The notes beneath the pieces were generated by a model that saw only the letters and a list, made by a program, of their open reading frames with translations, ran no database searches and was not told where the DNA came from. A DNA stretch of 64,000 bases. It comes from Chitinophagaceae bacterium. GTDB taxonomy: Bacteria > Bacteroidota > Bacteroidia > Chitinophagales > Chitinophagaceae. Below are positions 1-64,000 of the stretch, piece after piece. The position numbers and the translations under genes were made by a program. The stretch's first letter is position 1, and the number at the start of each line of letters is the position of its first letter. The stretch lies in the NCBI GenBank assembly GCA_947447825.1, contig CANFLL010000005.1, positions 22,995 through 86,994 of the forward strand, read 5' to 3'.

Positions 1-558
1 TTCTTGATGAGTGTAGAGGATGTATTCTCTATCACTGGTCGTGGAACAGTTGCTACAGGTCGTATCGAACGTGGTATCATCAAAGTTGGTGAAGCAGTTG
101 AAATAGTAGGTCTGATGGAAACTCCATTGACTTCTACTGTTACTGGTGTTGAAATGTTCAAAAAATTATTAGATGAAGGTCAAGCAGGTGATAACGCTGG
201 TTTGTTGTTACGTGGTATTGAAAAGAGCCAAATTCGTCGTGGTATGGTAATTTGTAAGCCCAAGTCTATTACTCCTCATACTGAATTTAAAGGTGAAGTT
301 TACGTGCTTTCAAAAGATGAAGGTGGTCGTCATACTCCGTTCTTTAACAAATACCGTCCTCAGTTCTATTTCCGTACAACTGATGTAACTGGAGAATGTA
401 CACTTCCTGAAGGTACTGAAATGGTTATGCCTGGTGATAACATTGCCTTGACTGTTAAACTGATTCAGCCGATAGCTATGGAAAAAGGTCTTAAATTTGC
501 GATTCGTGAAGGTGGACGTACAGTAGGTGCTGGTCAAGTTACTGAAGTAATAAAATAA
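1..558 (+). CDS. tuf: Elongation factor Tu, C-terminal part (5' end outside window)
   Basis: EF-Tu delivers aminoacyl-tRNA to the ribosome as a GTP complex. The reading frame is already open at base 1, so the ORF-track start at 4 is artificial. About 185 residues remain, covering domains II and III; the GTPase domain lies upstream. Recognisable segments are [18 protein letters not shown] at the start of domain [19 protein letters not shown] in the middle, and the terminal [15 protein letters not shown]. It ends with TAA followed by a strong terminator, then tRNA-Trp, secE and nusG, the usual order in this phylum. The sequence alone does not say whether this is the only tuf copy. Confidence 0.97.
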
Positions 559-594
559 GAATTAACTAAGAAATTAATAATTCTTTTATATAGA

Positions 595-632
595 GTAGCT
601 AATTAGCATTATGTTAATTAGCTACTTTTTTT
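595..632 (+). terminator. Rho-independent terminator after tuf
   Basis: An 11-bp perfect stem (GTAGCTAATTA with TAATTAGCTAC) and a 9-nt loop are followed by seven T residues. It lies between the tuf stop and tRNA-Trp, so tuf transcription probably ends here. Confidence 0.85.
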
Positions 633-634
633 AC

Positions 635-705
635 ACGGGCATGGTGCAATGGTAGCATACGGGTCTCCAAAACCTTTGATCTGGGTTCGAATCCTAGTGC
701 CCGTG
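635..705 (+). tRNA. trnW: tRNA-Trp (anticodon CCA)
   Basis: A 71-nt cloverleaf can be folded. The acceptor stem ACGGGCA pairs with TGCCCGT. The D stem is GTGC/GCAT, the anticodon loop CTCCAAA carries CCA, and the T arm contains TTCGAAT. The discriminator base is G, as expected for bacterial tRNA-Trp. The 3' CCA is not encoded. The position between tuf and secE is the normal one for this gene. Confidence 0.95.
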
Positions 706-752
706 CAAGTAACGTTTGTACACTATAGTATCAAAAGTTTTAAATTTTGAAC

Positions 753-947
753 ATGAACAAAATATCAGCATATTTTAAAGACAGTTACCAAGAGCTGGTA
801 GAGATGGTAACATGGCCAACATGGCTACAGTTACAACAAAGCACTTTAATTGTTTTAATTGCAACTGTTTTAATAACTGCTTTAGTTTGGATTATGGATT
901 TCAGCAGTAATCAATTATTAAAGTTGATTTATTCTTTATTTAAGTAA
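753..947 (+). CDS. secE: Preprotein translocase subunit SecE
   Basis: SecE is the small clamp subunit of the SecYEG channel in the inner membrane. This is the short single-span form of 64 residues: an amphipathic region with the family motif SYQELVEMVTWPTW (about residues 8-21), then one membrane segment at about 29-48 (STLIVLIATVLITALVWIM). The ORF track begins at a TTG at 747, but the ATG at 753 is the natural start. nusG begins 9 nt downstream, so the two are co-transcribed, which is the near-universal arrangement. Confidence 0.95.
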   Translation: MNKISAYFKDSYQELVEMVTWPTWLQLQQSTLIVLIATVLITALVWIMDFSSNQLLKLIYSLFK

Positions 948-956
948 TAGTAAACT

Positions 957-1562
957 ATGGAAGAAGGAAAAGTTGTGTTGGCAGATGTTGCGGAGACTCC
1001 ATTAGATAATACTAAATACTTTGCTCTCAGAGTTGTGAGTGGAAAAGAGAGAAGCATTAAAGAATATCTTGATAAAGACATTAGTAGAAATGGATGGACT
1101 AATATTATAAAACAAGTATTTCTTCCTACTGAGAAAATCTATAAAGTACAGAATGGAAAAAAGCAAATGCGCGAGAAAAACCTTTATCCAGGTTATATTT
1201 TTCTAGAAGTATTTGATGGCAAGTTGCATGATGATATTGTTCAAAGTGTTAGTAATGTTACAAATGTTATGCACTTTTTGACCGATGGAAAAGGTAGTAA
1301 GGGTAATATCATTTCTCTTCGCAAGAGTGAAGTTAACAAAATGCTTGGTAAGGTTGATGAGATGAATGACCAAGGAATAAGTATTAGTGAGCCATTTATT
1401 GTAGGAGAAACTATAAAGATAATTGAAGGTCCTTTCAATGACTTTAATGGTGTCATTGAAGAAGTAAATGATGAAAAAAAGAAGTTGAAAGTTTCGGTTA
1501 AGATATTTGGTAGAAGTACTCCAGTTGAACTAAATTATGTTCAAGTTGAGAAGCTCGGTTAA
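957..1562 (+). CDS. nusG: Transcription termination/antitermination factor NusG
   Basis: NusG binds RNA polymerase, increases processivity and couples transcription to Rho or the ribosome. The 201-residue protein has an N-terminal NGN domain (YFALRVVSGKERSIKEYL near residue 20, NLYPGYIFLEV near 76) and a C-terminal KOW domain (GETIKIIEGPFNDFNGVIEEV, about 142-162). The ATG start lies 9 nt after secE. In most bacteria rplK follows, but here the stop codon runs straight into a large inverted repeat and the next gene is convergent and unrelated, so the operon ends at nusG. Confidence 0.96.
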   Translation: MEEGKVVLADVAETPLDNTKYFALRVVSGKERSIKEYLDKDISRNGWTNIIKQVFLPTEKIYKVQNGKKQMREKNLYPGYIFLEVFDGKLHDDIVQSVSNVTNVMHFLTDGKGSKGNIISLRKSEVNKMLGKVDEMNDQGISISEPFIVGETIKIIEGPFNDFNGVIEEVNDEKKKLKVSVKIFGRSTPVELNYVQVEKLG

Positions 1563-1629
1563 ATTAAGAATATTCAAATAAAAAAGGCATCTATTATTAG
1601 ATGCCTTTTTTATTTGAATATTCTTAATT
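1562..1629. terminator. Perfect 32-bp inverted repeat, bidirectional terminator
   Basis: Two 32-bp arms are perfect reverse complements around a 4-nt loop (TTAT). The core GGCATCTA/TAGATGCC is flanked by A and T runs, which give a T tail on both strands. The left arm begins inside the nusG stop codon. It separates nusG from the convergent gene at 1709, so it can terminate transcription from both sides. Confidence 0.9.
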
Positions 1630-1708
1630 GTATTAATTTCTTATTAATATTCCTTTTGTAATGCATATTTTAAAGTACCTTTTTTTACTTTCAGGTTGCT
1701 TTTAAATA

Positions 1709-4177
1709 TTATTCAATTATCTTTTCTACTCTTGCCAGTTTTCCATCTATATTAATACCTTCTAGAATTAATCTTAGCTTCTTTGAGATGTCGTTATTGA
1801 AGAATTCTATTTGTACAGTTTTTGTTTTTCCATTTGTTAGCACATAAGGATTCCAATATAATGTACTTCTTGTATCTGTTTTATAATCATTTTGATTTAT
1901 TTCATAATTTGGATTGTAGAATTCTTTATATGGAGTATATCCTGCTAACAACTGAAAATTTAAACCTACTCCCGGTGTTGGTTTAATATCTCCCCCCTTT
2001 CTAGTATAAACACATATTGCTCCACCAGCACCTCCACTTGAAGGGCCAAAAAAGGGTGGTGGATATACTTTCACATAAGCAACATCATTCATTGAAATTA
2101 TCTTTATTTGATCTTCTTCTGCCTTTATTTCATCTAGATATAATTCTGGTCTACTTCCTCGCCAATTTAAACTAACATCTGCGCCATTATTTACAATTTG
2201 TAGCCCAGCTACTCTTCCTTGTAAATAGGAAAATACATCTTGGGAAGATGCTGCAAATGGATCTGATGTTACATCAAACTGACGACTATCGCCTCCTGAA
2301 AATAATCCACTTGCATATTTTTCGTCAAGCACATCTACTTGTCTTTTTACTTTAGTTCTTACAGTAACATCTTCTAGTTGATGTTCAGCTTTGCGTTTTT
2401 CTATTCTCGCCTTTTCTGTATATAGCATTCTGCTTCTTTCTAATAGTGATGTGTCTTTTAAATCATAATCCCAAAGGAATGGAGAGGCTGTTATTGTACT
2501 GTATTTTTTTGATGGTGCATCAATTAATCCTGTTTTAAATCTAATCTCAACTCTGTCGGTTAAACTTTTATTACCGGCAAGTTGATAATAAATATAAACA
2601 GTATCATAGAACATTATTCCTTTCTGTTGAAAGTTCCCTGTCCTAGTTACTGGTAAAAAGAGCGTTTGCTTGCTGCTATCTTTTCCTTTTAGGATACAGA
2701 AAATTGTTTGGTTAAGCATTGATGTCTTATTTAGGTTACCAAATATGTTGCCCTTTAGACCCATAAACTCAGTTTCTTTTTGATTTATTATACTTGGAAC
2801 TTTACCCAATGTCACTTCTTTCCAATTAAATTTACGCCAACCATGTGTAAGCATAACTAAATCTAAATGTGTAAGAACAGAGTCCTCTTTGCTACTAAAG
2901 TAATAGGAAGGATTGTGAATTATTCCTTTTATGTCACCACTTAATAATAAATCAGAAACGATGTTTGAACTTGCATCTGTAAGCAGATTAGCATCTGTTA
3001 CAGCTACCGACATATTTGATAATAAAGAATCGTCTACTTCTATTTCTACAGTGTTCATTGCTCTTTTATCGACCCCTTTTTTTGTTATTCTTACTTGTGG
3101 ATTAAACAAAAACTTATAATTATTAACAAATACTATCCTTTCTGCTATGGGTGCGAAGTTGGCATCAAAAAGTGTTATTTGTAATACACCTGTTGGCAAC
3201 TCTGTAGTAGGTATCTCGCCAATTGCAGAATATCTGGTACTTAAATTTATTTTTGATTTATATATTTCATGTTGATGCATGGTTGCAATTACATACATCA
3301 AATTCATATTCTCTCCAGCATTTTTAGTTCTATTCACAAAGAAAAGTGCTTTGTTTTTTGTAGGTTCAACCTGTAATGATGCACCTGAGGATAAACCTAT
3401 AGGTAAGTTATTAACGTGTGTTATGCCATATTCATCTAGCCATGTAACAGAGAATGGTTGTGTACTGTCTGGCTGAATATTAAAGCTTCCCATTCCGTCA
3501 TGTTCAGTACTAACCGAGTCGATGAATTCTCCTTTATTATTCTTTAAGGCACCAACTGCACTAACAGGTAATCCATATTCATTATTAATTAAAAAAGCAA
3601 TTCTATTGGATACACCATTAAGAATGCTGCCTCCTTCTGGGAAAAACTGTATGCTAGCTGAATGTTTTTTAGGTTGTGTTACGACTGCAGTTTGTTTCTT
3701 TTCATTGGATGAGCCTTTTTTTATGGTTTCTATTTTGCCAATAACCTTTTCTTCCTGAATTTGATCAACTTTAATGTCTTTGTTAAAAACAAAAGCAGTA
3801 TCAAAGTTTAGCATCCATTGGGTATAGGCTTTTACATGTAGGAATTTTCCAGTATAATCTGCTGGAATGGTAAATTGTCCCCTTGCACTTGAAGCAAACA
3901 TGGGTGTCATAATGTGCTTTATAAGAACTCCTTTATCATCAAACCAATCAACATAAAAGTTCTTACTACAATCAGATAAGTCAAGCCCCGTAATTACATA
4001 AGCCTTATACCAAACTGTTTCACCTTTGTAATAGATACCTTTGTCGAAATGTAAGTGTGCTTTTTCTTGTGGAAAATCATCTGCATATTTAGCCAAAGTA
4101 GAATCAATGGATTGTGCTGTTAGCTTATGAATTAGTAACAGCATAAATGCAATTGTCAGTGTAAATTTAATATTCAT
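1709..4177 (-). CDS. Secreted MG2-like / TonB-plug domain surface protein
   Basis: The 822-residue protein has a signal peptide (MNIKFTLTIAFMLLLIHKLTAQ). Near residue 36 is FPQEKAHLHFDKGIYYKGET, typical of the MG2/macroglobulin-like N-terminus of a large Bacteroidota family. A TonB-receptor plug-like segment lies at about 660-740 (DVFSYLQGRVAGLQIVNNGA, then YVKVYPPPFFG and GGAGGAICVYTRKG). No outer-membrane barrel follows, so it is not a complete TonB-dependent receptor. The family is widespread, but its function is not established; a periplasmic or outer-membrane location is inferred. The gene at 4299 lies 121 nt upstream on the same strand and is also a secreted surface-type protein. Confidence 0.8.
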   Translation of the reverse strand: MNIKFTLTIAFMLLLIHKLTAQSIDSTLAKYADDFPQEKAHLHFDKGIYYKGETVWYKAYVITGLDLSDCSKNFYVDWFDDKGVLIKHIMTPMFASSARGQFTIPADYTGKFLHVKAYTQWMLNFDTAFVFNKDIKVDQIQEEKVIGKIETIKKGSSNEKKQTAVVTQPKKHSASIQFFPEGGSILNGVSNRIAFLINNEYGLPVSAVGALKNNKGEFIDSVSTEHDGMGSFNIQPDSTQPFSVTWLDEYGITHVNNLPIGLSSGASLQVEPTKNKALFFVNRTKNAGENMNLMYVIATMHQHEIYKSKINLSTRYSAIGEIPTTELPTGVLQITLFDANFAPIAERIVFVNNYKFLFNPQVRITKKGVDKRAMNTVEIEVDDSLLSNMSVAVTDANLLTDASSNIVSDLLLSGDIKGIIHNPSYYFSSKEDSVLTHLDLVMLTHGWRKFNWKEVTLGKVPSIINQKETEFMGLKGNIFGNLNKTSMLNQTIFCILKGKDSSKQTLFLPVTRTGNFQQKGIMFYDTVYIYYQLAGNKSLTDRVEIRFKTGLIDAPSKKYSTITASPFLWDYDLKDTSLLERSRMLYTEKARIEKRKAEHQLEDVTVRTKVKRQVDVLDEKYASGLFSGGDSRQFDVTSDPFAASSQDVFSYLQGRVAGLQIVNNGADVSLNWRGSRPELYLDEIKAEEDQIKIISMNDVAYVKVYPPPFFGPSSGGAGGAICVYTRKGGDIKPTPGVGLNFQLLAGYTPYKEFYNPNYEINQNDYKTDTRSTLYWNPYVLTNGKTKTVQIEFFNNDISKKLRLILEGINIDGKLARVEKIIE

Positions 4178-4298
4178 ATTTTAGGTTTGAAAAAACATTG
4201 ATTAGGAATCTCTCATTAAGATTAAAAGGTGATACAAAATAACTAGTAAACATAATTAGATTGAATATTATTATACCTAAATCTAATTTCTAAGGATT

Positions 4299-5066
4299 TT
4301 ATTCCTCTCTCTTGTGTAAGTTTCCTTTCGTTTTTAAATACATATATTCTTTAAAATGTTGTTCTATATAATAGCCTAGTTCTAAGTCATTAAATTGTTG
4401 AAGAAGTTCATAATCTGGTCTATACTTGCGCATGAAAGTATCAATTTCTGGACTTTGTAATTTCGTAATTTTTCGCACCATTAGTTTAGAGAATCGATAG
4501 TTTATATACCTATCTTGCTCTTGCTGTATTAACCTGTTTTGTAGAAACTGTAAATTTCTGTTTCGTCTAAATCTAAACATATTAATTAGCTCATCTAGGT
4601 CTAGCCCAACAGTTGCACCACCTGGACTATAGGTGTTATCAGAACTAAGCTTGATGCCTGGTTTTTTATAATCAAAGTATTTTTGGTAGTCTTTTCTATT
4701 TTGTATAGAGTCTAATCTGTAATCTCTCGTTCTAACCGTTACAGCTGGTAGTTCAACTGCTTTTAAATGAATACTAATATCAAAATTGCTGGGGTCGCCG
4801 ATGGTGTCAACGGCATATTTCATTGTGTTTTTATTGAGTAATGAAAACCAAATGGAGTCTTTAATTCGAACAGTAAGACTATATCTACCAGCAGAATCTG
4901 TAATGGTTCCTCTGCCAGAAGTGCTTCTTACAGTAACGGCCTCAATCGGGTTTCTTGCAGAGATGTCATAAACTGTTCCACTTATCGTAATGAACTGCGC
5001 TTTTACTGGCAAATAAATAACACTCAAAAAAAGAATGAGTAAAATATACAGGTACTTTCTAATCAA
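4299..5066 (-). CDS. Carboxypeptidase regulatory-like domain secreted protein
   Basis: The 255-residue protein starts with TTG and has a signal peptide (RKYLYILLILFLSVIYLPVKAQ). Residues about 28-110 form a CarboxypepD_reg-like beta-sandwich: ISGTVYDISARNPIEAVTVRST, then GTITDSAGRYSLTV. This domain is common at the N-terminus of Bacteroidota outer-membrane proteins. The rest is charged, with arginine-rich helices (FRFRRNRNLQFLQNRLIQQEQ), and has no recognised domain. A periplasmic role attached to the cell envelope is inferred from the domain. It is transcribed towards the gene at 1709. Confidence 0.75.
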   Translation of the reverse strand: MIRKYLYILLILFLSVIYLPVKAQFITISGTVYDISARNPIEAVTVRSTSGRGTITDSAGRYSLTVRIKDSIWFSLLNKNTMKYAVDTIGDPSNFDISIHLKAVELPAVTVRTRDYRLDSIQNRKDYQKYFDYKKPGIKLSSDNTYSPGGATVGLDLDELINMFRFRRNRNLQFLQNRLIQQEQDRYINYRFSKLMVRKITKLQSPEIDTFMRKYRPDYELLQQFNDLELGYYIEQHFKEYMYLKTKGNLHKREE

Positions 5067-5337
5067 AATAAATCCTTTAATAGCGTAATATTAAGACACC
5101 CTACTCGAACAATTTACTTTGTATTTATTATTAACTGATTTTTGGGTAAATGCAAGCTGAAAGCTACCCAAATGCTGGGCTGGTATTATTACTGTAATAT
5201 GGCTATTTATTATGTTTTTACTACATACTTGATTATTGAATTTTACCAATGTATTTGCAGTCTCTTGCCACAGATCATTGCACAGATGGCTTTGGACTCA
5301 AATTTAAAAAGTTAGCTTGATACCGTCTATTAATACA

Positions 5338-5910
5338 CTAAACACCTTTATCTAAAAACTCTTTTATAACTTTTTCAGTTTCAATACAAGCTTTTTCAAG
5401 TTCATCATTTAAAATTACTTTATTAAAATGATGTTTGAAAGAAAGCTCATAAGCTGCTTTGTTTACCCTTGTTTGTAAGCTTTCGTCTGTTTCTGTGCCA
5501 CGACTAGCCAACCTAATTTTTAGCGCATCGATGCTTGGTGGTTCAATAAAAAGACTTAATGAATTATGCAGAAATTGTTGTTGAACATGTATTGCTCCTT
5601 TAACATCAATATCTAACATTGGCACTTTACCAATGCTCCACATCCGTTCTAGTTCCGATTTTAGTGTGCCATAGTACATACCTTCGTACACCATTTCCCA
5701 CTCAATAAATTCACCTTTAGTAATCTTTTTATTGAAATCTTCTTGCTCCAAAAAATAATAATCTTCACCATCCACTTCTTGCCCACGTTGTTTGCGCGTG
5801 GTGGCAGAAATGGAGAAGGATAAAAAAGGGTACTTAGCAAGCAAGTATTTAGTGATGGATGTTTTTCCTGCGCCTGATGGTGCTGTTATTATGATTAATT
5901 TCTTTTCCAT
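5338..5910 (-). CDS. gmk: Guanylate kinase
   Basis: Guanylate kinase phosphorylates GMP to GDP using ATP in the cytosol, feeding GTP and dGTP synthesis. The 190-residue length is normal. The P-loop is APSGAGKTS at residues 10-18, followed by the GMP-binding segment SISATTRKQRGQEVDGEDYYFL, and the lid region has SRGTETDESLQTR. The ATG start puts the P-loop at the standard distance. The CDGSH gene lies 80 nt upstream on the same strand. Confidence 0.96.
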   Translation of the reverse strand: MEKKLIIITAPSGAGKTSITKYLLAKYPFLSFSISATTRKQRGQEVDGEDYYFLEQEDFNKKITKGEFIEWEMVYEGMYYGTLKSELERMWSIGKVPMLDIDVKGAIHVQQQFLHNSLSLFIEPPSIDALKIRLASRGTETDESLQTRVNKAAYELSFKHHFNKVILNDELEKACIETEKVIKEFLDKGV

Positions 5911-5990
5911 AGAAAATTAAAATAGAATTGATAATTAGAAACTGACTATCTAGCTAATTGTTGTTTATTATTGAATATTACTCATTTAAT

Positions 5991-6263
5991 TTAAAGCTCC
6001 TTATGGCTACCATCACAAAACGGAGGATTTTTCGTTTTTTTGCAGTTGCACAGCCACACTTCCCCATCATTTTCGGCGGTAAATTTCATGCTTTTAAATG
6101 GAAATATTTGTTCACCATTTTCTTCTGTTGCCAATGTTTTATGACTGCCATCACAAATTGGATTTTTACTGCTCAATCCACAGGTACACCAAGCATACGT
6201 TTTTCCTTTTTCTACTGTAAATGCTGCTGGATAGGGTGTAAATACTTTTGGAAAATCGCTCAT
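5991..6263 (-). CDS. Tandem CDGSH iron-sulfur domain protein
   Basis: The 90-residue protein carries two CDGSH-type 2Fe-2S motifs: CTCGLSSKNPICDGSH (about residues 27-42) and CNCKKTKNPPFCDGSH (about 72-87). Each has the three cysteines and one histidine that bind the cluster, so both sites look functional. The family is implicated in iron-sulfur or redox handling; the substrate is unknown. No membrane anchor is seen, so it is probably cytosolic. It sits between gmk and the NYN ribonuclease gene, 44 nt from the latter, on the same strand. Confidence 0.9.
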   Translation of the reverse strand: MSDFPKVFTPYPAAFTVEKGKTYAWCTCGLSSKNPICDGSHKTLATEENGEQIFPFKSMKFTAENDGEVWLCNCKKTKNPPFCDGSHKEL

Positions 6264-6307
6264 AAAAACTAATTAAGTTGATAAATTTCACACGAATAAA
6301 AGACAAT

Positions 6308-7693
6308 TTACTTTAAATCGGGCATTAAAACTTCTGTTCCTTTAATAATAAACGAGAGTCTATAAAAATCCACATTCTCCGCAGCCCATGGATCCTGCAC
6401 TTTCCATTCCCTAAATGTATCATTGCTTACTAGTAGGCAGTGATTGATTTTTACGTATTGCAATATAAATATGTCTGCTTGCGTTTCCCTTGGTGATTCT
6501 AAATAGGTACAAATTTTCTTTACTTTTTCTAGAATGGTTCCATCTTCAACTTTATGTTTTAATGAAGCATCCGCAATCACTATGATGTCCGTAAATCCTT
6601 TTTCTTTCAAAAACTCAATCATCAATACAAGGTTTTGGGCATAAACCTTTTTATCTATCCTGCCCGAATTATTATGAGCCACATTGCTAGCGTCTAATAC
6701 GATAGACCGGTCTTGCATTTTGTTTATTTCAAAAAATTCACCATCAGCATGATAGTTCCCGTATTGTTTTACATGTTCACTCTTTTCCAAAAAGTTAGCA
6801 AGCAATTCTATTTCGGTTATTTCAATGGTAAACCAGGTAGGCATTTGGGCATTATCTTCATATTTGTATTCATCTATGTTTGAATGCAAAATTGTATTCA
6901 GTTTGTTGAGAGAAATCTTTTTGCCTTGTTCAATTTTCGACAAAACAATAAGCAGTACACGTTGGTCGTGCGTGATGTTTTCTTTTTTCACATACTCCAA
7001 ATCAACAAACTTTAAAAGGTCTTGTGCATCTCGCATTCCTTTCTCATTAGCTATTTTTAAGTCTTCATAGGTTCTAAAACCCCTTTTGCCAGCATCAATA
7101 AAATCTGCATGTGTAGGAAATCCTAATTCTTTTGCAGCAACAAATAAATTAGCATCAATGAATCCTTTTGCAAATGCTTCTAAAAGTTTTGTGCAATCTT
7201 CAAAGTTGTGCAACTTGGCATAACTGTATAATTGATATGGATTATTGAGTGGTGTTTCTACAATAAATGCCTTTGGCTCTTTTGCCTCTAGGTCTTTATA
7301 CAAAGTAAATCCAGAAATAAACCCTTTTTTCTTCATTAATTCGAATGTGGCCAAATCGCTAATGCCTGATTCTTTAACCAAAAGATAATCGTCGTGTTTG
7401 GTGTACCCAAGCGTTAGAGATTCATAAAATACATCGGCTGTAGGGAATCCTTTTTCTTGTGCCGTTAAATAATTCTCTAAGCTTTTAAAACCATTTGTTT
7501 TATGTAAAAGCAAACAGGCATTGTGATACAGGGCAAAAGAATCCTCTTCGGGCTGCTCACCATGAAGGATAAAAATGTTGTTTACTTGGTTGTTTTCTGC
7601 AAAACGACATAAGTCTGACAGATTCTCGAATTCTAATCGTGAAGACATTTCTGTAATTTTTACAGAATAATAATTATACTGTTCTTTTCTCAT
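6308..7693 (-). CDS. Zc3h12a-like NYN-domain ribonuclease with N-terminal helical repeats
   Basis: The last 133 residues of this 461-residue protein (from about 329) resemble the NYN/PIN-like nuclease domain of the Zc3h12a (Regnase/MCPIP) type. Matching segments are IVLDASNVAH (D334, N337), the GFTDIIVIAD strand, an acidic residue near D407, VSNDTFREW (N424, D425), and a final YRLSF...LMPDL. The metal-binding acids appear to be present. Residues about 70-240 contain degenerate repeats of roughly 20-30 residues with a G-[FY] core (EKGFPTADVF, LGYTKHDDY, KKGFISGFTLY, LGFPTHADFI, RGFRTYEDL, EKGMRDAQDL), probably helical. The target RNA is unknown. The unknown gene at 7714 ends 20 nt upstream on the same strand, suggesting a two-gene unit. 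Confidence 0.75.
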   Translation of the reverse strand: MRKEQYNYYSVKITEMSSRLEFENLSDLCRFAENNQVNNIFILHGEQPEEDSFALYHNACLLLHKTNGFKSLENYLTAQEKGFPTADVFYESLTLGYTKHDDYLLVKESGISDLATFELMKKKGFISGFTLYKDLEAKEPKAFIVETPLNNPYQLYSYAKLHNFEDCTKLLEAFAKGFIDANLFVAAKELGFPTHADFIDAGKRGFRTYEDLKIANEKGMRDAQDLLKFVDLEYVKKENITHDQRVLLIVLSKIEQGKKISLNKLNTILHSNIDEYKYEDNAQMPTWFTIEITEIELLANFLEKSEHVKQYGNYHADGEFFEINKMQDRSIVLDASNVAHNNSGRIDKKVYAQNLVLMIEFLKEKGFTDIIVIADASLKHKVEDGTILEKVKKICTYLESPRETQADIFILQYVKINHCLLVSNDTFREWKVQDPWAAENVDFYRLSFIIKGTEVLMPDLK

Positions 7694-7713
7694 GGCACTA
7701 TTTTTTTGTCTAA

Positions 7714-8835
7714 TTAATCTATGTTTATATGTTTTTTATTGGAAGATATAATCTTGTCTACAGTTTCGCTTTCTTCATCCAAGTCAATGTTTAATCCTAA
7801 AACTAATCCATCTTGCGGCGATGTAAAAAGCATTATTGGCACTGAGTAATTTGGCACTGAGTCATAATCTTTTATCAATCCTTCGTAAGTCGGTTCATCT
7901 AATACGTTCATTTCAAAATAATATTTCCAAAGAATTAAAGGAGAAATTTCGCCCATATAAATAGGTGCACTTATGCAACCTGCGGGTGTACTTTTTAGAT
8001 GTTTTATAATTTCATTTTCATCAATAGTTGCTTGTAGTCCAGCCATTGTGGGAAGCACTATGTTGATGAACTGACTATTTCCATTGGATTGATAGCAAAG
8101 AGTTGCCCATTTTTCAACTTCAGTTTTAAAAGGCGTAATTAAATTAGTGATTTGCTTTTTGATAGATGATAATTCTGTGGAGGTTAGAATATTAAGATTG
8201 GGCAAATCGAAACATTTGATAAAGTAGGGTACGTCCACTTCTATTTCCTCAATCTTTGTTACTACCCATGTTTCAAAATATTGTTCAGAATAGAACTTTT
8301 GAGGCATCAGCCAAACAGCATTGTTGGTGTTCGGTCTGGTTAATTTGTTAGTTAATAAATCTATTGGCGAAACAATTGCCATATTTTCAATAACAGACGA
8401 ATCATCGTAATGGCTTATCAAAAAATGATTGTCGCAACATAGTTCCATTAATCCATCATATCCATGCTTCGAAAGTGATAACCTGAAGCTTAATGACCAT
8501 TCTTTCAATAATTTATCAAATGCACTTTCCATCCTTTTGAAGGCCAGAAAATGACTGTTCGGTGGATGTTTTAAGGCTCTAAATGCTTTTTGATCATCTA
8601 TAAAGGATTCAATTATATCCATTATTTCAGTTTCATTACACATTCCAGAACTATAGATAAACCTAGCTTTATTTATTAGGTTTAAAGATTTTACAACGAA
8701 ATTAAAGGTGATAAAAAAGGTGCTAGAACCCACCTGACTAAACATATCACTAAGTAGATAGCCTGCTCTAATTTTATAGGCAAAGTCATATCCATTAAAA
8801 TCTTTAACGGGAAAGTCTAGTTGGATACTACGCAT
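7714..8835 (-). CDS. Protein of unknown function, possible partner of the NYN ribonuclease
   Basis: I do not recognise this 373-residue protein. It has no signal peptide and no clear membrane segment, and contains several hydrophobic and aromatic stretches (AYKIRAGYLLSDMF, FFITFNFVVKSLNL). The C-terminus is acidic (IDLDEESETVDKI). No nucleotide-binding or metal motif is evident. It starts with ATG and its stop lies 20 nt before the ATG of the NYN ribonuclease gene, so co-transcription is likely and a linked function is possible but unproven. Upstream lies an 817-bp gene-free region with a 21-bp tandem array. Confidence 0.6.
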   Translation of the reverse strand: MRSIQLDFPVKDFNGYDFAYKIRAGYLLSDMFSQVGSSTFFITFNFVVKSLNLINKARFIYSSGMCNETEIMDIIESFIDDQKAFRALKHPPNSHFLAFKRMESAFDKLLKEWSLSFRLSLSKHGYDGLMELCCDNHFLISHYDDSSVIENMAIVSPIDLLTNKLTRPNTNNAVWLMPQKFYSEQYFETWVVTKIEEIEVDVPYFIKCFDLPNLNILTSTELSSIKKQITNLITPFKTEVEKWATLCYQSNGNSQFINIVLPTMAGLQATIDENEIIKHLKSTPAGCISAPIYMGEISPLILWKYYFEMNVLDEPTYEGLIKDYDSVPNYSVPIMLFTSPQDGLVLGLNIDLDEESETVDKIISSNKKHINID

Positions 8836-9085
8836 AATATGTTTTATGCAAGTGTAGTCTTTATTACAAGGACTTTAGCTATTATTAATCATTAGTTCTT
8901 TAATAGTTTTTTTGTTTTTTAAGAAGGTAAGTAGGTTAATTGAAATATACATCACTTTATTTAAAATGTGGAAGGTAAATGAACCGCAAAGCTATTAAGC
9001 AAAGAGACTCCAAAGCGTTTGACAATTGGGCTAAGCCTTTTTACTCAAATAACGCATTGGAGTAGCCTATAAAAGTTTCATTTCC
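8836..9085. other. Gene-free spacer before the 21-bp array
   Basis: AT-rich DNA between the divergent genes at 7714 and 9653. It contains a short stretch (GAACCGCAAAGC near 8980) resembling one at 10813 (TAACCGCAAAGCC), possibly traces of a dispersed element. I see no ORF or RNA gene here. Confidence 0.4.
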
Positions 9086-9408
9086 GAGGTTTCTTTTGTC
9101 GCATCTGAGGTTTCTTTTGTCTCATCCGAGGTTTCTTTTGTTGCATTTGAGGTTTCTTTTGTCGCATTTGAGGTCTCTTTTGTCGCATTTGAGGTCTCTT
9201 TTGCCGCATCCGAGGTTTCTTTTGTCGCATCTGAGGTTTCTTTTGTTGCATTTGAGGTTTCTTTTGTCGCATTTGAGGTCTCTTTTGTCGCATTTGAGGT
9301 CTCTTTTGCCGCATCCGAGGTCTCTTTTGTCGCATCTGAGGTCTCTTTTGTTGCATCCGAGGTTTCTTTTGTTGCATCCGAGGTTTCTTTTGTCGCATCA
9401 GAGGTCTC
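9086..9408. repeat. 21-bp tandem array A1 (15 full units plus a partial unit)
   Basis: Fifteen abutting units of exactly 21 bp, each beginning GAGGT(T/C)TCTTTTG, with a 16th partial unit from 9401. Units 3-7 (9128-9232) and 8-12 (9233-9337) form a 105-bp higher-order repeat differing at one base, so the array grew recently by block duplication. Because 21 is divisible by 3, frames on both strands stay open and create the spurious ORFs in the track. The minus frame reads as heptads of the type ETSDATK. There are no spacers, so it is not a CRISPR. Confidence 0.95.
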
Positions 9409-9652
9409 GGATTGAGCCTTCAAAAGCGATTTTTGTTTAAAGAACTTGATGTGTTGGAAATGGTCTGTCTACCTATGATAAATTGAACTTTGTTTTGCCC
9501 CATGCTTACCAAATAATTGCACTCTGAAATTAGCAACCAACGCCGTCATTGTCTGGGCAAAGGAAACATCCGATATTATACGAACCTTTTATGCACCCGT
9601 AACAAATGATTTAATTAATGGTAGTAGAAACAAAAAAAGTAGTTTTGACGCT
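9409..9652. other. Spacer between array A1 and bioF
   Basis: 244 bp with no convincing gene. It ends with a candidate bioF promoter element at 9640. Nothing else is recognised. Confidence 0.4.
9640..9647 (+). promoter_or_regulatory. Candidate -7 promoter element upstream of bioF
   Basis: TAGTTTTG matches the Bacteroidota -7 consensus TAnnTTTG. It ends only 5 nt before the annotated ATG, so if it is active the transcript would be leaderless or the true start lies further in. I did not find a well-placed -33 TTG. Confidence 0.35.
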
Positions 9653-10744
9653 ATGTACAACGATGATTTTTTAAAGAATAGATTAGCTGAAAGAAAAGAG
9701 CAGAATGCTTTTAGAACCTTACGACTACCTGACAATAAGATAGATTTTTGTAGTAACGATTATCTGGGCATTGCTACAAATGCCCAACTTTCCACTTCGC
9801 ACAATTTGGTTTCAGCGCACGGTTCAGCAGGTTCTCGTTTGCTTGCAGGCAATTATGAATTGATAGAAGAAACTGAAAAACAAATAGCCCTTTTTCATCA
9901 AGCTGATGCTGCATTAATATTCAATTCGGGCTATGATGCCAATCTCGGATTGTTGAGTTGTGTTCCTCAAAAAGGCGATACCATCATCTACGATTTCCTT
10001 TGCCACGCCTCCATTAGAGACGGCATACGATTATCGAAAGCTCAATCCTTTGCCTTTCTTCACAATAATTTGAATGATTTGGAGCGAAGACTGAAATTGG
10101 TTTCAGGGAACATCTTTGTGGTTACAGAATCTGTTTTCAGCATGGATGGGGATTTTTGTCCTTTAGAAGAAATGATTCAATTGTGCAAACAATACAATGC
10201 CCATTTAATAATTGATGAAGCACATGCCACAGGTGTTGTGGGCGAAAAGGGTGAAGGATTAGTGCAACATCTTCAATTGCAAAACGAAGTTTTTGCCCGT
10301 GTACACACTTTTGGAAAAGCAACTGGATGCCATGGTGCAGTTGTTTTGGGAAGCAATTACCTGCGCAATTATCTCATCAATTTTGCACGGAGTTTCATCT
10401 ATTCCACAGCATTGCCACCTGCTGCCATTAAAGTAATTGCTAATAGTTATGTGTTATTTCCTACCATGAAAAAAGAAAGGGAACACTTGCAAAAGCTTAT
10501 CAATTATTTTCAATCGGCAAACATTGCCTATCCAAAACTAGTTTCTAAAACACCCATTCAGGTGGTAATTGTTTCCGGAAATACGGAAGTAAAAAGAGTG
10601 GCTGATTTGTTACAAAACCATCATCTAGATGTTCGCCCCATACTTTATCCCACTGTTCCAAAAGGAAGTGAGCGATTAAGGATTGTGTTGCATAGTTTTA
10701 ATTCTATTGAAGAAGTAGCATTATTAGTTCGTTTATTATCCTAG
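9653..10744 (+). CDS. bioF: 8-amino-7-oxononanoate synthase family enzyme (BioF-like)
   Basis: A PLP-dependent enzyme of the alpha-oxoamine synthase family. BioF condenses pimeloyl-thioester with alanine in biotin synthesis. Family features are FCSNDYLGIA (residue 32), GSAGSRLLAGN (57), the PLP-contacting DEAHATG near 180, and the Schiff-base lysine in HTFGKATGCHG (about 223). At 363 residues it is slightly shorter than typical BioF; the N-terminal helix is short. Glycine C-acetyltransferase is the main alternative, but the length and sequence favour BioF. No other biotin-synthesis gene is adjacent; birA is 10 kb away. Confidence 0.85.
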   Translation: MYNDDFLKNRLAERKEQNAFRTLRLPDNKIDFCSNDYLGIATNAQLSTSHNLVSAHGSAGSRLLAGNYELIEETEKQIALFHQADAALIFNSGYDANLGLLSCVPQKGDTIIYDFLCHASIRDGIRLSKAQSFAFLHNNLNDLERRLKLVSGNIFVVTESVFSMDGDFCPLEEMIQLCKQYNAHLIIDEAHATGVVGEKGEGLVQHLQLQNEVFARVHTFGKATGCHGAVVLGSNYLRNYLINFARSFIYSTALPPAAIKVIANSYVLFPTMKKEREHLQKLINYFQSANIAYPKLVSKTPIQVVIVSGNTEVKRVADLLQNHHLDVRPILYPTVPKGSERLRIVLHSFNSIEEVALLVRLLS

Positions 10745-10799
10745 CGGAAACGAGTTTTGATTAGTGATTAAACAGAAATAAAAGCCACTTGAATATATT

Positions 10800-10937
10800 A
10801 TGGAGGATAATTTAACCGCAAAGCCGGCAATGTATTTTGCAAACAACCAAACAGGGAAAAAGTGTGTTGAAACAGATGTATTTAAAGGATGCAAAGAAGG
10901 AGCGTGTGTTGTAGCCTGTTCAAAACAATATAACTAA
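10800..10937 (+). CDS. Possible small cysteine-containing ORF (45 aa)
   Basis: An ATG-started ORF of 45 codons, too short for the ORF track, with four cysteines near the C-terminus (KKCVETDVFKGCKEGACVVAC). I recognise no family. It contains short stretches seen elsewhere in gene-free DNA (TAACCGCAAAGC), so it may be chance coding in a dispersed repeat remnant. Confidence 0.25.
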   Translation: MEDNLTAKPAMYFANNQTGKKCVETDVFKGCKEGACVVACSKQYN

Positions 10938-11011
10938 CTCACAATGTAAGCCGGACGTTGTTTAATTTAATTCCTAAAACTTACTGCTTAAAACACAAAA
11001 TTTAAAATTCC

Positions 11012-12574
11012 CTAGATGCCTCTTTTCACTATTCTGCCGTTGCGTTCTCCTGTGTGTTTGCCATCATCAACGGTTAGTTTTCCATTAACAATTATATATT
11101 TAAACCCCACCGAAAGTTGGTGAGGGTTATCGTAAGTAGCCAAATCGTTCACTGTTTTTTCATCAAACAAAACAACGTCAGCATTATAGCCTTCGGATAG
11201 TAATCCCCTATTTTTTAATTGAAACTTTTGTGCAGGCAAGCTTGTCATACGCCTTATGGCTTCTTCCAATCCTATCACTTTTTGTTCCCTCACATATTTG
11301 CCCAATACTCGTGCATTAGTTCCATAAGATCTTGGGTGTGGTACTGCTTCCCCAACAACTCTGATGCCTCCATCGCTAGCAAACATGTTGAAAGGATATT
11401 TCATAATTGCCTTCACATCTTCTTCGCACATGCCATGGAAAACCATACTACTTCCTCCATTCAAAATCATATCAATAATAGTGTTTGCTTCATCTTCGGC
11501 AGTGTGTTCTTTGCCAAGGAGTGTATTTACTTCTTCAATGCTTTTGCCATTAAAGCTTGTATCATGTTTGTAGAAGGCCACCACCGCGTAGGCAAAATGT
11601 TCTTGTCCTCTTTTTCTAAGATTTTTAACCATATAATTCACGGCTCTTTTGTGTTGTGCCGCATTATTCATTCTTGCTTTAATGCTGTCTTCACTATCTG
11701 CCAAAGCCCAACTAGGCAGCAAAGTACTTAGTTTAGTGCTACTTGCAGTGTATGGATATTGGTCAATCGTGGCATCAATTCCCTCTTCTCTAGCCTTAAT
11801 AATAATAGGAAGTGTCTCTTTGCTGCGACCCCAATTTTGTTCGCCAACCAGTTTAAAATGCGATACTTCAACTGGCATCTTTGCTTTTCGGGCAATGTCA
11901 ATGGCTTCGTTAATGGCTACTACCACACTATCGCCCTCGTTGCGAATGTGACTGGCATAAACCCCATTGTGCTTTGCGGCAGCTTTAGCCAAACGCAGCA
12001 CCTCTTCGGTTTTACTGTAAGTGCCCGGAATATAAATTAACCCAGTAGAAAATCCAACAGCCCCATCCTCCATTGCTTTCTCCACAATGCCTTCCATAAG
12101 CTGTATTTCATTTTCGGTTGGTGTTCTGTTGGCGGTCCCCATCACTTTTTTGCGAACATCATTATGCCCAATAAATGACCCAATATTGATGGAAGTTTTA
12201 AGGCTATCCAAGTAACTAAAATACTTTTTGATGTCCGTATGCGAATCGCCACAGTTTCCGGTAATGACAGTGGTGACTCCATCAAAAATAAAATTCTTAG
12301 CAAGAGGGTCTTTCTTTTCTAGGTTTTCTATGTGGGTATGAACATCAATAAACCCAGGACAAACAATCAAGCCTGTGGCATCAATAGTTTTATCAGCCTT
12401 CCAATTGTCGAGGTGACCTTTGCCAACTATTTTTCCATTTTTCACGGCAACATCACCCAATATCCAGCTATTGCCAGTGCCATCTATTATTTTTCCATTC
12501 TTAATCAACAGGTCAGCTTGCTGGCCAATGGCAGTTGTAGAAACCAAAAGAAGAAGGGTAATTATTTTTTTCAT
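11012..12574 (-). CDS. Secreted D-aminoacylase-like amidohydrolase
   Basis: A metal-dependent amidohydrolase of the N-acyl-D-amino-acid deacylase type, which releases D-amino acids from N-acyl derivatives. The 520-residue protein has a signal peptide (MKKIITLLLLVSTTAIGQ), so it acts in the periplasm or outside. Metal-site residues are all visible: HTH in FIDVHTHIE, the cysteine in GNCGDS, histidines in YASHIRNEGD and VEVSHFKL, and the aspartate in FASDGG. The N-terminal KNGKIIDGTGN and C-terminal GYNADVVLFD belong to the small beta domain. The exact substrate is not determined. It is convergent with bioF and separated from its neighbours by gaps of over 250 bp, so it is probably monocistronic. 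Confidence 0.87.
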   Translation of the reverse strand: MKKIITLLLLVSTTAIGQQADLLIKNGKIIDGTGNSWILGDVAVKNGKIVGKGHLDNWKADKTIDATGLIVCPGFIDVHTHIENLEKKDPLAKNFIFDGVTTVITGNCGDSHTDIKKYFSYLDSLKTSINIGSFIGHNDVRKKVMGTANRTPTENEIQLMEGIVEKAMEDGAVGFSTGLIYIPGTYSKTEEVLRLAKAAAKHNGVYASHIRNEGDSVVVAINEAIDIARKAKMPVEVSHFKLVGEQNWGRSKETLPIIIKAREEGIDATIDQYPYTASSTKLSTLLPSWALADSEDSIKARMNNAAQHKRAVNYMVKNLRKRGQEHFAYAVVAFYKHDTSFNGKSIEEVNTLLGKEHTAEDEANTIIDMILNGGSSMVFHGMCEEDVKAIMKYPFNMFASDGGIRVVGEAVPHPRSYGTNARVLGKYVREQKVIGLEEAIRRMTSLPAQKFQLKNRGLLSEGYNADVVLFDEKTVNDLATYDNPHQLSVGFKYIIVNGKLTVDDGKHTGERNGRIVKRGI

Positions 12575-12857
12575 GCTAATAAATTCTACTAATACAATGC
12601 AATAAGTGGTTTTAATGTAACAGTGATATTTATTAGCTGTAGTAGGATTAGATTGATTGTGGGATATTTAGGATTTTGAGGGTAACTTAATCCTACTAAA
12701 CCTAGTTCAGAGTAGCTAGTGATAATTTTTGCAAATCATTCGGGTTGTTATCGTCTTTTAAAGAATCATATTTCGTGATTCTAGAAACAAATGAAAAAAA
12801 TTATATTTAGATTTCCAGAATCTAATAATTATTGAAATTATTTCAACTCTCAACTCT

Positions 12858-14114
12858 CTACTTTTTATGATAAGCTATACCTGCAGATCCACTTTCAGAT
12901 GGTGTTAATTCGAAGATGTGTTCAGGCAATAAACCTTCTTCTATTCTATGCGACACATATAGTATGGCTGTTTTACTTTCTGAAGCAATCTTGTTAATCA
13001 AGTTGGTTACTACCGAGGCATTATGGTCGTCTAAGCCAGACATGGCTTCATCTAATATTAATAATGGTGGATGCTTCACCATTGCTCTTGCCACCAATGC
13101 CAACCGTTGTTGCCCAAGAGATAGTTGACAGAATACCCTCTTTTTTAACTGACTCATCTCTATCAGTTCCAGCCATTCATCTGCTAATCTTATCTGAATG
13201 TCTGATGGTTCTTTATATAAACCAATGGAATCCGTGAAGCCAGAAATAATCATTTGTTCAAGTGTATGTCTGGTATTAAATAAGTCTGTCATGGATGGCG
13301 TGAGGTAGCCAATCTTTTGTTTAATAGACCATACTGTTTCGCCCGTGCCTTTTTTTCTACCAAACAATGTGAGGTCTTGGTTATAAGCTTTGGGATTGTC
13401 GCCATTAATCATGGTTAGTAATGTTGTTTTCCCACTACCATTTGGCCCTACTAGTTGCCAAAATTCACCTGCGTTTATCGTCCAGTTTATGTCTTTCACA
13501 ATCACCCTTTCCTCATATTTCACCGTCACGTTCTTAAATGAAACCAGTTCCATATTATCCAAAACATATTCTGAAATAGGTGGTGGCACAGTGATAGTAA
13601 TCTTTTTTTTAGAGGAAGAAATGTGGGTATTTAGGTAAGATTTTATATCGTTAATGGGGATTAGTTTATCGTCGGAATATTCAAAAGCAACCTTAATAAA
13701 CGGAAGAAAATCCCGTTGTCTATTTATTAATTGAATGATGGATGTGTGGTTAGCCATTTCTGTAATGCTTGTTAGCAAAGCTGCTTGTGTGGCAACATCT
13801 AGGTTGTCCATAGGATTGTCTAGAACAATAAAATCGGGCTTTTGAGTTAGCAGATAGGAGAGAAGTGCCTTCTTTTGTTCGCCACTAGATAGGCTTCTGA
13901 TGCTTCGATTATATTGTTTAGAAACAATCCATTCTTCATGCAAAGCCTCTTCTTCAATAAACTCATTGAGAACTATGGAGGAGAATAATGCACCTTTTTG
14001 CCCACTAAATTCAGGCAGCATTGTGTGCTGCTTTCCCTCCATGATTTGGTGGGTGAGGTGTAGTTTATTAGCATTGTTTGATAGAAATATTGCCCGATGA
14101 TTTGTTTGTGTCAT
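12858..14114 (-). CDS. ModF-like double ABC ATPase with a degenerate first domain
   Basis: A 418-residue protein with two ABC ATPase domains in the style of ModF/YlmA. The second domain is complete: Walker A GPNGSGKTT (about 219-227), signature LSLGQQRLAL and Walker B LLILDEAMSGLD. The first domain keeps a signature (LSSGEQKKALL) and a Walker-B-like strand (FIVLDNPMDNLD) but starts without a Walker A, and the catalytic glutamate position is asparagine, so it probably cannot hydrolyse ATP. No permease gene is nearby; soluble ABC proteins of this type have poorly known roles. There is no sign of a frameshift upstream that would restore the missing motif. Confidence 0.8.
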   Translation of the reverse strand: MTQTNHRAIFLSNNANKLHLTHQIMEGKQHTMLPEFSGQKGALFSSIVLNEFIEEEALHEEWIVSKQYNRSIRSLSSGEQKKALLSYLLTQKPDFIVLDNPMDNLDVATQAALLTSITEMANHTSIIQLINRQRDFLPFIKVAFEYSDDKLIPINDIKSYLNTHISSSKKKITITVPPPISEYVLDNMELVSFKNVTVKYEERVIVKDINWTINAGEFWQLVGPNGSGKTTLLTMINGDNPKAYNQDLTLFGRKKGTGETVWSIKQKIGYLTPSMTDLFNTRHTLEQMIISGFTDSIGLYKEPSDIQIRLADEWLELIEMSQLKKRVFCQLSLGQQRLALVARAMVKHPPLLILDEAMSGLDDHNASVVTNLINKIASESKTAILYVSHRIEEGLLPEHIFELTPSESGSAGIAYHKK

Positions 14115-14292
14115 AAATAAAATAAAGGGATAAATGTAAAGGTTTTGGAATGAGAAATCATAATACTCTCTTCATTTCAATGGTTGATATTGCTTCATGT
14201 TTTTACTTTTTAAGATTAAAGGACTGCATTGCCGAACAGGTTAGTTTTTAGGATTTGCAAAATAAGAACTTTCAGAGTTAATGGGATATACT

Positions 14293-14300
14293 TAGTTTTG
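14293..14300 (+). promoter_or_regulatory. Candidate -7 promoter element upstream of the exonuclease gene
   Basis: TAGTTTTG followed by CGCC fits TAnnTTTG. It lies 41 nt before the ATG at 14342, a normal leader length. No convincing -33 TTG was found at the expected distance. Confidence 0.5.
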
Positions 14301-14341
14301 CGCCTCACTCAATTAAATTATCCCCTTTATATAATCAGAAG

Positions 14342-15112
14342 ATGAATTTAAAATTATCTCGACCGATTGCTTTCTTAGACTTAGAAACAACAGGTATTAA
14401 TATTACTAATGATAGAATTGTTGAAATTGCAATTGTTAGAATTCAATTGGATGGCAGCAAAGTGGTAAAAAGAAAGCTAATAAATCCTACTATTCCTATT
14501 CCAAAAGCTTCTTCGGACGTGCATGGTATTACAGACGAAATGGTGAAAGATGCACCAACCTTTAAACAAGTAGCCAATGAACTAAAACAGTTTATGGACA
14601 ACTGCGATATGGGCGGCTATAACAGTAATCGTTTCGACTTGCCTTTATTGATTGAAGAGTTTTCTAGAGCAGGCATTACTTTTAATATTGATGGAAGAAA
14701 GATGGTTGATGTTCAAAAGGTTTTCCATCAAATGGAACAACGCACATTGAGCGCAGCTTACAAATTCTATTGCAACAAAACCTTAGAAGGAGCGCATGGT
14801 GCAGAAGTTGATGCCACAGCCACTTGGGAAATATTGGAAGCACAGATAGAAAGATACCCTAATTTAGGCGACACTGTTGAAACAATTGTGAAGTTTACGG
14901 GCGAAGATGACATAGTTGATTTTGCTCGCCGATTTGTGAAGGATGAAAAAGGAATAGAGGTATTTAACTTCGGAAAACATAAGGGAAAATCAATTGCACA
15001 AGTGCTAAAAGAAGAGCCACAATACTACGATTGGATGATGAAAGGAGACTTTGCCTTGAACACCAAACAAAAGCTAACAGAAATACTTAACAGAACTTTA
15101 TTGAAGAAATAG
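14342..15112 (+). CDS. DnaQ-like 3'-5' exonuclease with C-terminal DUF3820-like domain
   Basis: A 256-residue DEDDh-type exonuclease like the epsilon subunit of DNA polymerase III. ExoI is FLDLETTG (D13, E15), ExoII contains GGYNSNRFDLPLL near residue 100, and ExoIII has GAEVDATATWEI with the preceding histidine, near 158. After about residue 195 comes a small extra domain, EVFNFGKHKGKSIAQVLKEEPQYYDWMMKGDF, resembling DUF3820, whose function is uncertain. It could act in proofreading or in DNA or RNA end trimming; the fusion suggests a specialised exonuclease rather than the main epsilon subunit. The glycosyltransferase gene follows 88 nt downstream. Confidence 0.87.
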   Translation: MNLKLSRPIAFLDLETTGINITNDRIVEIAIVRIQLDGSKVVKRKLINPTIPIPKASSDVHGITDEMVKDAPTFKQVANELKQFMDNCDMGGYNSNRFDLPLLIEEFSRAGITFNIDGRKMVDVQKVFHQMEQRTLSAAYKFYCNKTLEGAHGAEVDATATWEILEAQIERYPNLGDTVETIVKFTGEDDIVDFARRFVKDEKGIEVFNFGKHKGKSIAQVLKEEPQYYDWMMKGDFALNTKQKLTEILNRTLLKK

Positions 15113-15200
15113 CGGAATAATTATCTTCTTTGCAACGAATTTATGGCTTAAAATGTCTATTAAGCGTTTCTTGCCATTGTAAATTATTTATACTATCACG

Positions 15201-15950
15201 TTGAGTAAATTAGTAATCATACCTACTTACAACGAGAAAGAAAACATTTCTCGTATCATAGCAGCCGTGTTCAATTTGAATGCTGGATACCATGTTTTAA
15301 TTATAGATGACGGTTCTCCCGATGGAACTGCACAGATTGTTAAAGACTTGGCATTGCAATACCCCAATCAATTGTTTATTAATGAAAGAAAGGGGAAATT
15401 AGGTTTGGGGACAGCTTACATACACGGTTTTAAATGGGGAATAGAACACAAATATGATTACCTATTTGAAATGGATGCCGACTTTTCTCATAACCCCAAA
15501 GATCTAGAAAACTTGTATAAAGCCTGTGCCATTGGCGGTGCAGATGTATCTATTGGAAGCCGCTATGTGAAAGGTGGTAAAGTTGAAAATTGGCCTTTGG
15601 ATAGACACTTTTATTCAAGAGGTGGAGCCTTATTTACAAAACTAATCACTTGGATGCCCATTAATGATCCTACTGCTGGGTTTATGTGCTATTCGAGAAA
15701 AGCTTTAGAAGCAATAAATTTAGATGCTATACATTTTGTGGGGTATGCTTTCCAAATAGAAATGAAGTTTGCTTGTTGGAAACTTGGTTTCAAAATAACA
15801 GAAGTGCCTATCACCTTTATTGACCGTGTGATTGGGGTAAGCAAAATGAGTAAGGGCATCATTAAAGAAGGTGTTTTTGGGGTAATAAAAATTCAGTTCC
15901 TTAGCCTCACCAAGAAATATAGTAAGCAAGTAAAAGCAAAGACAGAATAA
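15201..15950 (+). CDS. Polyprenol-phosphate mannosyltransferase-like GT2
   Basis: A family-2 glycosyltransferase similar to dolichol/polyprenol-phosphate mannose synthase, which moves a sugar from a nucleotide donor to a lipid carrier at the inner membrane. The 249-residue protein has VIIPTYNEKENI at the N-terminus, IDDGSPDGT near 35, and the metal-binding EMDADFSHNP near 92. No C-terminal membrane anchor is present, as in the soluble class. It starts with TTG; no ATG lies closer in frame. An EamA transporter gene follows 63 nt downstream. Sugar and acceptor are not known. Confidence 0.87.
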   Translation: MSKLVIIPTYNEKENISRIIAAVFNLNAGYHVLIIDDGSPDGTAQIVKDLALQYPNQLFINERKGKLGLGTAYIHGFKWGIEHKYDYLFEMDADFSHNPKDLENLYKACAIGGADVSIGSRYVKGGKVENWPLDRHFYSRGGALFTKLITWMPINDPTAGFMCYSRKALEAINLDAIHFVGYAFQIEMKFACWKLGFKITEVPITFIDRVIGVSKMSKGIIKEGVFGVIKIQFLSLTKKYSKQVKAKTE

Positions 15951-16013
15951 ATTTTAATCCAATCAGTATTTGTTTCATAGCTATGTTCTTTCTTTAATCC
16001 ACAAATAAAATGA

Positions 16014-16889
16014 ATGAGGAAAACTTCCTTAATACAACTTCATGCAGCCGTTTTTTTATGGGGCTTCACGGGTGTTTTAGGCAGGCTCATCAGTTTAAAT
16101 GAAGGGTTGTTGGTTTGGTATAGAATGCTAATCACCATCATCACTCTTTTTTTAATTATGTGGAAGCAAGGCGAAATAGAAAGACTTCCTAGGAAAACCA
16201 TTGCACAACTTTTTTTAATTGGCGGAATACTTGCTTTGCATTGGGTTTTCTTTTATGGTGCCATCAAGGTGGCTAACATTTCCATAACCCTTATTTGTCT
16301 TTCCTCTAGCGGATTAATTACTGCATTACTAGAACCTTTTATTGTGGGTAGCAAGTTCAGCTTCAAAGAAATAGCCCTTAGTTTAATGGGTATAGTGGGC
16401 ATTTATTTAATCTTTCATTTTGATAGTAAATACCAGAAAGGAATAATAATAGCAATGATTGCCGCCTTTTTAAGTGTCGTTTTTAGTGTACTGAATAAGC
16501 GTATAATAAACAATGTTTCTTCAAAAAGCATGATGCTTTATGAGCTTACTGGCGGCTGGTTGATACTAACCTTACTGATGCCCTTTTATCTAAAATCTTT
16601 CCCCAGTATTTCACTTTTTCCTAGCTCATTAGATTGGTGCTGGCTACTGATTCTTAGTTGGGCTTGCACAGTATTGGCCATGGATTTATCCTTAAAGGCA
16701 TTACGCCATCAATCAGTTTTTACGCAAAATTTAACCTTGAATCTGGAACCAGTCTATGGAATTATCTTAGCATTCATAGTGTTCAAAGAGAATAAAAATT
16801 TAAATGCAAGTTTCTATGTAGGTTTTGGATTGATAGCCCTATCTGTGGCTTTCCAGATGATAAGGGTATTGCATTATAAGAAACACTAG
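16014..16889 (+). CDS. EamA/DMT family transporter
   Basis: A 291-residue inner-membrane protein with about ten hydrophobic segments arranged as two EamA halves. The N-terminal half opens with LHAAVFLWGFTGVLGRLI and includes HWVFFYGAIKVANISI; the second half opens with IAMIAAFLSVVFSVLNKR and ends with TLNLEPVYGIILAFIVF. This matches the drug/metabolite transporter superfamily. The substrate cannot be predicted. It is on the same strand as the two genes before it. Confidence 0.88.
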   Translation: MRKTSLIQLHAAVFLWGFTGVLGRLISLNEGLLVWYRMLITIITLFLIMWKQGEIERLPRKTIAQLFLIGGILALHWVFFYGAIKVANISITLICLSSSGLITALLEPFIVGSKFSFKEIALSLMGIVGIYLIFHFDSKYQKGIIIAMIAAFLSVVFSVLNKRIINNVSSKSMMLYELTGGWLILTLLMPFYLKSFPSISLFPSSLDWCWLLILSWACTVLAMDLSLKALRHQSVFTQNLTLNLEPVYGIILAFIVFKENKNLNASFYVGFGLIALSVAFQMIRVLHYKKH

Positions 16890-17060
16890 GTGTGAAATGT
16901 TTACTTCGTCTTCAATTAATATTTTCATAATGCTACCTTTTAACCACCTACCTAAGTAAGCTTTTGTGATTGATAAATATTCTATCTATTACATAATTTA
17001 GTGAAGACACTTTTGGGTGGATATAGGTTGAAAAGTCAGTCTTGAGAAACTGTTCTCCAC

Positions 17061-17322
17061 GGAGTTTACTTTAAATCCCACGGAGTTTACTTTAAACTCC
17101 AGCGAGTTTAGTTTAAATCCCACGGAGTTTAGTTTAAACTCCAACGAGTTTAGTTTAAATCCCACGGAGTTTACTTTAAATCCCTGCGAGTTTACTTTAA
17201 ACTCAACGGAGTTTAGTTTAAACTCCAGCGAGTTTATTTTAAATCCCACGGAGTTTAGTTTAAACTCCAGCGAGTTTAGTTTAAATCCCATGGAGTTTAT
17301 TTTAAATCCCATGGAGTTTAAA
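17061..17322. repeat. 21-bp tandem array A2 (12 full units plus a partial unit), near-palindromic units
   Basis: Twelve abutting 21-bp units run from 17061 to 17312, with a partial 13th. Full-strength units contain GGAGTTTAGTTTAAACTCC, an inverted repeat with 8-bp arms and a 3-nt centre. Units alternate between a GGAG...CTCC form and a CGAG...TCCC form, giving a 42-bp dimer. The minus strand stays open and produces the ORF at 16998-17312 (heptads such as EFKLNSV), which I consider spurious. Confidence 0.95.
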
Positions 17323-17656
17323 GTCTCTACTACCCCAAAAAATGAAAAATGAATGCTTTAAATGAAGGTGAGGCTATGCAGAAACAGTCTTTCTAAAGCC
17401 TTACTTTTTCTCTGTAGTGGTGGTTGTATTTATATTCTTTGAAGATTTATTATTAGAAGGGAAGATTTTTTATTAATTGATTGTTTGGAATGGGTGATGG
17501 AAAATGTGTATTATTGCGCCGACAGACTAAATGCTATTTTTTAAGTGATACTAAATTGTAGCATTAAATATAAAAATATCAGAAACATGTATACATTTGT
17601 TAAGCAAACCGACTATACTAACAGTCCTACAAATTTTTAATACTTAAAACAATAAA
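17323..17656. other. Gene-free spacer after array A2
   Basis: About 330 bp of AT-rich DNA before the lipoprotein gene, without an ORF, hairpin or RNA gene that I can recognise. Confidence 0.4.
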
Positions 17657-18361
17657 ATGAAACATTACACTAGAGTTTACATTGCATTAGCAATCTGCTT
17701 GACATTTAGTTGCTCCTCCCCGAAAGAAATTGTGAAATTTCCAACAATACCCGATGAGGAATTTGCTAATCCCAATTTAAAAGAGTATTTCAAATCTACA
17801 AAAACACCGAATATTGTTTTAAGAGTACCAAATAATAATGATAAAGCGACAACTAATACAAGTACAAATAATGGAAATGACTTATTGTATAATGCAATAG
17901 AAAAAGAATTACTTAGAAATGGATTTAGTGTTAGGGACAGGGGATTGTTTAACGAATTACTGAACAAATCTCAGAATAGCGATTATTCTAAAATTAAACA
18001 ACTAACAAATACTGACTTAATTTTAGAAGTCGTGAATATCGATCGTTCTGTATTATACTCAACGAATAAAATAACTCAAATTACCTCGAAAAGTGAAAAG
18101 GAAAAAATTGGAAGCATTGATTTTAAAGAAAAAGGAGCTTCTGCTGAATATAAGCTAGTTCTAGTAAAGAATAATGAAATTGCTGGTTCTTACAAGTTTA
18201 ACTATAAGCCTTGTCCAGATGGTTGCGAGCTTACTTATTTTAAGTTTACAGGAAAACACAGTGATAAAAAGATACAACTTAGAGAAACCGTTGAGATAAA
18301 CACTTTGGAGGAATTTATGAAGGTAACTACTAAAAAATTGGTTGAATCATTTAAACATTAA
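17657..18361 (+). CDS. Lipoprotein of unknown function, weak resemblance to CsgG/FlgO-type proteins
   Basis: A 234-residue protein with a lipoprotein signal: MKHYTRVYIALAICLTFSC, with the lipobox cysteine at residue 19 followed by SS. The segment YNAIEKELLRNGFSVRDRGLFNELLN (about 76-101) followed by KIKQLTNTDLILEVVNID resembles the helix-strand pattern of lipoproteins such as CsgG or FlgO, where a 'variable copy, new gene product' unit precedes a conserved strand. That link is an inference from pattern only. It probably sits in the periplasmic leaflet of a membrane. A strong terminator follows at 18465. Confidence 0.65.
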   Translation: MKHYTRVYIALAICLTFSCSSPKEIVKFPTIPDEEFANPNLKEYFKSTKTPNIVLRVPNNNDKATTNTSTNNGNDLLYNAIEKELLRNGFSVRDRGLFNELLNKSQNSDYSKIKQLTNTDLILEVVNIDRSVLYSTNKITQITSKSEKEKIGSIDFKEKGASAEYKLVLVKNNEIAGSYKFNYKPCPDGCELTYFKFTGKHSDKKIQLRETVEINTLEEFMKVTTKKLVESFKH

Positions 18362-18464
18362 AATGTACGAATACTTATTTGTCATGTAAAATGGTTCATC
18401 TATTAATTATCGTAGAGACTTTCTTTGATAAGTTTTTATTTATTGTATAATTAGAATATGTTAA

Positions 18465-18505
18465 AAACAAAAAAGTGTAGCTAACTTAGCTACACTTTTT
18501 TGTTT
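18465..18505. terminator. Terminator after the lipoprotein gene
   Basis: A 20-bp perfect stem, core GTGTAGCTAA/TTAGCTACAC with flanking A and T runs, and a single unpaired centre base. It resembles the core of the tuf terminator (GTAGCTAA). It should work on both strands. Confidence 0.88.
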
Positions 18506-18514
18506 CCACTAACC

Positions 18515-18582
18515 CTAGCTGGCGTACATCCAATTAACATGTTGCAAGGCTCGCTGCTACCGCGCCTTCTTTAACGTGTGGT
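18515..18582. repeat. GC-richer dispersed repeat, copy 1
   Basis: A stretch of about 68 bp visibly richer in G and C than its surroundings (CAAGGCTCGCTGCTACCGCG). It aligns with 19415-19482, sharing TCGCTGCT(A/G)CCGCGC and flanking matches such as CTAG, AATT and CAA in the same order. Confidence 0.6.
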
Positions 18583-18709
18583 AACTCTGGGATTGTGTAA
18601 TCAAGGATTTAAAAGTTTTAGCTTCAATAAAAGAATTCAAAGAGTATTTTGCACAGTATATTTGTGAATCCTTTTGAAAAAGATGGGGGATGAACTTAAA
18701 AAATAAGAT

Positions 18710-18892
18710 ATGGGCAAGATAATAAAAATATCAAAGACAGATTCTCCAGAACAAACACTTAAAGCACTTAAACAGCTGGAGAAGAAAAAGCAAGCCCCTA
18801 AAACAAAATCATTAGCAGAATTCTTTGGAAAAATGCCTGGTGTTTTTGGCGATGGACTAACATACCAAAAACAAATGCGCAATGAATGGTAG
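18710..18892 (+). CDS. VapB-like antitoxin
   Basis: A 60-residue basic protein (TLKALKQLEKKKQAPKTK) ending in GDGLTYQKQMRNEW. It overlaps by 11 nt the start of a PIN-domain reading frame, the typical antitoxin-toxin coupling. Its job would be to neutralise the PIN toxin and repress the operon. The toxin gene is now broken by a stop codon, so the antitoxin may be an orphan. The start is ATG at 18710. No DNA-binding fold can be assigned confidently from so short a sequence. Confidence 0.65.
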   Translation: MGKIIKISKTDSPEQTLKALKQLEKKKQAPKTKSLAEFFGKMPGVFGDGLTYQKQMRNEW

Positions 18893-19247
18893 ATATTTTG
18901 CAGATACTAGCACCTTTATCTAACTCTTGGATAAACATCCTGCATTGACAGTGTTATTGGAAAGCGAATGGATTTTTTCGGTTATTACAGAAAGAGAATT
19001 GCAATCAAAGCACAATATTAAACCCGAAGAGATAGCCATAGTAAAAGAAGTACTCTTAGCTTGCAAAAAGGTAATTCATGTTGATGCAATAAATGAGATA
19101 ACCATCCAATTAAAAAGAAAATATAGAATTAAACTTCCCGATGCCCTAATTGCTGCTTCTGCTATCATGCTGAACATTCCACTTATCACTTTTGATAAAG
19201 GATTTTCTAAAATTTATGAGCTAGACTTAATTTTGTTTGAACCTTGA
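18882..19247 (+). pseudogene. VapC-like PIN-domain toxin, interrupted by an in-frame TAA
   Basis: Read from ATG at 18882 the frame gives MNGRYFADTSTFI, then TAA at 18921-18923, then LLDKHPALTVLLESEW and a normal PIN domain to 19247. PIN nucleases need four acids: here the D in FADTS, the E in SVITERE, the D in LPDALIAASA and the D in TFDKGF. All four are encoded, but the first lies before the stop. Restart at the TTG at 18927 would lose that aspartate. One base change (a Tyr codon to TAA) explains the damage, so inactivation looks recent, unless it is a sequencing error. Confidence 0.8.
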
Positions 19248-19282
19248 GTATGTATATTAATTTATTATGCTAGCTTTATCCC

Positions 19283-19471
19283 ATGGACACAGAACAACTA
19301 CGCGATTATTGTTTAAGCAAACCACTTACCGAAGAAGGATTACCTTTTGGGCCGAATGTGTTGGTGTTTAAAGTGAATGGTAAAATATTCTTGTTGACTA
19401 GTTTGGATGCCCCGCTAGCGCACGTCAATTCAGCGTTTCAAACGGACTCGCTGCTGCCGCGCAGTCTGTGA
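19283..19471 (+). pseudogene. Truncated MmcQ/YjbR gene copy
   Basis: The first about 43 residues are nearly identical to the complete copy at 20095 (MD(T/I)EQLRDYCLSKPLTEEGL at the N-terminus). Similarity ends around 19412, where the GC-richer dispersed repeat begins, and the frame then runs through unrelated sequence to a stop. The DNA-binding-like C-terminal half is missing. It is a fragment created by duplication and repeat insertion or recombination, and probably makes no functional protein. Confidence 0.8.
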
Positions 19472-19482
19472 CGAATTGCTTA
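19415..19482. repeat. GC-richer dispersed repeat, copy 2
   Basis: This begins exactly where homology between the truncated and complete mmcQ copies stops. It contains CTCGCTGCTGCCGCGCAG and aligns with the copy at 18515-18582. It is probably the sequence that disrupted the first mmcQ copy. Confidence 0.6.
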
Positions 19483-19567
19483 GCTAAGATTACGGTAAAG
19501 CAATACTAATCTTCAAAATCAAATAGAAATAGAAAAGTTTTTGTTCTTAGATTTGTGTAAAATAAAA

Positions 19568-19783
19568 ATGATGGCTACTATAAATGAAGCATTAGACAAA
19601 TTGATGGAGCTTGATTTTGAAAGCAGGGAGATGATAATTGAAATTGCCCAAAAAAGACAAGTGGAAGAGCGCCGGAAAGAAATAGCACATAATGCAAAGA
19701 AGGCAGCATCGGCACATAAAGGCAATAAAATCAAAGCTGTGCAGGCATCAGAAATAATTGCCCGCCTTAATAGCTTGGCATAA
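19568..19783 (+). CDS. Antitoxin of a RelE-like toxin-antitoxin pair
   Basis: A 71-residue, strongly helical, charged protein (TINEALDKLMELDFESREMII, then QVEERRKEIAHNAKKAASA). Its TAA overlaps the toxin ATG by one base (TAATG), so the two are translationally coupled. It should bind and neutralise the toxin. The ORF track starts at a TTG at 19541; the tandem ATGs at 19568 and 19571 are better starts, and I chose the first. The pair lies between the truncated and complete mmcQ copies. Confidence 0.78.
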   Translation: MMATINEALDKLMELDFESREMIIEIAQKRQVEERRKEIAHNAKKAASAHKGNKIKAVQASEIIARLNSLA

Positions 19784-20073
19784 TGGCAAAGCGAAAAATA
19801 GTTTTATCAAAGTCGTTTGAAAGGGCATATATAAAATTCGTAAGCAAAAGACCCATTCTTAAAACAGCCATACAAAAGTCAATACTTCTGCTTGAAGAAG
19901 ATGCGTTAACCCAAAAATTGAAAACACACAAACTAAGTGGAAATTTATACGGATTAATGGCTTGTAGTTGTGGATATGATTGCAGAATTATTTTTTCTAT
20001 TGAAATAAACGAAACAACAAAAGAAGAGGAAATACTCCTAATAGATATAGGAACACACGATGAAGTTTATTGA
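19783..20073 (+). CDS. RelE/YafQ-like mRNA interferase toxin
   Basis: A 96-residue protein of the RelE/ParE fold, which usually cleaves mRNA on the ribosome. Features are a basic N-terminus (AKRKIVLSKSFERAYIKFV), the helix AIQKSILLLEEDAL, LKTHKLSGNLYGLMACSCG, then DCRIIFSI and a C-terminal strand ending LIDIGTHDEVY, where a histidine and tyrosine take the positions often used in catalysis. ParE-type gyrase inhibition is an alternative, but the HKLSGNLYG...CRIIF pattern favours the RelE/YafQ side. It is intact, unlike the neighbouring PIN toxin. Confidence 0.8.
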   Translation: MAKRKIVLSKSFERAYIKFVSKRPILKTAIQKSILLLEEDALTQKLKTHKLSGNLYGLMACSCGYDCRIIFSIEINETTKEEEILLIDIGTHDEVY

Positions 20074-20094
20074 TTTATACTCTAGTTTTATCAG

Positions 20095-20430
20095 ATGGAC
20101 ATAGAACAACTACGCGATTATTGTTTGAGCAAACCACTTACCGAAGAAGGATTGCCTTTTGGGCCAAACGTGTTGGTGTTTAAGGTTAAAGGCAAAATAT
20201 TTCTGTTGGCTAGTTTGGATGCGCCACAACTGCAATTTAACTTGAAATGTAATCCTGACCTAGCCGAAGAACTGCGCGAACAATATAGCTGCGTAATACC
20301 TGGCTTTCACATGAACAAAAAACATTGGAACACCGTCATCCCCGATGGTACTGTTTCTACTGCACAAATAAAAGAATGGATAGACCACTCTTATGACCTG
20401 ATATTAAAATCGGTTAAGACAAAGGGTTAA
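20095..20430 (+). CDS. MmcQ/YjbR family protein
   Basis: A 111-residue protein of the MmcQ/YjbR (DUF419) family, a small cytosolic double-wing-like fold of uncertain function, often suspected to bind DNA. Family features: LRDYCLSKPLTEEGLPFGPN at the start, VFKVKGKIFLLASL in the middle, and YSCVIPGFHMNKKHWNTV near residue 66. It is the full-length version of the fragment at 19283. It converges on birA and the two genes overlap by 4 bp. Confidence 0.88.
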   Translation: MDIEQLRDYCLSKPLTEEGLPFGPNVLVFKVKGKIFLLASLDAPQLQFNLKCNPDLAEELREQYSCVIPGFHMNKKHWNTVIPDGTVSTAQIKEWIDHSYDLILKSVKTKG

Positions 20431-21203
20431 ACCCATTCCACCTCACCAAAAGTAAAAGAATCCTGCGTGGCATTGTTTACTAGCAGTTGCCCATATTCGT
20501 TTACGCCTTTTATAGTTGCCTCAAAAGTAATATTACCTTTTCGTAAAAGTACTTTCTCATTGCGCCTAAATAAATGCTGGTTATATTCTTGTAGAAGTTC
20601 TTGATAATTACCAAGTTTTAGTTGCTGATAACGCTTTTCTAAACAAACACATAATTCCTTGGCTAAGGCTACTGTATCGAAGGTTTTGCCCGTAATCTGT
20701 TTTAGAGAAACTGGGTTTTTAAGTTCTGGAGAAAAGGTTGTTTGGTTAATATTCATCCCAATGCCTACCACCGCCCATTGCCATTCTTGGCCACGAATAA
20801 TATTTTCTATTAATATTCCTGCTGCCTTTCTGTCACGCCAATAAATATCATTAGGCCATTTTATTACCGTTTCTTTACCAGCGTAGCCACTCAAAAAATC
20901 TTTGCAGGCAAGTGCTACACTTACACTAAACAAAAATTGATTGTTTAATGATAGAAAAGACGTGTCAACAATGCTCGAAATGATGATGTTAGTACTCGGC
21001 TCTGTAAGCCACTGTTTGCCGCGTTGACCCTTTCCGGCAGTCTGGCTATGTGCAAAATAAGTTGCACCATGTTCAGCCAAATTAGCTTGAATTAATTCAA
21101 TGGCATAACTATTGGTACTGGCAACCTCAATTAATTCAAAAAAAGATACTCCAATTGGAGAAATAATCGAATTAACAACTTTATTAATAATAAAAGGCGA
21201 CAA
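20427..21203 (-). CDS. birA: Biotin--[acetyl-CoA-carboxylase] ligase
   Basis: This enzyme activates biotin with ATP and attaches it to the biotin carboxyl carrier protein. The 258-residue protein has only the catalytic and C-terminal domains, with no N-terminal DNA-binding domain, so it is not a repressor. Key motifs: VASTNSYAIELI, the biotinyl-AMP loop AGKGQRGKQW (about 57-66), KWPNDIYW and KAAGILIE, GIGMNIN, and a C-terminal SH3-like part. It starts with TTG at 21203. It is divergent from rsfS, a common neighbour arrangement in this phylum. Confidence 0.93.
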   Translation of the reverse strand: MSPFIINKVVNSIISPIGVSFFELIEVASTNSYAIELIQANLAEHGATYFAHSQTAGKGQRGKQWLTEPSTNIIISSIVDTSFLSLNNQFLFSVSVALACKDFLSGYAGKETVIKWPNDIYWRDRKAAGILIENIIRGQEWQWAVVGIGMNINQTTFSPELKNPVSLKQITGKTFDTVALAKELCVCLEKRYQQLKLGNYQELLQEYNQHLFRRNEKVLLRKGNITFEATIKGVNEYGQLLVNNATQDSFTFGEVEWV

Positions 21204-21321
21204 AGAAGTATTATTTTTGAAGCCGAAGATAAATGGAAGTAGTTAAATATTATTGAACAGACAAATTTGTCAAACAATTTTACACTTTAATTTGTGGTTA
21301 TTAGTTAGAAGTGGCTTTTTA

Positions 21322-21329
21322 TACTTTTG
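21322..21329 (+). promoter_or_regulatory. Candidate -7 element of the rsfS-ftsH promoter
   Basis: TACTTTTG fits the TAnnTTTG consensus and is followed by CAT. It lies 70 nt before the TTG start of rsfS and probably drives rsfS, ftsH and the LUD gene. The nearest TTG upstream is spaced more widely than usual. Confidence 0.55.
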
Positions 21330-21398
21330 CATAAAATATTAATAACTTACAAACGTTTACCTTAGAAAAAGAAAAATTTATTCATTAAAATTACATAA

Positions 21399-21800
21399 TT
21401 GTTGGAACAACTTACATCTACAGACACCCGTGTTAAAAGCATTACTAAGCTTACTAAAAACTCCAAAATATTCAAGACGATTATTTCTGCTATAGAAGAC
21501 AAAAAAGGTTCTGGAATAGTAAGTCTCGATTTAAGAAAAATACCAGAGGCAGTAGCAGACTTTTTTATAGTTTGTGAAGCATCCTCTACTACTCAAGTTA
21601 AAGCAATAGGAGATTTTATTGAATATAAAGTGAAAGAAGTATGTGGCGAAAACCCATACAAAAACGAAGGAAAAGCAACAGGTCAGTGGGTTCTTATAGA
21701 CTACGTTACCATTGTGATACACGTAATGCACCCAGAAGCAAGAAGTTTTTATAAATTGGAAGACATGTGGAGCGATGCAATTGCGCAAACCCACGGATAA
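21399..21800 (+). CDS. rsfS: Ribosomal silencing factor RsfS
   Basis: RsfS (YbeB/Iojap family) binds L14 on the large subunit and blocks subunit joining when nutrients are scarce. The 133-residue protein shows the family signature: AIEDKKGSGIVSLDLRKIPE, ADFFIVCEASSTTQVKAIGD, then GQWVLIDYVTIVIHVM and the terminal FYKLEDMWSDA. The frame starts with tandem TTG codons and no ATG is available, so TTG is the probable start. ftsH follows 76 nt downstream. Confidence 0.93.
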   Translation: MLEQLTSTDTRVKSITKLTKNSKIFKTIISAIEDKKGSGIVSLDLRKIPEAVADFFIVCEASSTTQVKAIGDFIEYKVKEVCGENPYKNEGKATGQWVLIDYVTIVIHVMHPEARSFYKLEDMWSDAIAQTHG

Positions 21801-21876
21801 AATTGAAATTTAACAAATCATAATTATAGTATCAAGACTATAAGAATTATTTTTATTTTGAAGCAATAGCATAATC

Positions 21877-23946
21877 ATGGCAATAGAAGAGAAGAATAAG
21901 GAAAAACAACCATCAAAGATACCATTTACAAATTTTGGTGACGACAAGGATAAGTCGTCTCGCAAACCACCGAAATTCAATATTTATTGGATATATGGGT
22001 TGATATTCGCAGTATTGGTCGGTTCTACATTTATAAAGAACAGCCCAGATTTAACCAAAACTACCGAGCAAGAATTCATCAATGAAATGCTTGCTAAGGG
22101 TGATGTGGTAAAATTGGAACCCGTAGATAATAAGAACATAGTTAGAATTTACATCAAGAGTGACAGTATTAATAAAGAATTTTACATAAAGAAATTCAAT
22201 GGTCACAGAGATGCAAGTACGGCTAAGGGTGTCCCATTATTTTACTTTAGGGTATATGAATGGACTGCCTTTACTACCAATTTGAATGATTTTTACAAAG
22301 CACATCCAGAAGTTGCAAGGGTTGCCATTGATCCTACTGAAGACCAAGATTGGTTTGGGCCTGCTTCTAGCTATTTAGTTTCGATCGTGATTTTTGTAGG
22401 CATCTGGGTTTTATTAATGCGCAAAATGGGAGGCGGCGGACCAGGTGGTGGTGGACCAGGCGGTATCTTCAACATTGGTAAATCTAAAGCTACTTTGTTT
22501 GATAAGGGTGCTAAGGTTAACATTAACTTTGGTGATGTAGCAGGTTTGGATGAAGCCAAGGTAGAGGTAATGGAAATAGTGGATTTTTTGAAGAATCCGA
22601 AGAAATATACAGCCTTGGGTGGAAAGATTCCTAAAGGGGCTTTGCTGATAGGACCTCCTGGTACTGGTAAAACCTTACTTGCAAAAGCTATGGCTGGTGA
22701 GGCACAAGTTCCTTTCTTTAGCCTAAGCGGTAGTGACTTTGTAGAAATGTTTGTGGGTGTGGGCGCAAGCCGTGTGAGAGATTTGTTTAAGCAAGCAAGA
22801 GAAAAAGCACCTTGTATCATATTTATAGATGAAATTGATGCCATAGGTCGTGCACGAGGTAAAAACGTGATGATGAGCAATGATGAAAGGGAAAACACCT
22901 TGAATCAGCTCCTTGTTGAAATGGACGGATTTGGTGGTGATACCGGTATCATTATATTGGCCGCTACAAACAGACCAGATGTATTGGACAGTGCATTGCT
23001 AAGACCGGGTCGTTTTGACAGACAAATTAGTATTGATAAACCAGACGTAAAAGGACGTGAAGCAATATTTAAAGTACACTTATTGCCAATCAAGGTTAGT
23101 GAAACTTTGGATGTTACTAAACTGGCTGAACAAACACCAGGTTTTGCAGGAGCGGATATTGCCAATGTATGTAATGAAGCTGCTTTGATAGCTGCCCGTA
23201 AGGACAAGCAAGCGGTAGAGATGATAGATTTTCAGGATGCAATTGATAGGGTAATTGGAGGATTGGAAAAGAAGAATAAAATAATTGCTCCACATGAAAA
23301 GGAAATCATAGCTTACCATGAAGCGGGTCATGCGGTTTGTGGTTGGTTCTTAGAACACGCTTATCCATTGTTGAAGGTAACCATAGTGCCAAGAGGAACT
23401 GCGGCTTTGGGTTATGCTCAATATACCCCAACTGAACAGTACTTGTATAATGAAGACCAATTGATGGATCAGATTTGTATGACTTTGGGCGGAAGGGCAA
23501 GTGAGCAAATCTTCTTCGGAAAGATTTCTACCGGTGCAAGCAATGACTTGCAACAAATTACCAGAATGGCCTACGGAATGGTTACTGCTTATGGTATGAG
23601 CGATAAGATTGGTAATGTAAGCTTCTACGATCCTACACAAGAAAACACTTTCACCAAGCCATTTAGTGAGGGTACAGGTAAGATAATAGACGAAGAAGTA
23701 AAGACGATTATTGATAGAGCATATCAGTTAACCATAGAATTACTAACCTTAAGAAAGAACGAAGTAGAAATATTGGCTAAAGAGCTTTTATCTAAAGAAG
23801 TTTTACATAAGAGTGATGTGGAAATTCTTATTGGTAAACGTCCTTTTGAGCCTAAGAAAATCTTAGAAGCAGAACCGGAAGTAGTTATTGCTCCACCTGA
23901 AACTACTATTGTAACAGCAACTAGTACTGATGAATTAGCTGACTAA
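21877..23946 (+). CDS. ftsH: ATP-dependent zinc metalloprotease FtsH
   Basis: A membrane-anchored AAA+ protease that degrades damaged membrane proteins and regulatory proteins. The 689-residue protein has membrane segments at about 37-52 and 165-181 around a periplasmic domain, a glycine-rich linker ([13 protein letters not shown]), Walker A GPPGTGKT at 259-266, Walker B IIFIDEID near 314-321, the second region of homology ending LLRPGRFDR, and the zinc site HEAGH at 481-485. The third zinc ligand is expected in the [12 protein letters not shown] region. The LUD gene start overlaps its stop by 1 nt (TAATG). Confidence 0.97.
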
Positions 23947-24575
23947 TGAGTAATTCGAGAGAAAAAATATTAAGCAAAGTAAGACAGGCACTATCTAGTA
24001 AGGTGCCTGTTCCTTTTGAAGGAATAAATCCTTCAGAAAGTGTTTTTCATTCTTCATCCGAAGAGTTGGAATTAGAATTTGCTGAAAACTTTACCAAACT
24101 CCAAGGCAAGTTTTGTTACTGTGCCTCGAATGAGGAACTAATTGAAAGTTTGAAAAAATTAGCTGTAATTAGAAAATGGACAAACATTTATTGTGTAGAA
24201 GACAACCTGAAACAAAATCTACAAACTAGTGGATTTGAGAACCTTACTAATTTAGATTTAAAAAGCAGCGATGCTTCCATCACTACCTGCGAAGCTTTAA
24301 TAGCCCGAACAGGGAGTATGCTTTTAAGCAGCGCATCGCAAAGTGGTAGAACGGTTAGTGTTTATGCGCCTATTCATATTTGCATTGCCTATACTAGTCA
24401 GCTAGTTTATGATATAAAAGACGGCTTGTCTTTCATCAAAACAAAATACAAAGGAAATATTCCTTCCCTTATTTCGTTGGCAACAGGTCCTAGCCGTACT
24501 GCCGATATAGAAAAAACATTAGTAGTTGGCGTTCATGGTCCAAAAGAAGTCTTTTGCTTTTTGGTAAACGACTAA
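23946..24575 (+). CDS. LUD domain (LutC/YkgG-like) protein
   Basis: A 209-residue protein of the LUD family (DUF162), named after lactate utilisation proteins LutB and LutC. Typical segments are CEALIARTGSMLLSSASQSG (about 118-137), then the VYAPIHICIAYTSQLV strand and LATGPSRTADIEKTLVVGVHGPKEV near the end, the latter being the family's best-conserved motif. No LutA or LutB partner is nearby; its position directly after ftsH recurs in Bacteroidota, so lactate use should not be assumed. It is translationally coupled to ftsH. Confidence 0.85.
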   Translation: MSNSREKILSKVRQALSSKVPVPFEGINPSESVFHSSSEELELEFAENFTKLQGKFCYCASNEELIESLKKLAVIRKWTNIYCVEDNLKQNLQTSGFENLTNLDLKSSDASITTCEALIARTGSMLLSSASQSGRTVSVYAPIHICIAYTSQLVYDIKDGLSFIKTKYKGNIPSLISLATGPSRTADIEKTLVVGVHGPKEVFCFLVND

Positions 24576-24589
24576 TTTAAGAATATTAC

Positions 24590-25348
24590 ATGCAGATACC
24601 TCCTCAAAAGAAAATATATTTCCTATCCGATTTTCACCTCGGCGCACCAAACTATGAAAAGAGTTTGATTCGAGAGAAAAAGATAGTGAAGTTTTTGGAA
24701 TCTATTAGGCATGATGCTTTTGAAATATTTATAGTAGGCGATTTGTTCGATTTTTGGTACGAGTATAAAACCGTTGTGCCAAGAGGATATACAAGAATTT
24801 TGGGGAAGCTTGCCGAGATTACCGATAGTGGCATTCCTATTCATTTCTTTGTAGGAAACCATGATATGTGGATGAGTGGTTATTTTGAGCAAGAACTGAA
24901 CATACCCGTTTATCATCATCCCAAAACTTTTCAGTATAATAATAAATCATTCTTTATTGGTCATGGCGATGGATTGGGGCCTGGTGATAATGGCTATAAA
25001 TTCATTAAGAAAATATTTAGAAACCCTCTGTGTCATTGGCTATTTGGACAATTGCACCCAACGTTGGGAATGGGAATAGCTAACTATTTCAGTCGGAAAA
25101 GCAAAGAAAAGACAGGAACTAGCGATGAACACTTTTTGGGAGAAGACAAAGAATGGCTAATCCTTTTTTGTAAGGAGACCTTACAAAAGGAACATTTTAA
25201 TTACTTCATTTTTGGGCATAGACATTTTCCTTTAGATTACAAATTGACTGAAACAAGTAGATATATAAATTTGGGTGATTGGATACGAACCTTCACTTAC
25301 GCTACCTTTGATGGAACTGACATGCAACTACTCGAATGGAAAGAATAA
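24590..25348 (+). CDS. lpxH: UDP-2,3-diacylglucosamine diphosphatase-like metallophosphoesterase
   Basis: LpxH cleaves UDP-2,3-diacylglucosamine to lipid X in lipid A synthesis at the inner-membrane face. The 252-residue protein has all calcineurin-type metal motifs in order: SDFHLG (14), GDLFDFW (about 46), GNHDMW (about 87), GHGDGLGPGDNGYK (about 123) and GHRHFP (about 208). FFVGNHDMWM and the GDG loop are typical of the Bacteroidota LpxH group. Its end overlaps the start of the next gene by 13 bp, so they are co-transcribed. Confidence 0.88.
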   Translation: MQIPPQKKIYFLSDFHLGAPNYEKSLIREKKIVKFLESIRHDAFEIFIVGDLFDFWYEYKTVVPRGYTRILGKLAEITDSGIPIHFFVGNHDMWMSGYFEQELNIPVYHHPKTFQYNNKSFFIGHGDGLGPGDNGYKFIKKIFRNPLCHWLFGQLHPTLGMGIANYFSRKSKEKTGTSDEHFLGEDKEWLILFCKETLQKEHFNYFIFGHRHFPLDYKLTETSRYINLGDWIRTFTYATFDGTDMQLLEWKE

Positions 25349-26151
25349 TAATTTATATACTAGCATTTATTTTTATCTGCCATCCCGCAAAAGCCACCCC
25401 CGATACCTTATTACATCTACAATTAAAGAGTACGATTAAAGGAGATTTCGCAAATTTTTTTGTAGATAATTTGGGCAATATTTTCCTAATTACCTCTGCC
25501 AATCAAATCAAAAAATTAAACAACAATCTAGATAGTATTGCCATCTTTAATGAGAGCAAACTCTATGGCGACATTTATTCTTTGGATGTAAGTAACCCAC
25601 TGAAAGTATTGGTGTATTATAAAGATTATAATACTATCCTAAGCTTGGATAGGCAGCTTAGCAAACGAAACACGCTCGATCTGCGCCTACAAAACATCTT
25701 TCAGGTGAGGGCAATAGCTCAGAGTTATGATAATAATATTTGGCTATTTGATGAAGTGGATAATAAACTGAAAAAGATAGATGAGGCTGGAAACTTGCTT
25801 TTGGAAGCCCCAGATTTTAGGCAATTGTTTGGAGAGGCCTATCTGCCACAAACCATCTTGGATATGAATGGATTATTGTATCTATATAACCCAAAAAAGG
25901 GGTGGAAACTATTTGATTATTATGGTGGATTTAAGTCTCAATATCCTGTTTTTAATTGGCAGGATGTGCAAGTAGCCGATGGCTATCTAAAGGGACATGA
26001 TAGTAGCTTCTTTTATGCTGATAGACCAAAAGAGTTACAGTATCTGCGAGCAAAACCGGATATAAACATTGCTAGTTCCAGGAAAATCATTCAATTGCAT
26101 GACCAATATTATATTATGACTAAAGAGGGATTAAGTATTTTTACAGAGTAA
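25336..26151 (+). CDS. Secreted beta-propeller-like protein of unknown function
   Basis: A 271-residue protein with a signal peptide (MERIIIYILAFIFICHPAKA). The body has repeating strand patterns such as FFVDNLGNIFLITSANQIKKL, LWLFDE-like turns (NIWLFDEVDNKLKKIDEAG) and MNGLLYLYNPKKGWKLFDYY, consistent with a beta-propeller. The function is not known. It overlaps lpxH by 13 bp, so it is expressed with it and may be a periplasmic envelope protein. The start ATG lies inside lpxH, which is unusual but supported by the signal peptide. Confidence 0.7.
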   Translation: MERIIIYILAFIFICHPAKATPDTLLHLQLKSTIKGDFANFFVDNLGNIFLITSANQIKKLNNNLDSIAIFNESKLYGDIYSLDVSNPLKVLVYYKDYNTILSLDRQLSKRNTLDLRLQNIFQVRAIAQSYDNNIWLFDEVDNKLKKIDEAGNLLLEAPDFRQLFGEAYLPQTILDMNGLLYLYNPKKGWKLFDYYGGFKSQYPVFNWQDVQVADGYLKGHDSSFFYADRPKELQYLRAKPDINIASSRKIIQLHDQYYIMTKEGLSIFTE

Positions 26152-26304
26152 TTAAGGATTGATTTGTTAACCAACATTATTACTCAAATTTTTTTTAAAA
26201 CTCAGTTCAAACTATTTTAAAAAATATTCTTTGCTTAATGAATGAATATATTTTAACATAAGCTTCTTATTTTGAATTGTTTTTCTCAAATTTATTTATC
26301 ACAC

Positions 26305-26919
26305 ATGGCTTTGTTTTTAGATATACATCCCGTCAATCCCAATCAAAGGCATATTTCTACAGTTGTAGATTGTCTTCTATCTGGCGGTGTAATTATTTAT
26401 CCCACTGATACAATCTATGGATTAGGATGCGATATATTTCAGCATAAAGCAATAGAAAGAGTAGCAAGGATTAAAAATGTCGACCCTCATAAAGTTCAAT
26501 TAAGTTTCGTGTGTAATGATTTGTCAGACTTAAGCAAATACACAAAAAGTATTGATACACCCTTATATCGATTATTAAAAAATCATTTACCAGGTCCTTA
26601 TACATTCATCTTGCCTGCAAGTAAGGAAGTTCCAAAGATATTACAGTCAAAAAAGAATACCATTGGTTTGCGGATTCCAGATAATCTTATTGCAAAAACA
26701 ATTACAGAACAATTACAGCATCCACTGCTTTCAGCTTCTTTACCAGGGGAGATGGTGGAAGAATATACTGATCCAGAATTAATATATGAAAACTTTAAAA
26801 ATATAGTAGATATTGTGGTTAATGGTGGCATTGGAGGAATGATACCATCTACCATTATTGATTGCACTAAAGAGGATTATGAAGTGGTTCGTATGGGGGC
26901 TGGTAGTTGGGATAATTAA
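26305..26919 (+). CDS. L-threonylcarbamoyladenylate synthase (Sua5/YrdC/YciO family)
   Basis: This family makes threonylcarbamoyl-AMP from threonine, bicarbonate and ATP, the first step of tRNA t6A37 synthesis. I start it at ATG 26305 (204 residues); the track's TTG at 26272 adds an AT-rich leader. Motifs: GGVIIYPTDTIYGLGCDI (about 26-43), VDPHKVQLSFVCNDLSDLSKY, LPGPYTFILPAS, NTIGLRIPDN and the terminal STIIDCT...VVRMGAG. The KxR element near KNVDPHK differs from the classical form, and the sequence is somewhat closer to YciO-like proteins, so the exact role is likely but not certain. tsaB, from the same pathway, is 2 kb away. Confidence 0.82.
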   Translation: MALFLDIHPVNPNQRHISTVVDCLLSGGVIIYPTDTIYGLGCDIFQHKAIERVARIKNVDPHKVQLSFVCNDLSDLSKYTKSIDTPLYRLLKNHLPGPYTFILPASKEVPKILQSKKNTIGLRIPDNLIAKTITEQLQHPLLSASLPGEMVEEYTDPELIYENFKNIVDIVVNGGIGGMIPSTIIDCTKEDYEVVRMGAGSWDN

Positions 26920-27001
26920 TCAGTGTAAGCTGTTTGTTTGATTTGTTACAACGCACTAAGCACAAATTATATTCTTAATTTAAAATTGGATGTAGCTAAA
27001 T

Positions 27002-27046
27002 AAAAAAGCCCCTCATTAGTTTTAAACCTATGAGGGGCTTTTTTAT
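27002..27046. terminator. Bidirectional terminator between the Sua5-like gene and atpC
   Basis: A 15-bp stem (AAAAAAGCCCCTCAT with ATGAGGGGCTTTTTT) with a run of T on both strands. It separates two convergent genes. Confidence 0.9.
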
Positions 27047-27059
27047 TATTCTCTTTATA

Positions 27060-27311
27060 CTAAACTAAAACAGCACCTTCTACTAAAACAGTTGCTTTGT
27101 TGTTTAATACTTCCACAAAGCCACTTTGTATGGTATAGTTTTCGAAAGAAGATTTATCCTTTAATACTTTCAAATTGCCCTTTCCTAAGGCACTTACCAA
27201 AGGAGCGTGTTTATTCAGTATTTCAAACAAACCATCAATGCCAGGAAGTTGAACTCCGTAAACTTCTGCACTGAATAGTTTCTTTTCTGGTGTCAATATC
27301 TCTAAAATCAT
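27060..27311 (-). CDS. atpC: ATP synthase F1 subunit epsilon
   Basis: Epsilon is the small stalk subunit that couples F1 rotation and can inhibit ATP hydrolysis. This is the short form of 83 residues, containing only the N-terminal beta-sandwich (MILEILTPEKKLFSAEV, GIDGLFEILNKHAPLVSAL, YTIQSGFVEVLNNKATVLVE) without the C-terminal helical hairpin, as is usual in Bacteroidota. It follows atpD by 46 nt on the same strand. The rest of the ATP synthase operon is not here, a split seen in related genomes. Confidence 0.95.
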   Translation of the reverse strand: MILEILTPEKKLFSAEVYGVQLPGIDGLFEILNKHAPLVSALGKGNLKVLKDKSSFENYTIQSGFVEVLNNKATVLVEGAVLV

Positions 27312-27357
27312 ATACCTTATAGTTTTAATATTGTTCTAATTCTGATAGATATGTAGT

Positions 27358-28896
<1,539 letters not shown>

Positions 28897-28940
28897 TTAT
28901 TTTTAAAGCTTCCATCCATTAGCTTTTTTAAATTCGGCTG

Positions 28941-28970
28941 CAAAAGTAAGGGTATGTAACTAAAATACAA
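28941..28970 (-). promoter_or_regulatory. atpD promoter
   Basis: On the minus strand TACTTTTG (28948 to 28941) matches the -7 consensus TAnnTTTG and is followed by the common GCAGCC. A TTG at 28970-28968 lies 19 bp upstream, the expected -33 spacing. The leader to atpD is about 80 nt. Confidence 0.75.
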
Positions 28971-29025
28971 ATTCAAAATCGCTGAATGATAATTTTTTAA
29001 AAACAATACTGCAACTTCGCACTTA

Positions 29026-29712
29026 ATGGCACTGATATTAAACATAGACACCTCTATTGAAACAGCAGATGTTTTCCTTGCAAAAGATGGTATTCTTTTG
29101 ATGAGTGAATCAAATTCAGAACCCAAAAATCATGGTTCTTTCTTGCAGTTTGCTATTCAAAAGATACTTTCTGAAACAAATACTCCATTAAAAGCTCTCG
29201 ATGCTATTGCAGTAACTAATGGTCCAGGAAGTTATACCGGACTAAGGGTGGGTATGGCTTCTGCTAAAGGACTTTGTTTTTCTTTGAACAAACCAATAAT
29301 TACTATTTCAACCTTAGAAGTATTAGCAAGTTCCATTAAAAGTCAATTCATATTAAATAATGATTATCTTTTTTGTCCATTAATTGATGCCAGAAGAATG
29401 GAAGTGTTTACTGCCTTATACAATTTTAATATTGAGCCGATTCTTCCCCCGCAATCAATGATACTAGATGAAAACTCTTTTGCAAATCAGCTTGAATCGA
29501 AAGTGATTGTTTTTGCAGGTAATGGAAGTGCGAAGCTAAAGGAGGTGCTTAATCATCCAAATGCACTTTTTGTGTCCCTAGAACCTACTGCCAAGATAGC
29601 ATCAATGATTACAATTTCAGAGGGAAAATATCTAATTAAAAATTTTGATAATCTTGCATATTCGGAGCCATTCTATATAAAAGATGTCTTTTTTGCCGAA
29701 AAAAGTAAATAA
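29026..29712 (+). CDS. tsaB: tRNA threonylcarbamoyladenosine biosynthesis protein TsaB
   Basis: TsaB (YeaZ) is the partner that activates TsaD in t6A37 synthesis in the cytosol. The 228-residue ASKHA-fold protein has LILNIDTSIETADVFLAKDG at the start, NHGSFLQFAIQKIL, and the dimer-interface motif VTNGPGSYTGLRVGMASAKGL (about residues 64-84). It is divergent from atpD. Together with the Sua5-like gene at 26305 it puts two t6A genes within 4 kb, although atpC-atpD lies between them on the other strand. Confidence 0.93.
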   Translation: MALILNIDTSIETADVFLAKDGILLMSESNSEPKNHGSFLQFAIQKILSETNTPLKALDAIAVTNGPGSYTGLRVGMASAKGLCFSLNKPIITISTLEVLASSIKSQFILNNDYLFCPLIDARRMEVFTALYNFNIEPILPPQSMILDENSFANQLESKVIVFAGNGSAKLKEVLNHPNALFVSLEPTAKIASMITISEGKYLIKNFDNLAYSEPFYIKDVFFAEKSK

Positions 29713-29816
29713 TAAAATTTAAATGCACCGATTTCGTGCTTTTAGGTGTCATAGTTTATATAAATTATATATTTTTATCAAATTAGTACACCATACATAA
29801 CACCAATTTAAATTTT

Positions 29817-30176
29817 ATGGCTCAATCAAACGCTATCATGACACTATCCAACGGAGAAATCACTATTAAAGTAGATTTAATCCAGACCAAAAAGAGTGCT
29901 GCAATTCTTAGAGCTTTGAATCATAAGCTTAGGCAACAAATCATTAAGTTGTTGAATGACTCTAAAAAGATGACCGTTACAGAAATTTATGTGAAACTTC
30001 GTTTAGAACAATCTGTTGCATCACAACATTTAGCAATTTTGCGACTCGCACAATTGGTTACTACCAAGCGTGATGGTAAGTTTATTTTTTATTCTGTCAA
30101 TTATGAAAGAATAGATGAAATAAATGATTTCATAATAGATCTCGTCGGCAAAACTCCATCTAAAGAAAGAGAGTAG
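29817..30176 (+). CDS. ArsR-family winged-helix regulator
   Basis: A 119-residue transcription factor with the ArsR-type winged helix: ALNHKLRQQIIKLLNDSKKMTVTEIYVKLRLEQSVASQHLAILRLAQLV, then the wing TTKRDGKFIFYSV. It lies 30 nt before the persulfide-dioxygenase-like gene, so it probably controls it. Known regulators of such genes (BigR, SqrR) sense persulfides with two cysteines, but this protein has no cysteine at all, so it must sense something else or bind its target without a thiol switch. The unusual length of the N-terminal beta-like segment (TLSNGEITIKVDLIQ) is noted. Confidence 0.88.
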   Translation: MAQSNAIMTLSNGEITIKVDLIQTKKSAAILRALNHKLRQQIIKLLNDSKKMTVTEIYVKLRLEQSVASQHLAILRLAQLVTTKRDGKFIFYSVNYERIDEINDFIIDLVGKTPSKERE

Positions 30177-30206
30177 TGCAGGCTTTAAAAAGATTAATTT
30201 TTCCCT

Positions 30207-31619
30207 ATGTTTATTAAACAGTTTTATACTAACTGCCTTAGCGAATACGCTTACTATATTGAAAGTAATGGCGAGGCAGTAGTAATAGATCCATTAAGGG
30301 ATGTTAAAGAATATATTAAGTTAGCCAACGAAAGAAAGGCAACCATTAAATATGTTTTAGAAACTCACTTTCATGCTGATTTTGTGAGTGGTCATCTTGA
30401 TTTGGCAAAAGAAACTGGAGCATCCATCGTTTATGGTCCCAACACAAAAACTAATTATAAAGTTCATGTTGCTAAGGATGGGGAAGAATTTAAAATAGGC
30501 ATTATTACTATTAGATTACTGCATACACCAGGGCATACGCTAGAAAGCAGTTGCTATTTATTGCTTGATGAGAATGCCCAAAGCCATGCATTATTTACAG
30601 GAGATACCTTATTTATTGGCGATGTAGGCAGGCCTGATCTTTCTCAAAGTGATGAGTTGCCTGTTAATGATCTTGCTGGATTATTGTACGAAAGCATAAG
30701 ATTTAAAATTTTACCGCTCAATGATAATGTTATTATTTATCCTGGTCATGGGGCGGGGAGTAGTTGTGGTAAAAATCTTTCCAAGGAAAGTATCAGTACA
30801 ATTGGAGAGCAAAAGCAGCATAACTATGCGCTTAAAGAGCAGCTTAAAGAAGAATTTATAAAAGCCGTAACAGAGGGATTGGTGGCACCTCCCAAATATT
30901 TCCCCATTAATGCGATGATAAATAAAGAAGGATATGAAAGTTTGAGCAGTATATTAAATACTGGGCTTACCAAACTTTCTGTAACAACATTTAAAGCCCA
31001 TATCAGTGATGATGAATATGTAGTTTTAGACACAAGGGCAACAGCCGATTTTGTGCAAGGATTTGTTCCTGGTTCATTATACGTAGGGCTTGAAGGCCGT
31101 TTTGCCGAATGGGCAGCTAGCATATTGCCTTTCGATAAAACTATTTTGCTAATCACAGAAGCTGGTAAAGAAGAGGAAACCATTACTCGATTGGCAAGAG
31201 TAGGATTTGAGAAGATGGGTGGTTTTTTGGAAGGGGGCTATGAAGCTTGGGTTAATGCCGGTGAACAAATTGATTTAATAATTGATGTAGAAGTTGATGA
31301 ACTAGCAATGGACATTGAGTTCGACACGAATTTAGTTGTGCTTGATGTTAGGAAAGAGGCTGAATATGATAATGGTCATTTGCAGGAATCTATAAACATA
31401 CCCTTAGAAAATTTAGTGGATCCTGGAACCATGGCCGACTTTGATGATAACCATAACATTTATGTGCATTGCGGTGGTGGGTATAGGAGTGTGATTGCTT
31501 GTTCATTATTAAAAAAACAAGGCATTCACAACATTAGAAATGTAAATGGTGGATGGGATGCTATTTCTGAACTGAAAAGTAAATTTAAAATAATAAAAAC
31601 AGAAGCATCACTCAATTAG
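30207..31619 (+). CDS. Persulfide dioxygenase-like metallo-beta-lactamase with two rhodanese domains
   Basis: Such fusions oxidise glutathione or other thiol persulfides to sulfite and transfer sulfur, detoxifying sulfide. The 470-residue protein begins with an MBL domain: THFHADFVSGH (H54, H56, D58, H63), then HTPGHTLESSC, FTGDTLFIGDVGRPDL and the terminal YPGHGAGSSCGK. Two rhodanese-like domains follow. The first (about 255-355) has TEAGKEEE where the loop cysteine should be, so it is inactive; the second has CGGGYRS with C422 and looks active. A terminator follows at 31642. The partner regulator is just upstream. Confidence 0.88.
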   Translation: MFIKQFYTNCLSEYAYYIESNGEAVVIDPLRDVKEYIKLANERKATIKYVLETHFHADFVSGHLDLAKETGASIVYGPNTKTNYKVHVAKDGEEFKIGIITIRLLHTPGHTLESSCYLLLDENAQSHALFTGDTLFIGDVGRPDLSQSDELPVNDLAGLLYESIRFKILPLNDNVIIYPGHGAGSSCGKNLSKESISTIGEQKQHNYALKEQLKEEFIKAVTEGLVAPPKYFPINAMINKEGYESLSSILNTGLTKLSVTTFKAHISDDEYVVLDTRATADFVQGFVPGSLYVGLEGRFAEWAASILPFDKTILLITEAGKEEETITRLARVGFEKMGGFLEGGYEAWVNAGEQIDLIIDVEVDELAMDIEFDTNLVVLDVRKEAEYDNGHLQESINIPLENLVDPGTMADFDDNHNIYVHCGGGYRSVIACSLLKKQGIHNIRNVNGGWDAISELKSKFKIIKTEASLN

Positions 31620-31641
31620 CAGCGTGTATCTTTTTGTTGTT

Positions 31642-31680
31642 AACCTCTCGAATTGTAAATACTTCGAGAGGTTTTATTTT
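31642..31680 (+). terminator. Terminator after the persulfide dioxygenase-like gene
   Basis: An 11-bp stem, AACCTCTCGAA with TTCGAGAGGTT, followed by TTATTTTT. Confidence 0.85.
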
Positions 31681-31763
31681 TGAATAGGTTCGGTAAAATT
31701 CTCATTAATCAAATTAAAAACAAAAGCTTCTATACATCATTGAACATAATAAATTAAGCTCCA

Positions 31764-32399
31764 TTGATTGCTCCAGATTATTACCAAACCTTAAATGTAT
31801 CGCCTAATGCTACTGCCGATGAAATTAAAAAGGCATATAGAAAGCTTGCCTTAAAGTACCATCCCGACGTGGCAGGGGAAGATGTTGGAGCTGCTGATAA
31901 ATTTAGAAATATAAAAGCCGCTTATGATGTTTTAAGTAATGATAAAACAAGGCAAGCCTATCATTACAAACATTTTTATACTGACGTTAAGGAGCAACCC
32001 ATTGTTACTGCCAAAAGCATAGCTGAAAAAGTAGCAGATTTAGCAAAGTTTACATCAGCTTTAGATCCTTATAGATTAGACCATGAAGGATTGTGTGATC
32101 AGATTGTTCAACTGTTAAACATACACAACCTGAATGTTTTGTTTCAATCTAAGGAGGCTGAATTAATTAAATCAATCATTTTAAATACCTTAAAGTGTAC
32201 ACAACTTCTGCCTTATGAAATGGTTCTTTCCATACATGAAACCCTCATTAAACTTGCAGATAAAAATGAAAGCTTAATTAAAACTATCCATCAAGAAACA
32301 TTGCTTCAAAAGAGGTTGCATTATTGGGATAAATACAAATTTTCTCTAGCAATATTCATTGCATTGCTGCTGTGTTTTATCTTTTTTCTATTAGTATAA
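31764..32399 (+). CDS. J-domain protein with C-terminal membrane anchor
   Basis: A 211-residue protein with an N-terminal J domain ([20 protein letters not shown], then the HPD tripeptide in KYHPDVAG near residue 33), which would stimulate the ATPase of an Hsp70. There is no glycine-rich or zinc-finger region, so it is not a classical DnaJ. One membrane segment closes the protein ([18 protein letters not shown]), placing the J domain on the cytosolic face. The middle is helical with no known domain. It starts with TTG; no ATG is closer. The downstream gene is convergent. Confidence 0.83.
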
Positions 32400-32404
32400 G
32401 CACA

Positions 32405-33166
32405 TTACCAGTATTTCATATACCTAATTATGGCAATGGAAATATTGTCATTACCTCCTACTTTCTTTGCTTTTTCCGTAAGTTTTAAATAGCCATTTTC
32501 GGTGTTTAGTTCTCCTGCAATTTCTTCATCAGTTAGCTCCTTCGTTAATCCGTCGGTACAAATAAGTAAACAATCATCATCATTTAATTTTGTTGTTACT
32601 TCTTTAAAATCAATGAAAATTTCTTTTTCCGCACCAAAAGCATTGGTAATGGCTGTTTTAATGGCTGTTTCATTTCCCTTTAATTCTTGCAAAGAGTGGT
32701 CGCGGGATAATCTTTTAAGTTCTTTTTTTGCGCTGCTATATAAATATATGCGGCTATCTCCAACATGGATTAAGAATATTTTTTTATTATAAAAAAGAAC
32801 ACCAGAAAAGGTTGAAGCCATTCCTTTTTTTGATGAATCATTTTTACCTTCATCCAGCATGCAGTCATGGATTGTTTTTGAGGTAGCAACAAAATAGCTT
32901 TTAATAATTGGCGAACGCAAGTTTGATGGAAGCTCTTTCACCGCTTTTGCCATAAGCTGAATAACATATTCGCTTGCAAACTCCCCACTTTTATGCCCCC
33001 CTAATCCATCTGCCACCGCAATAATAAAGGGATGGTCATAAGTGTTGAAATCAAATTCATATCTCTTGGTTCCATCTCTCAGTAAATCGTTTCCTACCAG
33101 TATCATGTCCTCATTAGAAGATCGAACAATACCTCTATCTGAAACAGCTTCAATAACAAGCTTCAT
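32405..33166 (-). CDS. PP2C-type serine/threonine phosphatase
   Basis: A metal-dependent protein phosphatase of 253 residues. The motifs of the PP2C family are in order: SDRGIVRSSNEDM, VADGLGGHKSGEFAS (about 51-65), VGDSRIYLYS, SRDHSL, CTDGLTKEL and GGNDNISIAIIRY. The metal-binding aspartates are present. It probably reverses protein phosphorylation; no kinase gene is adjacent, so the partner is unknown. It converges on the J-domain gene with a 5-bp gap. Confidence 0.92.
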   Translation of the reverse strand: MKLVIEAVSDRGIVRSSNEDMILVGNDLLRDGTKRYEFDFNTYDHPFIIAVADGLGGHKSGEFASEYVIQLMAKAVKELPSNLRSPIIKSYFVATSKTIHDCMLDEGKNDSSKKGMASTFSGVLFYNKKIFLIHVGDSRIYLYSSAKKELKRLSRDHSLQELKGNETAIKTAITNAFGAEKEIFIDFKEVTTKLNDDDCLLICTDGLTKELTDEEIAGELNTENGYLKLTEKAKKVGGNDNISIAIIRYMKYW

Positions 33167-33356
33167 TATTTTATAATTTGAGTTTCATTGTTGCACAAAC
33201 GCCAAGAGCTATAAATGCAAAAGGGTTATAAACATATTAATTTTTCAAAAATAACTATAATCATAATGCACCAAAAAACTTTTATCACTTATTACTACCC
33301 TATAACCAGCAAACAGCAAAACTCTAATACTATTAAAGAGGTAGTTTTTGTAATTC
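33167..33356. other. Gene-free spacer upstream of dispersed element copy 1
   Basis: AT-rich DNA with no convincing ORF; the ORF listed at 33215-33430 has no protein-like features and runs into the repeat. Confidence 0.4.
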
Positions 33357-33511
33357 TTCAGGGGTTATTTATCACGAAGTATTCAAGGAAAAAACTAAGT
33401 CCACCAAGGTTTAGAGTCCCTAAATGGTAGTTATGAAGAAATATAACAACACAATCCTTGTGTTCTTGGTGAAAGCCTTAGTGACCTTTATGGTAAAGTA
33501 TCCCCTGAATA
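33357..33511. repeat. Dispersed 145-155-bp inverted-arm element, copy 1
   Basis: The element starts with TTCAGGGGTTATTTATCACG and ends with TGGTAAAGTATCCCCTGAA, outer arms that are imperfect reverse complements. Inside are CCACCAAGGTTT and CCTTGTGTTCTTGGTG. The same order of blocks occurs at 44938-45080. It could fold into a long imperfect hairpin. No ORF is carried, so it would be a non-autonomous element or a REP-like intergenic repeat. Confidence 0.7.
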
Positions 33512-33694
33512 GTTACGTTTTTGCTAATGTGCTTTAGCCTAAAGTCTGAAATAAATGGTTCGTGTTTTAACTAATCACTTTCATCATGCTTTATTTCAGT
33601 GATGATTGGTTTTATTGGGGCAATGACATTTTATTTATCCATCTTATAACTCCAGTTCCTTTCCTTTGCCATTTCAAACAGTTAATATTTCATT
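33512..33694. other. Spacer upstream of the thiolase gene
   Basis: AT-rich leader DNA. No clear TAnnTTTG promoter or hairpin was identified. Confidence 0.3.
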
Positions 33695-34888
33695 ATGCAA
33701 ACAGCTTATATAATAGATGCAGTGCGCACGCCCATTGGTAAATATGGTGGCAAGCTTGCTTCAGTTCGGGCAGATGATTTATTGTCGGTTGCAATTAAGG
33801 CTTTGGTAGCCAGAAACCCTGCAATTGATGTAAACCAGATTGAAGATGTCATTATTGGCGACAGTAATCAAGCCGGCGAAGATTGTAGAGATGTGGCAAG
33901 AATGGGTGCATTGCTTGCAGGATTACCAGTTTCGGTGGGTGGAAATACCGTAAATAGACTTTGTGCCAGTGGTATGCAAGCAATTATGGATGCTGCCCGT
34001 GCCATTATGTGTGGCGAAGGAATGCTGTACATTGCTGGTGGTGTGGAAAGCATGACGCGTGCTCCTTATATTGTTCCCAAAAGTGTGGGTGCTTTTAACC
34101 GCAATATGGAAATGGTAGACAGTACAATTGGTTGGCGGTTGACAAATCAAAAGCTTGCAAGCCTTTACCATCCTTACAATATGGGCGAAACAGCAGAAAA
34201 TATTGCCAAACAATGGAACATTAGCCGTGAGGCGCAAGACCTTTTTGCTTTTCAATCGCAACAGAAATATGCTGCTGCACTAACAGCAGGAAAATGGATT
34301 GATGAATTAATTCCAGTTCCTCTTTCAGAGAATTCTTTGCCTACCTATTTTTCTGTTGATGAACAACCTCGGTCAACTACATTAGAAAGATTGGCGGCAT
34401 TAAGACCCGCTTTTGCCAAAGGTGGTAGCGTTACGGCTGGCAATAGTAGTGGCATTAATGATGGGGCATCGGCATTGTTGTTGGCAAGCGAAGAAGCTGT
34501 TAAGCTATTTAATTTGAAGCCTATTGCCCGGGTGGTAAGTATGGCAATTGCTGGTGTGCATCCAGACATTATGGGAACAGGGCCAATTCCCGCCACACAA
34601 AAAGCATTGAAAAGGGCAGGGTTGTCTGTAAATGAAATTGGGTTAATTGAACTTTGTGAAGCATTTTCCGTGCAGTGCATTGCCTGTATGCAGGATTTAG
34701 GATTGAATGAAGAGATGATTAATGTGAATGGTGGCTCAATAGCATTGGGGAATCCCTTGGGAAGCAGTGGTGCTAGAATAGTGGGAACATTAGTTCATGA
34801 AATGAAGCGCAGGCAAAATAAGTACGGGCTTGCTACTATGTGTGTGGGCGTTGGGCAAGGTGCAGCAATGATTGTAGAGGGATTGTGA
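33695..34888 (+). CDS. Thiolase, 3-oxoadipyl-CoA thiolase-like, with altered active-site residues
   Basis: A 397-residue thiolase resembling PcaF/PaaJ 3-oxoadipyl-CoA thiolases (segments DSTIGWRLTN and MGETAENIAKQWNIS). The nucleophile C90 is present (NRLCASGMQA) and so is the C-terminal CVGVGQG cysteine. Two normally near-invariant positions differ: the NEAF asparagine is cysteine (LCEAF, C321), and the GHP histidine is asparagine (GNPLGSSGAR, N353). These residues hold the oxyanion hole and activate the cysteine, so activity may be reduced or changed. No beta-ketoadipate or phenylacetate genes are adjacent. Confidence 0.85.
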   Translation: MQTAYIIDAVRTPIGKYGGKLASVRADDLLSVAIKALVARNPAIDVNQIEDVIIGDSNQAGEDCRDVARMGALLAGLPVSVGGNTVNRLCASGMQAIMDAARAIMCGEGMLYIAGGVESMTRAPYIVPKSVGAFNRNMEMVDSTIGWRLTNQKLASLYHPYNMGETAENIAKQWNISREAQDLFAFQSQQKYAAALTAGKWIDELIPVPLSENSLPTYFSVDEQPRSTTLERLAALRPAFAKGGSVTAGNSSGINDGASALLLASEEAVKLFNLKPIARVVSMAIAGVHPDIMGTGPIPATQKALKRAGLSVNEIGLIELCEAFSVQCIACMQDLGLNEEMINVNGGSIALGNPLGSSGARIVGTLVHEMKRRQNKYGLATMCVGVGQGAAMIVEGL

Positions 34889-34935
34889 TGATTAACAGAT
34901 TCGGGGTGTATTATCAATAAAATAAGATTGTCAAT

Positions 34936-35259
34936 CGATACATTCAGAATTTATTCTCAATACAAACAGATTGCTAATCGATACAATCGTAATGTATTCT
35001 CAATAAAATCAGATTGTCCATCGACACATCAGAATCTATTCACAATACAAACAGATTGTCAATCGACACAATCGGAGTGTATTCTCAATACAATCAGACT
35101 GTATCTTCAATACAATCGAAGTGTATTCTCAATACAAACAGATTGTCAATCGATACAATCGGAGTGTATTCTCAATACAAACAGACTGTATCTTCAATAC
35201 AATCGAAGTGTATTCTCAATACAAACGGATTGTTTAACGACACAATCGGAGTGTATTCA
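34936..35259. repeat. 21/22-bp tandem array A3 (15 units)
   Basis: Fifteen abutting units of 21 or 22 bp. A typical unit contains CAATACAATCGGAGTGTAT, with ATACA and TGTAT as inverted arms separated by 7 nt. The block 35064-35150 is repeated with few changes as 35151-35237 (87 bp, four units). Because unit lengths mix 21 and 22, the reading frame changes along the array, so ORFs 34928-35269 and 35014-35277 are not real genes. Confidence 0.93.
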
Positions 35260-35300
35260 TGCCAAATGATTTACTAGAAATAATAGCCAGATTGAAGAGA

Positions 35301-35346
35301 AAACAAAAAGAGGGACACAACCAAAATGATTATGCCCCTCTTTGTC
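35301..35346 (-). terminator. Terminator of bcp
   Basis: On the minus strand an 8-bp stem (AAAGAGGG with CCCTCTTT), with a long loop, is followed by a T-rich tail (TTGTTTT). It lies just after the bcp stop codon. Confidence 0.65.
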
Positions 35347-35361
35347 TTAAAAATTAATTCT

Positions 35362-35829
35362 TTATGCTTCGTTCCAAGCTGCCAAAATTTCTTCTGTATG
35401 ATTTTTTGTATCAGGCTTGGTAATGATTTTTTTAATTTTACCCAATTCGTCTATCAAAAAAGTTGTTCTCGTAGTACCCATATAGGTTTTACCCATGAAC
35501 TTCTTTTCTCCCCACAAATTATAAGCATCCACTATTTTCTTTTCTTCATCAGAAACCAAAGGAAAAGGAAGGGTGAACTTTTCTTCGAACTTTTTGTGGC
35601 TTTTAACAGAGTCAACACTCACGCCAATAACCTGAAAACCTTGCTCTATCAACTCGGTGTAGTTGTCGCGAAGATTGCATGCTTGTGCAGTACATCCTGG
35701 AGTATCATCTTTTGGATAAAAATATAAAACTACTTTTTTGCCTAAGTAGTCTTTTAAAGCAATCGTTTTTCCATTTTGATCCAATGCTTTAAATGCTGGA
35801 GCTTTTACTCCTTCTTTCAATATTGCCAT
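35362..35829 (-). CDS. bcp: Thioredoxin-dependent thiol peroxidase (Bcp/PrxQ)
   Basis: An atypical 2-Cys peroxiredoxin that reduces hydrogen peroxide and organic peroxides using thioredoxin. The 155-residue protein has VVLYFYPKDDTPGCTAQAC, with the peroxidatic C46 and the resolving C51 five residues later, as in PrxQ. The downstream features GVSVDSVKSHKKFEEKF and the catalytic arginine segment MGTTRTTFLID are standard. Length and ends fit the family. It converges on array A3. Confidence 0.95.
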   Translation of the reverse strand: MAILKEGVKAPAFKALDQNGKTIALKDYLGKKVVLYFYPKDDTPGCTAQACNLRDNYTELIEQGFQVIGVSVDSVKSHKKFEEKFTLPFPLVSDEEKKIVDAYNLWGEKKFMGKTYMGTTRTTFLIDELGKIKKIITKPDTKNHTEEILAAWNEA

Positions 35830-36098
35830 AACTCTAAATTAACTTTTTGTTGTAATAAAAATAAATGCTAATATGTTTTGGGCGAAAAGTAACTTTTGTT
35901 ATTCACATATAGTTGTTTGTATTAAACTAAGTGTCATAAAAAGCCCGATATTGTAATAAATTTAACATATAGAGCAGTAAATGGTTGCATTTACCTTTTA
36001 TTTTTATTTAATTTTCAACAATAAGCTATAATTGCAATATTATTTGAATTGGAAGTGATGTCGATTATATCTTTTAATTTATAAACAGTAGGAATAAC

Positions 36099-36752
36099 AT
36101 GGTAGTGAATTTGAGTGATGCGCATAGTTTGGTGAGTAATTGGGTTGCTGAATTGAGAGATGTAGAGATACAAAAAGATAGACTTCGCTTTAGAAGAAAC
36201 CTAGAAAGAATTGGGGAGATTGCGGCTTATGAGTTAAGCAAAATATTGCCTTATAAAGAAGTTGAAGTGCAAACACCACTAGGCGTTCACACTAGTAAAG
36301 TACTAAATGAACAACCTGTTTTGGCAACAATTCTGCGTGCTGGCTTACCATTGCATCATGGCATGCTTAATTACTTTGATAAAGCAGATAATGCCTTTGT
36401 TTCTGCTTATAGAAAACATAAAGATGATGGTAGCTTCGAGATAAGTTTAGATTATTTGAGTTGTCCGTCATTAGATAATAAAATATTAATAATAAGCGAT
36501 CCAATGCTTGCCACTGGTGCATCTTTGGCTAAAACAATTCAATATCTTAACGGAATAGGCAATCCTAGTAAAATTTATGTAGTGTGTGCCATTGCCAGCT
36601 CTGTAGGTATTGAATACTTGCAAAAAGAGTGTGGTGAAGATGTTAAAATTTGGTGTGGAGACATAGATAATGAGATAACAGGAAAGGGATATATCGTTCC
36701 AGGATTGGGTGATGCTGGAGATTTAGCTTATGGAACTAAAATACAGTATTAG
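36099..36752 (+). CDS. upp: Uracil phosphoribosyltransferase
   Basis: UPRT converts uracil and PRPP to UMP in pyrimidine salvage. The 217-residue protein contains ILRAGLPLHHGML (about 72-84), the PRPP loop ISDPMLATGASLAKTI near 130-145 (most UPRTs have GGS; here GAS), and the uracil-binding C-terminus IVPGLGDAGDLAYGTK. An ATG start is used. Gaps of over 130 bp on both sides suggest a monocistronic gene. Confidence 0.95.
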   Translation: MVVNLSDAHSLVSNWVAELRDVEIQKDRLRFRRNLERIGEIAAYELSKILPYKEVEVQTPLGVHTSKVLNEQPVLATILRAGLPLHHGMLNYFDKADNAFVSAYRKHKDDGSFEISLDYLSCPSLDNKILIISDPMLATGASLAKTIQYLNGIGNPSKIYVVCAIASSVGIEYLQKECGEDVKIWCGDIDNEITGKGYIVPGLGDAGDLAYGTKIQY

Positions 36753-36888
36753 CAGAATAGAATATCTATTATATTTGTTCCTTTATATTGTCAAATGAAA
36801 TTCTAATAAATAAGTTTCGAAAAATTACATTTTTGCATAACGTTTGCTCTAGTTCCATAATTCAATTAATAACTTTAATTAATAACAA

Positions 36889-37911
36889 ATGAAAAAATTA
36901 TTCAAGCTCCTGCTACTAACAATTTTGTGTAGTAAATTATACGCTCAGGATCCTCACTTCTCTCAATTCTTTTCCTCTCCCTTAACATTGAATCCTGCTT
37001 TCACTGGAAAGTTTGATGGAGCTGTAAGGTTTTCAGGGAATTACAGAAACCAATGGCCTTCAATAAACAATGCGTTCATTACAACTACTGGTTCAGTAGA
37101 TTTTCATGTTGGTAAGAAAATAATCCCAAATAATGATAATTGGGGTGTTGGTGCTGTTTTTTTAAGCGACAATAGTGCTGGTGGAGCAGTAAATTATAAT
37201 TATTTTAGTCTTTCTTCTGCTTACCATAAAGGTTTGGATGAAGATGGATTTCACCAATTGAGTGGCGGTGTTCAGCTAACTTATGCCAACATGTATATAA
37301 ATACCAATGTTCTAAATTTCGAAGATCAGCTACATGCAGATGGGTTTTCTGGTACAACCAACGAGCTTTTGAGTGGTTCAAATCTATCAACAAATTATCT
37401 TGATTTGAATGCTGGGTTACTATACAGTGGAAGCACAAACGATAGAAATAATTTTTATGGTGGTGTAAGTGTTTACCATATAAATAAGCCAACACAAAAG
37501 TTTTCTGGAAGCAAAGATACTTCTGGTGGATATAGCCTTAATCCGAGGGCTACTATTCATGCTGGAACTTATTTTGCTGTAGGGCCTGCAGCTACATTAC
37601 ATTTTAGTGGTATTCAAACATTTCAAGGAGGTGCAAGTGAAACTGTTATTGGTGGTGCAATACAATTTATTACAAATCCAGAAGCAGAAACAAAACAAAC
37701 TAGTCTATACTTAGGTAGTTGGATTCGTTTAAAAGATGCCATTATTCCTTATTTGGGTTTAGAATATAATGATGTTCGCTTAGGAATTACGTACGATGTT
37801 AATACTTCAGCTCTTAAAACAGCTAGTAATGGTAATGGTGGTATTGAAATTTCAGCCATGTACATCTACAGACCTAGCACTGATAAACCAATCAACTGTC
37901 CAAAGTTTTAA
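36889..37911 (+). CDS. PorP/SprF family type IX secretion membrane protein
   Basis: A 340-residue outer-membrane beta-barrel protein of the PorP/SprF family, which helps place type IX secretion substrates or gliding adhesins on the surface. It has a signal peptide (MKKLFKLLLLTILCSKLYAQ) and the diagnostic DPHFSQFFSSPLTLNPAFTG at the mature N-terminus, followed by YRNQWPSINNAFITTTGSVDF. The C-terminus has typical aromatic-ended strands (GGIEISAMYIYR). Bacteroidota often have many paralogues, most paired with a large secreted protein; none is next to this one. sprA is 17 kb downstream. Confidence 0.92.
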   Translation: MKKLFKLLLLTILCSKLYAQDPHFSQFFSSPLTLNPAFTGKFDGAVRFSGNYRNQWPSINNAFITTTGSVDFHVGKKIIPNNDNWGVGAVFLSDNSAGGAVNYNYFSLSSAYHKGLDEDGFHQLSGGVQLTYANMYINTNVLNFEDQLHADGFSGTTNELLSGSNLSTNYLDLNAGLLYSGSTNDRNNFYGGVSVYHINKPTQKFSGSKDTSGGYSLNPRATIHAGTYFAVGPAATLHFSGIQTFQGGASETVIGGAIQFITNPEAETKQTSLYLGSWIRLKDAIIPYLGLEYNDVRLGITYDVNTSALKTASNGNGGIEISAMYIYRPSTDKPINCPKF

Positions 37912-38067
37912 AAGGAAACCTGTCAATACTACGGGTTATTAGTTTAAACATTATAGGATAAGTGCTTGTTTTAGTAGTTAAAACAGTCAACTTGTCGTTT
38001 GTTTTCTTTTGCATAAATTTTGAAAAGGAGGCATAACGATAGAGAACTTTAAATTAAATAAGAATAA

Positions 38068-38766
38068 ATGAATATTGGAAAAGAATTTGAAAAGTATGCT
38101 GTAAAGCATAAAGGCATAAGTAGCAGTACATTACATAATTATCAAGCACACTTCAACCCTACCAATCTTACCCCCTACATTATTGAAGAAAGACCAATGA
38201 ATATTGCTCAAATGGACGTATTCAGTAGGCTAATGATGGATAGAATTATCTTTTTAGGTGAAGGTATTAATGACTACGTGGCAAATATCATTACGGCTCA
38301 GTTGCTTTTCATGGAAAGCGTAGACCGAACAAGGGATATTCAAATGTATATTAATAGTCCCGGTGGAAGTGTTTATGCAGGACTTGGTGTGTATGATACA
38401 ATGCAATTTATTAGTCCGGATGTAAGCACAATTTGTACAGGTATTGCGGCAAGCATGGGTGCAGTTTTGCTTTGTGCAGGTGTTAAAGGAAAACGTACTG
38501 CACTTAAACATAGCCGTATTATGCTACATCAACCAAGTGGTGCAATAGGTGGACAAGCAACAGATATTGAAATTACTGCTAGAGAAATAAAGAAATTGAA
38601 AGTTGAACTTTATGAAGTAATTGCAGCACATAGTGGTAAAACTATTGAAACAGTTTCGGTTGATTGTGACAGGGATTATTGGATGAAAGCAGAAGAAGCA
38701 AAAGAATATGGCATTGTTGATGAAGTTCTTTTTATGAATCCAAGAAAAGCAGATGCCCTTAAATAA
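38068..38766 (+). CDS. clpP: ATP-dependent Clp protease proteolytic subunit, paralogue 1
   Basis: Serine protease subunit that forms the ClpXP chamber. The 232-residue protein carries the triad: S129 in GIAASMGA, H154 in IMLHQPSG, and D203 in DRDYWM. It has a longer N-terminus (about 40 residues) than E. coli ClpP, and IAQMDVFSRLMMDRIIFLGE opens the conserved fold. ATG start. The second clpP begins 46 nt downstream, so both are co-transcribed, and they may form mixed rings. Confidence 0.95.
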   Translation: MNIGKEFEKYAVKHKGISSSTLHNYQAHFNPTNLTPYIIEERPMNIAQMDVFSRLMMDRIIFLGEGINDYVANIITAQLLFMESVDRTRDIQMYINSPGGSVYAGLGVYDTMQFISPDVSTICTGIAASMGAVLLCAGVKGKRTALKHSRIMLHQPSGAIGGQATDIEITAREIKKLKVELYEVIAAHSGKTIETVSVDCDRDYWMKAEEAKEYGIVDEVLFMNPRKADALK

Positions 38767-38812
38767 ATTTGTAAGGGAAAGTATTAATTAGTAAATAGAT
38801 AAATTTTATAGA

Positions 38813-39451
38813 ATGATTCAATCAATATATGATTCACGCCCTTATTTAATGGAAGATGAGGATGATGAAAAGCCAAGGGATGAAAAGCAAGAACAAATAG
38901 GCTCTGCCACCATGAAGAAGATGGAAAAGCTTTTCTTTGAGAAAAGATCAATTTATTTGTGGGGTGTTGTTGATGATAAAAGTGCAAAAGATATTGTAAC
39001 CAAGTTGTTACTTTTAGATGCTGACAAGCCAGGTAAAGAAATCAAATTATACATTAATAGCCCAGGTGGTGTAGTAACTAGTGGAATGGTTATGTATGAT
39101 ACTATTAAACTAATTTCTAGCCCAGTTAGTACTATCTGTATGGGCTTGGCGGCAAGCATGGGTTCCATTTTATTGAGCGTTGGCACAAAGGGCAAAAGAT
39201 TTATATACCCTCATGGAGAGGTGATGATTCATCAACCTAGCATTGGTGGTCACTTTCAAGCAACTAGTGCCGACATAGAAATTCAGGCTGAACAAATAAG
39301 AAAAACTAAAGAAATAGGTGCTAAAATATTAGCGGAGAATTGTGGTAAAACAGTAGAACAAATAATGAAAGACTTTGATAGAGACTACTGGATGGATGCA
39401 AAAGAAGCTGTTGAATATGGAATAGCGGATGCTATTTTGGATAAGTTATAA
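38813..39451 (+). CDS. clpP: ATP-dependent Clp protease proteolytic subunit, paralogue 2
   Basis: A 212-residue second ClpP, clearly different from its neighbour. The triad is S115 in GLAASMGS, H140 in VMIHQPSI and D191 in DRDYWM. The N-terminus is acidic and unusual (YLMEDEDDEKPRDEKQEQIG) and may form a flexible tail at the axial pore. In several other phyla paired ClpPs assemble into a two-ring complex of unlike rings; that is an inference here. A terminator follows at 39476, before clpX. Confidence 0.93.
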   Translation: MIQSIYDSRPYLMEDEDDEKPRDEKQEQIGSATMKKMEKLFFEKRSIYLWGVVDDKSAKDIVTKLLLLDADKPGKEIKLYINSPGGVVTSGMVMYDTIKLISSPVSTICMGLAASMGSILLSVGTKGKRFIYPHGEVMIHQPSIGGHFQATSADIEIQAEQIRKTKEIGAKILAENCGKTVEQIMKDFDRDYWMDAKEAVEYGIADAILDKL

Positions 39452-39475
39452 AAGGTTTACAATACGCTAATATTT

Positions 39476-39515
39476 AAATACACGCTATGTTTTCGATAAA
39501 TAGCGTGTATTTTTG
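39476..39515 (+). terminator. Terminator between clpP2 and clpX
   Basis: A stem of about 12 bp, ATACACGCTAT with ATAGCGTGTAT, followed by TTTTTG. It suggests that clpX is at least partly transcribed from its own promoter. Confidence 0.8.
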
Positions 39516-39557
39516 TCTAATTAGGGGTCAATTAAAGTTAAAATTAAATTATTTACA

Positions 39558-40829
39558 ATGCCTAAACAAACAAATTTGCACTGTTCATTTTGCGGTAGGG
39601 GCCGTGATGAGGTGAAAATATTAATTGCTGGTCAAGAAGGGCATATCTGTGAAAATTGTGTGGAACATGCACAAGACATCATTACGCAAGAACTAGGTTT
39701 GAAACAAGAGGGTGCTACAAGTAATGATATATCGAATCTTACCTCATCCGGAACATCTAATTTTAAATTGAATATTAAGAAACCTTTTGAAATTAAAAAG
39801 TTCCTTGATGAATATATAATTGGTCAAGATGATGCAAAAAGAGTAATTACAGTTGCAGTTTACAATCACTTTAAACGGATCAACCAAAAGCAAACGCAAG
39901 ATGATGTTGAAATAGAAAAAAGCAATGTTATCATGGTGGGTGAAACAGGAACAGGTAAAACGCTAATTGCAAAAACAATTGCCCGGTTATTAAATGTTCC
40001 ATTTGCTATTGTGGATGCAACCGTTTTTACTGAGGCGGGTTATGTTGGTGAAGATGTGGAAAGTATGCTTACCAGACTGCTTCAAAATTGTAATTATGAT
40101 GTTAATGCAGCAGAAAGAGGAATTGTTTATGTTGATGAAATAGATAAAATTGCTCGTAAAGGCGACAATCCATCTATTACAAGAGACGTAAGTGGGGAAG
40201 GGGTTCAGCAAGGGTTATTAAAAATGCTTGAAGGAACTGAAGTATTGGTGCCACCTCAGGGTGGAAGAAAACACCCTGATCAAAAAATGATTAAAGTGGA
40301 TACCAAAAATATCCTCTTCATTTGTGGTGGAGCTTTCGACGGTATAGACAAGGTAATTGCCCGTAGGGTAAACACGAATGCTATTGGTTTTAACGTAAAT
40401 AAAGAAAGCCAAGATTATCAGCGCAAAAACATTTTACAGTTTATTAATGCACAAGATTTAAAAAGCTTCGGTTTAATTCCAGAATTATTAGGTAGGTTGC
40501 CGATAGTTACTTATTTAAATCCATTGGATGCAGAAACATTGCGTAGCATTTTAACCATACCTAAAAACTCATTAATTAAGCAATATGCTCGATTGTTCGA
40601 GTTTGAAGGAATTGAACTTTCTTTTGATGAAGCTGTGTTTAATTTTATGGTCGAAAAAGCGATGGAATATAAATTAGGTGCAAGAGGTTTACGTAGTATT
40701 TGTGAAAGTATTTTAACAGATGCTATGTTCGAATTGCCAGGTTCTGGAGTTACTAAGCTGAACATTACGTTGGAATATGCCGAAGGTAAGTTTAACAAAA
40801 GCAAAATGAGTTTATTGAAAGTTGCATAA
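39558..40829 (+). CDS. clpX: ATP-dependent Clp protease ATP-binding subunit ClpX
   Basis: AAA+ unfoldase that feeds substrates to ClpP. The 423-residue protein has the N-terminal zinc-binding domain (cysteines 9, 12, 31 and 34 in [10 protein letters not shown] and HICENC), Walker A GETGTGKT at 128-135, Walker [10 protein letters not shown], and the sensor regions. An IGF tripeptide in [10 protein letters not shown] lies where the ClpP-docking loop should be. ATG start. A 47-residue ORF follows 17 nt downstream. Confidence 0.97.
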
Positions 40830-40846
40830 CAATTAAAAACAATTAT

Positions 40847-40990
40847 ATGAATGAGCTAATTGATAGAATTAAAAATGAAGTAGGGTTAACATCAGAGCAA
40901 ACTACTAAGGTGATTGAAATTATTGCTGCATTTGTGAAAGAGAAATACCCCATGCTTTCTGGTGCAGTAAATAATATCTTTAAAAAGTAG
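40847..40990 (+). CDS. Small helical protein (47 aa) downstream of clpX
   Basis: Too short for the ORF track. The ATG-started frame encodes a 47-residue helical peptide (LIDRIKNEVGLTSEQTTKVIEI... then a lysine-rich IFKK end). The pattern of a helix ending in a glycine, then a long amphipathic helix, resembles small conserved Bacteroidota proteins, possibly DUF2267-like, but I cannot name the family. It lies 17 nt after clpX and before a strong terminator, so it is probably the last gene of that unit. Confidence 0.6.
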   Translation: MNELIDRIKNEVGLTSEQTTKVIEIIAAFVKEKYPMLSGAVNNIFKK

Positions 40991-41029
40991 TAAATATTAT
41001 TGTACTTTTTATCAAAGTTTACTAAAGCA

Positions 41030-41067
41030 AAAAAGGCTGATTTGAATTTTCGAATCAGCCTTTTTTA
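41030..41067. terminator. Terminator after clpX and the small ORF
   Basis: A stem of about 17 bp (AAAAAGGCTGATTTGAA with TTCGAATCAGCCTTTTT) containing one G-T pair, followed by a T run. Confidence 0.87.
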
Positions 41068-41603
41068 ATGCGGCACTAACTTGTCTTTGAAGGTAAATAG
41101 AGAGAATACCTAGTTGTGTATATAGGGTTTACTTTATCTCTCTTTAGCAACATATAACGTGACTATTAATTCTTTTGGAGAGCCAAGGGTGAAACACCGT
41201 GATTTATTCCTGCTAAAGGAAAGATGCTAATTGTAAGATAATTCTTGAATGCTGTTTCCTATTGTAGTACTTAAGAATCTTGATATATAAGATTAAAAGT
41301 TTAGAAGTTGTTTTGATCCTAACAATCCTAATTCAGACAAACAAGCACAAGTAATTATTACCCAGAAAAGCCGCCTTTTAACTACCAGTAAACAAAATTA
41401 TTTCGAGACGGTCGCCGTCTAGCATGAATCGAATAATATTATACACAGACGGCAATTGTTTATTACCACTACAAGATTATGTCCACACGGTGCCTTTTTG
41501 TTAAGAAAAATTTGAGTCCCTTTATTCCGATTAAACGACTAAACACAGCACCGCTTTCAACTATTTTACACCTTTAGCGTTTTAGTGCTACATAAAACGT
41601 AAA
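41068..41603. other. Gene-free region before the photolyase gene
   Basis: About 535 bp without a convincing ORF. It contains one small perfect hairpin, AGACGGTCGCCGTCT at 41406-41420, with a related CAGACGGCAAT at about 41447. I considered a non-coding RNA but no known family could be recognised. Copies in other genomes would be needed to call a dispersed repeat. Confidence 0.4.
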
Positions 41604-42908
41604 ATGGATTCAGTAAATATTATTTGGTTTAGAAGAGACTTACGCTTGACTGATAATGCCGCATTGTATCATGCACTCAAAAGCAACAATGCCGTGATGC
41701 CTATCTTTATTTTTGATAGAACCATTTTAGATAAATTGGAAGATAAAGCTGATAGACGTGTCGAATTTATTCATGCGGCACTATCAGAAATGCATAACCA
41801 ATTGGTTGAAATGGGGTGTAGTCTTTCTGTATTTTATAGCACTCCCTTCGAAGCTTTTAAAGAGTTATTATCTCAATATTCAATAGAAAAAGTATTTACT
41901 AACCACGATTACGAACAGTATGCAATAGATAGGGATGCACAAATTGCAGACTTATTGAAGGAGCATGGGGCCAGTTTGCATACTTATAAAGACCAAGTGA
42001 TCTTTGAAAAAAACGAGGTTACCAAAGATGATGGCAAACCCTACACGGTTTTTACGCCCTTTAGTAATAAATGGAAAGCTAAACTGAAACCCTTTCATTT
42101 GAAGGCTTATCCTACTGAAAAATATTTTAACAATTTCTATAAACAACCTTCGCAACCAATACTAACCTTAGAAAGTATTGGATTTGCGGCAGTTGACAAA
42201 CCTTTTCCTAATAAAGAACTTGATATTGCTTTGGTGAGTAAATATCAGGAACAGCGAAATTTTCCTGCCATCAGAGGCACTTCTCAATTGGGTGTGCATC
42301 TTCGTTTTGGTACAGTAAGCATTAGAGAAATTGGCCGAAAATGTGAAGGTGTAAGTATTACCTTTTTGAATGAATTGATATGGCGGGATTTTTATCATGC
42401 CATCCTATGGCATTTTCCGCAGGTTCGCCGGGGACAAGCCTTTAAGAAAGAATATGAGCTGATAGAATGGGAGAATAATGAAACCTATTTTGAGAAATGG
42501 TGTGCTGGACAAACTGGGTATCCAATTGTGGATGCTGGCATGAGAGAACTAAACGCTACTGGCTTCATGCACAATAGGGTGCGTATGATTGTGGCATCTT
42601 TTCTTACTAAACATTTACTGATAGACTGGCGATGGGGAGAAATGTACTTTGCGAAAAAACTCCTCGACTTTGATTATGCTGCTAATAATGGCGGTTGGCA
42701 ATGGGCAGCAGGATCAGGTTGTGATGCGGCACCCTATTTCAGGGTTTTTAACCCAACGTTGCAAACTGAAAAATTTGATAAAGACCTGAAATATATTCGG
42801 AAATGGATACCTGAATTAGATAGTTTCAACTATCCTCAACCTATTGTAGTACATGAAGTTGCTCGCAAAAAAGTATTAGATATTTATGCTAAGGCATTGA
42901 AGGGGTAA
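41604..42908 (+). CDS. phr: Deoxyribodipyrimidine photolyase
   Basis: A DNA photolyase of 434 residues that repairs UV-induced pyrimidine dimers with light and FAD. The N-terminal antenna domain starts with VNIIWFRRDLRLTDN. The FAD domain shows GTSQLGVHLRFGTVSIR, ELIWRDFYH, CAGQTGYPIVDAGMRELNATGFMHNRVRM, and YAANNGGWQWAAGSGCDAAPYFRVFNP. These include the tryptophans that carry electrons and the FAD-binding asparagine. A CPD photolyase is the most probable type; a cryptochrome of the photolyase type is less likely. Confidence 0.95.
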   Translation: MDSVNIIWFRRDLRLTDNAALYHALKSNNAVMPIFIFDRTILDKLEDKADRRVEFIHAALSEMHNQLVEMGCSLSVFYSTPFEAFKELLSQYSIEKVFTNHDYEQYAIDRDAQIADLLKEHGASLHTYKDQVIFEKNEVTKDDGKPYTVFTPFSNKWKAKLKPFHLKAYPTEKYFNNFYKQPSQPILTLESIGFAAVDKPFPNKELDIALVSKYQEQRNFPAIRGTSQLGVHLRFGTVSIREIGRKCEGVSITFLNELIWRDFYHAILWHFPQVRRGQAFKKEYELIEWENNETYFEKWCAGQTGYPIVDAGMRELNATGFMHNRVRMIVASFLTKHLLIDWRWGEMYFAKKLLDFDYAANNGGWQWAAGSGCDAAPYFRVFNPTLQTEKFDKDLKYIRKWIPELDSFNYPQPIVVHEVARKKVLDIYAKALKG

Positions 42909-42953
42909 GGATTAAGCAGGTTTTGCTTGTAACTCAACCTGCCTAATATTTTT

Positions 42954-43274
42954 TTATTGTTTTCCAATCTTACTTTGTAAACCACTCCATCCACCACCAT
43001 TATACACTTTGGTAAACCCATTAGAAGTAAGGATATTTTTTGCTGAAGCACTACGCATCCCCGAAGCACAGCAGGTAATGATAGGTTTATCTTTTTTGAG
43101 TTTAGTAAGGTTTTGTGCAAGTTCCCCCAATGGAACATTTATGGATCCTTTAATGTGTCCACCACTATATTCTCCTGAAGAACGTACATCAATAATAGTT
43201 GCACCTTCGGCAACCAATTGGGCATAATCTGTTGGGGTTCCCAACCCAAATAAATTTTTAAGTATATTTATCAT
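42954..43274 (-). CDS. Rhodanese-like sulfurtransferase
   Basis: A single rhodanese domain of 106 residues: ATIIDVRSSGEYSGGHIKGSINVPLGEL, then the active-site loop CCASGMRSA and VYNGGGWSGLQSKI. The track starts 42 nt upstream at another ATG, but the ATG at 43274 gives a better N-terminus. It probably moves a sulfane sulfur to cyanide, thiols or other acceptors. It is the last gene of a five-gene operon led by a Crp/Fnr regulator. Confidence 0.88.
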   Translation of the reverse strand: MINILKNLFGLGTPTDYAQLVAEGATIIDVRSSGEYSGGHIKGSINVPLGELAQNLTKLKKDKPIITCCASGMRSASAKNILTSNGFTKVYNGGGWSGLQSKIGKQ

Positions 43275-43319
43275 GATTGTTATTTTAAATGTAAAAGAGA
43301 GGCTGTTACTTGTCAATTA

Positions 43320-43529
43320 TCAATTATTTATCTCACAGCTTCCATCTTCTAAGCATCTTTTAGGTCTGAAGAATCCTGTTGCAATGAAGGCTAATCCAAA
43401 TGCTATCGCAAACCAGCGCCCTTCATCTTGATTTAAAATGCCAATGCTGAGAAAGGTAATGCCAAGTCCCCATCGGATTATTCTGTTTACCCACAGAACT
43501 ATTTTAGTATCGCGGCTATCACCTTTCAT
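43320..43529 (-). CDS. Small two-span membrane protein
   Basis: A 69-residue membrane protein with two hydrophobic segments (WVNRIIRWGLGITFLSIGIL and WFAIAFGLAFIATGFF) and a C-terminal pair of cysteines (RCLEDGSCEI). It resembles the DUF2892/YgaP-type inner-membrane proteins that occur with rhodaneses, but the match is weak. It lies between osmC and the rhodanese gene, 14 and 45 nt away, so it is in the same operon. The cysteines could receive or hold sulfur, an inference. Confidence 0.6.
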   Translation of the reverse strand: MKGDSRDTKIVLWVNRIIRWGLGITFLSIGILNQDEGRWFAIAFGLAFIATGFFRPKRCLEDGSCEINN

Positions 43530-43543
43530 AAGTAACTATAATT

Positions 43544-44005
43544 TTAATTCAAAGTAACAGCTTGCAGTATATTGTTATTAAATATTTGCTTTTTATTGTA
43601 ATTCACCTCCCATGTAAGTGGTAAAATTTTCTTAAGCATGTGGCTAACTCCGCAAAACTTCTCTTGAGAAGCATTCACGGCTTCAAGGGCTGCTTCTTTA
43701 TTGGCTTCATCCCCCACAAAGTCATACACTACATGAATAGAAGTGTATTCTATAGGAGGTTGTTTACTAATTTCACCTGTTACTTTTATGGCTAAATCGG
43801 TTACAGGTTTATTTGCCTTACGAAGGATGGCTATTACATCCATACCTGTACAACCAGATAATGCCGACAAAACAAATGGCTTAGGTATTGGGCCACTGTC
43901 TTCGCCACCTACTCTTTCCGGTGCATCCATCACTACGGTATGTCCATTTACTAGTGCATTGAATTGCATCTTGCCCATCCATTGGGTTTCTACTTCGTGT
44001 GTCAT
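43544..44005 (-). CDS. OsmC family peroxidase-like protein
   Basis: A 153-residue OsmC/Ohr-fold protein, which reduces organic or fatty-acid peroxides through two cysteines. Both are present: C52 in SALSGCTGMDVIAILR and C118 in EKFCGVSHML. Ohr and OsmC cannot be separated with certainty from this sequence; the operon with a rhodanese and a DUF2892 protein suggests a role in reactive sulfur or peroxide stress. ATG start. It begins 2 nt after the DUF2892 gene. Confidence 0.85.
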   Translation of the reverse strand: MTHEVETQWMGKMQFNALVNGHTVVMDAPERVGGEDSGPIPKPFVLSALSGCTGMDVIAILRKANKPVTDLAIKVTGEISKQPPIEYTSIHVVYDFVGDEANKEAALEAVNASQEKFCGVSHMLKKILPLTWEVNYNKKQIFNNNILQAVTLN

Positions 44006-44007
44006 AA

Positions 44008-44217
44008 TTACTTTTTTTCATTGTTAATGGTTCTAATTCCAAAAGGCAGATACAAGGGGCAGACGCTTATTAAACTTGTGAGTAGGAATACGCCCGACAA
44101 GGCCAATAGAATTATGGCGGTGATTCCATTAATTAACCCTATAAAATAAATAACACCAATAACAGCAGCAATAAATACCCTGATTAGCTTGTCCATTGTA
44201 CCCATATTCTTTTTCAT
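44008..44217 (-). CDS. DUF2892 (YgaP-type) membrane protein
   Basis: A 69-residue protein with two membrane segments (VFIAAVIGVIYFIGLI and IILLALSGVFLLTSLI) and the motif VCPLYLPFGIRT after the second. This is the DUF2892 family, which is often fused to or next to rhodanese domains. Its molecular role is unknown. It is the second gene of the Crp-led operon, 63 nt after the regulator. Confidence 0.85.
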   Translation of the reverse strand: MKKNMGTMDKLIRVFIAAVIGVIYFIGLINGITAIILLALSGVFLLTSLISVCPLYLPFGIRTINNEKK

Positions 44218-44280
44218 TGTATTCTTTTTTAATTACAATGTAAAAGTAGAAGGTGGTAAAGTAGAAGTGTGTAACAAAAG

Positions 44281-44925
44281 TTACATATCGCGAAGGAGCT
44301 TTATTTGGTTACGGTAAAGCAGCAGCTTATTGTCGTTTTCTAGTTTCTTTAATAATCGGGAAATTACTTCTCGGGAGGAAGCCAATTCTTCAGCTATTTG
44401 TTGGTGTGAAATGTTTAATAATGATGAACCTGTTGCCTTAGATTTTTCTTTTAGGTAAGATACTAATCTTTCGTCTAGTTTTTGGAAAGCAATATGGTCG
44501 ATGGTTTTTAATAGTTCGTTGAAACGGTGGCGAATAGTTTTCATTACAAAGCTTTTCCAGCTAGGGTATTTAGTCATCCATTCGTCCATTACTGAAATGG
44601 GCAATGATAGCATTTCTACATCTTCTTCTGCAACTGCTCTTATCTCGCTTGGAAATTGTTCCATACAGCAAGTAAAAGTCATGGCACAACTTTCTATTGG
44701 ATTGACGTAGTAGAGTAATATTTCTCTCCCTCTTTCATCTATTCTAGTCACTTTTATAGTGCCAGATAAGATGATTGGCATTTGCTTTATCAACTGACCA
44801 ATATCTATAATGACATTTCCTGCTTTTATAGAAACTAGTTTCGATTTAGTCTCTAAAGCTGCAATCAATTCTGGTTCGAATATATATTGAAACCTTTCTT
44901 TAATATTTACTGATTCAGAAGCCAT
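44281..44925 (-). CDS. Crp/Fnr family transcriptional regulator
   Basis: A 214-residue regulator with an N-terminal cyclic-nucleotide-binding-like domain (KAGNVIIDIGQLIKQMPIILSGTIKV) and a C-terminal winged helix (ISHQQIAEELASSREVISRLLKKLE). CC in FTCCMEQFPS and further spacing do not match an Fnr iron-sulfur site, so oxygen sensing by a cluster is not supported. The ORF track starts 24 residues earlier, in repeat element copy 2; the ATG at 44925 is a better start. It heads an operon of DUF2892, OsmC, small membrane and rhodanese proteins, and is probably its regulator. Confidence 0.88.
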   Translation of the reverse strand: MASESVNIKERFQYIFEPELIAALETKSKLVSIKAGNVIIDIGQLIKQMPIILSGTIKVTRIDERGREILLYYVNPIESCAMTFTCCMEQFPSEIRAVAEEDVEMLSLPISVMDEWMTKYPSWKSFVMKTIRHRFNELLKTIDHIAFQKLDERLVSYLKEKSKATGSSLLNISHQQIAEELASSREVISRLLKKLENDNKLLLYRNQIKLLRDM

Positions 44926-44937
44926 AACGCCGAAAGT

Positions 44938-45080
44938 GTTTAACACAAAGGACACTAAGAAGAAACTAAGGACACCAAGGTTTAAAGTCCAAATCAAATT
45001 GTATTGAACACAAACTATAATAAATAATCCTTGTGTTTATTAGGAAAACCTTTGTGCTCTTAATGGTTAAATAGTCCTGA
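44938..45080. repeat. Dispersed inverted-arm element, copy 2
   Basis: It aligns with 33357-33511 over its full length, including ACACCAAGGTTTAAAGTCC and AATCCTTGTGTTTATTAGG. The left (CACAAAGGACACTAAG) and right (AAACCTTTGTGCTC) arms are imperfect reverse complements. It lies between the rpmB operon terminator and the crp-type regulator start, so it may carry or disturb the regulator's promoter. Confidence 0.7.
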
Positions 45081-45107
45081 GTAGCCATTTGATTTATCAA
45101 CCACAAA

Positions 45108-45140
45108 TAAGAAAGGGGTTGCCTTTAAAGACAACCCCTC
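45108..45140 (-). terminator. Terminator of the rpmB-rpmG-DUF4295 operon
   Basis: On the minus strand GGGGTTGTC pairs with GGCAACCCC with one G-T pair, followed by TTTCTT. Confidence 0.7.
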
Positions 45141-45162
45141 CAATATAGTATGTAGCAAAAGA

Positions 45163-45336
45163 CTATTTTTCTTCTAAGAAATCCTTAATCTTATCCTTAT
45201 GGATGATTGCTTCTTTAAAAGTATATGCACCAGTCTTAGGGCTGCGTACAGCCTTGATTACTTTAGTGTAGTTTTTTGCCTCAGCGGCTGCTTTCTGATC
45301 TTTTGTCTTAATCGCCGTTTTTGCTGCTTTTGCCAT
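45163..45336 (-). CDS. DUF4295 family small basic protein
   Basis: A 57-residue basic protein missed by the ORF track. It contains KVIKAVRSPKTGAYTFKEAI, the core of the Bacteroidota-specific DUF4295 family, found directly downstream of rpmG. It begins 2 nt after the rpmG stop. Its position, size and basic nature suggest a ribosome-associated protein, but that is an inference. No metal or catalytic motif is visible. Confidence 0.88.
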   Translation of the reverse strand: MAKAAKTAIKTKDQKAAAEAKNYTKVIKAVRSPKTGAYTFKEAIIHKDKIKDFLEEK

Positions 45337-45338
45337 GA

Positions 45339-45521
45339 TTATTTAATTTCTTTATGAACAGTTACTTTTTTCAAAATTGGGTTAAACTTCTTCAACTCCA
45401 AACGTTCTGGGTTGTTTTTCTTATTTTTCTTGGTGATATAGCGACTAGTACCTGGTTGACCACTTGTTTTGTGCTCGGTACATTCTAAAATCACCTGAAC
45501 TCTATTGCCTTTCTTTGCCAT
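45339..45521 (-). CDS. rpmG: 50S ribosomal protein L33
   Basis: A 60-residue large-subunit protein. Core: [30 protein letters not shown]. Of the zinc-finger cysteines only one (in LECTEH) is kept, so this is the zinc-free type. It follows rpmB by 27 nt and precedes DUF4295 by 2 nt, the standard Bacteroidota order. Confidence 0.95.
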
Positions 45522-45548
45522 TGCTATTAATAGTTTGCAGTGTTATAA

Positions 45549-45785
45549 TTAAATTTTTTCTCCTTTAGCCCTCAAAAGCTTTACAGTAGCACCCAAACCA
45601 TTTTTATTGATGGTACGGATAGCTTCAGAAGATACCTTTAAGGTAATCCAACGGTCTTCCTCAGCATAGAAGAAACGCTTAGTTTGTAAATTTGGCAAGA
45701 ACCTGCGTTTAGTCTTAATGTTTGAGTGAGAAACACTATTTCCTGTGATTGGCCTCTTACCTGTTACCTGACATACTCTAGACAT
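45549..45785 (-). CDS. rpmB: 50S ribosomal protein L28
   Basis: A 78-residue large-subunit protein starting [16 protein letters not shown], with NVSHSN-like [20 protein letters not shown] and a C-terminal [16 protein letters not shown]. The ORF track starts 21 residues upstream at an ATG inside the promoter region; the ATG at 45785 gives the known N-terminus. A promoter sits just upstream at 45807-45836. Confidence 0.95.
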
Positions 45786-45806
45786 GATGTAAAATTTTTC
45801 GGACGG

Positions 45807-45836
45807 CAAATGTATGGGTTGATTTTTGAATAGCAA
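45807..45836 (-). promoter_or_regulatory. rpmB operon promoter
   Basis: TACATTTG on the minus strand (45814 to 45807) fits TAnnTTTG, and a TTG at 45836-45834 lies 19 bp upstream as expected for -33. The leader to rpmB is about 20 nt. Confidence 0.72.
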
Positions 45837-45973
45837 TGGATAATTCAAAAAATAGTCTTCTTTTTTATTGATTTATATTTCAAAACTAATAAAAAAAGAT
45901 TCAATGGAACTATTAGCGGATAATATTTGTTCATTTGCCATTCAAAATATAGTATTCATTTAAAAATGCAGTT

Positions 45974-46798
45974 ATGAAATCAATCTTGAGTTTCTTATTA
46001 TTTGCTGTTACAAGCTTTTCGTTTGGTCAAAAACATGAGCTAACAAAACTTTGGGAAACAGACACAGTTCTCAAAACACCTGAGAGTGCTTTGCCATACT
46101 TTAAAGGAGATTATCTCTTTGTTTCGAATATTGATGGAAAAGCAAATGAAAAAGATGGGAAAGGATCTATCGGTAAAGTCTCATTCGAAGGTAAAGTATT
46201 GCTTACAGACTGGATATCTGGGTTGAATGCTCCTAAAGGAATGGGGATTTATAAAAACAAGCTCTACGTTGCCGACCTATCCGAAGTAGTGGTAATTGAC
46301 ATCAAAAAGGCTAAAATTATAAATCACATACCAGTGGAAGGTGCTACTTTTTTGAACGACATTGCTATTGATAAAAATGGAGTAGTGTATGTAAGCGATA
46401 CGAGAAAGTTTACTGTACACAAAATAGAAAATGAAGTAGCTAGTCTTTACCTAGATAAACTTAAAGGACCAAATGGTTTATATTGCGATAAGGATACACT
46501 TTATGTGTTAGACAAAGGTTCTCTTTTGAAAGTTGATGTTAAAAAGAAAATCACAACGGTGGCTGATGGAATGGAAGCTAGTACTGATGGATTGGAAAAA
46601 GTGGACGATGGAGAGTTTTTGGTTACTGCTTGGTCTGGCATCTGTTATTATGTAAAAGCTGATGGTAGTAAGCAAGTGTTGTTTGATAACAGAGACAAAA
46701 AAATTAACAGTGCCGACATTGGCTTCGATCCTAAGAAAAAGATTGTATATGTGCCAACATTCTATGGGAACAAGATTGTGGCCTATCAACTGAAATAA
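45974..46798 (+). CDS. Secreted SMP-30/NHL-like beta-propeller protein
   Basis: A 274-residue protein with a signal peptide (MKSILSFLLFAVTSFSFGQ). The sequence is a series of propeller blades: GLNAPKGMGIYKNKLYVADL, GATFLNDIAIDKNGVVYVSDT, LKGPNGLYCDKDTLYVLDKG and INSADIGFDPKKKIVYVPTFYGNKIVAYQL. It resembles the SMP-30/gluconolactonase fold but the enzyme's metal ligands cannot be assigned, so function is unknown. It converges on engB through a long hairpin. Confidence 0.8.
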   Translation: MKSILSFLLFAVTSFSFGQKHELTKLWETDTVLKTPESALPYFKGDYLFVSNIDGKANEKDGKGSIGKVSFEGKVLLTDWISGLNAPKGMGIYKNKLYVADLSEVVVIDIKKAKIINHIPVEGATFLNDIAIDKNGVVYVSDTRKFTVHKIENEVASLYLDKLKGPNGLYCDKDTLYVLDKGSLLKVDVKKKITTVADGMEASTDGLEKVDDGEFLVTAWSGICYYVKADGSKQVLFDNRDKKINSADIGFDPKKKIVYVPTFYGNKIVAYQLK

Positions 46799-46893
46799 GT
46801 GAAAAATATGAGTGGTAAGTGGTGTATCGAATTTTGAGAGTGTAAGTTGAAAGTAAACCTTTTTGCCACTTACCTCTCATATTTTTCACTTAT
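46795..46893. terminator. 28-bp inverted repeat between convergent genes
   Basis: Arms 46795-46822 and 46866-46893 match at 27 of 28 positions (AAGTGAAAAATATGAG... with its complement). The loop is 43 nt. It lies between two convergent genes and might terminate both, although the long loop and lack of a T tail make this uncertain. The words AAGTGAAAA also occur in the heptamer repeat at 51661. Confidence 0.55.
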
Positions 46894-46932
46894 TTGATTA
46901 TCGACTCTTAATTTAAAATCCAAATTCCAAAT

Positions 46933-47574
46933 TTACAATTTCTCTTCCTCCGCCCATTCTGCATTGCAGCGTTCAATGAAGTTGAGTATTTCTTCGCGTC
47001 CTTGGTTTTTGGTGGCACTAGTCACGAAACTCTGTGGCAGAAATTGCCATGTTTCACGCATTGCATCCAGAAAAGCTTTCACATTACGATCAACAGCTCC
47101 AGGCTTTTCTTTATCTGATTTAGTGAATGCTAACGTGAATGGTATTTGCCATTCTGCCAATTGGGTTAAAAAAGCCAAATCAATCTTCTGAGGACCATGA
47201 CGACTGTCTATCAACACAAAAACATTAATAAGATTAGGTCTTTTGCGCAGGTAGTTTTCTATCATCTGTTCCCAACGGCGGCGAGTGCTTTGCGAAATAA
47301 CTGCATAACCATACCCTGGCAAATCTACCAGATTCCATTTCATTCTTGGTGCTTTAGGCCCTGTAGTACTCTCTATGGAAAAGTGATTAATAAGCTGTGT
47401 TTTGCCCGGAGAGGCAGAGGTTTTAGCCAGCTTTTGTTGCTTACATATAGAGTTGATGAGGGATGATTTGCCCACATTACTACGACCAATAAATGCATAT
47501 TCGGGCCTATCGGGCGGCGGGCATTGGGCAACATCCGGAGAGGAGATAACGTAGGTAGCTGATATAATTTGCAT
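46933..47574 (-). CDS. engB: Ribosome biogenesis GTPase YsxC/EngB
   Basis: A 213-residue circularly standard TRAFAC GTPase needed for late large-subunit assembly. G1 is GRSNVGKS at 30-37, G3 is DLPGYGYA, G4 is TKSDKEK near 138 and G5 is SATKNQG. The N-terminus MQIISATYVISSPDVAQCP is typical. ATG start. The upstream DNA is a repeat-rich region. Confidence 0.95.
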   Translation of the reverse strand: MQIISATYVISSPDVAQCPPPDRPEYAFIGRSNVGKSSLINSICKQQKLAKTSASPGKTQLINHFSIESTTGPKAPRMKWNLVDLPGYGYAVISQSTRRRWEQMIENYLRKRPNLINVFVLIDSRHGPQKIDLAFLTQLAEWQIPFTLAFTKSDKEKPGAVDRNVKAFLDAMRETWQFLPQSFVTSATKNQGREEILNFIERCNAEWAEEEKL

Positions 47575-47615
47575 CGTGTAAAGATAGTGTTCTGAAATTG
47601 TATGAGAAATAAAGA

Positions 47616-47978
47616 ATGATTATCCGCTATTTGGTAATTCACTCTACTTTCCCTTTAATCTTCGCTGTCATCCTGTAGGGATCTAACAAAATTATGGAAT
47701 TTGTATAACTCGGTTACATCCCTTCTGGATGACGTGTGTGTAACATTTTTTCAACAGAAATGAAATATGAATAATTTGCCACCAATTTCGCTAATGAACA
47801 CTAATAAATATATTCTATTCCATTCGTGTTTATTAGTGTAGTTAGTGGCAAAATGCTTTCTCTGCCAAGTTTTCTTGTCTCCATAAACTCTTTGAAAAAA
47901 AATGTTACACACATACCTGTATGACAGCGAAGTGTTTATTAGGTTCTTGAAATATTTTACCAAATAGCGGATAGTCAT
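47616..47978. repeat. Nested imperfect inverted repeat, 363 bp
   Basis: Paired segments from outside in: 47616-47637 with 47957-47978 (TTATCCGCTATTTGGTAA and its complement), 47660-47671 with 47921-47932 (CTTCGCTGTCAT), GTGTGTAACATTTTTTCAA near 47734-47753 with its complement near 47892-47912, and TTTGCCACCAATTTC...CACTAATAAA with TTTATTAGTGTAG...GTGGCAAAA in the centre. A further small hairpin (GTCATCC...GGATGAC, 47667-47733) lies inside the left arm. It looks like several repeats inserted in or grown around one another. The ORF at 47751-47978 is not credible. Confidence 0.8.
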
Positions 47979-48566
47979 TAAATTTTGATTATAAGCTCCA
48001 CCTCTGCGTTCCTAAATGCAAACTATTAACCACACCTTTGATGAGAAACAAAAAGGCATTGAAATTTAGGTGTATAACCAAAACAAAAAAGCCTCTAGTT
48101 CTTTGATTAAAGCGTAGCATTTTAGTAATAAAGTACGGAACATTGGTTTTTTGGTAGATAAATTGGAATCCAAAATGTTCACTTTTATGTTAAAATGGTG
48201 AAAAGTTGGCACATAAAAAAGAGAATTGAACTGAAAAGTGTCCTAAAAAAGTTTGCAAGTGTGTGTTTTTAATCAAAACACCTACTAAACAATCTAAACA
48301 GTACCCCTAATCAGTTATAAATGAACCAGTGAAAGTTTGATGTTCCAGAACATCAAACCCAAGTTCTGGAACATTGACTAAAAATTGTGCTCTTAAAAAA
48401 ACTTTAACACACCCAAAATGCATACATTCAAATTTTCCCTCTATTTTCTGTATTGATGGCTTACGAAAACACGGGTTATTAAATATTTTTTAAACAATTT
48501 TTAAATCGTAAAATCACGTCACAAGCAGTAATAGGTTTCAGGGGATTAAGGGTTGTTCAAATTATA
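47979..48566. other. Gene-free region with a short perfect palindrome
   Basis: About 590 bp of AT-rich DNA. The only structure seen is a palindrome at 48335-48358 (GTTTGATGTTC, 2 nt, GAACATCAAAC) followed by a second half-match TTCTGGAACA, and a smaller one near 48264-48283 (GTGTTTTTAATCAAAACAC). No gene, RNA or mobile element is recognised. A degenerate coding remnant follows. Confidence 0.45.
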
Positions 48567-49007
48567 GTGCGCAGAAGAGAAATAGCAGATGCCATTTTAG
48601 AAAGCACTTACTATACCACACCAAGCCCTACTCTAATTGAAATTAGGGATTCAGCAAGCTTGTTAGAATTAAAATATAATCTCTCCCGCAAAAAAGGGCC
48701 AGCAGCTACAAACGCAATGCGGCTACAATTGAAAGCACATAGAAAAATAATGGTTAAATTCTTGGCTTACAACCAGCAAGCCAGTGGAGGTGATGCCACA
48801 AAAATAGAAACAGCTTCATTAACTGTTAATGGAAGCGGTACAGCATCACAACTTTTGGGTAGGGTATATGGATTAAAAGGAAAAACAAGCGACATGATTG
48901 GTCAATTATTTATTTTTGTTAGGGTTATAATTTTCAAGATAATCCCAGTCCCAAAAACTCTCCCACCACAAATACACTTCCGCACACTAGAATTAAATCT
49001 TGTTTAG
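48567..49007 (+). pseudogene. Remnant of a repeat-type Bacteroidota protein
   Basis: A 146-codon frame beginning GTG. The segment YTTPSPTLIEIRDSASLLELKY...RKKGPAATNAMRLQLKAHRKIMVKFLAYNQ resembles the N-terminal region of a Bacteroidota family that continues into a fibronectin type III domain. Here no such domain follows: after about residue 112 the frame runs into the 3' end of folC on the opposite strand (74-bp overlap), and no ATG is available at the beginning. It is probably a truncated gene. A real small gene cannot be excluded. Confidence 0.45.
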
Positions 49008-50238
49008 TTGCATGGTCTTTGGCTGCTTGCACCGCATCGGTCGCTGTTGCATAATGGTTGCCTATCAATCCAAAAGCCTTGCCCTGTGCTTGCATCATTT
49101 GCTCATTAAGTGCTCTGGGTATTTGTGCTTTGGTGAAATAGTAGGTGGCCTGTTTGGGTAATAGTGCCAATACGCCATTTATGTCCTTGTCCTTCGCCAT
49201 CCCAATCACAACATGAAGGTGGGTGTAGGTGCAAAGTTCCAATTGTTCCACTAGTTGCTTAATGCCGTCCTCATTGTGCGCCACATCCACAATCAGGAGT
49301 GGATCTTTCTGTATCATTTCCCAACGACCATGCAAACCAGTAAGTTGTTTCACGTTGCATAATCCCTTTTTAATGGTCTCCCTTGTTAATACATAACCAA
49401 TTTTGTTCAGTTGGCTGGTTGCTTCCAGTACGGTAAGTAGGTTTTTAATCTGATATAAGCCAGGCAAATCCAACTGATACGTTTCATGTTCATTTGTGTT
49501 GTTTACGGCAACTTCAATGGTAAGTAGATGGGGTTCGGCATTGAAATTTACTACATAGCGTGTTTGTTGTGCAAAAATGATGGGGCTGTTTTCATTGTTT
49601 GCCTTATCCTTAAAGATGGACTTTGTTTCGGGCAATGCTTCTCCAATCACCACAGGAATAGAGGGTTTTATGATACCCGCTTTTTCAAAAGCTATTCCTT
49701 GGAGTGTATTACCTAAAATGCTTACATGATCGAAACCTATATTGGTTATGATGCTTAATTGTGGGGTGATGATATTGGTACTGTCTAATCTGCCACCCAA
49801 GCCCACTTCAATCACAGCTACATCTACTTGTTGTTGGGCAAAATAGTAGAAAGCCATTGCTACCGTTATCTCAAAAAACGAAGGTTGAATCTCCTCGATA
49901 AGTGGGATTACCTTTTGGGTAAAGTCAATCACAAATTGTTCATCACACCATTGCCCGTTCACCTTAATGCGTTCCCTAAAGTCTACCAAATGAGGAGAAG
50001 TGTATAAACCAGTTTTGTATCCGCCAGTTTGCAAGATAGCTGCAAGTGAATGGCTGGTGCTTCCTTTGCCATTTGTGCCAGCAACATGTATGCTCTTAAA
50101 TTGCCGATGTGGATTGCCTAATGCCTCACAAAGCAGAATAGTATTCGTTAAATCTACCTTCAAAGCTGCAGCACCAATGTGGCTAAACATGGGTAGTTTA
50201 TTGAACAAATAATCGAGTGTTTCCTTGTAAGTCATCAT
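48934..50238 (-). CDS. folC: Bifunctional folylpolyglutamate synthase/dihydrofolate synthase
   Basis: FolC adds glutamate to dihydropteroate and extends the polyglutamate chain of folates. The 434-residue ligase has the P-loop HVAGTNGKGSTSHSLAAILQ (about 50-69), SPHLVDFRERIKVNG, VAVIEVGLGGRLDSTNI, NIGFDHVSILGNT and the C-terminal LIVDVAHNEDGIKQL. All catalytic-lobe motifs are present. Two ATGs in tandem lie at 50238 and 50235; either may be used. It is transcribed towards the remnant at 48567. Confidence 0.95.
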   Translation of the reverse strand: MMTYKETLDYLFNKLPMFSHIGAAALKVDLTNTILLCEALGNPHRQFKSIHVAGTNGKGSTSHSLAAILQTGGYKTGLYTSPHLVDFRERIKVNGQWCDEQFVIDFTQKVIPLIEEIQPSFFEITVAMAFYYFAQQQVDVAVIEVGLGGRLDSTNIITPQLSIITNIGFDHVSILGNTLQGIAFEKAGIIKPSIPVVIGEALPETKSIFKDKANNENSPIIFAQQTRYVVNFNAEPHLLTIEVAVNNTNEHETYQLDLPGLYQIKNLLTVLEATSQLNKIGYVLTRETIKKGLCNVKQLTGLHGRWEMIQKDPLLIVDVAHNEDGIKQLVEQLELCTYTHLHVVIGMAKDKDINGVLALLPKQATYYFTKAQIPRALNEQMMQAQGKAFGLIGNHYATATDAVQAAKDHATKQDLILVCGSVFVVGEFLGLGLS

Positions 50239-50295
50239 TTGTAATGTTTAATGATTAGTTGTTTAATTAGGGATTAATCTTCAAACATTAAACAT

Positions 50296-50658
50296 TTAAT
50301 CATTATTATGGTTACGCTTTGCTGTTTTTATACTACTGGTTATCATTTTTAGGAGTTCGATAGCTTCATTATTAATACTTTCAAACTGGGGTTTAATTAT
50401 GTAATTAGTTAGTTTTAGCAGTTCTAACCAATATAGTGTTTCATTAATTTCTTTTTGAGACATAGATAATCTATGAATAAAATTCGGTCTGCTTTCTCCA
50501 AAACACGTTTACCTAATATTTGCTCCAACTGATGTGCTACTTCTAATTATCTGCTTCGAGATTAAATACTCCTTATGATCTGTATCTAGAAACTTATATA
50601 AATTAACAATACGAACTGCAAAGAATAAGCTTTTATCTTTCAATATATTTCCTTTCAA
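50296..50658 (-). pseudogene. Four-helix-bundle (23S rRNA intervening-sequence type) protein gene with an in-frame stop
   Basis: Read from about 50658, the frame gives KDKSLFFAVRIVNLYKFL, RSSTSVGANIR, then TAA at 50511-50509, and continues GESRPNFIHRLSMSQKEINE, then YWLELLKLTNYI to a stop at 50296. The two halves together match the IVS-type four-helix-bundle family of about 120 residues, with the stop just after the conserved SVGANI segment. No frameshift is needed; a single base change explains it. The family also includes standalone proteins without rRNA insertion. The track ORF 50509-50748 is the N-terminal half with an extension. Confidence 0.8.
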
Positions 50659-50761
50659 GGAATAATAGTGAATAATGAGTAACGATAATTGATTAACACA
50701 AGTGATTAAATTTTTAGAAAGATAAAAAGAGGTACAATTGTTAATCACTAATCATTAAAAA

Positions 50762-51655
50762 CTATTCTCCTCTCAATTTAAAGCTAAACAGAATGGTGCC
50801 TGCTTCTACGTCGTCGGTGGCAGGGTTAAGTTTTAATTCCCTTGCTTTTCGTAGTGCAATATTCCACATACTCTTGTTTGGAGTGGTAGTGCCTTTAGGG
50901 TTTATTGATGCGTTAGTTACATTGCCCGCATTATCCACTGTAATATCTACCGCTACCTTACCAGGTTCATTAAAATCATCTTCAAAGTTGGGATACTTAT
51001 TAATCCTTCTTCCTTTAAGGCCTGTTCTAATACTCACCCCACTTTTGCCCGCATCCGAATTGCCTGTGTAGCTATCACCATTGGGGTTGCCATTTGGTTT
51101 TCCTTGATCGCCTTTTCCACCAGCAACACCTTGACTAGATACGCCATTGTAACTATCAGCACCGTTGCCACCATTGCCAGTTCCGCCAGAATACTTGCCC
51201 ATTTGTGCCCTAGGTTTTGGAACAACAGGCGCAGGAGTGGTGATGGAAGAAGGCTTCTTAACTTCAACAGCAGGTGTTTTCTTGGGGGTTGCAGGTGTTG
51301 ACTTTACAATCGGATTATTAATTACAGGCACATCATTGGTTTCATTTGGGTCAGCATTAATCGGTTGATTTTGTGCAGCAGGTTGCGAAATGGGTGCTAC
51401 TGCATTATCACTAGATGTAACATCTTTTGATGGATCGCCCGGCTGTTGTGGTGCCACATCGCCAGCACCAGTTTCGCTATTACCAAGGTTTACCTCAATG
51501 CCAGTATCGGCAATGGGAGGTGGCGTTTGTGGCTCTGTCCAATGAACCCAATAAAAAACAATGAAAAGTAAAGCGCAAATCAGTATCGTTAATCCTGCTG
51601 CCTTCGCATTTTTTTGTCTCTCAAAGTTTGCTTGTGTCGATGAATATGTTGCCAT
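50762..51655 (-). CDS. TonB-like energy transducer
   Basis: A 297-residue protein with one N-terminal membrane segment (GLTILICALLFIVFYWVHW), a proline-, asparagine- and glycine-rich periplasmic linker, and a C-terminal TonB-like domain (PGKVAVDITVDNAGNVTNASINPKGTTTPNKS... then ILFSFKLRG). TonB links the ExbBD proton motor to outer-membrane receptors. The C-terminal domain lacks the usual YP box but has the expected strands. The TauE-family gene is 248 nt upstream on the same strand, across a heptamer-repeat region. Confidence 0.78.
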   Translation of the reverse strand: MATYSSTQANFERQKNAKAAGLTILICALLFIVFYWVHWTEPQTPPPIADTGIEVNLGNSETGAGDVAPQQPGDPSKDVTSSDNAVAPISQPAAQNQPINADPNETNDVPVINNPIVKSTPATPKKTPAVEVKKPSSITTPAPVVPKPRAQMGKYSGGTGNGGNGADSYNGVSSQGVAGGKGDQGKPNGNPNGDSYTGNSDAGKSGVSIRTGLKGRRINKYPNFEDDFNEPGKVAVDITVDNAGNVTNASINPKGTTTPNKSMWNIALRKARELKLNPATDDVEAGTILFSFKLRGE

Positions 51656-51660
51656 AAATA

Positions 51661-51912
51661 GTTAAAGTTAAAAGTTAAAAGTCAAAAGTGAAAAGTGAAA
51701 AGTCAAAAGTGAAAAGTGAATAGCCATGCCTACAGTATAATTTAGAGTCGAAAGTAAACTCTTTCTGCTTTCAGTTCATTTTTCTAAGAAATACTTTTTC
51801 TTACTTTACACTTTTAACTCAACTCTCAACTCTTAACACTCCACTCTTTACTTTCGACTTTCGACTTTTCACTCTTTACTTTTCACTTTTCACTTTTTAC
51901 TTTTCACTTTCC
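51661..51912. repeat. Heptamer-phased inverted repeat
   Basis: The left part (51661-51720) is made of short words such as AAAAGTG, AAAAGTC and AAAAGTT in tandem. The right part (about 51835-51912) has the complementary words CTTTTCA, CTTTTGA-like and CTTTCGACTT. Together they can form a long imperfect hairpin. A middle stretch has CTTTCTGCTTTCAG and other less regular DNA. Similar words flank several other genes in this window. Confidence 0.8.
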
Positions 51913-52683
51913 ACTAGAAATAAAAACATCATACCCAAACTTTAGCAATGTTGCGGTAACGATGCAAAGGAAAAAGATGCGGATAAAACCATTACCTTTT
52001 TTGATGGCAAACCTTGCACCGAGCATTCCGCCCACCGAGTTGCTTACAGCCATGGGTATGGCTATTGACCAAATTATTTTTCCTTTTAGAATAAATAGCA
52101 CTATCGACCCAAAATTTGTAGAAAGGTTTACCATCTTAGCTTTGGAAGATGCTTGCAGAAAATCGTAGCCTAATAAACTAACGAAAGCCAAAACTAAAAA
52201 ACTTCCAGTTCCTGGACCAACGAATCCATCATATATTCCTATTGAAAGGCTAATGCACACTGCATAAATATAGAGTGTACCCATAGAATGTTCTTTGGAT
52301 ACTTGTTGCCCAAAATCTTTTTTAAAATAAGTGTACACGGCAACCAAGGCAAGGATGACAAACAGTAAGGGTTTCATAAATGCATTACTAATTATGGTAA
52401 GCAGAAACGAACCCAAAAAGGCAGCACAAAGTGCAATAACCATCATTAACAGAAGAAGAGGCCAATTGGGTTTTTGCTTGCGTACATATTGGTAGGCGGC
52501 AAAGCTTGTTCCGCTAAAAGCAGGAATTTTAAGCGTACCAATAACGGTTGCTACAGGTATTTGTGGCAACAAAAGTAGGCTGCAAGGCAATTGTATTAGT
52601 CCTCCTCCGCCCACAATGGCATCTACAAAGCCAGCCGAAAAGGAAACGATACATAACAACAGAAGTGTAAGTGAAAAAAACAT
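51904..52683 (-). CDS. TSUP/TauE-SafE family membrane transporter
   Basis: A 259-residue inner-membrane protein with about eight hydrophobic segments. The first is LLLLCIVSFSAGFVDAIVGGGGLIQLP, the conserved TSUP signature, and the second half repeats it as SLSIGIYDGFVGPGTGSFLVLAFVSLLGYDF. The family exports sulfite, sulfoacetate or other organic anions; the substrate here cannot be deduced. Its last bases overlap the heptamer repeat. A divergent array A4 and pdhB follow on the other side. Confidence 0.9.
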   Translation of the reverse strand: MFFSLTLLLLCIVSFSAGFVDAIVGGGGLIQLPCSLLLLPQIPVATVIGTLKIPAFSGTSFAAYQYVRKQKPNWPLLLLMMVIALCAAFLGSFLLTIISNAFMKPLLFVILALVAVYTYFKKDFGQQVSKEHSMGTLYIYAVCISLSIGIYDGFVGPGTGSFLVLAFVSLLGYDFLQASSKAKMVNLSTNFGSIVLFILKGKIIWSIAIPMAVSNSVGGMLGARFAIKKGNGFIRIFFLCIVTATLLKFGYDVFISSGK

Positions 52684-52856
52684 AGTTGCTTCTTTAAATC
52701 AAAAATAACAGCCTGTATGTTTCAATGTCTTTTTAATTGAAGTAATGTAATAGTGTGATTGGAAAATTAGTTAAATATTTCACCAGGTACATTCACAGAT
52801 TTCATTCTTTACACCAATCCTTAAAAGGTTCAATCAGCTCCAAAATATTCTATTTA

Positions 52857-53055
52857 GGCGGCTAGAGGTCATATTTAGGAGGCTAGAGGTAACATCTTGG
52901 GGGCTAGAGGTCATATTTTGGAGGCTAGAGGTAACATCTTGGGGGCTAGAGGTAATATCTTGGGGGCTAGAGGTCATATTTAGGAGGCTAGAGGTAACAT
53001 CTTGGGGGCTAGAGGTAATATCTTGGGGGCTAGAATTAATATTTAGGAGGCATTT
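52857..53055. repeat. 21-bp tandem array A4 (9 full units plus a partial unit)
   Basis: Nine abutting units from 52857 to 53045, each like GGGGGCTAGAGGTAATATC with a T-rich end, and a 10th that breaks off after GGAGGC. The 63-bp block 52920-52982 is repeated as 52983-53045 with a few changes in the last unit. Several units contain stop codons in the plus frames, so the array is not a gene. It lies between divergent genes, upstream of pdhB. Confidence 0.95.
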
Positions 53056-53083
53056 TATAAACTTTTGTAGTCTAAATATTAAT

Positions 53084-53108
53084 TTTAGGAGGCTAATATC
53101 CTCCTAAA
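53084..53108. promoter_or_regulatory. Hairpin upstream of pdhB containing array-like GGAGG
   Basis: TTTAGGAGG and CCTCCTAAA form a perfect 9-bp stem with a 7-nt loop. The arm sequence is the same as the unit junction of array A4 (TTTAGGAGGC). It lies 53 nt before the -7 element of pdhB. Confidence 0.6.
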
Positions 53109-53135
53109 TGATGATAAAAAACCAATTTTTGAAGG

Positions 53136-53168
53136 TTGATGTTTGACGTTTATAAAACTATATTTTTG
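53136..53168 (+). promoter_or_regulatory. pdhB promoter
   Basis: TATTTTTG at 53161-53168 fits TAnnTTTG. A TTG at 53136-53138 lies 22 bp upstream; another TTG (53143) is closer than expected. The leader is about 27 nt. Confidence 0.6.
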
Positions 53169-53195
53169 CAACCAAATTTTTAAATCAGTTAATAT

Positions 53196-54182
53196 ATGCG
53201 ATCAATACCATTCAGAGAAGCATTGCGCGAAGCGATGAACGAGGAAATGAGAAGAGATGAAAAAGTATTTTTAATGGGTGAAGAGGTTGCCGAATATAAC
53301 GGAGCCTATAAAGTAAGCCAAGGGATGCTTGCAGAATTTGGCGCAAAACGTGTTATAGATACTCCAATTGCAGAACTTGGTTTTGCGGCAATAGCCGTTG
53401 GTGCTGCTCAGAATGGACTTAGACCAATCGTTGAATTCATGACTTGGAACTTTGCGGTTTTACCACTTGACCAAATTTTGAATACTGCTTCTAAAATGCT
53501 TGCTATGAGTGGTGGACAAATTAGTTGCCCTATCGTTTTCCGTGGACCAAACGGAAGTGCTGGTCAATTAGGGGCACAACACTCAACCGCTTTTGATAGT
53601 CTTTATGCTAACATTCCGGGGTTGAAAGTAGTTTCTCCTTCCAATGGTTATGATGCTAAAGGTTTATTAAAACAATGTATTCGCTACGAAGAAGATCCCA
53701 TTGTTTTCTTTGAAAGTGAAGTGATGTATGGTGATAAATGCGAAGTGCCAGAAGAAGAATACTATATTCCATTAGGCAAAGCTGACATTAAGAAAGCTGG
53801 TAGAGATGTAACTATCGTTTCTTTTAATAAGATGATGAAGGTTGCTTTAGGAGCTGCTGCTGAATTGGAAAAAGAAGGAATCAGTGCTGAAGTAATCGAT
53901 TTACGTACCATACGTCCACTTGATTGGGAAACTATTTTGGAAAGCGTTAAGAAAACAAATCGTTTGGTAATTGTGGAAGAGCAATGGCCATTTGCATCTG
54001 TTAGCTCAGAGATTACTTACCGTATTCAAAAGGAAGGCTTCGATTATTTAGATGCGCCAATTCGTCGTATTTGTAGTGCCGATGCTCCAATGCACTATGC
54101 ACCAAACCTTACTGCTTTAGCATTGCCAGACGTGGAAAGAACCGTTAAATTGGTTAAAGAAGTAATGTACACCAAGAAATAG
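53196..54182 (+). CDS. pdhB: Pyruvate dehydrogenase E1 component subunit beta
   Basis: The beta subunit of the thiamine-diphosphate-dependent E1 of the pyruvate dehydrogenase complex, which converts pyruvate to acetyl groups on E2. The 328-residue transketolase-type protein has EALREAMNEEMRRDEKVFLMGEEVAEYNGAYKVS at the start, GPNGSAGQLGAQHSTAFDSLYANIPGLKVV in the middle and the C-terminal VIDLRTIRPLDWETILESVKKTNRLVIVEE. It is similar in length to other PdhB proteins. The alpha subunit and E2 are not adjacent, so the complex is encoded in more than one place. A branched-chain E1 beta is a less likely alternative. Confidence 0.93.
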   Translation: MRSIPFREALREAMNEEMRRDEKVFLMGEEVAEYNGAYKVSQGMLAEFGAKRVIDTPIAELGFAAIAVGAAQNGLRPIVEFMTWNFAVLPLDQILNTASKMLAMSGGQISCPIVFRGPNGSAGQLGAQHSTAFDSLYANIPGLKVVSPSNGYDAKGLLKQCIRYEEDPIVFFESEVMYGDKCEVPEEEYYIPLGKADIKKAGRDVTIVSFNKMMKVALGAAAELEKEGISAEVIDLRTIRPLDWETILESVKKTNRLVIVEEQWPFASVSSEITYRIQKEGFDYLDAPIRRICSADAPMHYAPNLTALALPDVERTVKLVKEVMYTKK

Positions 54183-54616
54183 GCTTTTAAATATTAGTGA
54201 TTAATGTTTAATGATTAATCAAGCCATAAAATATATCCCTGAAGTAGTGATGCTTCAGGGATTTTTATTTTAGAATAATATTACCAAATAGGAAGCATGA
54301 AATAAACGTTCCTTTAATACTCCCATCTTTGCGTTCTTAAAGAGCAGCATATTATCTCCTTTTATTCTCCCATTGTTTTTTCTTTACATAAAAGCATTGC
54401 GGACATTGCGGTTAAAATGTCTTCTATTATTAAACTTAAAAAAGGGGGAGATTTTTATTTAATCCAGTTTCTAGATTAAAAACTCTTTATTTTAGAATAA
54501 TCGATACTAAAAACCAGTAATCTAATTGAACAATAGCCTTCAATTATTACTTCTTCATTCATTTTTCTTGCTCCACTCAAAATTACTTTACTTAAAAACT
54601 TACATTCGCAGCAATC
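54183..54616. other. Gene-free region between pdhB and ruvA
   Basis: It starts with a terminator at 54235. The remainder is AT-rich, with no ORF of note. A possible ruvA promoter element (TACATTCG at about 54601) is one base off the consensus. Confidence 0.4.
54235..54270 (+). terminator. pdhB terminator
   Basis: A 10-bp stem (ATCCCTGAAG with CTTCAGGGAT) and an 8-nt loop, followed by TTTTATTTT. Confidence 0.88.
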
Positions 54617-55198
54617 ATGATAGCATTTGTAAGAGGCAACTTTATAGACAAAACACCTGCGAGGGTAATTGTAGATGTTAATGGAGTGGGTTACGACCTG
54701 CAGATTAGCCTAAATACCTATAGTACTATTGCAAACAAAGAGTCTGGATTACTATACACGTATTTACATTTATTCGAAAACGGGCAAACCATGTATGGTT
54801 TTGCAGATGTGGCAGAAAAAGAGATGTTTTTGCAATTGATAAGTGTTTCTGGTGTGGGAGCTACTACTGCTAGGATGATGCTTTCTGGAATGAAACCAGA
54901 AGAAATATCTAGGGCAATTATTCAGGGCAACACAAAAGTGTTGGAAAGCATCAAGGGCATTGGTAAAAAAAGTGCTGAAAGATTAATTGTTGAATTGAAA
55001 GATAAGTTTGGAAAGCAAGCCCTCGAAAATCCATTGGCTGGTTTGGCCGTTCAATCTGTGGATACGGATGCCATTAATGCATTGGTGGCATTAGGGATTA
55101 GTAGGTTGATGGCAGAAAATGCAATTAAGAAAGTAATTCAAACAAACCCTAATATTGCACTTGAAGATATTATTAAACAAGCACTAAAAAGCCTCTAA
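54617..55198 (+). CDS. ruvA: Holliday junction branch migration protein RuvA
   Basis: RuvA binds the four-way junction and loads RuvB. The 193-residue protein has the oligonucleotide-binding domain (MIAFVRGNFIDKTPARVIVDVNGVGYDLQIS), two HhH motifs (LISVSGVGATTARMML and LESIKGIGKKSAERLIVEL) and the C-terminal RuvB-interacting helices (INALVALGISRLMAENAIKKVIQ). ATG start. sprA follows by 39 nt, a pairing seen in other Bacteroidota. Confidence 0.96.
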   Translation: MIAFVRGNFIDKTPARVIVDVNGVGYDLQISLNTYSTIANKESGLLYTYLHLFENGQTMYGFADVAEKEMFLQLISVSGVGATTARMMLSGMKPEEISRAIIQGNTKVLESIKGIGKKSAERLIVELKDKFGKQALENPLAGLAVQSVDTDAINALVALGISRLMAENAIKKVIQTNPNIALEDIIKQALKSL

Positions 55199-55237
55199 TT
55201 ATAGCATAAACTTCTACTTAACTAAGGTTTTATCGTT

Positions 55238-58200
55238 TTGAAGCACATTAAAGGGTTATTATTTTTCGTTTTCGCCTTTATGGCTGTCTTTTTAGGAGGC
55301 AGAAACGATGCTTTTGCCCAAAGGAAAGATTCCACATCCGTTAAACCTAACTTAAAAAAAGACACCAGTATCTCTAAATCTGCTGATACCATGTTGTTTC
55401 CTTTGCAGGATAGGCGTGGTGATTGGTTTACTTGGAGAAACAAGAACTCCTTTGATGTAAAAGACTCTTCACTTATCAATCAAAAAATAGAATACGACCC
55501 TAAAACCAATCGTTATATCATTTATGAAAAGGTAGGAGATAATATTTATCGTGAACCAACTTACTTAACCTTTGAAGAGTTTTATGCCCTTCAAAATCAT
55601 TTAAACGAAACTGAGTATTTTCAACAACGATCGGATGCGTTGATGTTGTTGAACAAAAAGCTAAAACGTCCTAAACACTTAGTTTATACAAGTTTATTTG
55701 ATAGAATTTTTGGCGCGGGTGATAGCACTGTAAGTGCTGCAACCAACAAAATTAATGGCATTAAAGGAAAATTTAAAGGACTAAAGGACAGTGCCGCAAG
55801 CAACATAACTAAACAATTGCAACAAGCACTAAAGGTTGATATTAAGCCTCAAGGTAGCATTGATATAACGATGGGTTATCAGGGGCAGAAAACGTTGAAC
55901 CCTACTTTGCCAGAATCTGCAAGAAAGAGTGGTGGTTTTGATTTTAAAATGAATACCAACTTTAATGCAAATGCTACTATTGGTAATAAACTAAAACTTC
56001 CTCTTAGCTATAACACGTTAGCAAACTTTGATTATCTAAATCAATTAAAACTTGAATATAAAGGCAAGGATGATGAAATCATAAAAAGTATTAATGCTGG
56101 TAATATGGCTTGGCAATCCAGAGGAACATTGTTGCCAAGTTATCAAAACTTGTTCGGCTTGAAAGCGCAATTGCAATTTGGAAAATTGTTTATTACGGCC
56201 GCAATAGCTCAACAAAAAAGCCAAACACAAACTCAAGCATTAAAAGGAGGCGCAACAACTAGTAACTTCTCCATTAAGCTCGACGACTATGATGAGAATA
56301 GAAACTTCTTGTTGGCACAATACTTTAAAAATAATTACAACAAAACAATGCAGGGTTTGCCAGTGGTAAACTCACAAGTGCAGATTCAGCGAATTCAAGT
56401 TTGGGTAACCAATCGTAATGGTTCAACAACAAATGCAAGATATGTAGTAGGCATGTCAGATTTGGGTGAAGCCAATCCATACAATCCTGCAAATGTGGGG
56501 GGAAATCCTAGTAATGGATTTCCAGACAATGGCTCAAATGGGTTATATGCTAAATTAACCGCCGATGGAATGCAGTCTCCTTTGCGGAGTCCTTCTAAAG
56601 TAAGTAGTCAACTTGCTAATCTTAGCTTATCTCCCGTAAACGATTATGAAATAACTTTTGCAAGACAGTTAACTGCAAATGAATATTATTTCAATCCTCA
56701 AGTTGGGTTCATTTGCTTAAATGCTCAGTTGCAGCCAAGTGACGTTCTATCTGTTGCTTATCAATATACGTGCAATGGGCGAGTGTATAAAGTGGGTGAG
56801 TTTGCAGAAGATATTGCTTTGGATTCTACAAATTCTGCAACCGCAGGTGTGCAAAAAGTTCTTTTCTTGAAATTATTAAAAGCTACAGCTGTTAGAACTG
56901 CATTGCCCATCTGGCAATTGATGATGAAAAACGTGTACACTCTAGGGTTAAGTGGCCTTTCGAAAGAAGACTTCAAGCTGAATATTTATTACAATGACCC
57001 TAGTGGTGGACAAAAGCTATACCTTCCAGAGTCTGCACCATCAGTAAGTGGTCAGCCACTACTTAAAATATTAAATCTTGATAACTTAAATTCTAGGAAT
57101 GACAATCATCCTGATGGCGTTTTCGATTATGTAGAAGGATTCACTGTGCTTTCTCAACAAGGAAAAATAATTTTCCCAACATTGCAACCATTTGGTAAAG
57201 ATTTAGAAACTAAAGCTTTCACGGGGGTATCGAACACTATAAAAGACAAATATCTTTTCAATCCATTGTATGATTCTATAAAAGCAATTGCGCAAACTTA
57301 TAACACCCTCGATAGATATTTAATGTCGGGTACTGCTAAAGCAACGGGTAGCAGTGAAATTTATTTAGGTGCTTTCAATATTCCAGCTGGTTCTGTTAAA
57401 GTTACTGCTGGTGGACAAGTGCTTACAGAAGGATCAGATTATTCGGTTGATTACAATTTGGGTAGTGTAAGAATTTTAAATCAATCAATACTGAATTCTG
57501 GTGTGCCAGTAAATGTGTCTTACGAAAACAATAATAATATTGGCACGCAACAAAAAACATTCCTTGGGCTTAGGGCAGAATATATTTTTAATAAAAAACT
57601 TTCTATTGGTGCTTCTATTACCCGACTGAAAGAAAAACCCTATTACTCAAAAGTAGATTATGGTTCAGACCCAATCAACAATACAATGTATGGTGCTGAT
57701 ATAAACTATAAGTCTGAGATGCCAAGTATTACAAGGTTATTGAATAGATTACCAAACTATAAAACAAAAGCAAAAAGCTTTATTACCACTTCTGTGGAAG
57801 CGGCTTATTTAAAGCCAGGTCATCCATCACAAATCAGTAGTGTTTACATTGATGATTTTGAAGGATCTACCAGTAACCTCGATTTGCGTTTTCCATTAAC
57901 TAGCTGGACATTAGCCTCTACCCCTCAACGTTTTCCAGAATTTAAATTGTATGATAATCTAAATTATGGACGAAACAGGGCTAAATTGGCTTGGTATAAT
58001 ATTGAACCTAATTTACAAGATAAGAACAGTACAACCAACCCGCTACGAAAAAATCTGAAAGCTTTGAGCGATCCTAGAACACGTATGGTGTACACCAGTG
58101 AATTGTTCCCTCAACAAACAACAAACATTACCAATACCCAAACCACCACTTTTGATGTAGCTTATTATCCAAAAGAGTTAGGGCCATATAATTATGAGTC

Positions 58201-61200
58201 AAGCATTGACAGTATCAGTGCTGATGGAATTCTTAATCACCCTCAAAATAAATGGGGAGGCATGATGCGTGCATTAGACCAAACAGATTTTGTGACCAAT
58301 AACTTTGCTTTCTTAGAATTTTGGGTACAAGATCCTTTTATAAAAAATCCGAATAATACTAATGGAGGACAACTTTACATTAATTTGGGAGATGTAAGTG
58401 AAGACATATTGAGAGATGGAAAACGTTTATATGAAAACGGTTTGAACACACCAAGTTTACCTGCTTCGGTTGATACCTCTAGTATTTGGGGAACTACACC
58501 AGTGAACCCGATTCAAATTACCCAAGCATTTAGTAATAATGCTGCCGATAGAGGATACCAAGATGTGGGCTTTGATGGCTTGAGTGATTCATCTGAACGA
58601 ACTAAAAGGAGTGAATATTTGCAAAGGATTAAAGACAATTTTGGAGGCGTTAATTCTATCCTTTACAAAAAGGCACTTGCAGATCCATCCCATGATGATT
58701 ATGTATGGTATAGAGACGGAGACTTTGATGCGGCAGGAACTGATATATTGGGCAGATATAAAAACTACAATAACCCTGAGGGGAATTCGCCAGTTGTTTC
58801 AGGAAGTTCAGTTTTTTCTTCTGCGGCAACTCTATATCCTGATGATGAGGACATAAACCATGATAATACCCTTAATCAGACGGAGCAATATTTTGAATAT
58901 AAGATAGACTTAAAACCCAATATGGCTGCTAATAGTACCAAATACGTTACAGACCAACGTCAACTATCTGTAACCTATGCAGATGGTACTCATGGAACTG
59001 AAAATTGGTACCTTTTTCGAGTACCACTTTCTGGTTATACTTCCAATGTGGGTAACATCCCCGACTTTCAGTCTATTCGTTTTATGCGTATGTATTTGGC
59101 TGGTTTTGAAGATTCGGCAGTTCTGCGTTTTGCTTCATTAAACCTTGTGAGGAATCAATGGAGAAATTACAAATACGATTTGGATACCAATGGCATTCCT
59201 AGAGCATTAGACACCATTGCAAGTAATAGCAATACTACTTTCAATACGTTAGAAGTAAGTTTACAAGAAAATAGCACTCGTACCCCCGTGAACTATGTAA
59301 TTCCTCCAGGCATTACCCGGGTGCAACAGTTAAGCAACAACGGTGTAAATATTCTTCAGAATGAACAATCAATGTCTTTACAAGTGTTTAATCTTCATGA
59401 AGGTGATGCAAGAGCTGTGTTTAAAACAACAAATCTAGACTTGAGATATTATGGTAAAATGTCCATGTTTGCACATGCTGAAAGCATAAAGTCGGCTAAT
59501 CCTATTAATGATAATGATTTAAACTTGGTGGTAAGAATTGGTCAAGACTTCACTAATAACTTCTACGAAATAAAAGTGCCATTAAAAGTTACGCCTGCTG
59601 GAACCTACACTGCCGATCAAGCAAATTTGGTGTGGCCTACAGCCAATAATCTAGATTTTAATCTACAAGATTTAATAAATTTAAAACTAAGGCGTAATTC
59701 AGGTGGCAAAAGTGTTTCTACTATTTATAGAGAACTATTAAAAGGAGATCCTAAAACATATAGTGTTTTGGGAAATCCCAACTTGGCGCAAGTGCTGGGC
59801 ATTATGATAGGTGTTGAAAATGCAAATGGTGGAGTAGAAAGTCCAGTAAGTGCAGAAGTGTGGATTGATGAATTTAGGCTTTCAGATATAAACGACAAAG
59901 CAGCGCACGCTGAACTTGCAAGAATGGATGTTCAGTTGGCAGATTTAGGTAAAATCTCGCTTTCAGCCAGTAACTATTCTGATGGATGGGGAACTATTGA
60001 GCAAAGCATAAATCAACGAGCTAAAAATAGTTTAACCCAGTTAGATGCTGCCATTTCAATAGAAGCTGGTAAGTTATTGCCTAAGCAACTAGGTTTGTCG
60101 ATTCCAGTTTATGCAAGCATCAATAAAAGTATAACTACCCCACAATATGATCCTTACGATCAGGATGTGACTTATGCGCACAAATTGAGTAGTGCATCGA
60201 GTAAGTCTCAAAGAGATTCAATAAAAAAGGCTTCTTTAGATCAGACAACTATTACTACCCTAAACTTTACAAACGTAAGGGTGATGCCAAAAGGGAAAAA
60301 CCATATTTGGAGTTTGAGTAATTTTGATGCAAGTGTCTCCTACACAAAAACATATCAAACAAGTCCAACGATTCTATTTAATGATGTAACTAAGTATAAA
60401 GTAAATCTTGGCTATACTTTTAATAATACGACAAAATTTAAAGAGCCTTTTAAGAAGTGGATAAAAAATACTAGCCCATGGTTAAGCCTTATAAAAGACT
60501 TTAACTATAATCTTAAGCCCTCGTTGGTTAGCGTAAGAGGAGATGTAAATAGGCAATATGGGCAGTTTACGCCAAGGATTGTGAACACGGATCAAGTTTC
60601 TGCCAAGGTGCTAAACGTGGATACTACCTATGATAAGTTTTTTACGTTTGATAGGTTTTATAGTCTTCGTTGGGATTTGACTCGTAGCATTAACTTAGAT
60701 TTTTCTGCAACAAACAATGCTTACGTAGATGAACCAGATGGTGCTTTGAATACAAAACAAAAGAAGGACAGCATGTGGTCTAACTTACTTAAAGGAGGGC
60801 GGAATACTCGATATGAACAAAAGACCAATGCTAGTTATACTGCACCTTTAAATAAAATTCCTGCTTTAGATTGGCTTACTGCACGCTATAGTTATGGTAC
60901 ATCTTATGATTGGATTGCTGCTAGCAGACTGGCTATTGGTTTGGGGAATATGATTGAAAATAACCAGAGCAATACTTTTTCGGGAGAGATTGATTTAACT
61001 AGAATATATAATAGAAACAAATGGTTACGAACAGCCAATAGTTTTAGTAGTGATAGCCCAAAAAGATTTAACCGGAACAGTAAAACACCGGGCTTGTCGA
61101 ACAATCCTACCAATGCACTTGGAACAATAATTAAAACTAGAGAAGAAGTAATTGTAGATGCAAATGGTTTCTTACTAACAGGAGCAAAGAAGCGAGAAGC

Positions 61201-62725
61201 ATTGAGCAAGTGGAGAAAACAAAAACGTGATTTACGCATTGCCGAAAGATTAAAGGAAAGTAATAAGCCATTAGAATTGAACGATTTTCAACGTGTTACT
61301 GGTAGATTCCTTACCATGACGAAACGTATATCTATTAATTATTCTGAAACATATTCTAGCCGTATTCCTGGTTATATGGGTAGCACGCAGATTTTAGGTC
61401 AGGATTGGACTACTAACGAACCTGGGTTAGATTATGTGTTTGGTAAACAACCAACAGCTACTTGGTTAGAAAATAAAGCAAAATCTGGTCTTCTTTCCAC
61501 TGACAGTAATTTCAACTCTTTCTTCCGTCAGAATTATGCACAAAAGTTGAGCATTACCGCTCAGTTGGAACCTATCAGAGACTTGAAGATTGATGTTACC
61601 ATCGATAAAACTTTTAGTAAGGATTATTCTGAATTATTTAAGGATACAATGAATAACAACAGTCTCCCTAAACATTTGAATAAATATGCCACAGGAGGTT
61701 TTAATATTTCGTATGTATCATTCTATACCTTGTTCAGAAAAACTAATCCAAATGTGGTATCCTCAACCTTTCAAAATTTTGAAAAATACAGGATTTTAAT
61801 ATCAGCTAGGGTTGCCCAAAACAGCCAATATTGGTCAACAAATAATGGCAAAACCACTGCTAATGGTTTTAAAGATGGCTATGGTAAATATTCGCAGAGT
61901 GTGTTGATACCAGCATTTCTTGCTGCATACACAGGAAGAGATGCACGTACTATCCCTTTGGTTAATGAAAGTTATGGTTCCATTAGGTCAAATCCATTGG
62001 CAGGAATTCTGCCAATGCCAAACTGGAGAATGACATACAGTGGATTGTCTAAGCTACCAGCATTGTCAAATATCTTTAGTTCCATCACTTTAACACATGC
62101 CTACAATGGTAATTTATCAATGAACAGTTTTACTAGTGCATTAAATTATACAGAAGATACATCAAGACTAAGTGGGCCAAGTTTTTATGATACCATCACG
62201 CACAATTATGTTCCTTTTTACTTGTTTCCTAACGTAACCATTCAAGAAAGCTTTGGGCCTATCATTGGTTTTGATATCACTACTATTTCTCAAGTGAATG
62301 TTAAATTCGAGTATAAAAAAAGTCGTACACTAAGCCTAAGCCTTTCAGATTATCAATTGAGTGAAACAAATAGTACCGAGATTGTTTTTGGTGCTGGCTA
62401 TAGAATAAAAGGGTTTAAGTTGCCATTTTCTTTGCCATTTATGAATAATGCTAAAATGAAACTTCAAAATGATTTGACTTTCAGATTGGATTTATCAAAA
62501 AGAAATGACGAGACATCTAATAGTATTCTTGATCAAACAACAACTTATGGAACGGGCGGACAATTAGTGATAAACATTCAGCCATCGATAGATTACGTGA
62601 TGAATAAACGTTTGGATGCTAAATTATATTTTGAACAAAGAAGGGTGACTCCTTATATTTCCACTTCTTCTCCAACAATAAGTACAAGATTTGGCTTACA
62701 ACTTAAAGTTGGATTGGGAGATTAA
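55238..62725 (+). CDS. sprA: Type IX secretion outer-membrane translocon SprA
   Basis: SprA (Sov in Porphyromonas) is the giant 36-strand outer-membrane barrel that carries type IX substrates across the outer membrane. The 2495-residue length is typical. It starts with TTG and has a signal peptide (LLFFVFAFMAVFLGG...AFAQ). Characteristic segments include the N-terminal QGSIDITMGYQGQKTLNPTL, the mid-region SSVYIDDFEGSTSNLDLRFP, GVESPVSAEVWIDEFRLSDI, and long barrel strands toward the end (NVKFEYKKSRTLSLSLSDYQ). No frameshift or internal stop is seen. It is the last known T9SS component in this window; PorP-like is at 36889. Confidence 0.95.
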   Translation: MKHIKGLLFFVFAFMAVFLGGRNDAFAQRKDSTSVKPNLKKDTSISKSADTMLFPLQDRRGDWFTWRNKNSFDVKDSSLINQKIEYDPKTNRYIIYEKVGDNIYREPTYLTFEEFYALQNHLNETEYFQQRSDALMLLNKKLKRPKHLVYTSLFDRIFGAGDSTVSAATNKINGIKGKFKGLKDSAASNITKQLQQALKVDIKPQGSIDITMGYQGQKTLNPTLPESARKSGGFDFKMNTNFNANATIGNKLKLPLSYNTLANFDYLNQLKLEYKGKDDEIIKSINAGNMAWQSRGTLLPSYQNLFGLKAQLQFGKLFITAAIAQQKSQTQTQALKGGATTSNFSIKLDDYDENRNFLLAQYFKNNYNKTMQGLPVVNSQVQIQRIQVWVTNRNGSTTNARYVVGMSDLGEANPYNPANVGGNPSNGFPDNGSNGLYAKLTADGMQSPLRSPSKVSSQLANLSLSPVNDYEITFARQLTANEYYFNPQVGFICLNAQLQPSDVLSVAYQYTCNGRVYKVGEFAEDIALDSTNSATAGVQKVLFLKLLKATAVRTALPIWQLMMKNVYTLGLSGLSKEDFKLNIYYNDPSGGQKLYLPESAPSVSGQPLLKILNLDNLNSRNDNHPDGVFDYVEGFTVLSQQGKIIFPTLQPFGKDLETKAFTGVSNTIKDKYLFNPLYDSIKAIAQTYNTLDRYLMSGTAKATGSSEIYLGAFNIPAGSVKVTAGGQVLTEGSDYSVDYNLGSVRILNQSILNSGVPVNVSYENNNNIGTQQKTFLGLRAEYIFNKKLSIGASITRLKEKPYYSKVDYGSDPINNTMYGADINYKSEMPSITRLLNRLPNYKTKAKSFITTSVEAAYLKPGHPSQISSVYIDDFEGSTSNLDLRFPLTSWTLASTPQRFPEFKLYDNLNYGRNRAKLAWYNIEPNLQDKNSTTNPLRKNLKALSDPRTRMVYTSELFPQQTTNITNTQTTTFDVAYYPKELGPYNYESSIDSISADGILNHPQNKWGGMMRALDQTDFVTNNFAFLEFWVQDPFIKNPNNTNGGQLYINLGDVSEDILRDGKRLYENGLNTPSLPASVDTSSIWGTTPVNPIQITQAFSNNAADRGYQDVGFDGLSDSSERTKRSEYLQRIKDNFGGVNSILYKKALADPSHDDYVWYRDGDFDAAGTDILGRYKNYNNPEGNSPVVSGSSVFSSAATLYPDDEDINHDNTLNQTEQYFEYKIDLKPNMAANSTKYVTDQRQLSVTYADGTHGTENWYLFRVPLSGYTSNVGNIPDFQSIRFMRMYLAGFEDSAVLRFASLNLVRNQWRNYKYDLDTNGIPRALDTIASNSNTTFNTLEVSLQENSTRTPVNYVIPPGITRVQQLSNNGVNILQNEQSMSLQVFNLHEGDARAVFKTTNLDLRYYGKMSMFAHAESIKSANPINDNDLNLVVRIGQDFTNNFYEIKVPLKVTPAGTYTADQANLVWPTANNLDFNLQDLINLKLRRNSGGKSVSTIYRELLKGDPKTYSVLGNPNLAQVLGIMIGVENANGGVESPVSAEVWIDEFRLSDINDKAAHAELARMDVQLADLGKISLSASNYSDGWGTIEQSINQRAKNSLTQLDAAISIEAGKLLPKQLGLSIPVYASINKSITTPQYDPYDQDVTYAHKLSSASSKSQRDSIKKASLDQTTITTLNFTNVRVMPKGKNHIWSLSNFDASVSYTKTYQTSPTILFNDVTKYKVNLGYTFNNTTKFKEPFKKWIKNTSPWLSLIKDFNYNLKPSLVSVRGDVNRQYGQFTPRIVNTDQVSAKVLNVDTTYDKFFTFDRFYSLRWDLTRSINLDFSATNNAYVDEPDGALNTKQKKDSMWSNLLKGGRNTRYEQKTNASYTAPLNKIPALDWLTARYSYGTSYDWIAASRLAIGLGNMIENNQSNTFSGEIDLTRIYNRNKWLRTANSFSSDSPKRFNRNSKTPGLSNNPTNALGTIIKTREEVIVDANGFLLTGAKKREALSKWRKQKRDLRIAERLKESNKPLELNDFQRVTGRFLTMTKRISINYSETYSSRIPGYMGSTQILGQDWTTNEPGLDYVFGKQPTATWLENKAKSGLLSTDSNFNSFFRQNYAQKLSITAQLEPIRDLKIDVTIDKTFSKDYSELFKDTMNNNSLPKHLNKYATGGFNISYVSFYTLFRKTNPNVVSSTFQNFEKYRILISARVAQNSQYWSTNNGKTTANGFKDGYGKYSQSVLIPAFLAAYTGRDARTIPLVNESYGSIRSNPLAGILPMPNWRMTYSGLSKLPALSNIFSSITLTHAYNGNLSMNSFTSALNYTEDTSRLSGPSFYDTITHNYVPFYLFPNVTIQESFGPIIGFDITTISQVNVKFEYKKSRTLSLSLSDYQLSETNSTEIVFGAGYRIKGFKLPFSLPFMNNAKMKLQNDLTFRLDLSKRNDETSNSILDQTTTYGTGGQLVINIQPSIDYVMNKRLDAKLYFEQRRVTPYISTSSPTISTRFGLQLKVGLGD

Positions 62726-62727
62726 CA

Positions 62728-62816
62728 GTGGTTAGTTATTATAGGTTAGTTATTAGTGAAACCCCCTCTAACCTTTAATTTCTAACAACTAATCAATAAC
62801 AACTAATCATTAACAA
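62728..62816. repeat. Imperfect inverted repeat of TTAGTTATT-type words
   Basis: Two copies of GGTTAGTTATT on the left and AACTAATCATTAAC, AACTAATCAATAAC on the right can form an imperfect hairpin. Heptamer-like phasing resembles the elements at 50240-50300 and 51661-51912. The right part leads directly into the start codon of the glycosyltransferase gene. Confidence 0.55.
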
Positions 62817-63647
62817 ATGAGACCTATTGCTGTAACTGCTTATGCTACTGAATGTTGGAATGCTTTAGAGAAACCCAATTTGGTTTCATTGATTGCTGAA
62901 GCCTATAAAAAACTAAGAAAAGAAGGTGAACCATCTATTTCTATCGTTATCCCCGCTTATAACGAAGAAAAAAATATTTTACAAACACTCTATTCTTTGT
63001 GCAATAACATCACTGATAAGGCTGTTGAAATTGTGGTAGTAAATAATAATTCAAAAGATAAAACAGAGGAACTTGTAGAATCAACTGGTGTTGGGTGCAT
63101 CTTGGAAACTAAGCAAGGCATCACAGCCGCACGCAACGCTGGGCTTAGAGCAGCTAAAGGAACTTATATTCTTAATGCTGATGCCGACTCTATTTACCCA
63201 ATAGATTGGGTGGCAGAAATGAGTAAACCTTTTTTTACTGATTCTAATGTGGCAATGGTTTATGGACGTTTTTCTTTCATACCCATTGGAAGTACGGGCA
63301 GGTTAGTCTATTTTTTTTATGAGTATGCTGCTGATTTTATGCGTCTTGTTAACAAGAACTTTAAAGATGAGGCAGTTAATGTGTATGGTTTTAATTCAGG
63401 GTTTAAGCGTGTTAATGGATTGGCGGTAGATGGATTCAATCATCCAGTTGGGGCTAATGAAGATGGTTGGCTTGCCCTAAAGTTGAGAGATGGTGGATAT
63501 GGAAAACTTGTTGCCATCACTGATATTAAAGCACTGGTATGGACCAGCGACCGCCGCATTCAAAGTGATGGAGGACTTTTTAAGGCAGTTACAACACGCA
63601 TTAAAAGAGTAATTTTTAAACAAGGAACTAACAGAAGCGATTTGTAA
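62817..63647 (+). CDS. Family-2 glycosyltransferase
   Basis: A 276-residue GT-A fold transferase. SISIVIPAYNEEKNILQTLYSL (about 41-60) binds the nucleotide, IVVVNNNSKDKTEELVE follows, and the metal-binding site is YILNADADSIYPIDW (about 117-131). C-terminal features are GFNSGFKRVNGLAVDGFNHPVGANEDGWLALKLRDGGYG, the acceptor-side loop with ED. No membrane segments are seen, so it is cytosolic or peripheral. Donor and acceptor are unknown; envelope polysaccharide or lipid glycosylation is plausible. The first about 35 residues (TAYATECWNALEKPNL) are not part of the conserved fold. Confidence 0.85.
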   Translation: MRPIAVTAYATECWNALEKPNLVSLIAEAYKKLRKEGEPSISIVIPAYNEEKNILQTLYSLCNNITDKAVEIVVVNNNSKDKTEELVESTGVGCILETKQGITAARNAGLRAAKGTYILNADADSIYPIDWVAEMSKPFFTDSNVAMVYGRFSFIPIGSTGRLVYFFYEYAADFMRLVNKNFKDEAVNVYGFNSGFKRVNGLAVDGFNHPVGANEDGWLALKLRDGGYGKLVAITDIKALVWTSDRRIQSDGGLFKAVTTRIKRVIFKQGTNRSDL

Positions 63648-63845
63648 TTAGGAAGTTGAAGGTGATAAGTTGAAAAGACATTGCATTGGAAATAATGTTG
63701 CTCAATTTCTCTAATTGATTTTTGAACATTTGAAAGGAGAGTTCTTGATTTGTTAGTTGTAAAGTATTTTTTAATCTTTTAAATGAATCGTGGAACTGAA
63801 TTACAACAAAATTTTAATGGGCAAGAATTGAACTAGGCATATATA
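63648..63845. other. Gene-free DNA before the terminal repeat
   Basis: AT-rich sequence with short words like AAGTTGAA, no convincing ORF or RNA. Confidence 0.35.
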
Positions 63846-63998
63846 ATTTTCGCCATCTGGGAAGAATTTAGTCTGCGGCAAGCCAGATTTCCACTTTCTA
63901 AGAACAATCGAGTCCGATTCATGGTAGATTTTCGCCATCTGGGAAGAATTTAGTCTGCGGCAAGCCAGATTTCCACTTTCTAAGAACAATCGAGTCCG
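63846..63998. repeat. 71-bp direct repeat, two copies at the window edge
   Basis: Copies at 63846-63916 and 63928-63998 appear identical and begin ATTTTCGCCATCTGGGAAG; they are separated by 11 nt (82-bp period). Each contains TCTGG and CCAGA as short inverted arms. The array may continue beyond the window. The minus-strand ORF 63801-63989 merely reflects the repeat. Confidence 0.9.
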
Positions 63999-64000
63999 GT

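Follow-up and report, generated by a model that had tools for sequence, protein, structure and literature searches.

A bacterial NYN nuclease of the Zc3h12a type and its rapidly diverging, exchangeable partner proteins

The stretch of Chitinophagaceae DNA analysed here (the window, 64,000 nucleotides) encodes a nuclease of the Zc3h12a/Regnase type and, directly upstream on the same strand, a partner protein of no recognised family. The gene pair is real, and the partner belongs to a family whose diversity, copy number and swapping are new here. We consider the chances about even that the two genes form a modular RNA-cutting system, in which a constant NYN RNase would serve variable sensor or adaptor partners that dock by their tails, with immunity as the likeliest purpose. 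In the open-access literature we found no earlier description of the partner family or of a bacterial Zc3h12a-NYN system.

Domain architecture and relatives of the nuclease

The nuclease gene (6308..7693, minus strand, stop codon included) encodes 461 amino acids and has homologues in 28 genomes. From the N to the C terminus, the AF2 model and Pfam together place a small alpha/beta domain (residues 1-65, 7499..7693), a helical-repeat region (residues 68-233, 6995..7492), a putative winged-helix-like domain (residues 242-323, 6725..6970) and a NYN nuclease domain (residues 328-459, 6317..6712), all on the minus strand.

The nuclease belongs to PF11977 (Zc3h12a-like ribonuclease NYN): the profile matches residues 328-459 with E = 3.1e-14 and scores 53.4 bits where the cut-off is 23, and it matches 25 of 25 members of the nuclease family at E <= 0.01. 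An AF2 model built from 17 relatives (mean pLDDT 87.7) was compared with the PDB by Foldseek and matched the PIN domains of ZC3H12A, ZC3H12B and ZC3H12C (E 3.5e-7 to 4e-6, TM by target 0.59-0.73); KHNYN is also among the fold matches of the NYN part, and when PDB sequences are searched with a profile built from 25 members, these ZC3H12 and KHNYN chains come up again (E 1.7e-10). The preliminary description, made from the sequence alone, had assigned the C-terminal domain to this nuclease type on the strength of motifs that include DxSNVA (here DASNVA, with D334), GFTDI and VSNDT and had proposed a structure check; the motifs are as described, and the model has the PIN/NYN fold.

Residues D334, N337, D375, D384, N424 and D425 are invariant in the alignment of 25 members and D407 is kept in 24, so the window nuclease is expected to be enzymatically active. 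The conserved residues that serve as a criterion for PF11977, namely the metal-binding acidic D334 and D425 (25/25) and D407 (24/25), are among them. Regnase has two adjacent aspartates, the first of which is an alanine in the window nuclease.

The repeat region consists of ten single-helix units of exactly 14 residues in two blocks of five, starting at residues 68, 82, 96, 110 and 124 and at residues 163, 177, 191, 205 and 219. Self-identity at a lag of 14 is 0.166, compared with 0.069 (sd 0.009) in column shuffles, and this periodicity, together with the AF2 model, replaces the earlier count of about six degenerate repeats. The following domain shows the order H-E-H-H-E-E in the AF2 model and has no match in Pfam; its designation as winged-helix-like is our own reading of the predicted secondary structure. 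Searches of NCBIfam, PADLOC and PHROGs with the nuclease returned nothing.

The window nuclease resembles Regnase-1/ZC3H12 and KHNYN in its NYN domain, by profile, by fold and by the DxSNVA / D / SND catalytic pattern. Unlike these proteins it is bacterial, has no CCCH zinc finger or KH domain that we could find, and adds the N-terminal 14-residue helical repeats and the winged-helix-like domain. We rejected an identity with Regnase proper, since the protein ends two residues past the PF11977 match and gives no zinc-finger match. PRORP is similar in that its NYN-superfamily nuclease also comes after a region of helical repeats, and was recovered by a weak profile match (E 5.5e-5, below the cut-off) and by fold matches, but the TM is only 0.22-0.26 over the whole length; this identity was also rejected, as PF16953 scores 23.3 bits against a cut-off of 39.1. 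The bacterial LK-nuclease (DUF88/NYN)-OST-HTH proteins likewise combine a PIN/NYN-superfamily nuclease and a winged-helix-type domain in one protein (PMC2848206). In contrast to them, the window nuclease matches neither the DUF88 nor the OST-HTH profile and has the opposite domain order, and the system adds the repeats and a separate partner gene.

Pairing and distribution of the two genes

Relatives were collected from Chitinophagaceae metagenome-assembled genomes and from other genomes at every rank from the genus up to the phylum. Twenty-nine nuclease loci from 28 genomes were examined, and at 28 of these loci a partner lies directly upstream of the nuclease on the same strand, with a gap of -20 to 154 bp. 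In the window the gap is 20 bp (7694..7713, minus strand), consistent with a single transcript. The preliminary description had reported these two minus-strand reading frames of 461 and 373 codons and their spacing accurately, and the recurrence that it proposed to look for is thus borne out. The only exception is a diverged second nuclease in genome G204 (L037:200-1594), which stands without a partner and has the active-site stretch ETLVIG instead of ADIFIL, with D407 changed to E. The same genome carries the largest partner array. Two further nuclease genes are broken by an in-frame TAA, at different positions (L033:3281-4654 in G417 and L138:4839-6254 in G389). In G417 the partner is intact; in G389 the linked partner is truncated too, and an orphan partner (L035) is intact.

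The distribution of the nuclease is patchy: it was found in 12 of 299 genomes of the family, 2 of 392 in the phylum sample and 1 of 197 in another class. The nuclease is therefore not an essential RNase P. Eight of the 149 genomes in the class sample have a PF11977 match, and all eight hits belong to the nuclease and partner system; this includes all seven further PF11977 proteins of the sample, whose architecture is identical and each of which follows a partner gene. In the phylum samples, nuclease and partner were each found in two genomes, and these are the same two. Ten of the 13 genomes of the genus carry both and two carry neither; the remaining one, G874 (67% complete), is the sole genome seen with partners but without the nuclease. 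The partner family is thus almost restricted to genomes that hold the nuclease.

The two genes could be neighbours by chance with unrelated functions. We consider this explanation very unlikely because of the co-occurrence: 28 of 29 loci are paired, in 28 genomes of several families and in differing surroundings, and the association at genome level extends to orphan partners.

A variable partner family with a constant tail

The partner gene (7714..8835, minus strand, stop codon included) encodes 373 amino acids. The AF2 model, built from 25 relatives, has a pTM of 0.82 and a mean pLDDT of 83.9, and only the C-terminal tail is disordered (residues 349-373, 7717..7791, minus strand; pLDDT under 50). 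Partners are 350-410 amino acids long, with a large variable globular domain. The window partner is acidic (pI 4.9; family median 5.5), so direct RNA binding by it is not obvious. It had been described as unrecognised, and this stands: searches of Pfam, NCBIfam, PADLOC, PHROGs and PDB sequences gave nothing credible, the model has no match among PDB folds (best E 0.5), and neither Pfam nor NCBIfam connects it to a known antitoxin family. Membership of a known family was rejected as well for the wider group, as the hits that 49 diverse members give in Pfam and PADLOC are all weak and isolated. These include CFAP300 (E 0.003) and similar Pfam hits, each in one member of the 49, and three PADLOC hits; we judged all of them to be chance matches.

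The window partner ends in the motif KKHINID (residues 367-373, 7717..7737, minus strand), which was recognised by comparing ORF ends across the family and by residue counts. The family consensus is (K/R)K-x-(I/L)-x-(I/L/V)-D; in the form (K/R)K-x-(I/L/M)-x-hydrophobic, usually with D after it, the motif stands at the end of 68 of 72 full-length partners and of 9 of 397 other ORFs. Within tandem arrays the final residues are mostly conserved and the remainder is 30-44% identical, a pattern that is least clear in the array L115. A stop-anchored DNA version of the pattern gave few hits on non-partner proteins, about as many as a reversed control, and a single hit in each of two genomes that lack the system, and we rejected the idea of a wider tail family on these grounds.

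Four systems (in G734, G927, G962 and G889) lack the tail, and they form a single clade of the nuclease tree (support 100/100). The nucleases of this clade end differently, so that the 'MPDL' end of the nuclease is lost together with the partner tail. This co-loss hints at a connection between the two ends and is only suggestive, because it reflects a single split in the nuclease tree and because the 'MPDL' stretch may be a general NYN feature. As the clade keeps a partner without the tail, the tail cannot be the sole contact.

Nuclease-bearing genomes have 1-15 partner matches. Of the four partners in the window genome, one is linked to the nuclease and the others are orphans, spread over three further contigs. 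Tandem arrays of three to nine partners occur: one in G204 (L112:1171-13879) holds about nine partner genes over 13 kb, one copy frameshifted, with almost constant tails (KKKS-I/M-D); G874 has arrays of four (L116) and three (L115); and three partners precede the nuclease in G021 (L038) and in G982 (L180, with 3-bp gaps). Orphan partners also occupy one site that is conserved across the genus, in a run of aromatic amino acid genes in the order prephenate dehydratase (pheA), partner or partners, aminotransferase and prephenate dehydrogenase (tyrA). Loci at this site include L119, L125, L130, L140, L142 and L144, with gene names read by us from the sequences.

Partners diverge much faster than the nuclease. 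Across eight genomes of one genus, the nucleases at the linked locus have a mean identity of 73% and the partners one of 40%, and gmk, beside the locus, is 80-84% identical; dN/dS is unusable in this comparison, as synonymous sites are saturated. A comparison of G048 with G873 gives 85% identity for the gene upstream of the partner and 83% for the nuclease, but only 33% for the partner between them. The G048 partner groups instead with that of G252 (57% identity, support 100/100). The trees conflict, with the partner data rejecting the nuclease clade (AU p = 2.3e-4) and the nuclease data rejecting the partner clade (AU p = 4e-18), for clades that were picked after the identities were known. 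The flanks have stayed conserved, and the partner has been exchanged between them as a cassette. The most informative feature of the system, absent from the preliminary description, is that the partners form a multigene family whose members diverge quickly and can be swapped but keep a constant tail.

The main rival to our reading is that the pair works like a toxin-antitoxin system: the nuclease would be toxic and the upstream partner its inhibitor, the disordered tail would lie over the nuclease in the way that VapB tails cover PIN toxins, and orphans would be spare antitoxins. In VapBC, a PIN-like nuclease follows a small gap, and its upstream partner has a disordered, conserved C-terminal tail. 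The window system shares both traits, and the antitoxin-first gene order, the short gap, the basic character of the conserved tail, the broken nuclease with an intact partner in G417 and the altered active-site stretch (D407 to E) of the only lone nuclease all agree with this explanation. However, the window partner is much larger than the VapBC counterpart and highly variable, several partners may stand in an array for one nuclease, and the nuclease is of the NYN Zc3h12a type, not VapC. A large variable globular domain in a partner of 350-410 amino acids would be superfluous for simple inhibition; tandem arrays of 3-9 partners occur; the partner is swapped while the nuclease stays constant, although cognate toxin-antitoxin pairs usually change jointly; and no mobile copies of the nuclease were found on phages, plasmids or viral contigs. 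We therefore regard this explanation as unlikely, if a serious one.

Proposed mechanism and genomic surroundings

In animals, NYN nucleases of the Regnase type are known to act in mRNA decay and in antiviral immunity. In the mechanism that we favour, the constant component would be a single NYN endoribonuclease of the Regnase/KHNYN type, with a probable RNA- or protein-binding scaffold made up of the helical repeats and the winged-helix-like domain. The partners would be the variable component, with a strongly differing globular part and a disordered C terminus that carries one short conserved motif. Because the nuclease is constant, the partners are variable and exchangeable, and the disordered tail is constant, we take the tail to be the putative plug and the body the specificity part: the body would most likely recognise a particular trigger or target, and the tail would engage the shared nuclease or a shared third component. 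The partner would then bring the nuclease to RNA or switch it on; more generally, it may recruit, activate or restrain the nuclease. Several partners, linked or elsewhere on the chromosome, could broaden the repertoire of a single nuclease. The likeliest purpose would be immunity inside the cell, directed at phages or other mobile elements, since the rapid divergence of the partner and its replacement as a cassette suggest an arms race and three of the four tail-less loci lie by restriction-modification or toxin-like genes.

A separate sensor with an antiviral role, ZAP, recruits KHNYN, which is of the same nuclease family (PMC6615859). The parallel is one of working and is no evidence that the partner is kin to ZAP; the two are unrelated in the searches made. 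It is possible, if rather doubtful, that the window system is a bacterial immunity of the same recruiter-plus-nuclease kind, with one Regnase-type RNase, fast-evolving exchangeable sensors of a new fold and one shared C-terminal peptide plug. If so, it would offer a model in prokaryotes for RNA destruction directed by adaptors, and specificity would be widened in a new way, by a constant effector, a short docking tail and interchangeable sensors. As every PF11977 protein found in the sampled class belongs to this system, a function would also be given to bacterial 'Zc3h12a-like' annotations.

Genes around the main-clade loci are mostly housekeeping genes, with defence-type genes making up 3 of 69 neighbours. 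In the tail-less clade, three of four loci adjoin type I restriction-modification, zeta, AbiEii, HipA or NACHT genes. The PADLOC defence models match neither the window nuclease nor the window partner, and a mobile origin of the nuclease was rejected, as no homologue was found on phages, plasmids or viral contigs. The earlier suggestion of an undescribed RNA-targeting regulatory or defence module can thus be kept as a hypothesis in so far as the pair and the NYN fold hold, but its defence part stays conjectural, with no PADLOC match, no mobile copies of the nuclease and mostly housekeeping neighbours; the look at neighbours in other genomes that it proposed gave restriction-modification and toxin-like genes in the tail-less clade only.

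These surroundings bear on another explanation, that the pair regulates the decay of the cell's own mRNA, with partners directing the nuclease to host transcripts like the adaptors of eukaryotic decay enzymes. Vertical inheritance at fixed loci within the genus, the orphan partners at the conserved site between pheA and aminotransferase/tyrA in several genomes, and the housekeeping neighbours are in its favour. We nevertheless think it rather improbable: the system is patchy (12/299 family genomes, 2/392 in the phylum), a partner that diverges and is replaced as a cassette does not look like a regulator of conserved genes, and the nuclease is broken in G417 and G389.

Tandem repeats of 21 bp near several loci were considered as a component of the system and dropped, as they are widespread in these genomes; arrays with a 21- or 42-bp period and differing sequences occur in many related genomes. 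In the window, intergenic tandem arrays with periods of 21, 42, 43, 63 or 82 bp lie at 9086-9405, 17055-17320, 34901-35258, 52851-53051 and 63846-63998, and the overlapping ORFs at 9067-9440 are tandem repeats and not genes.
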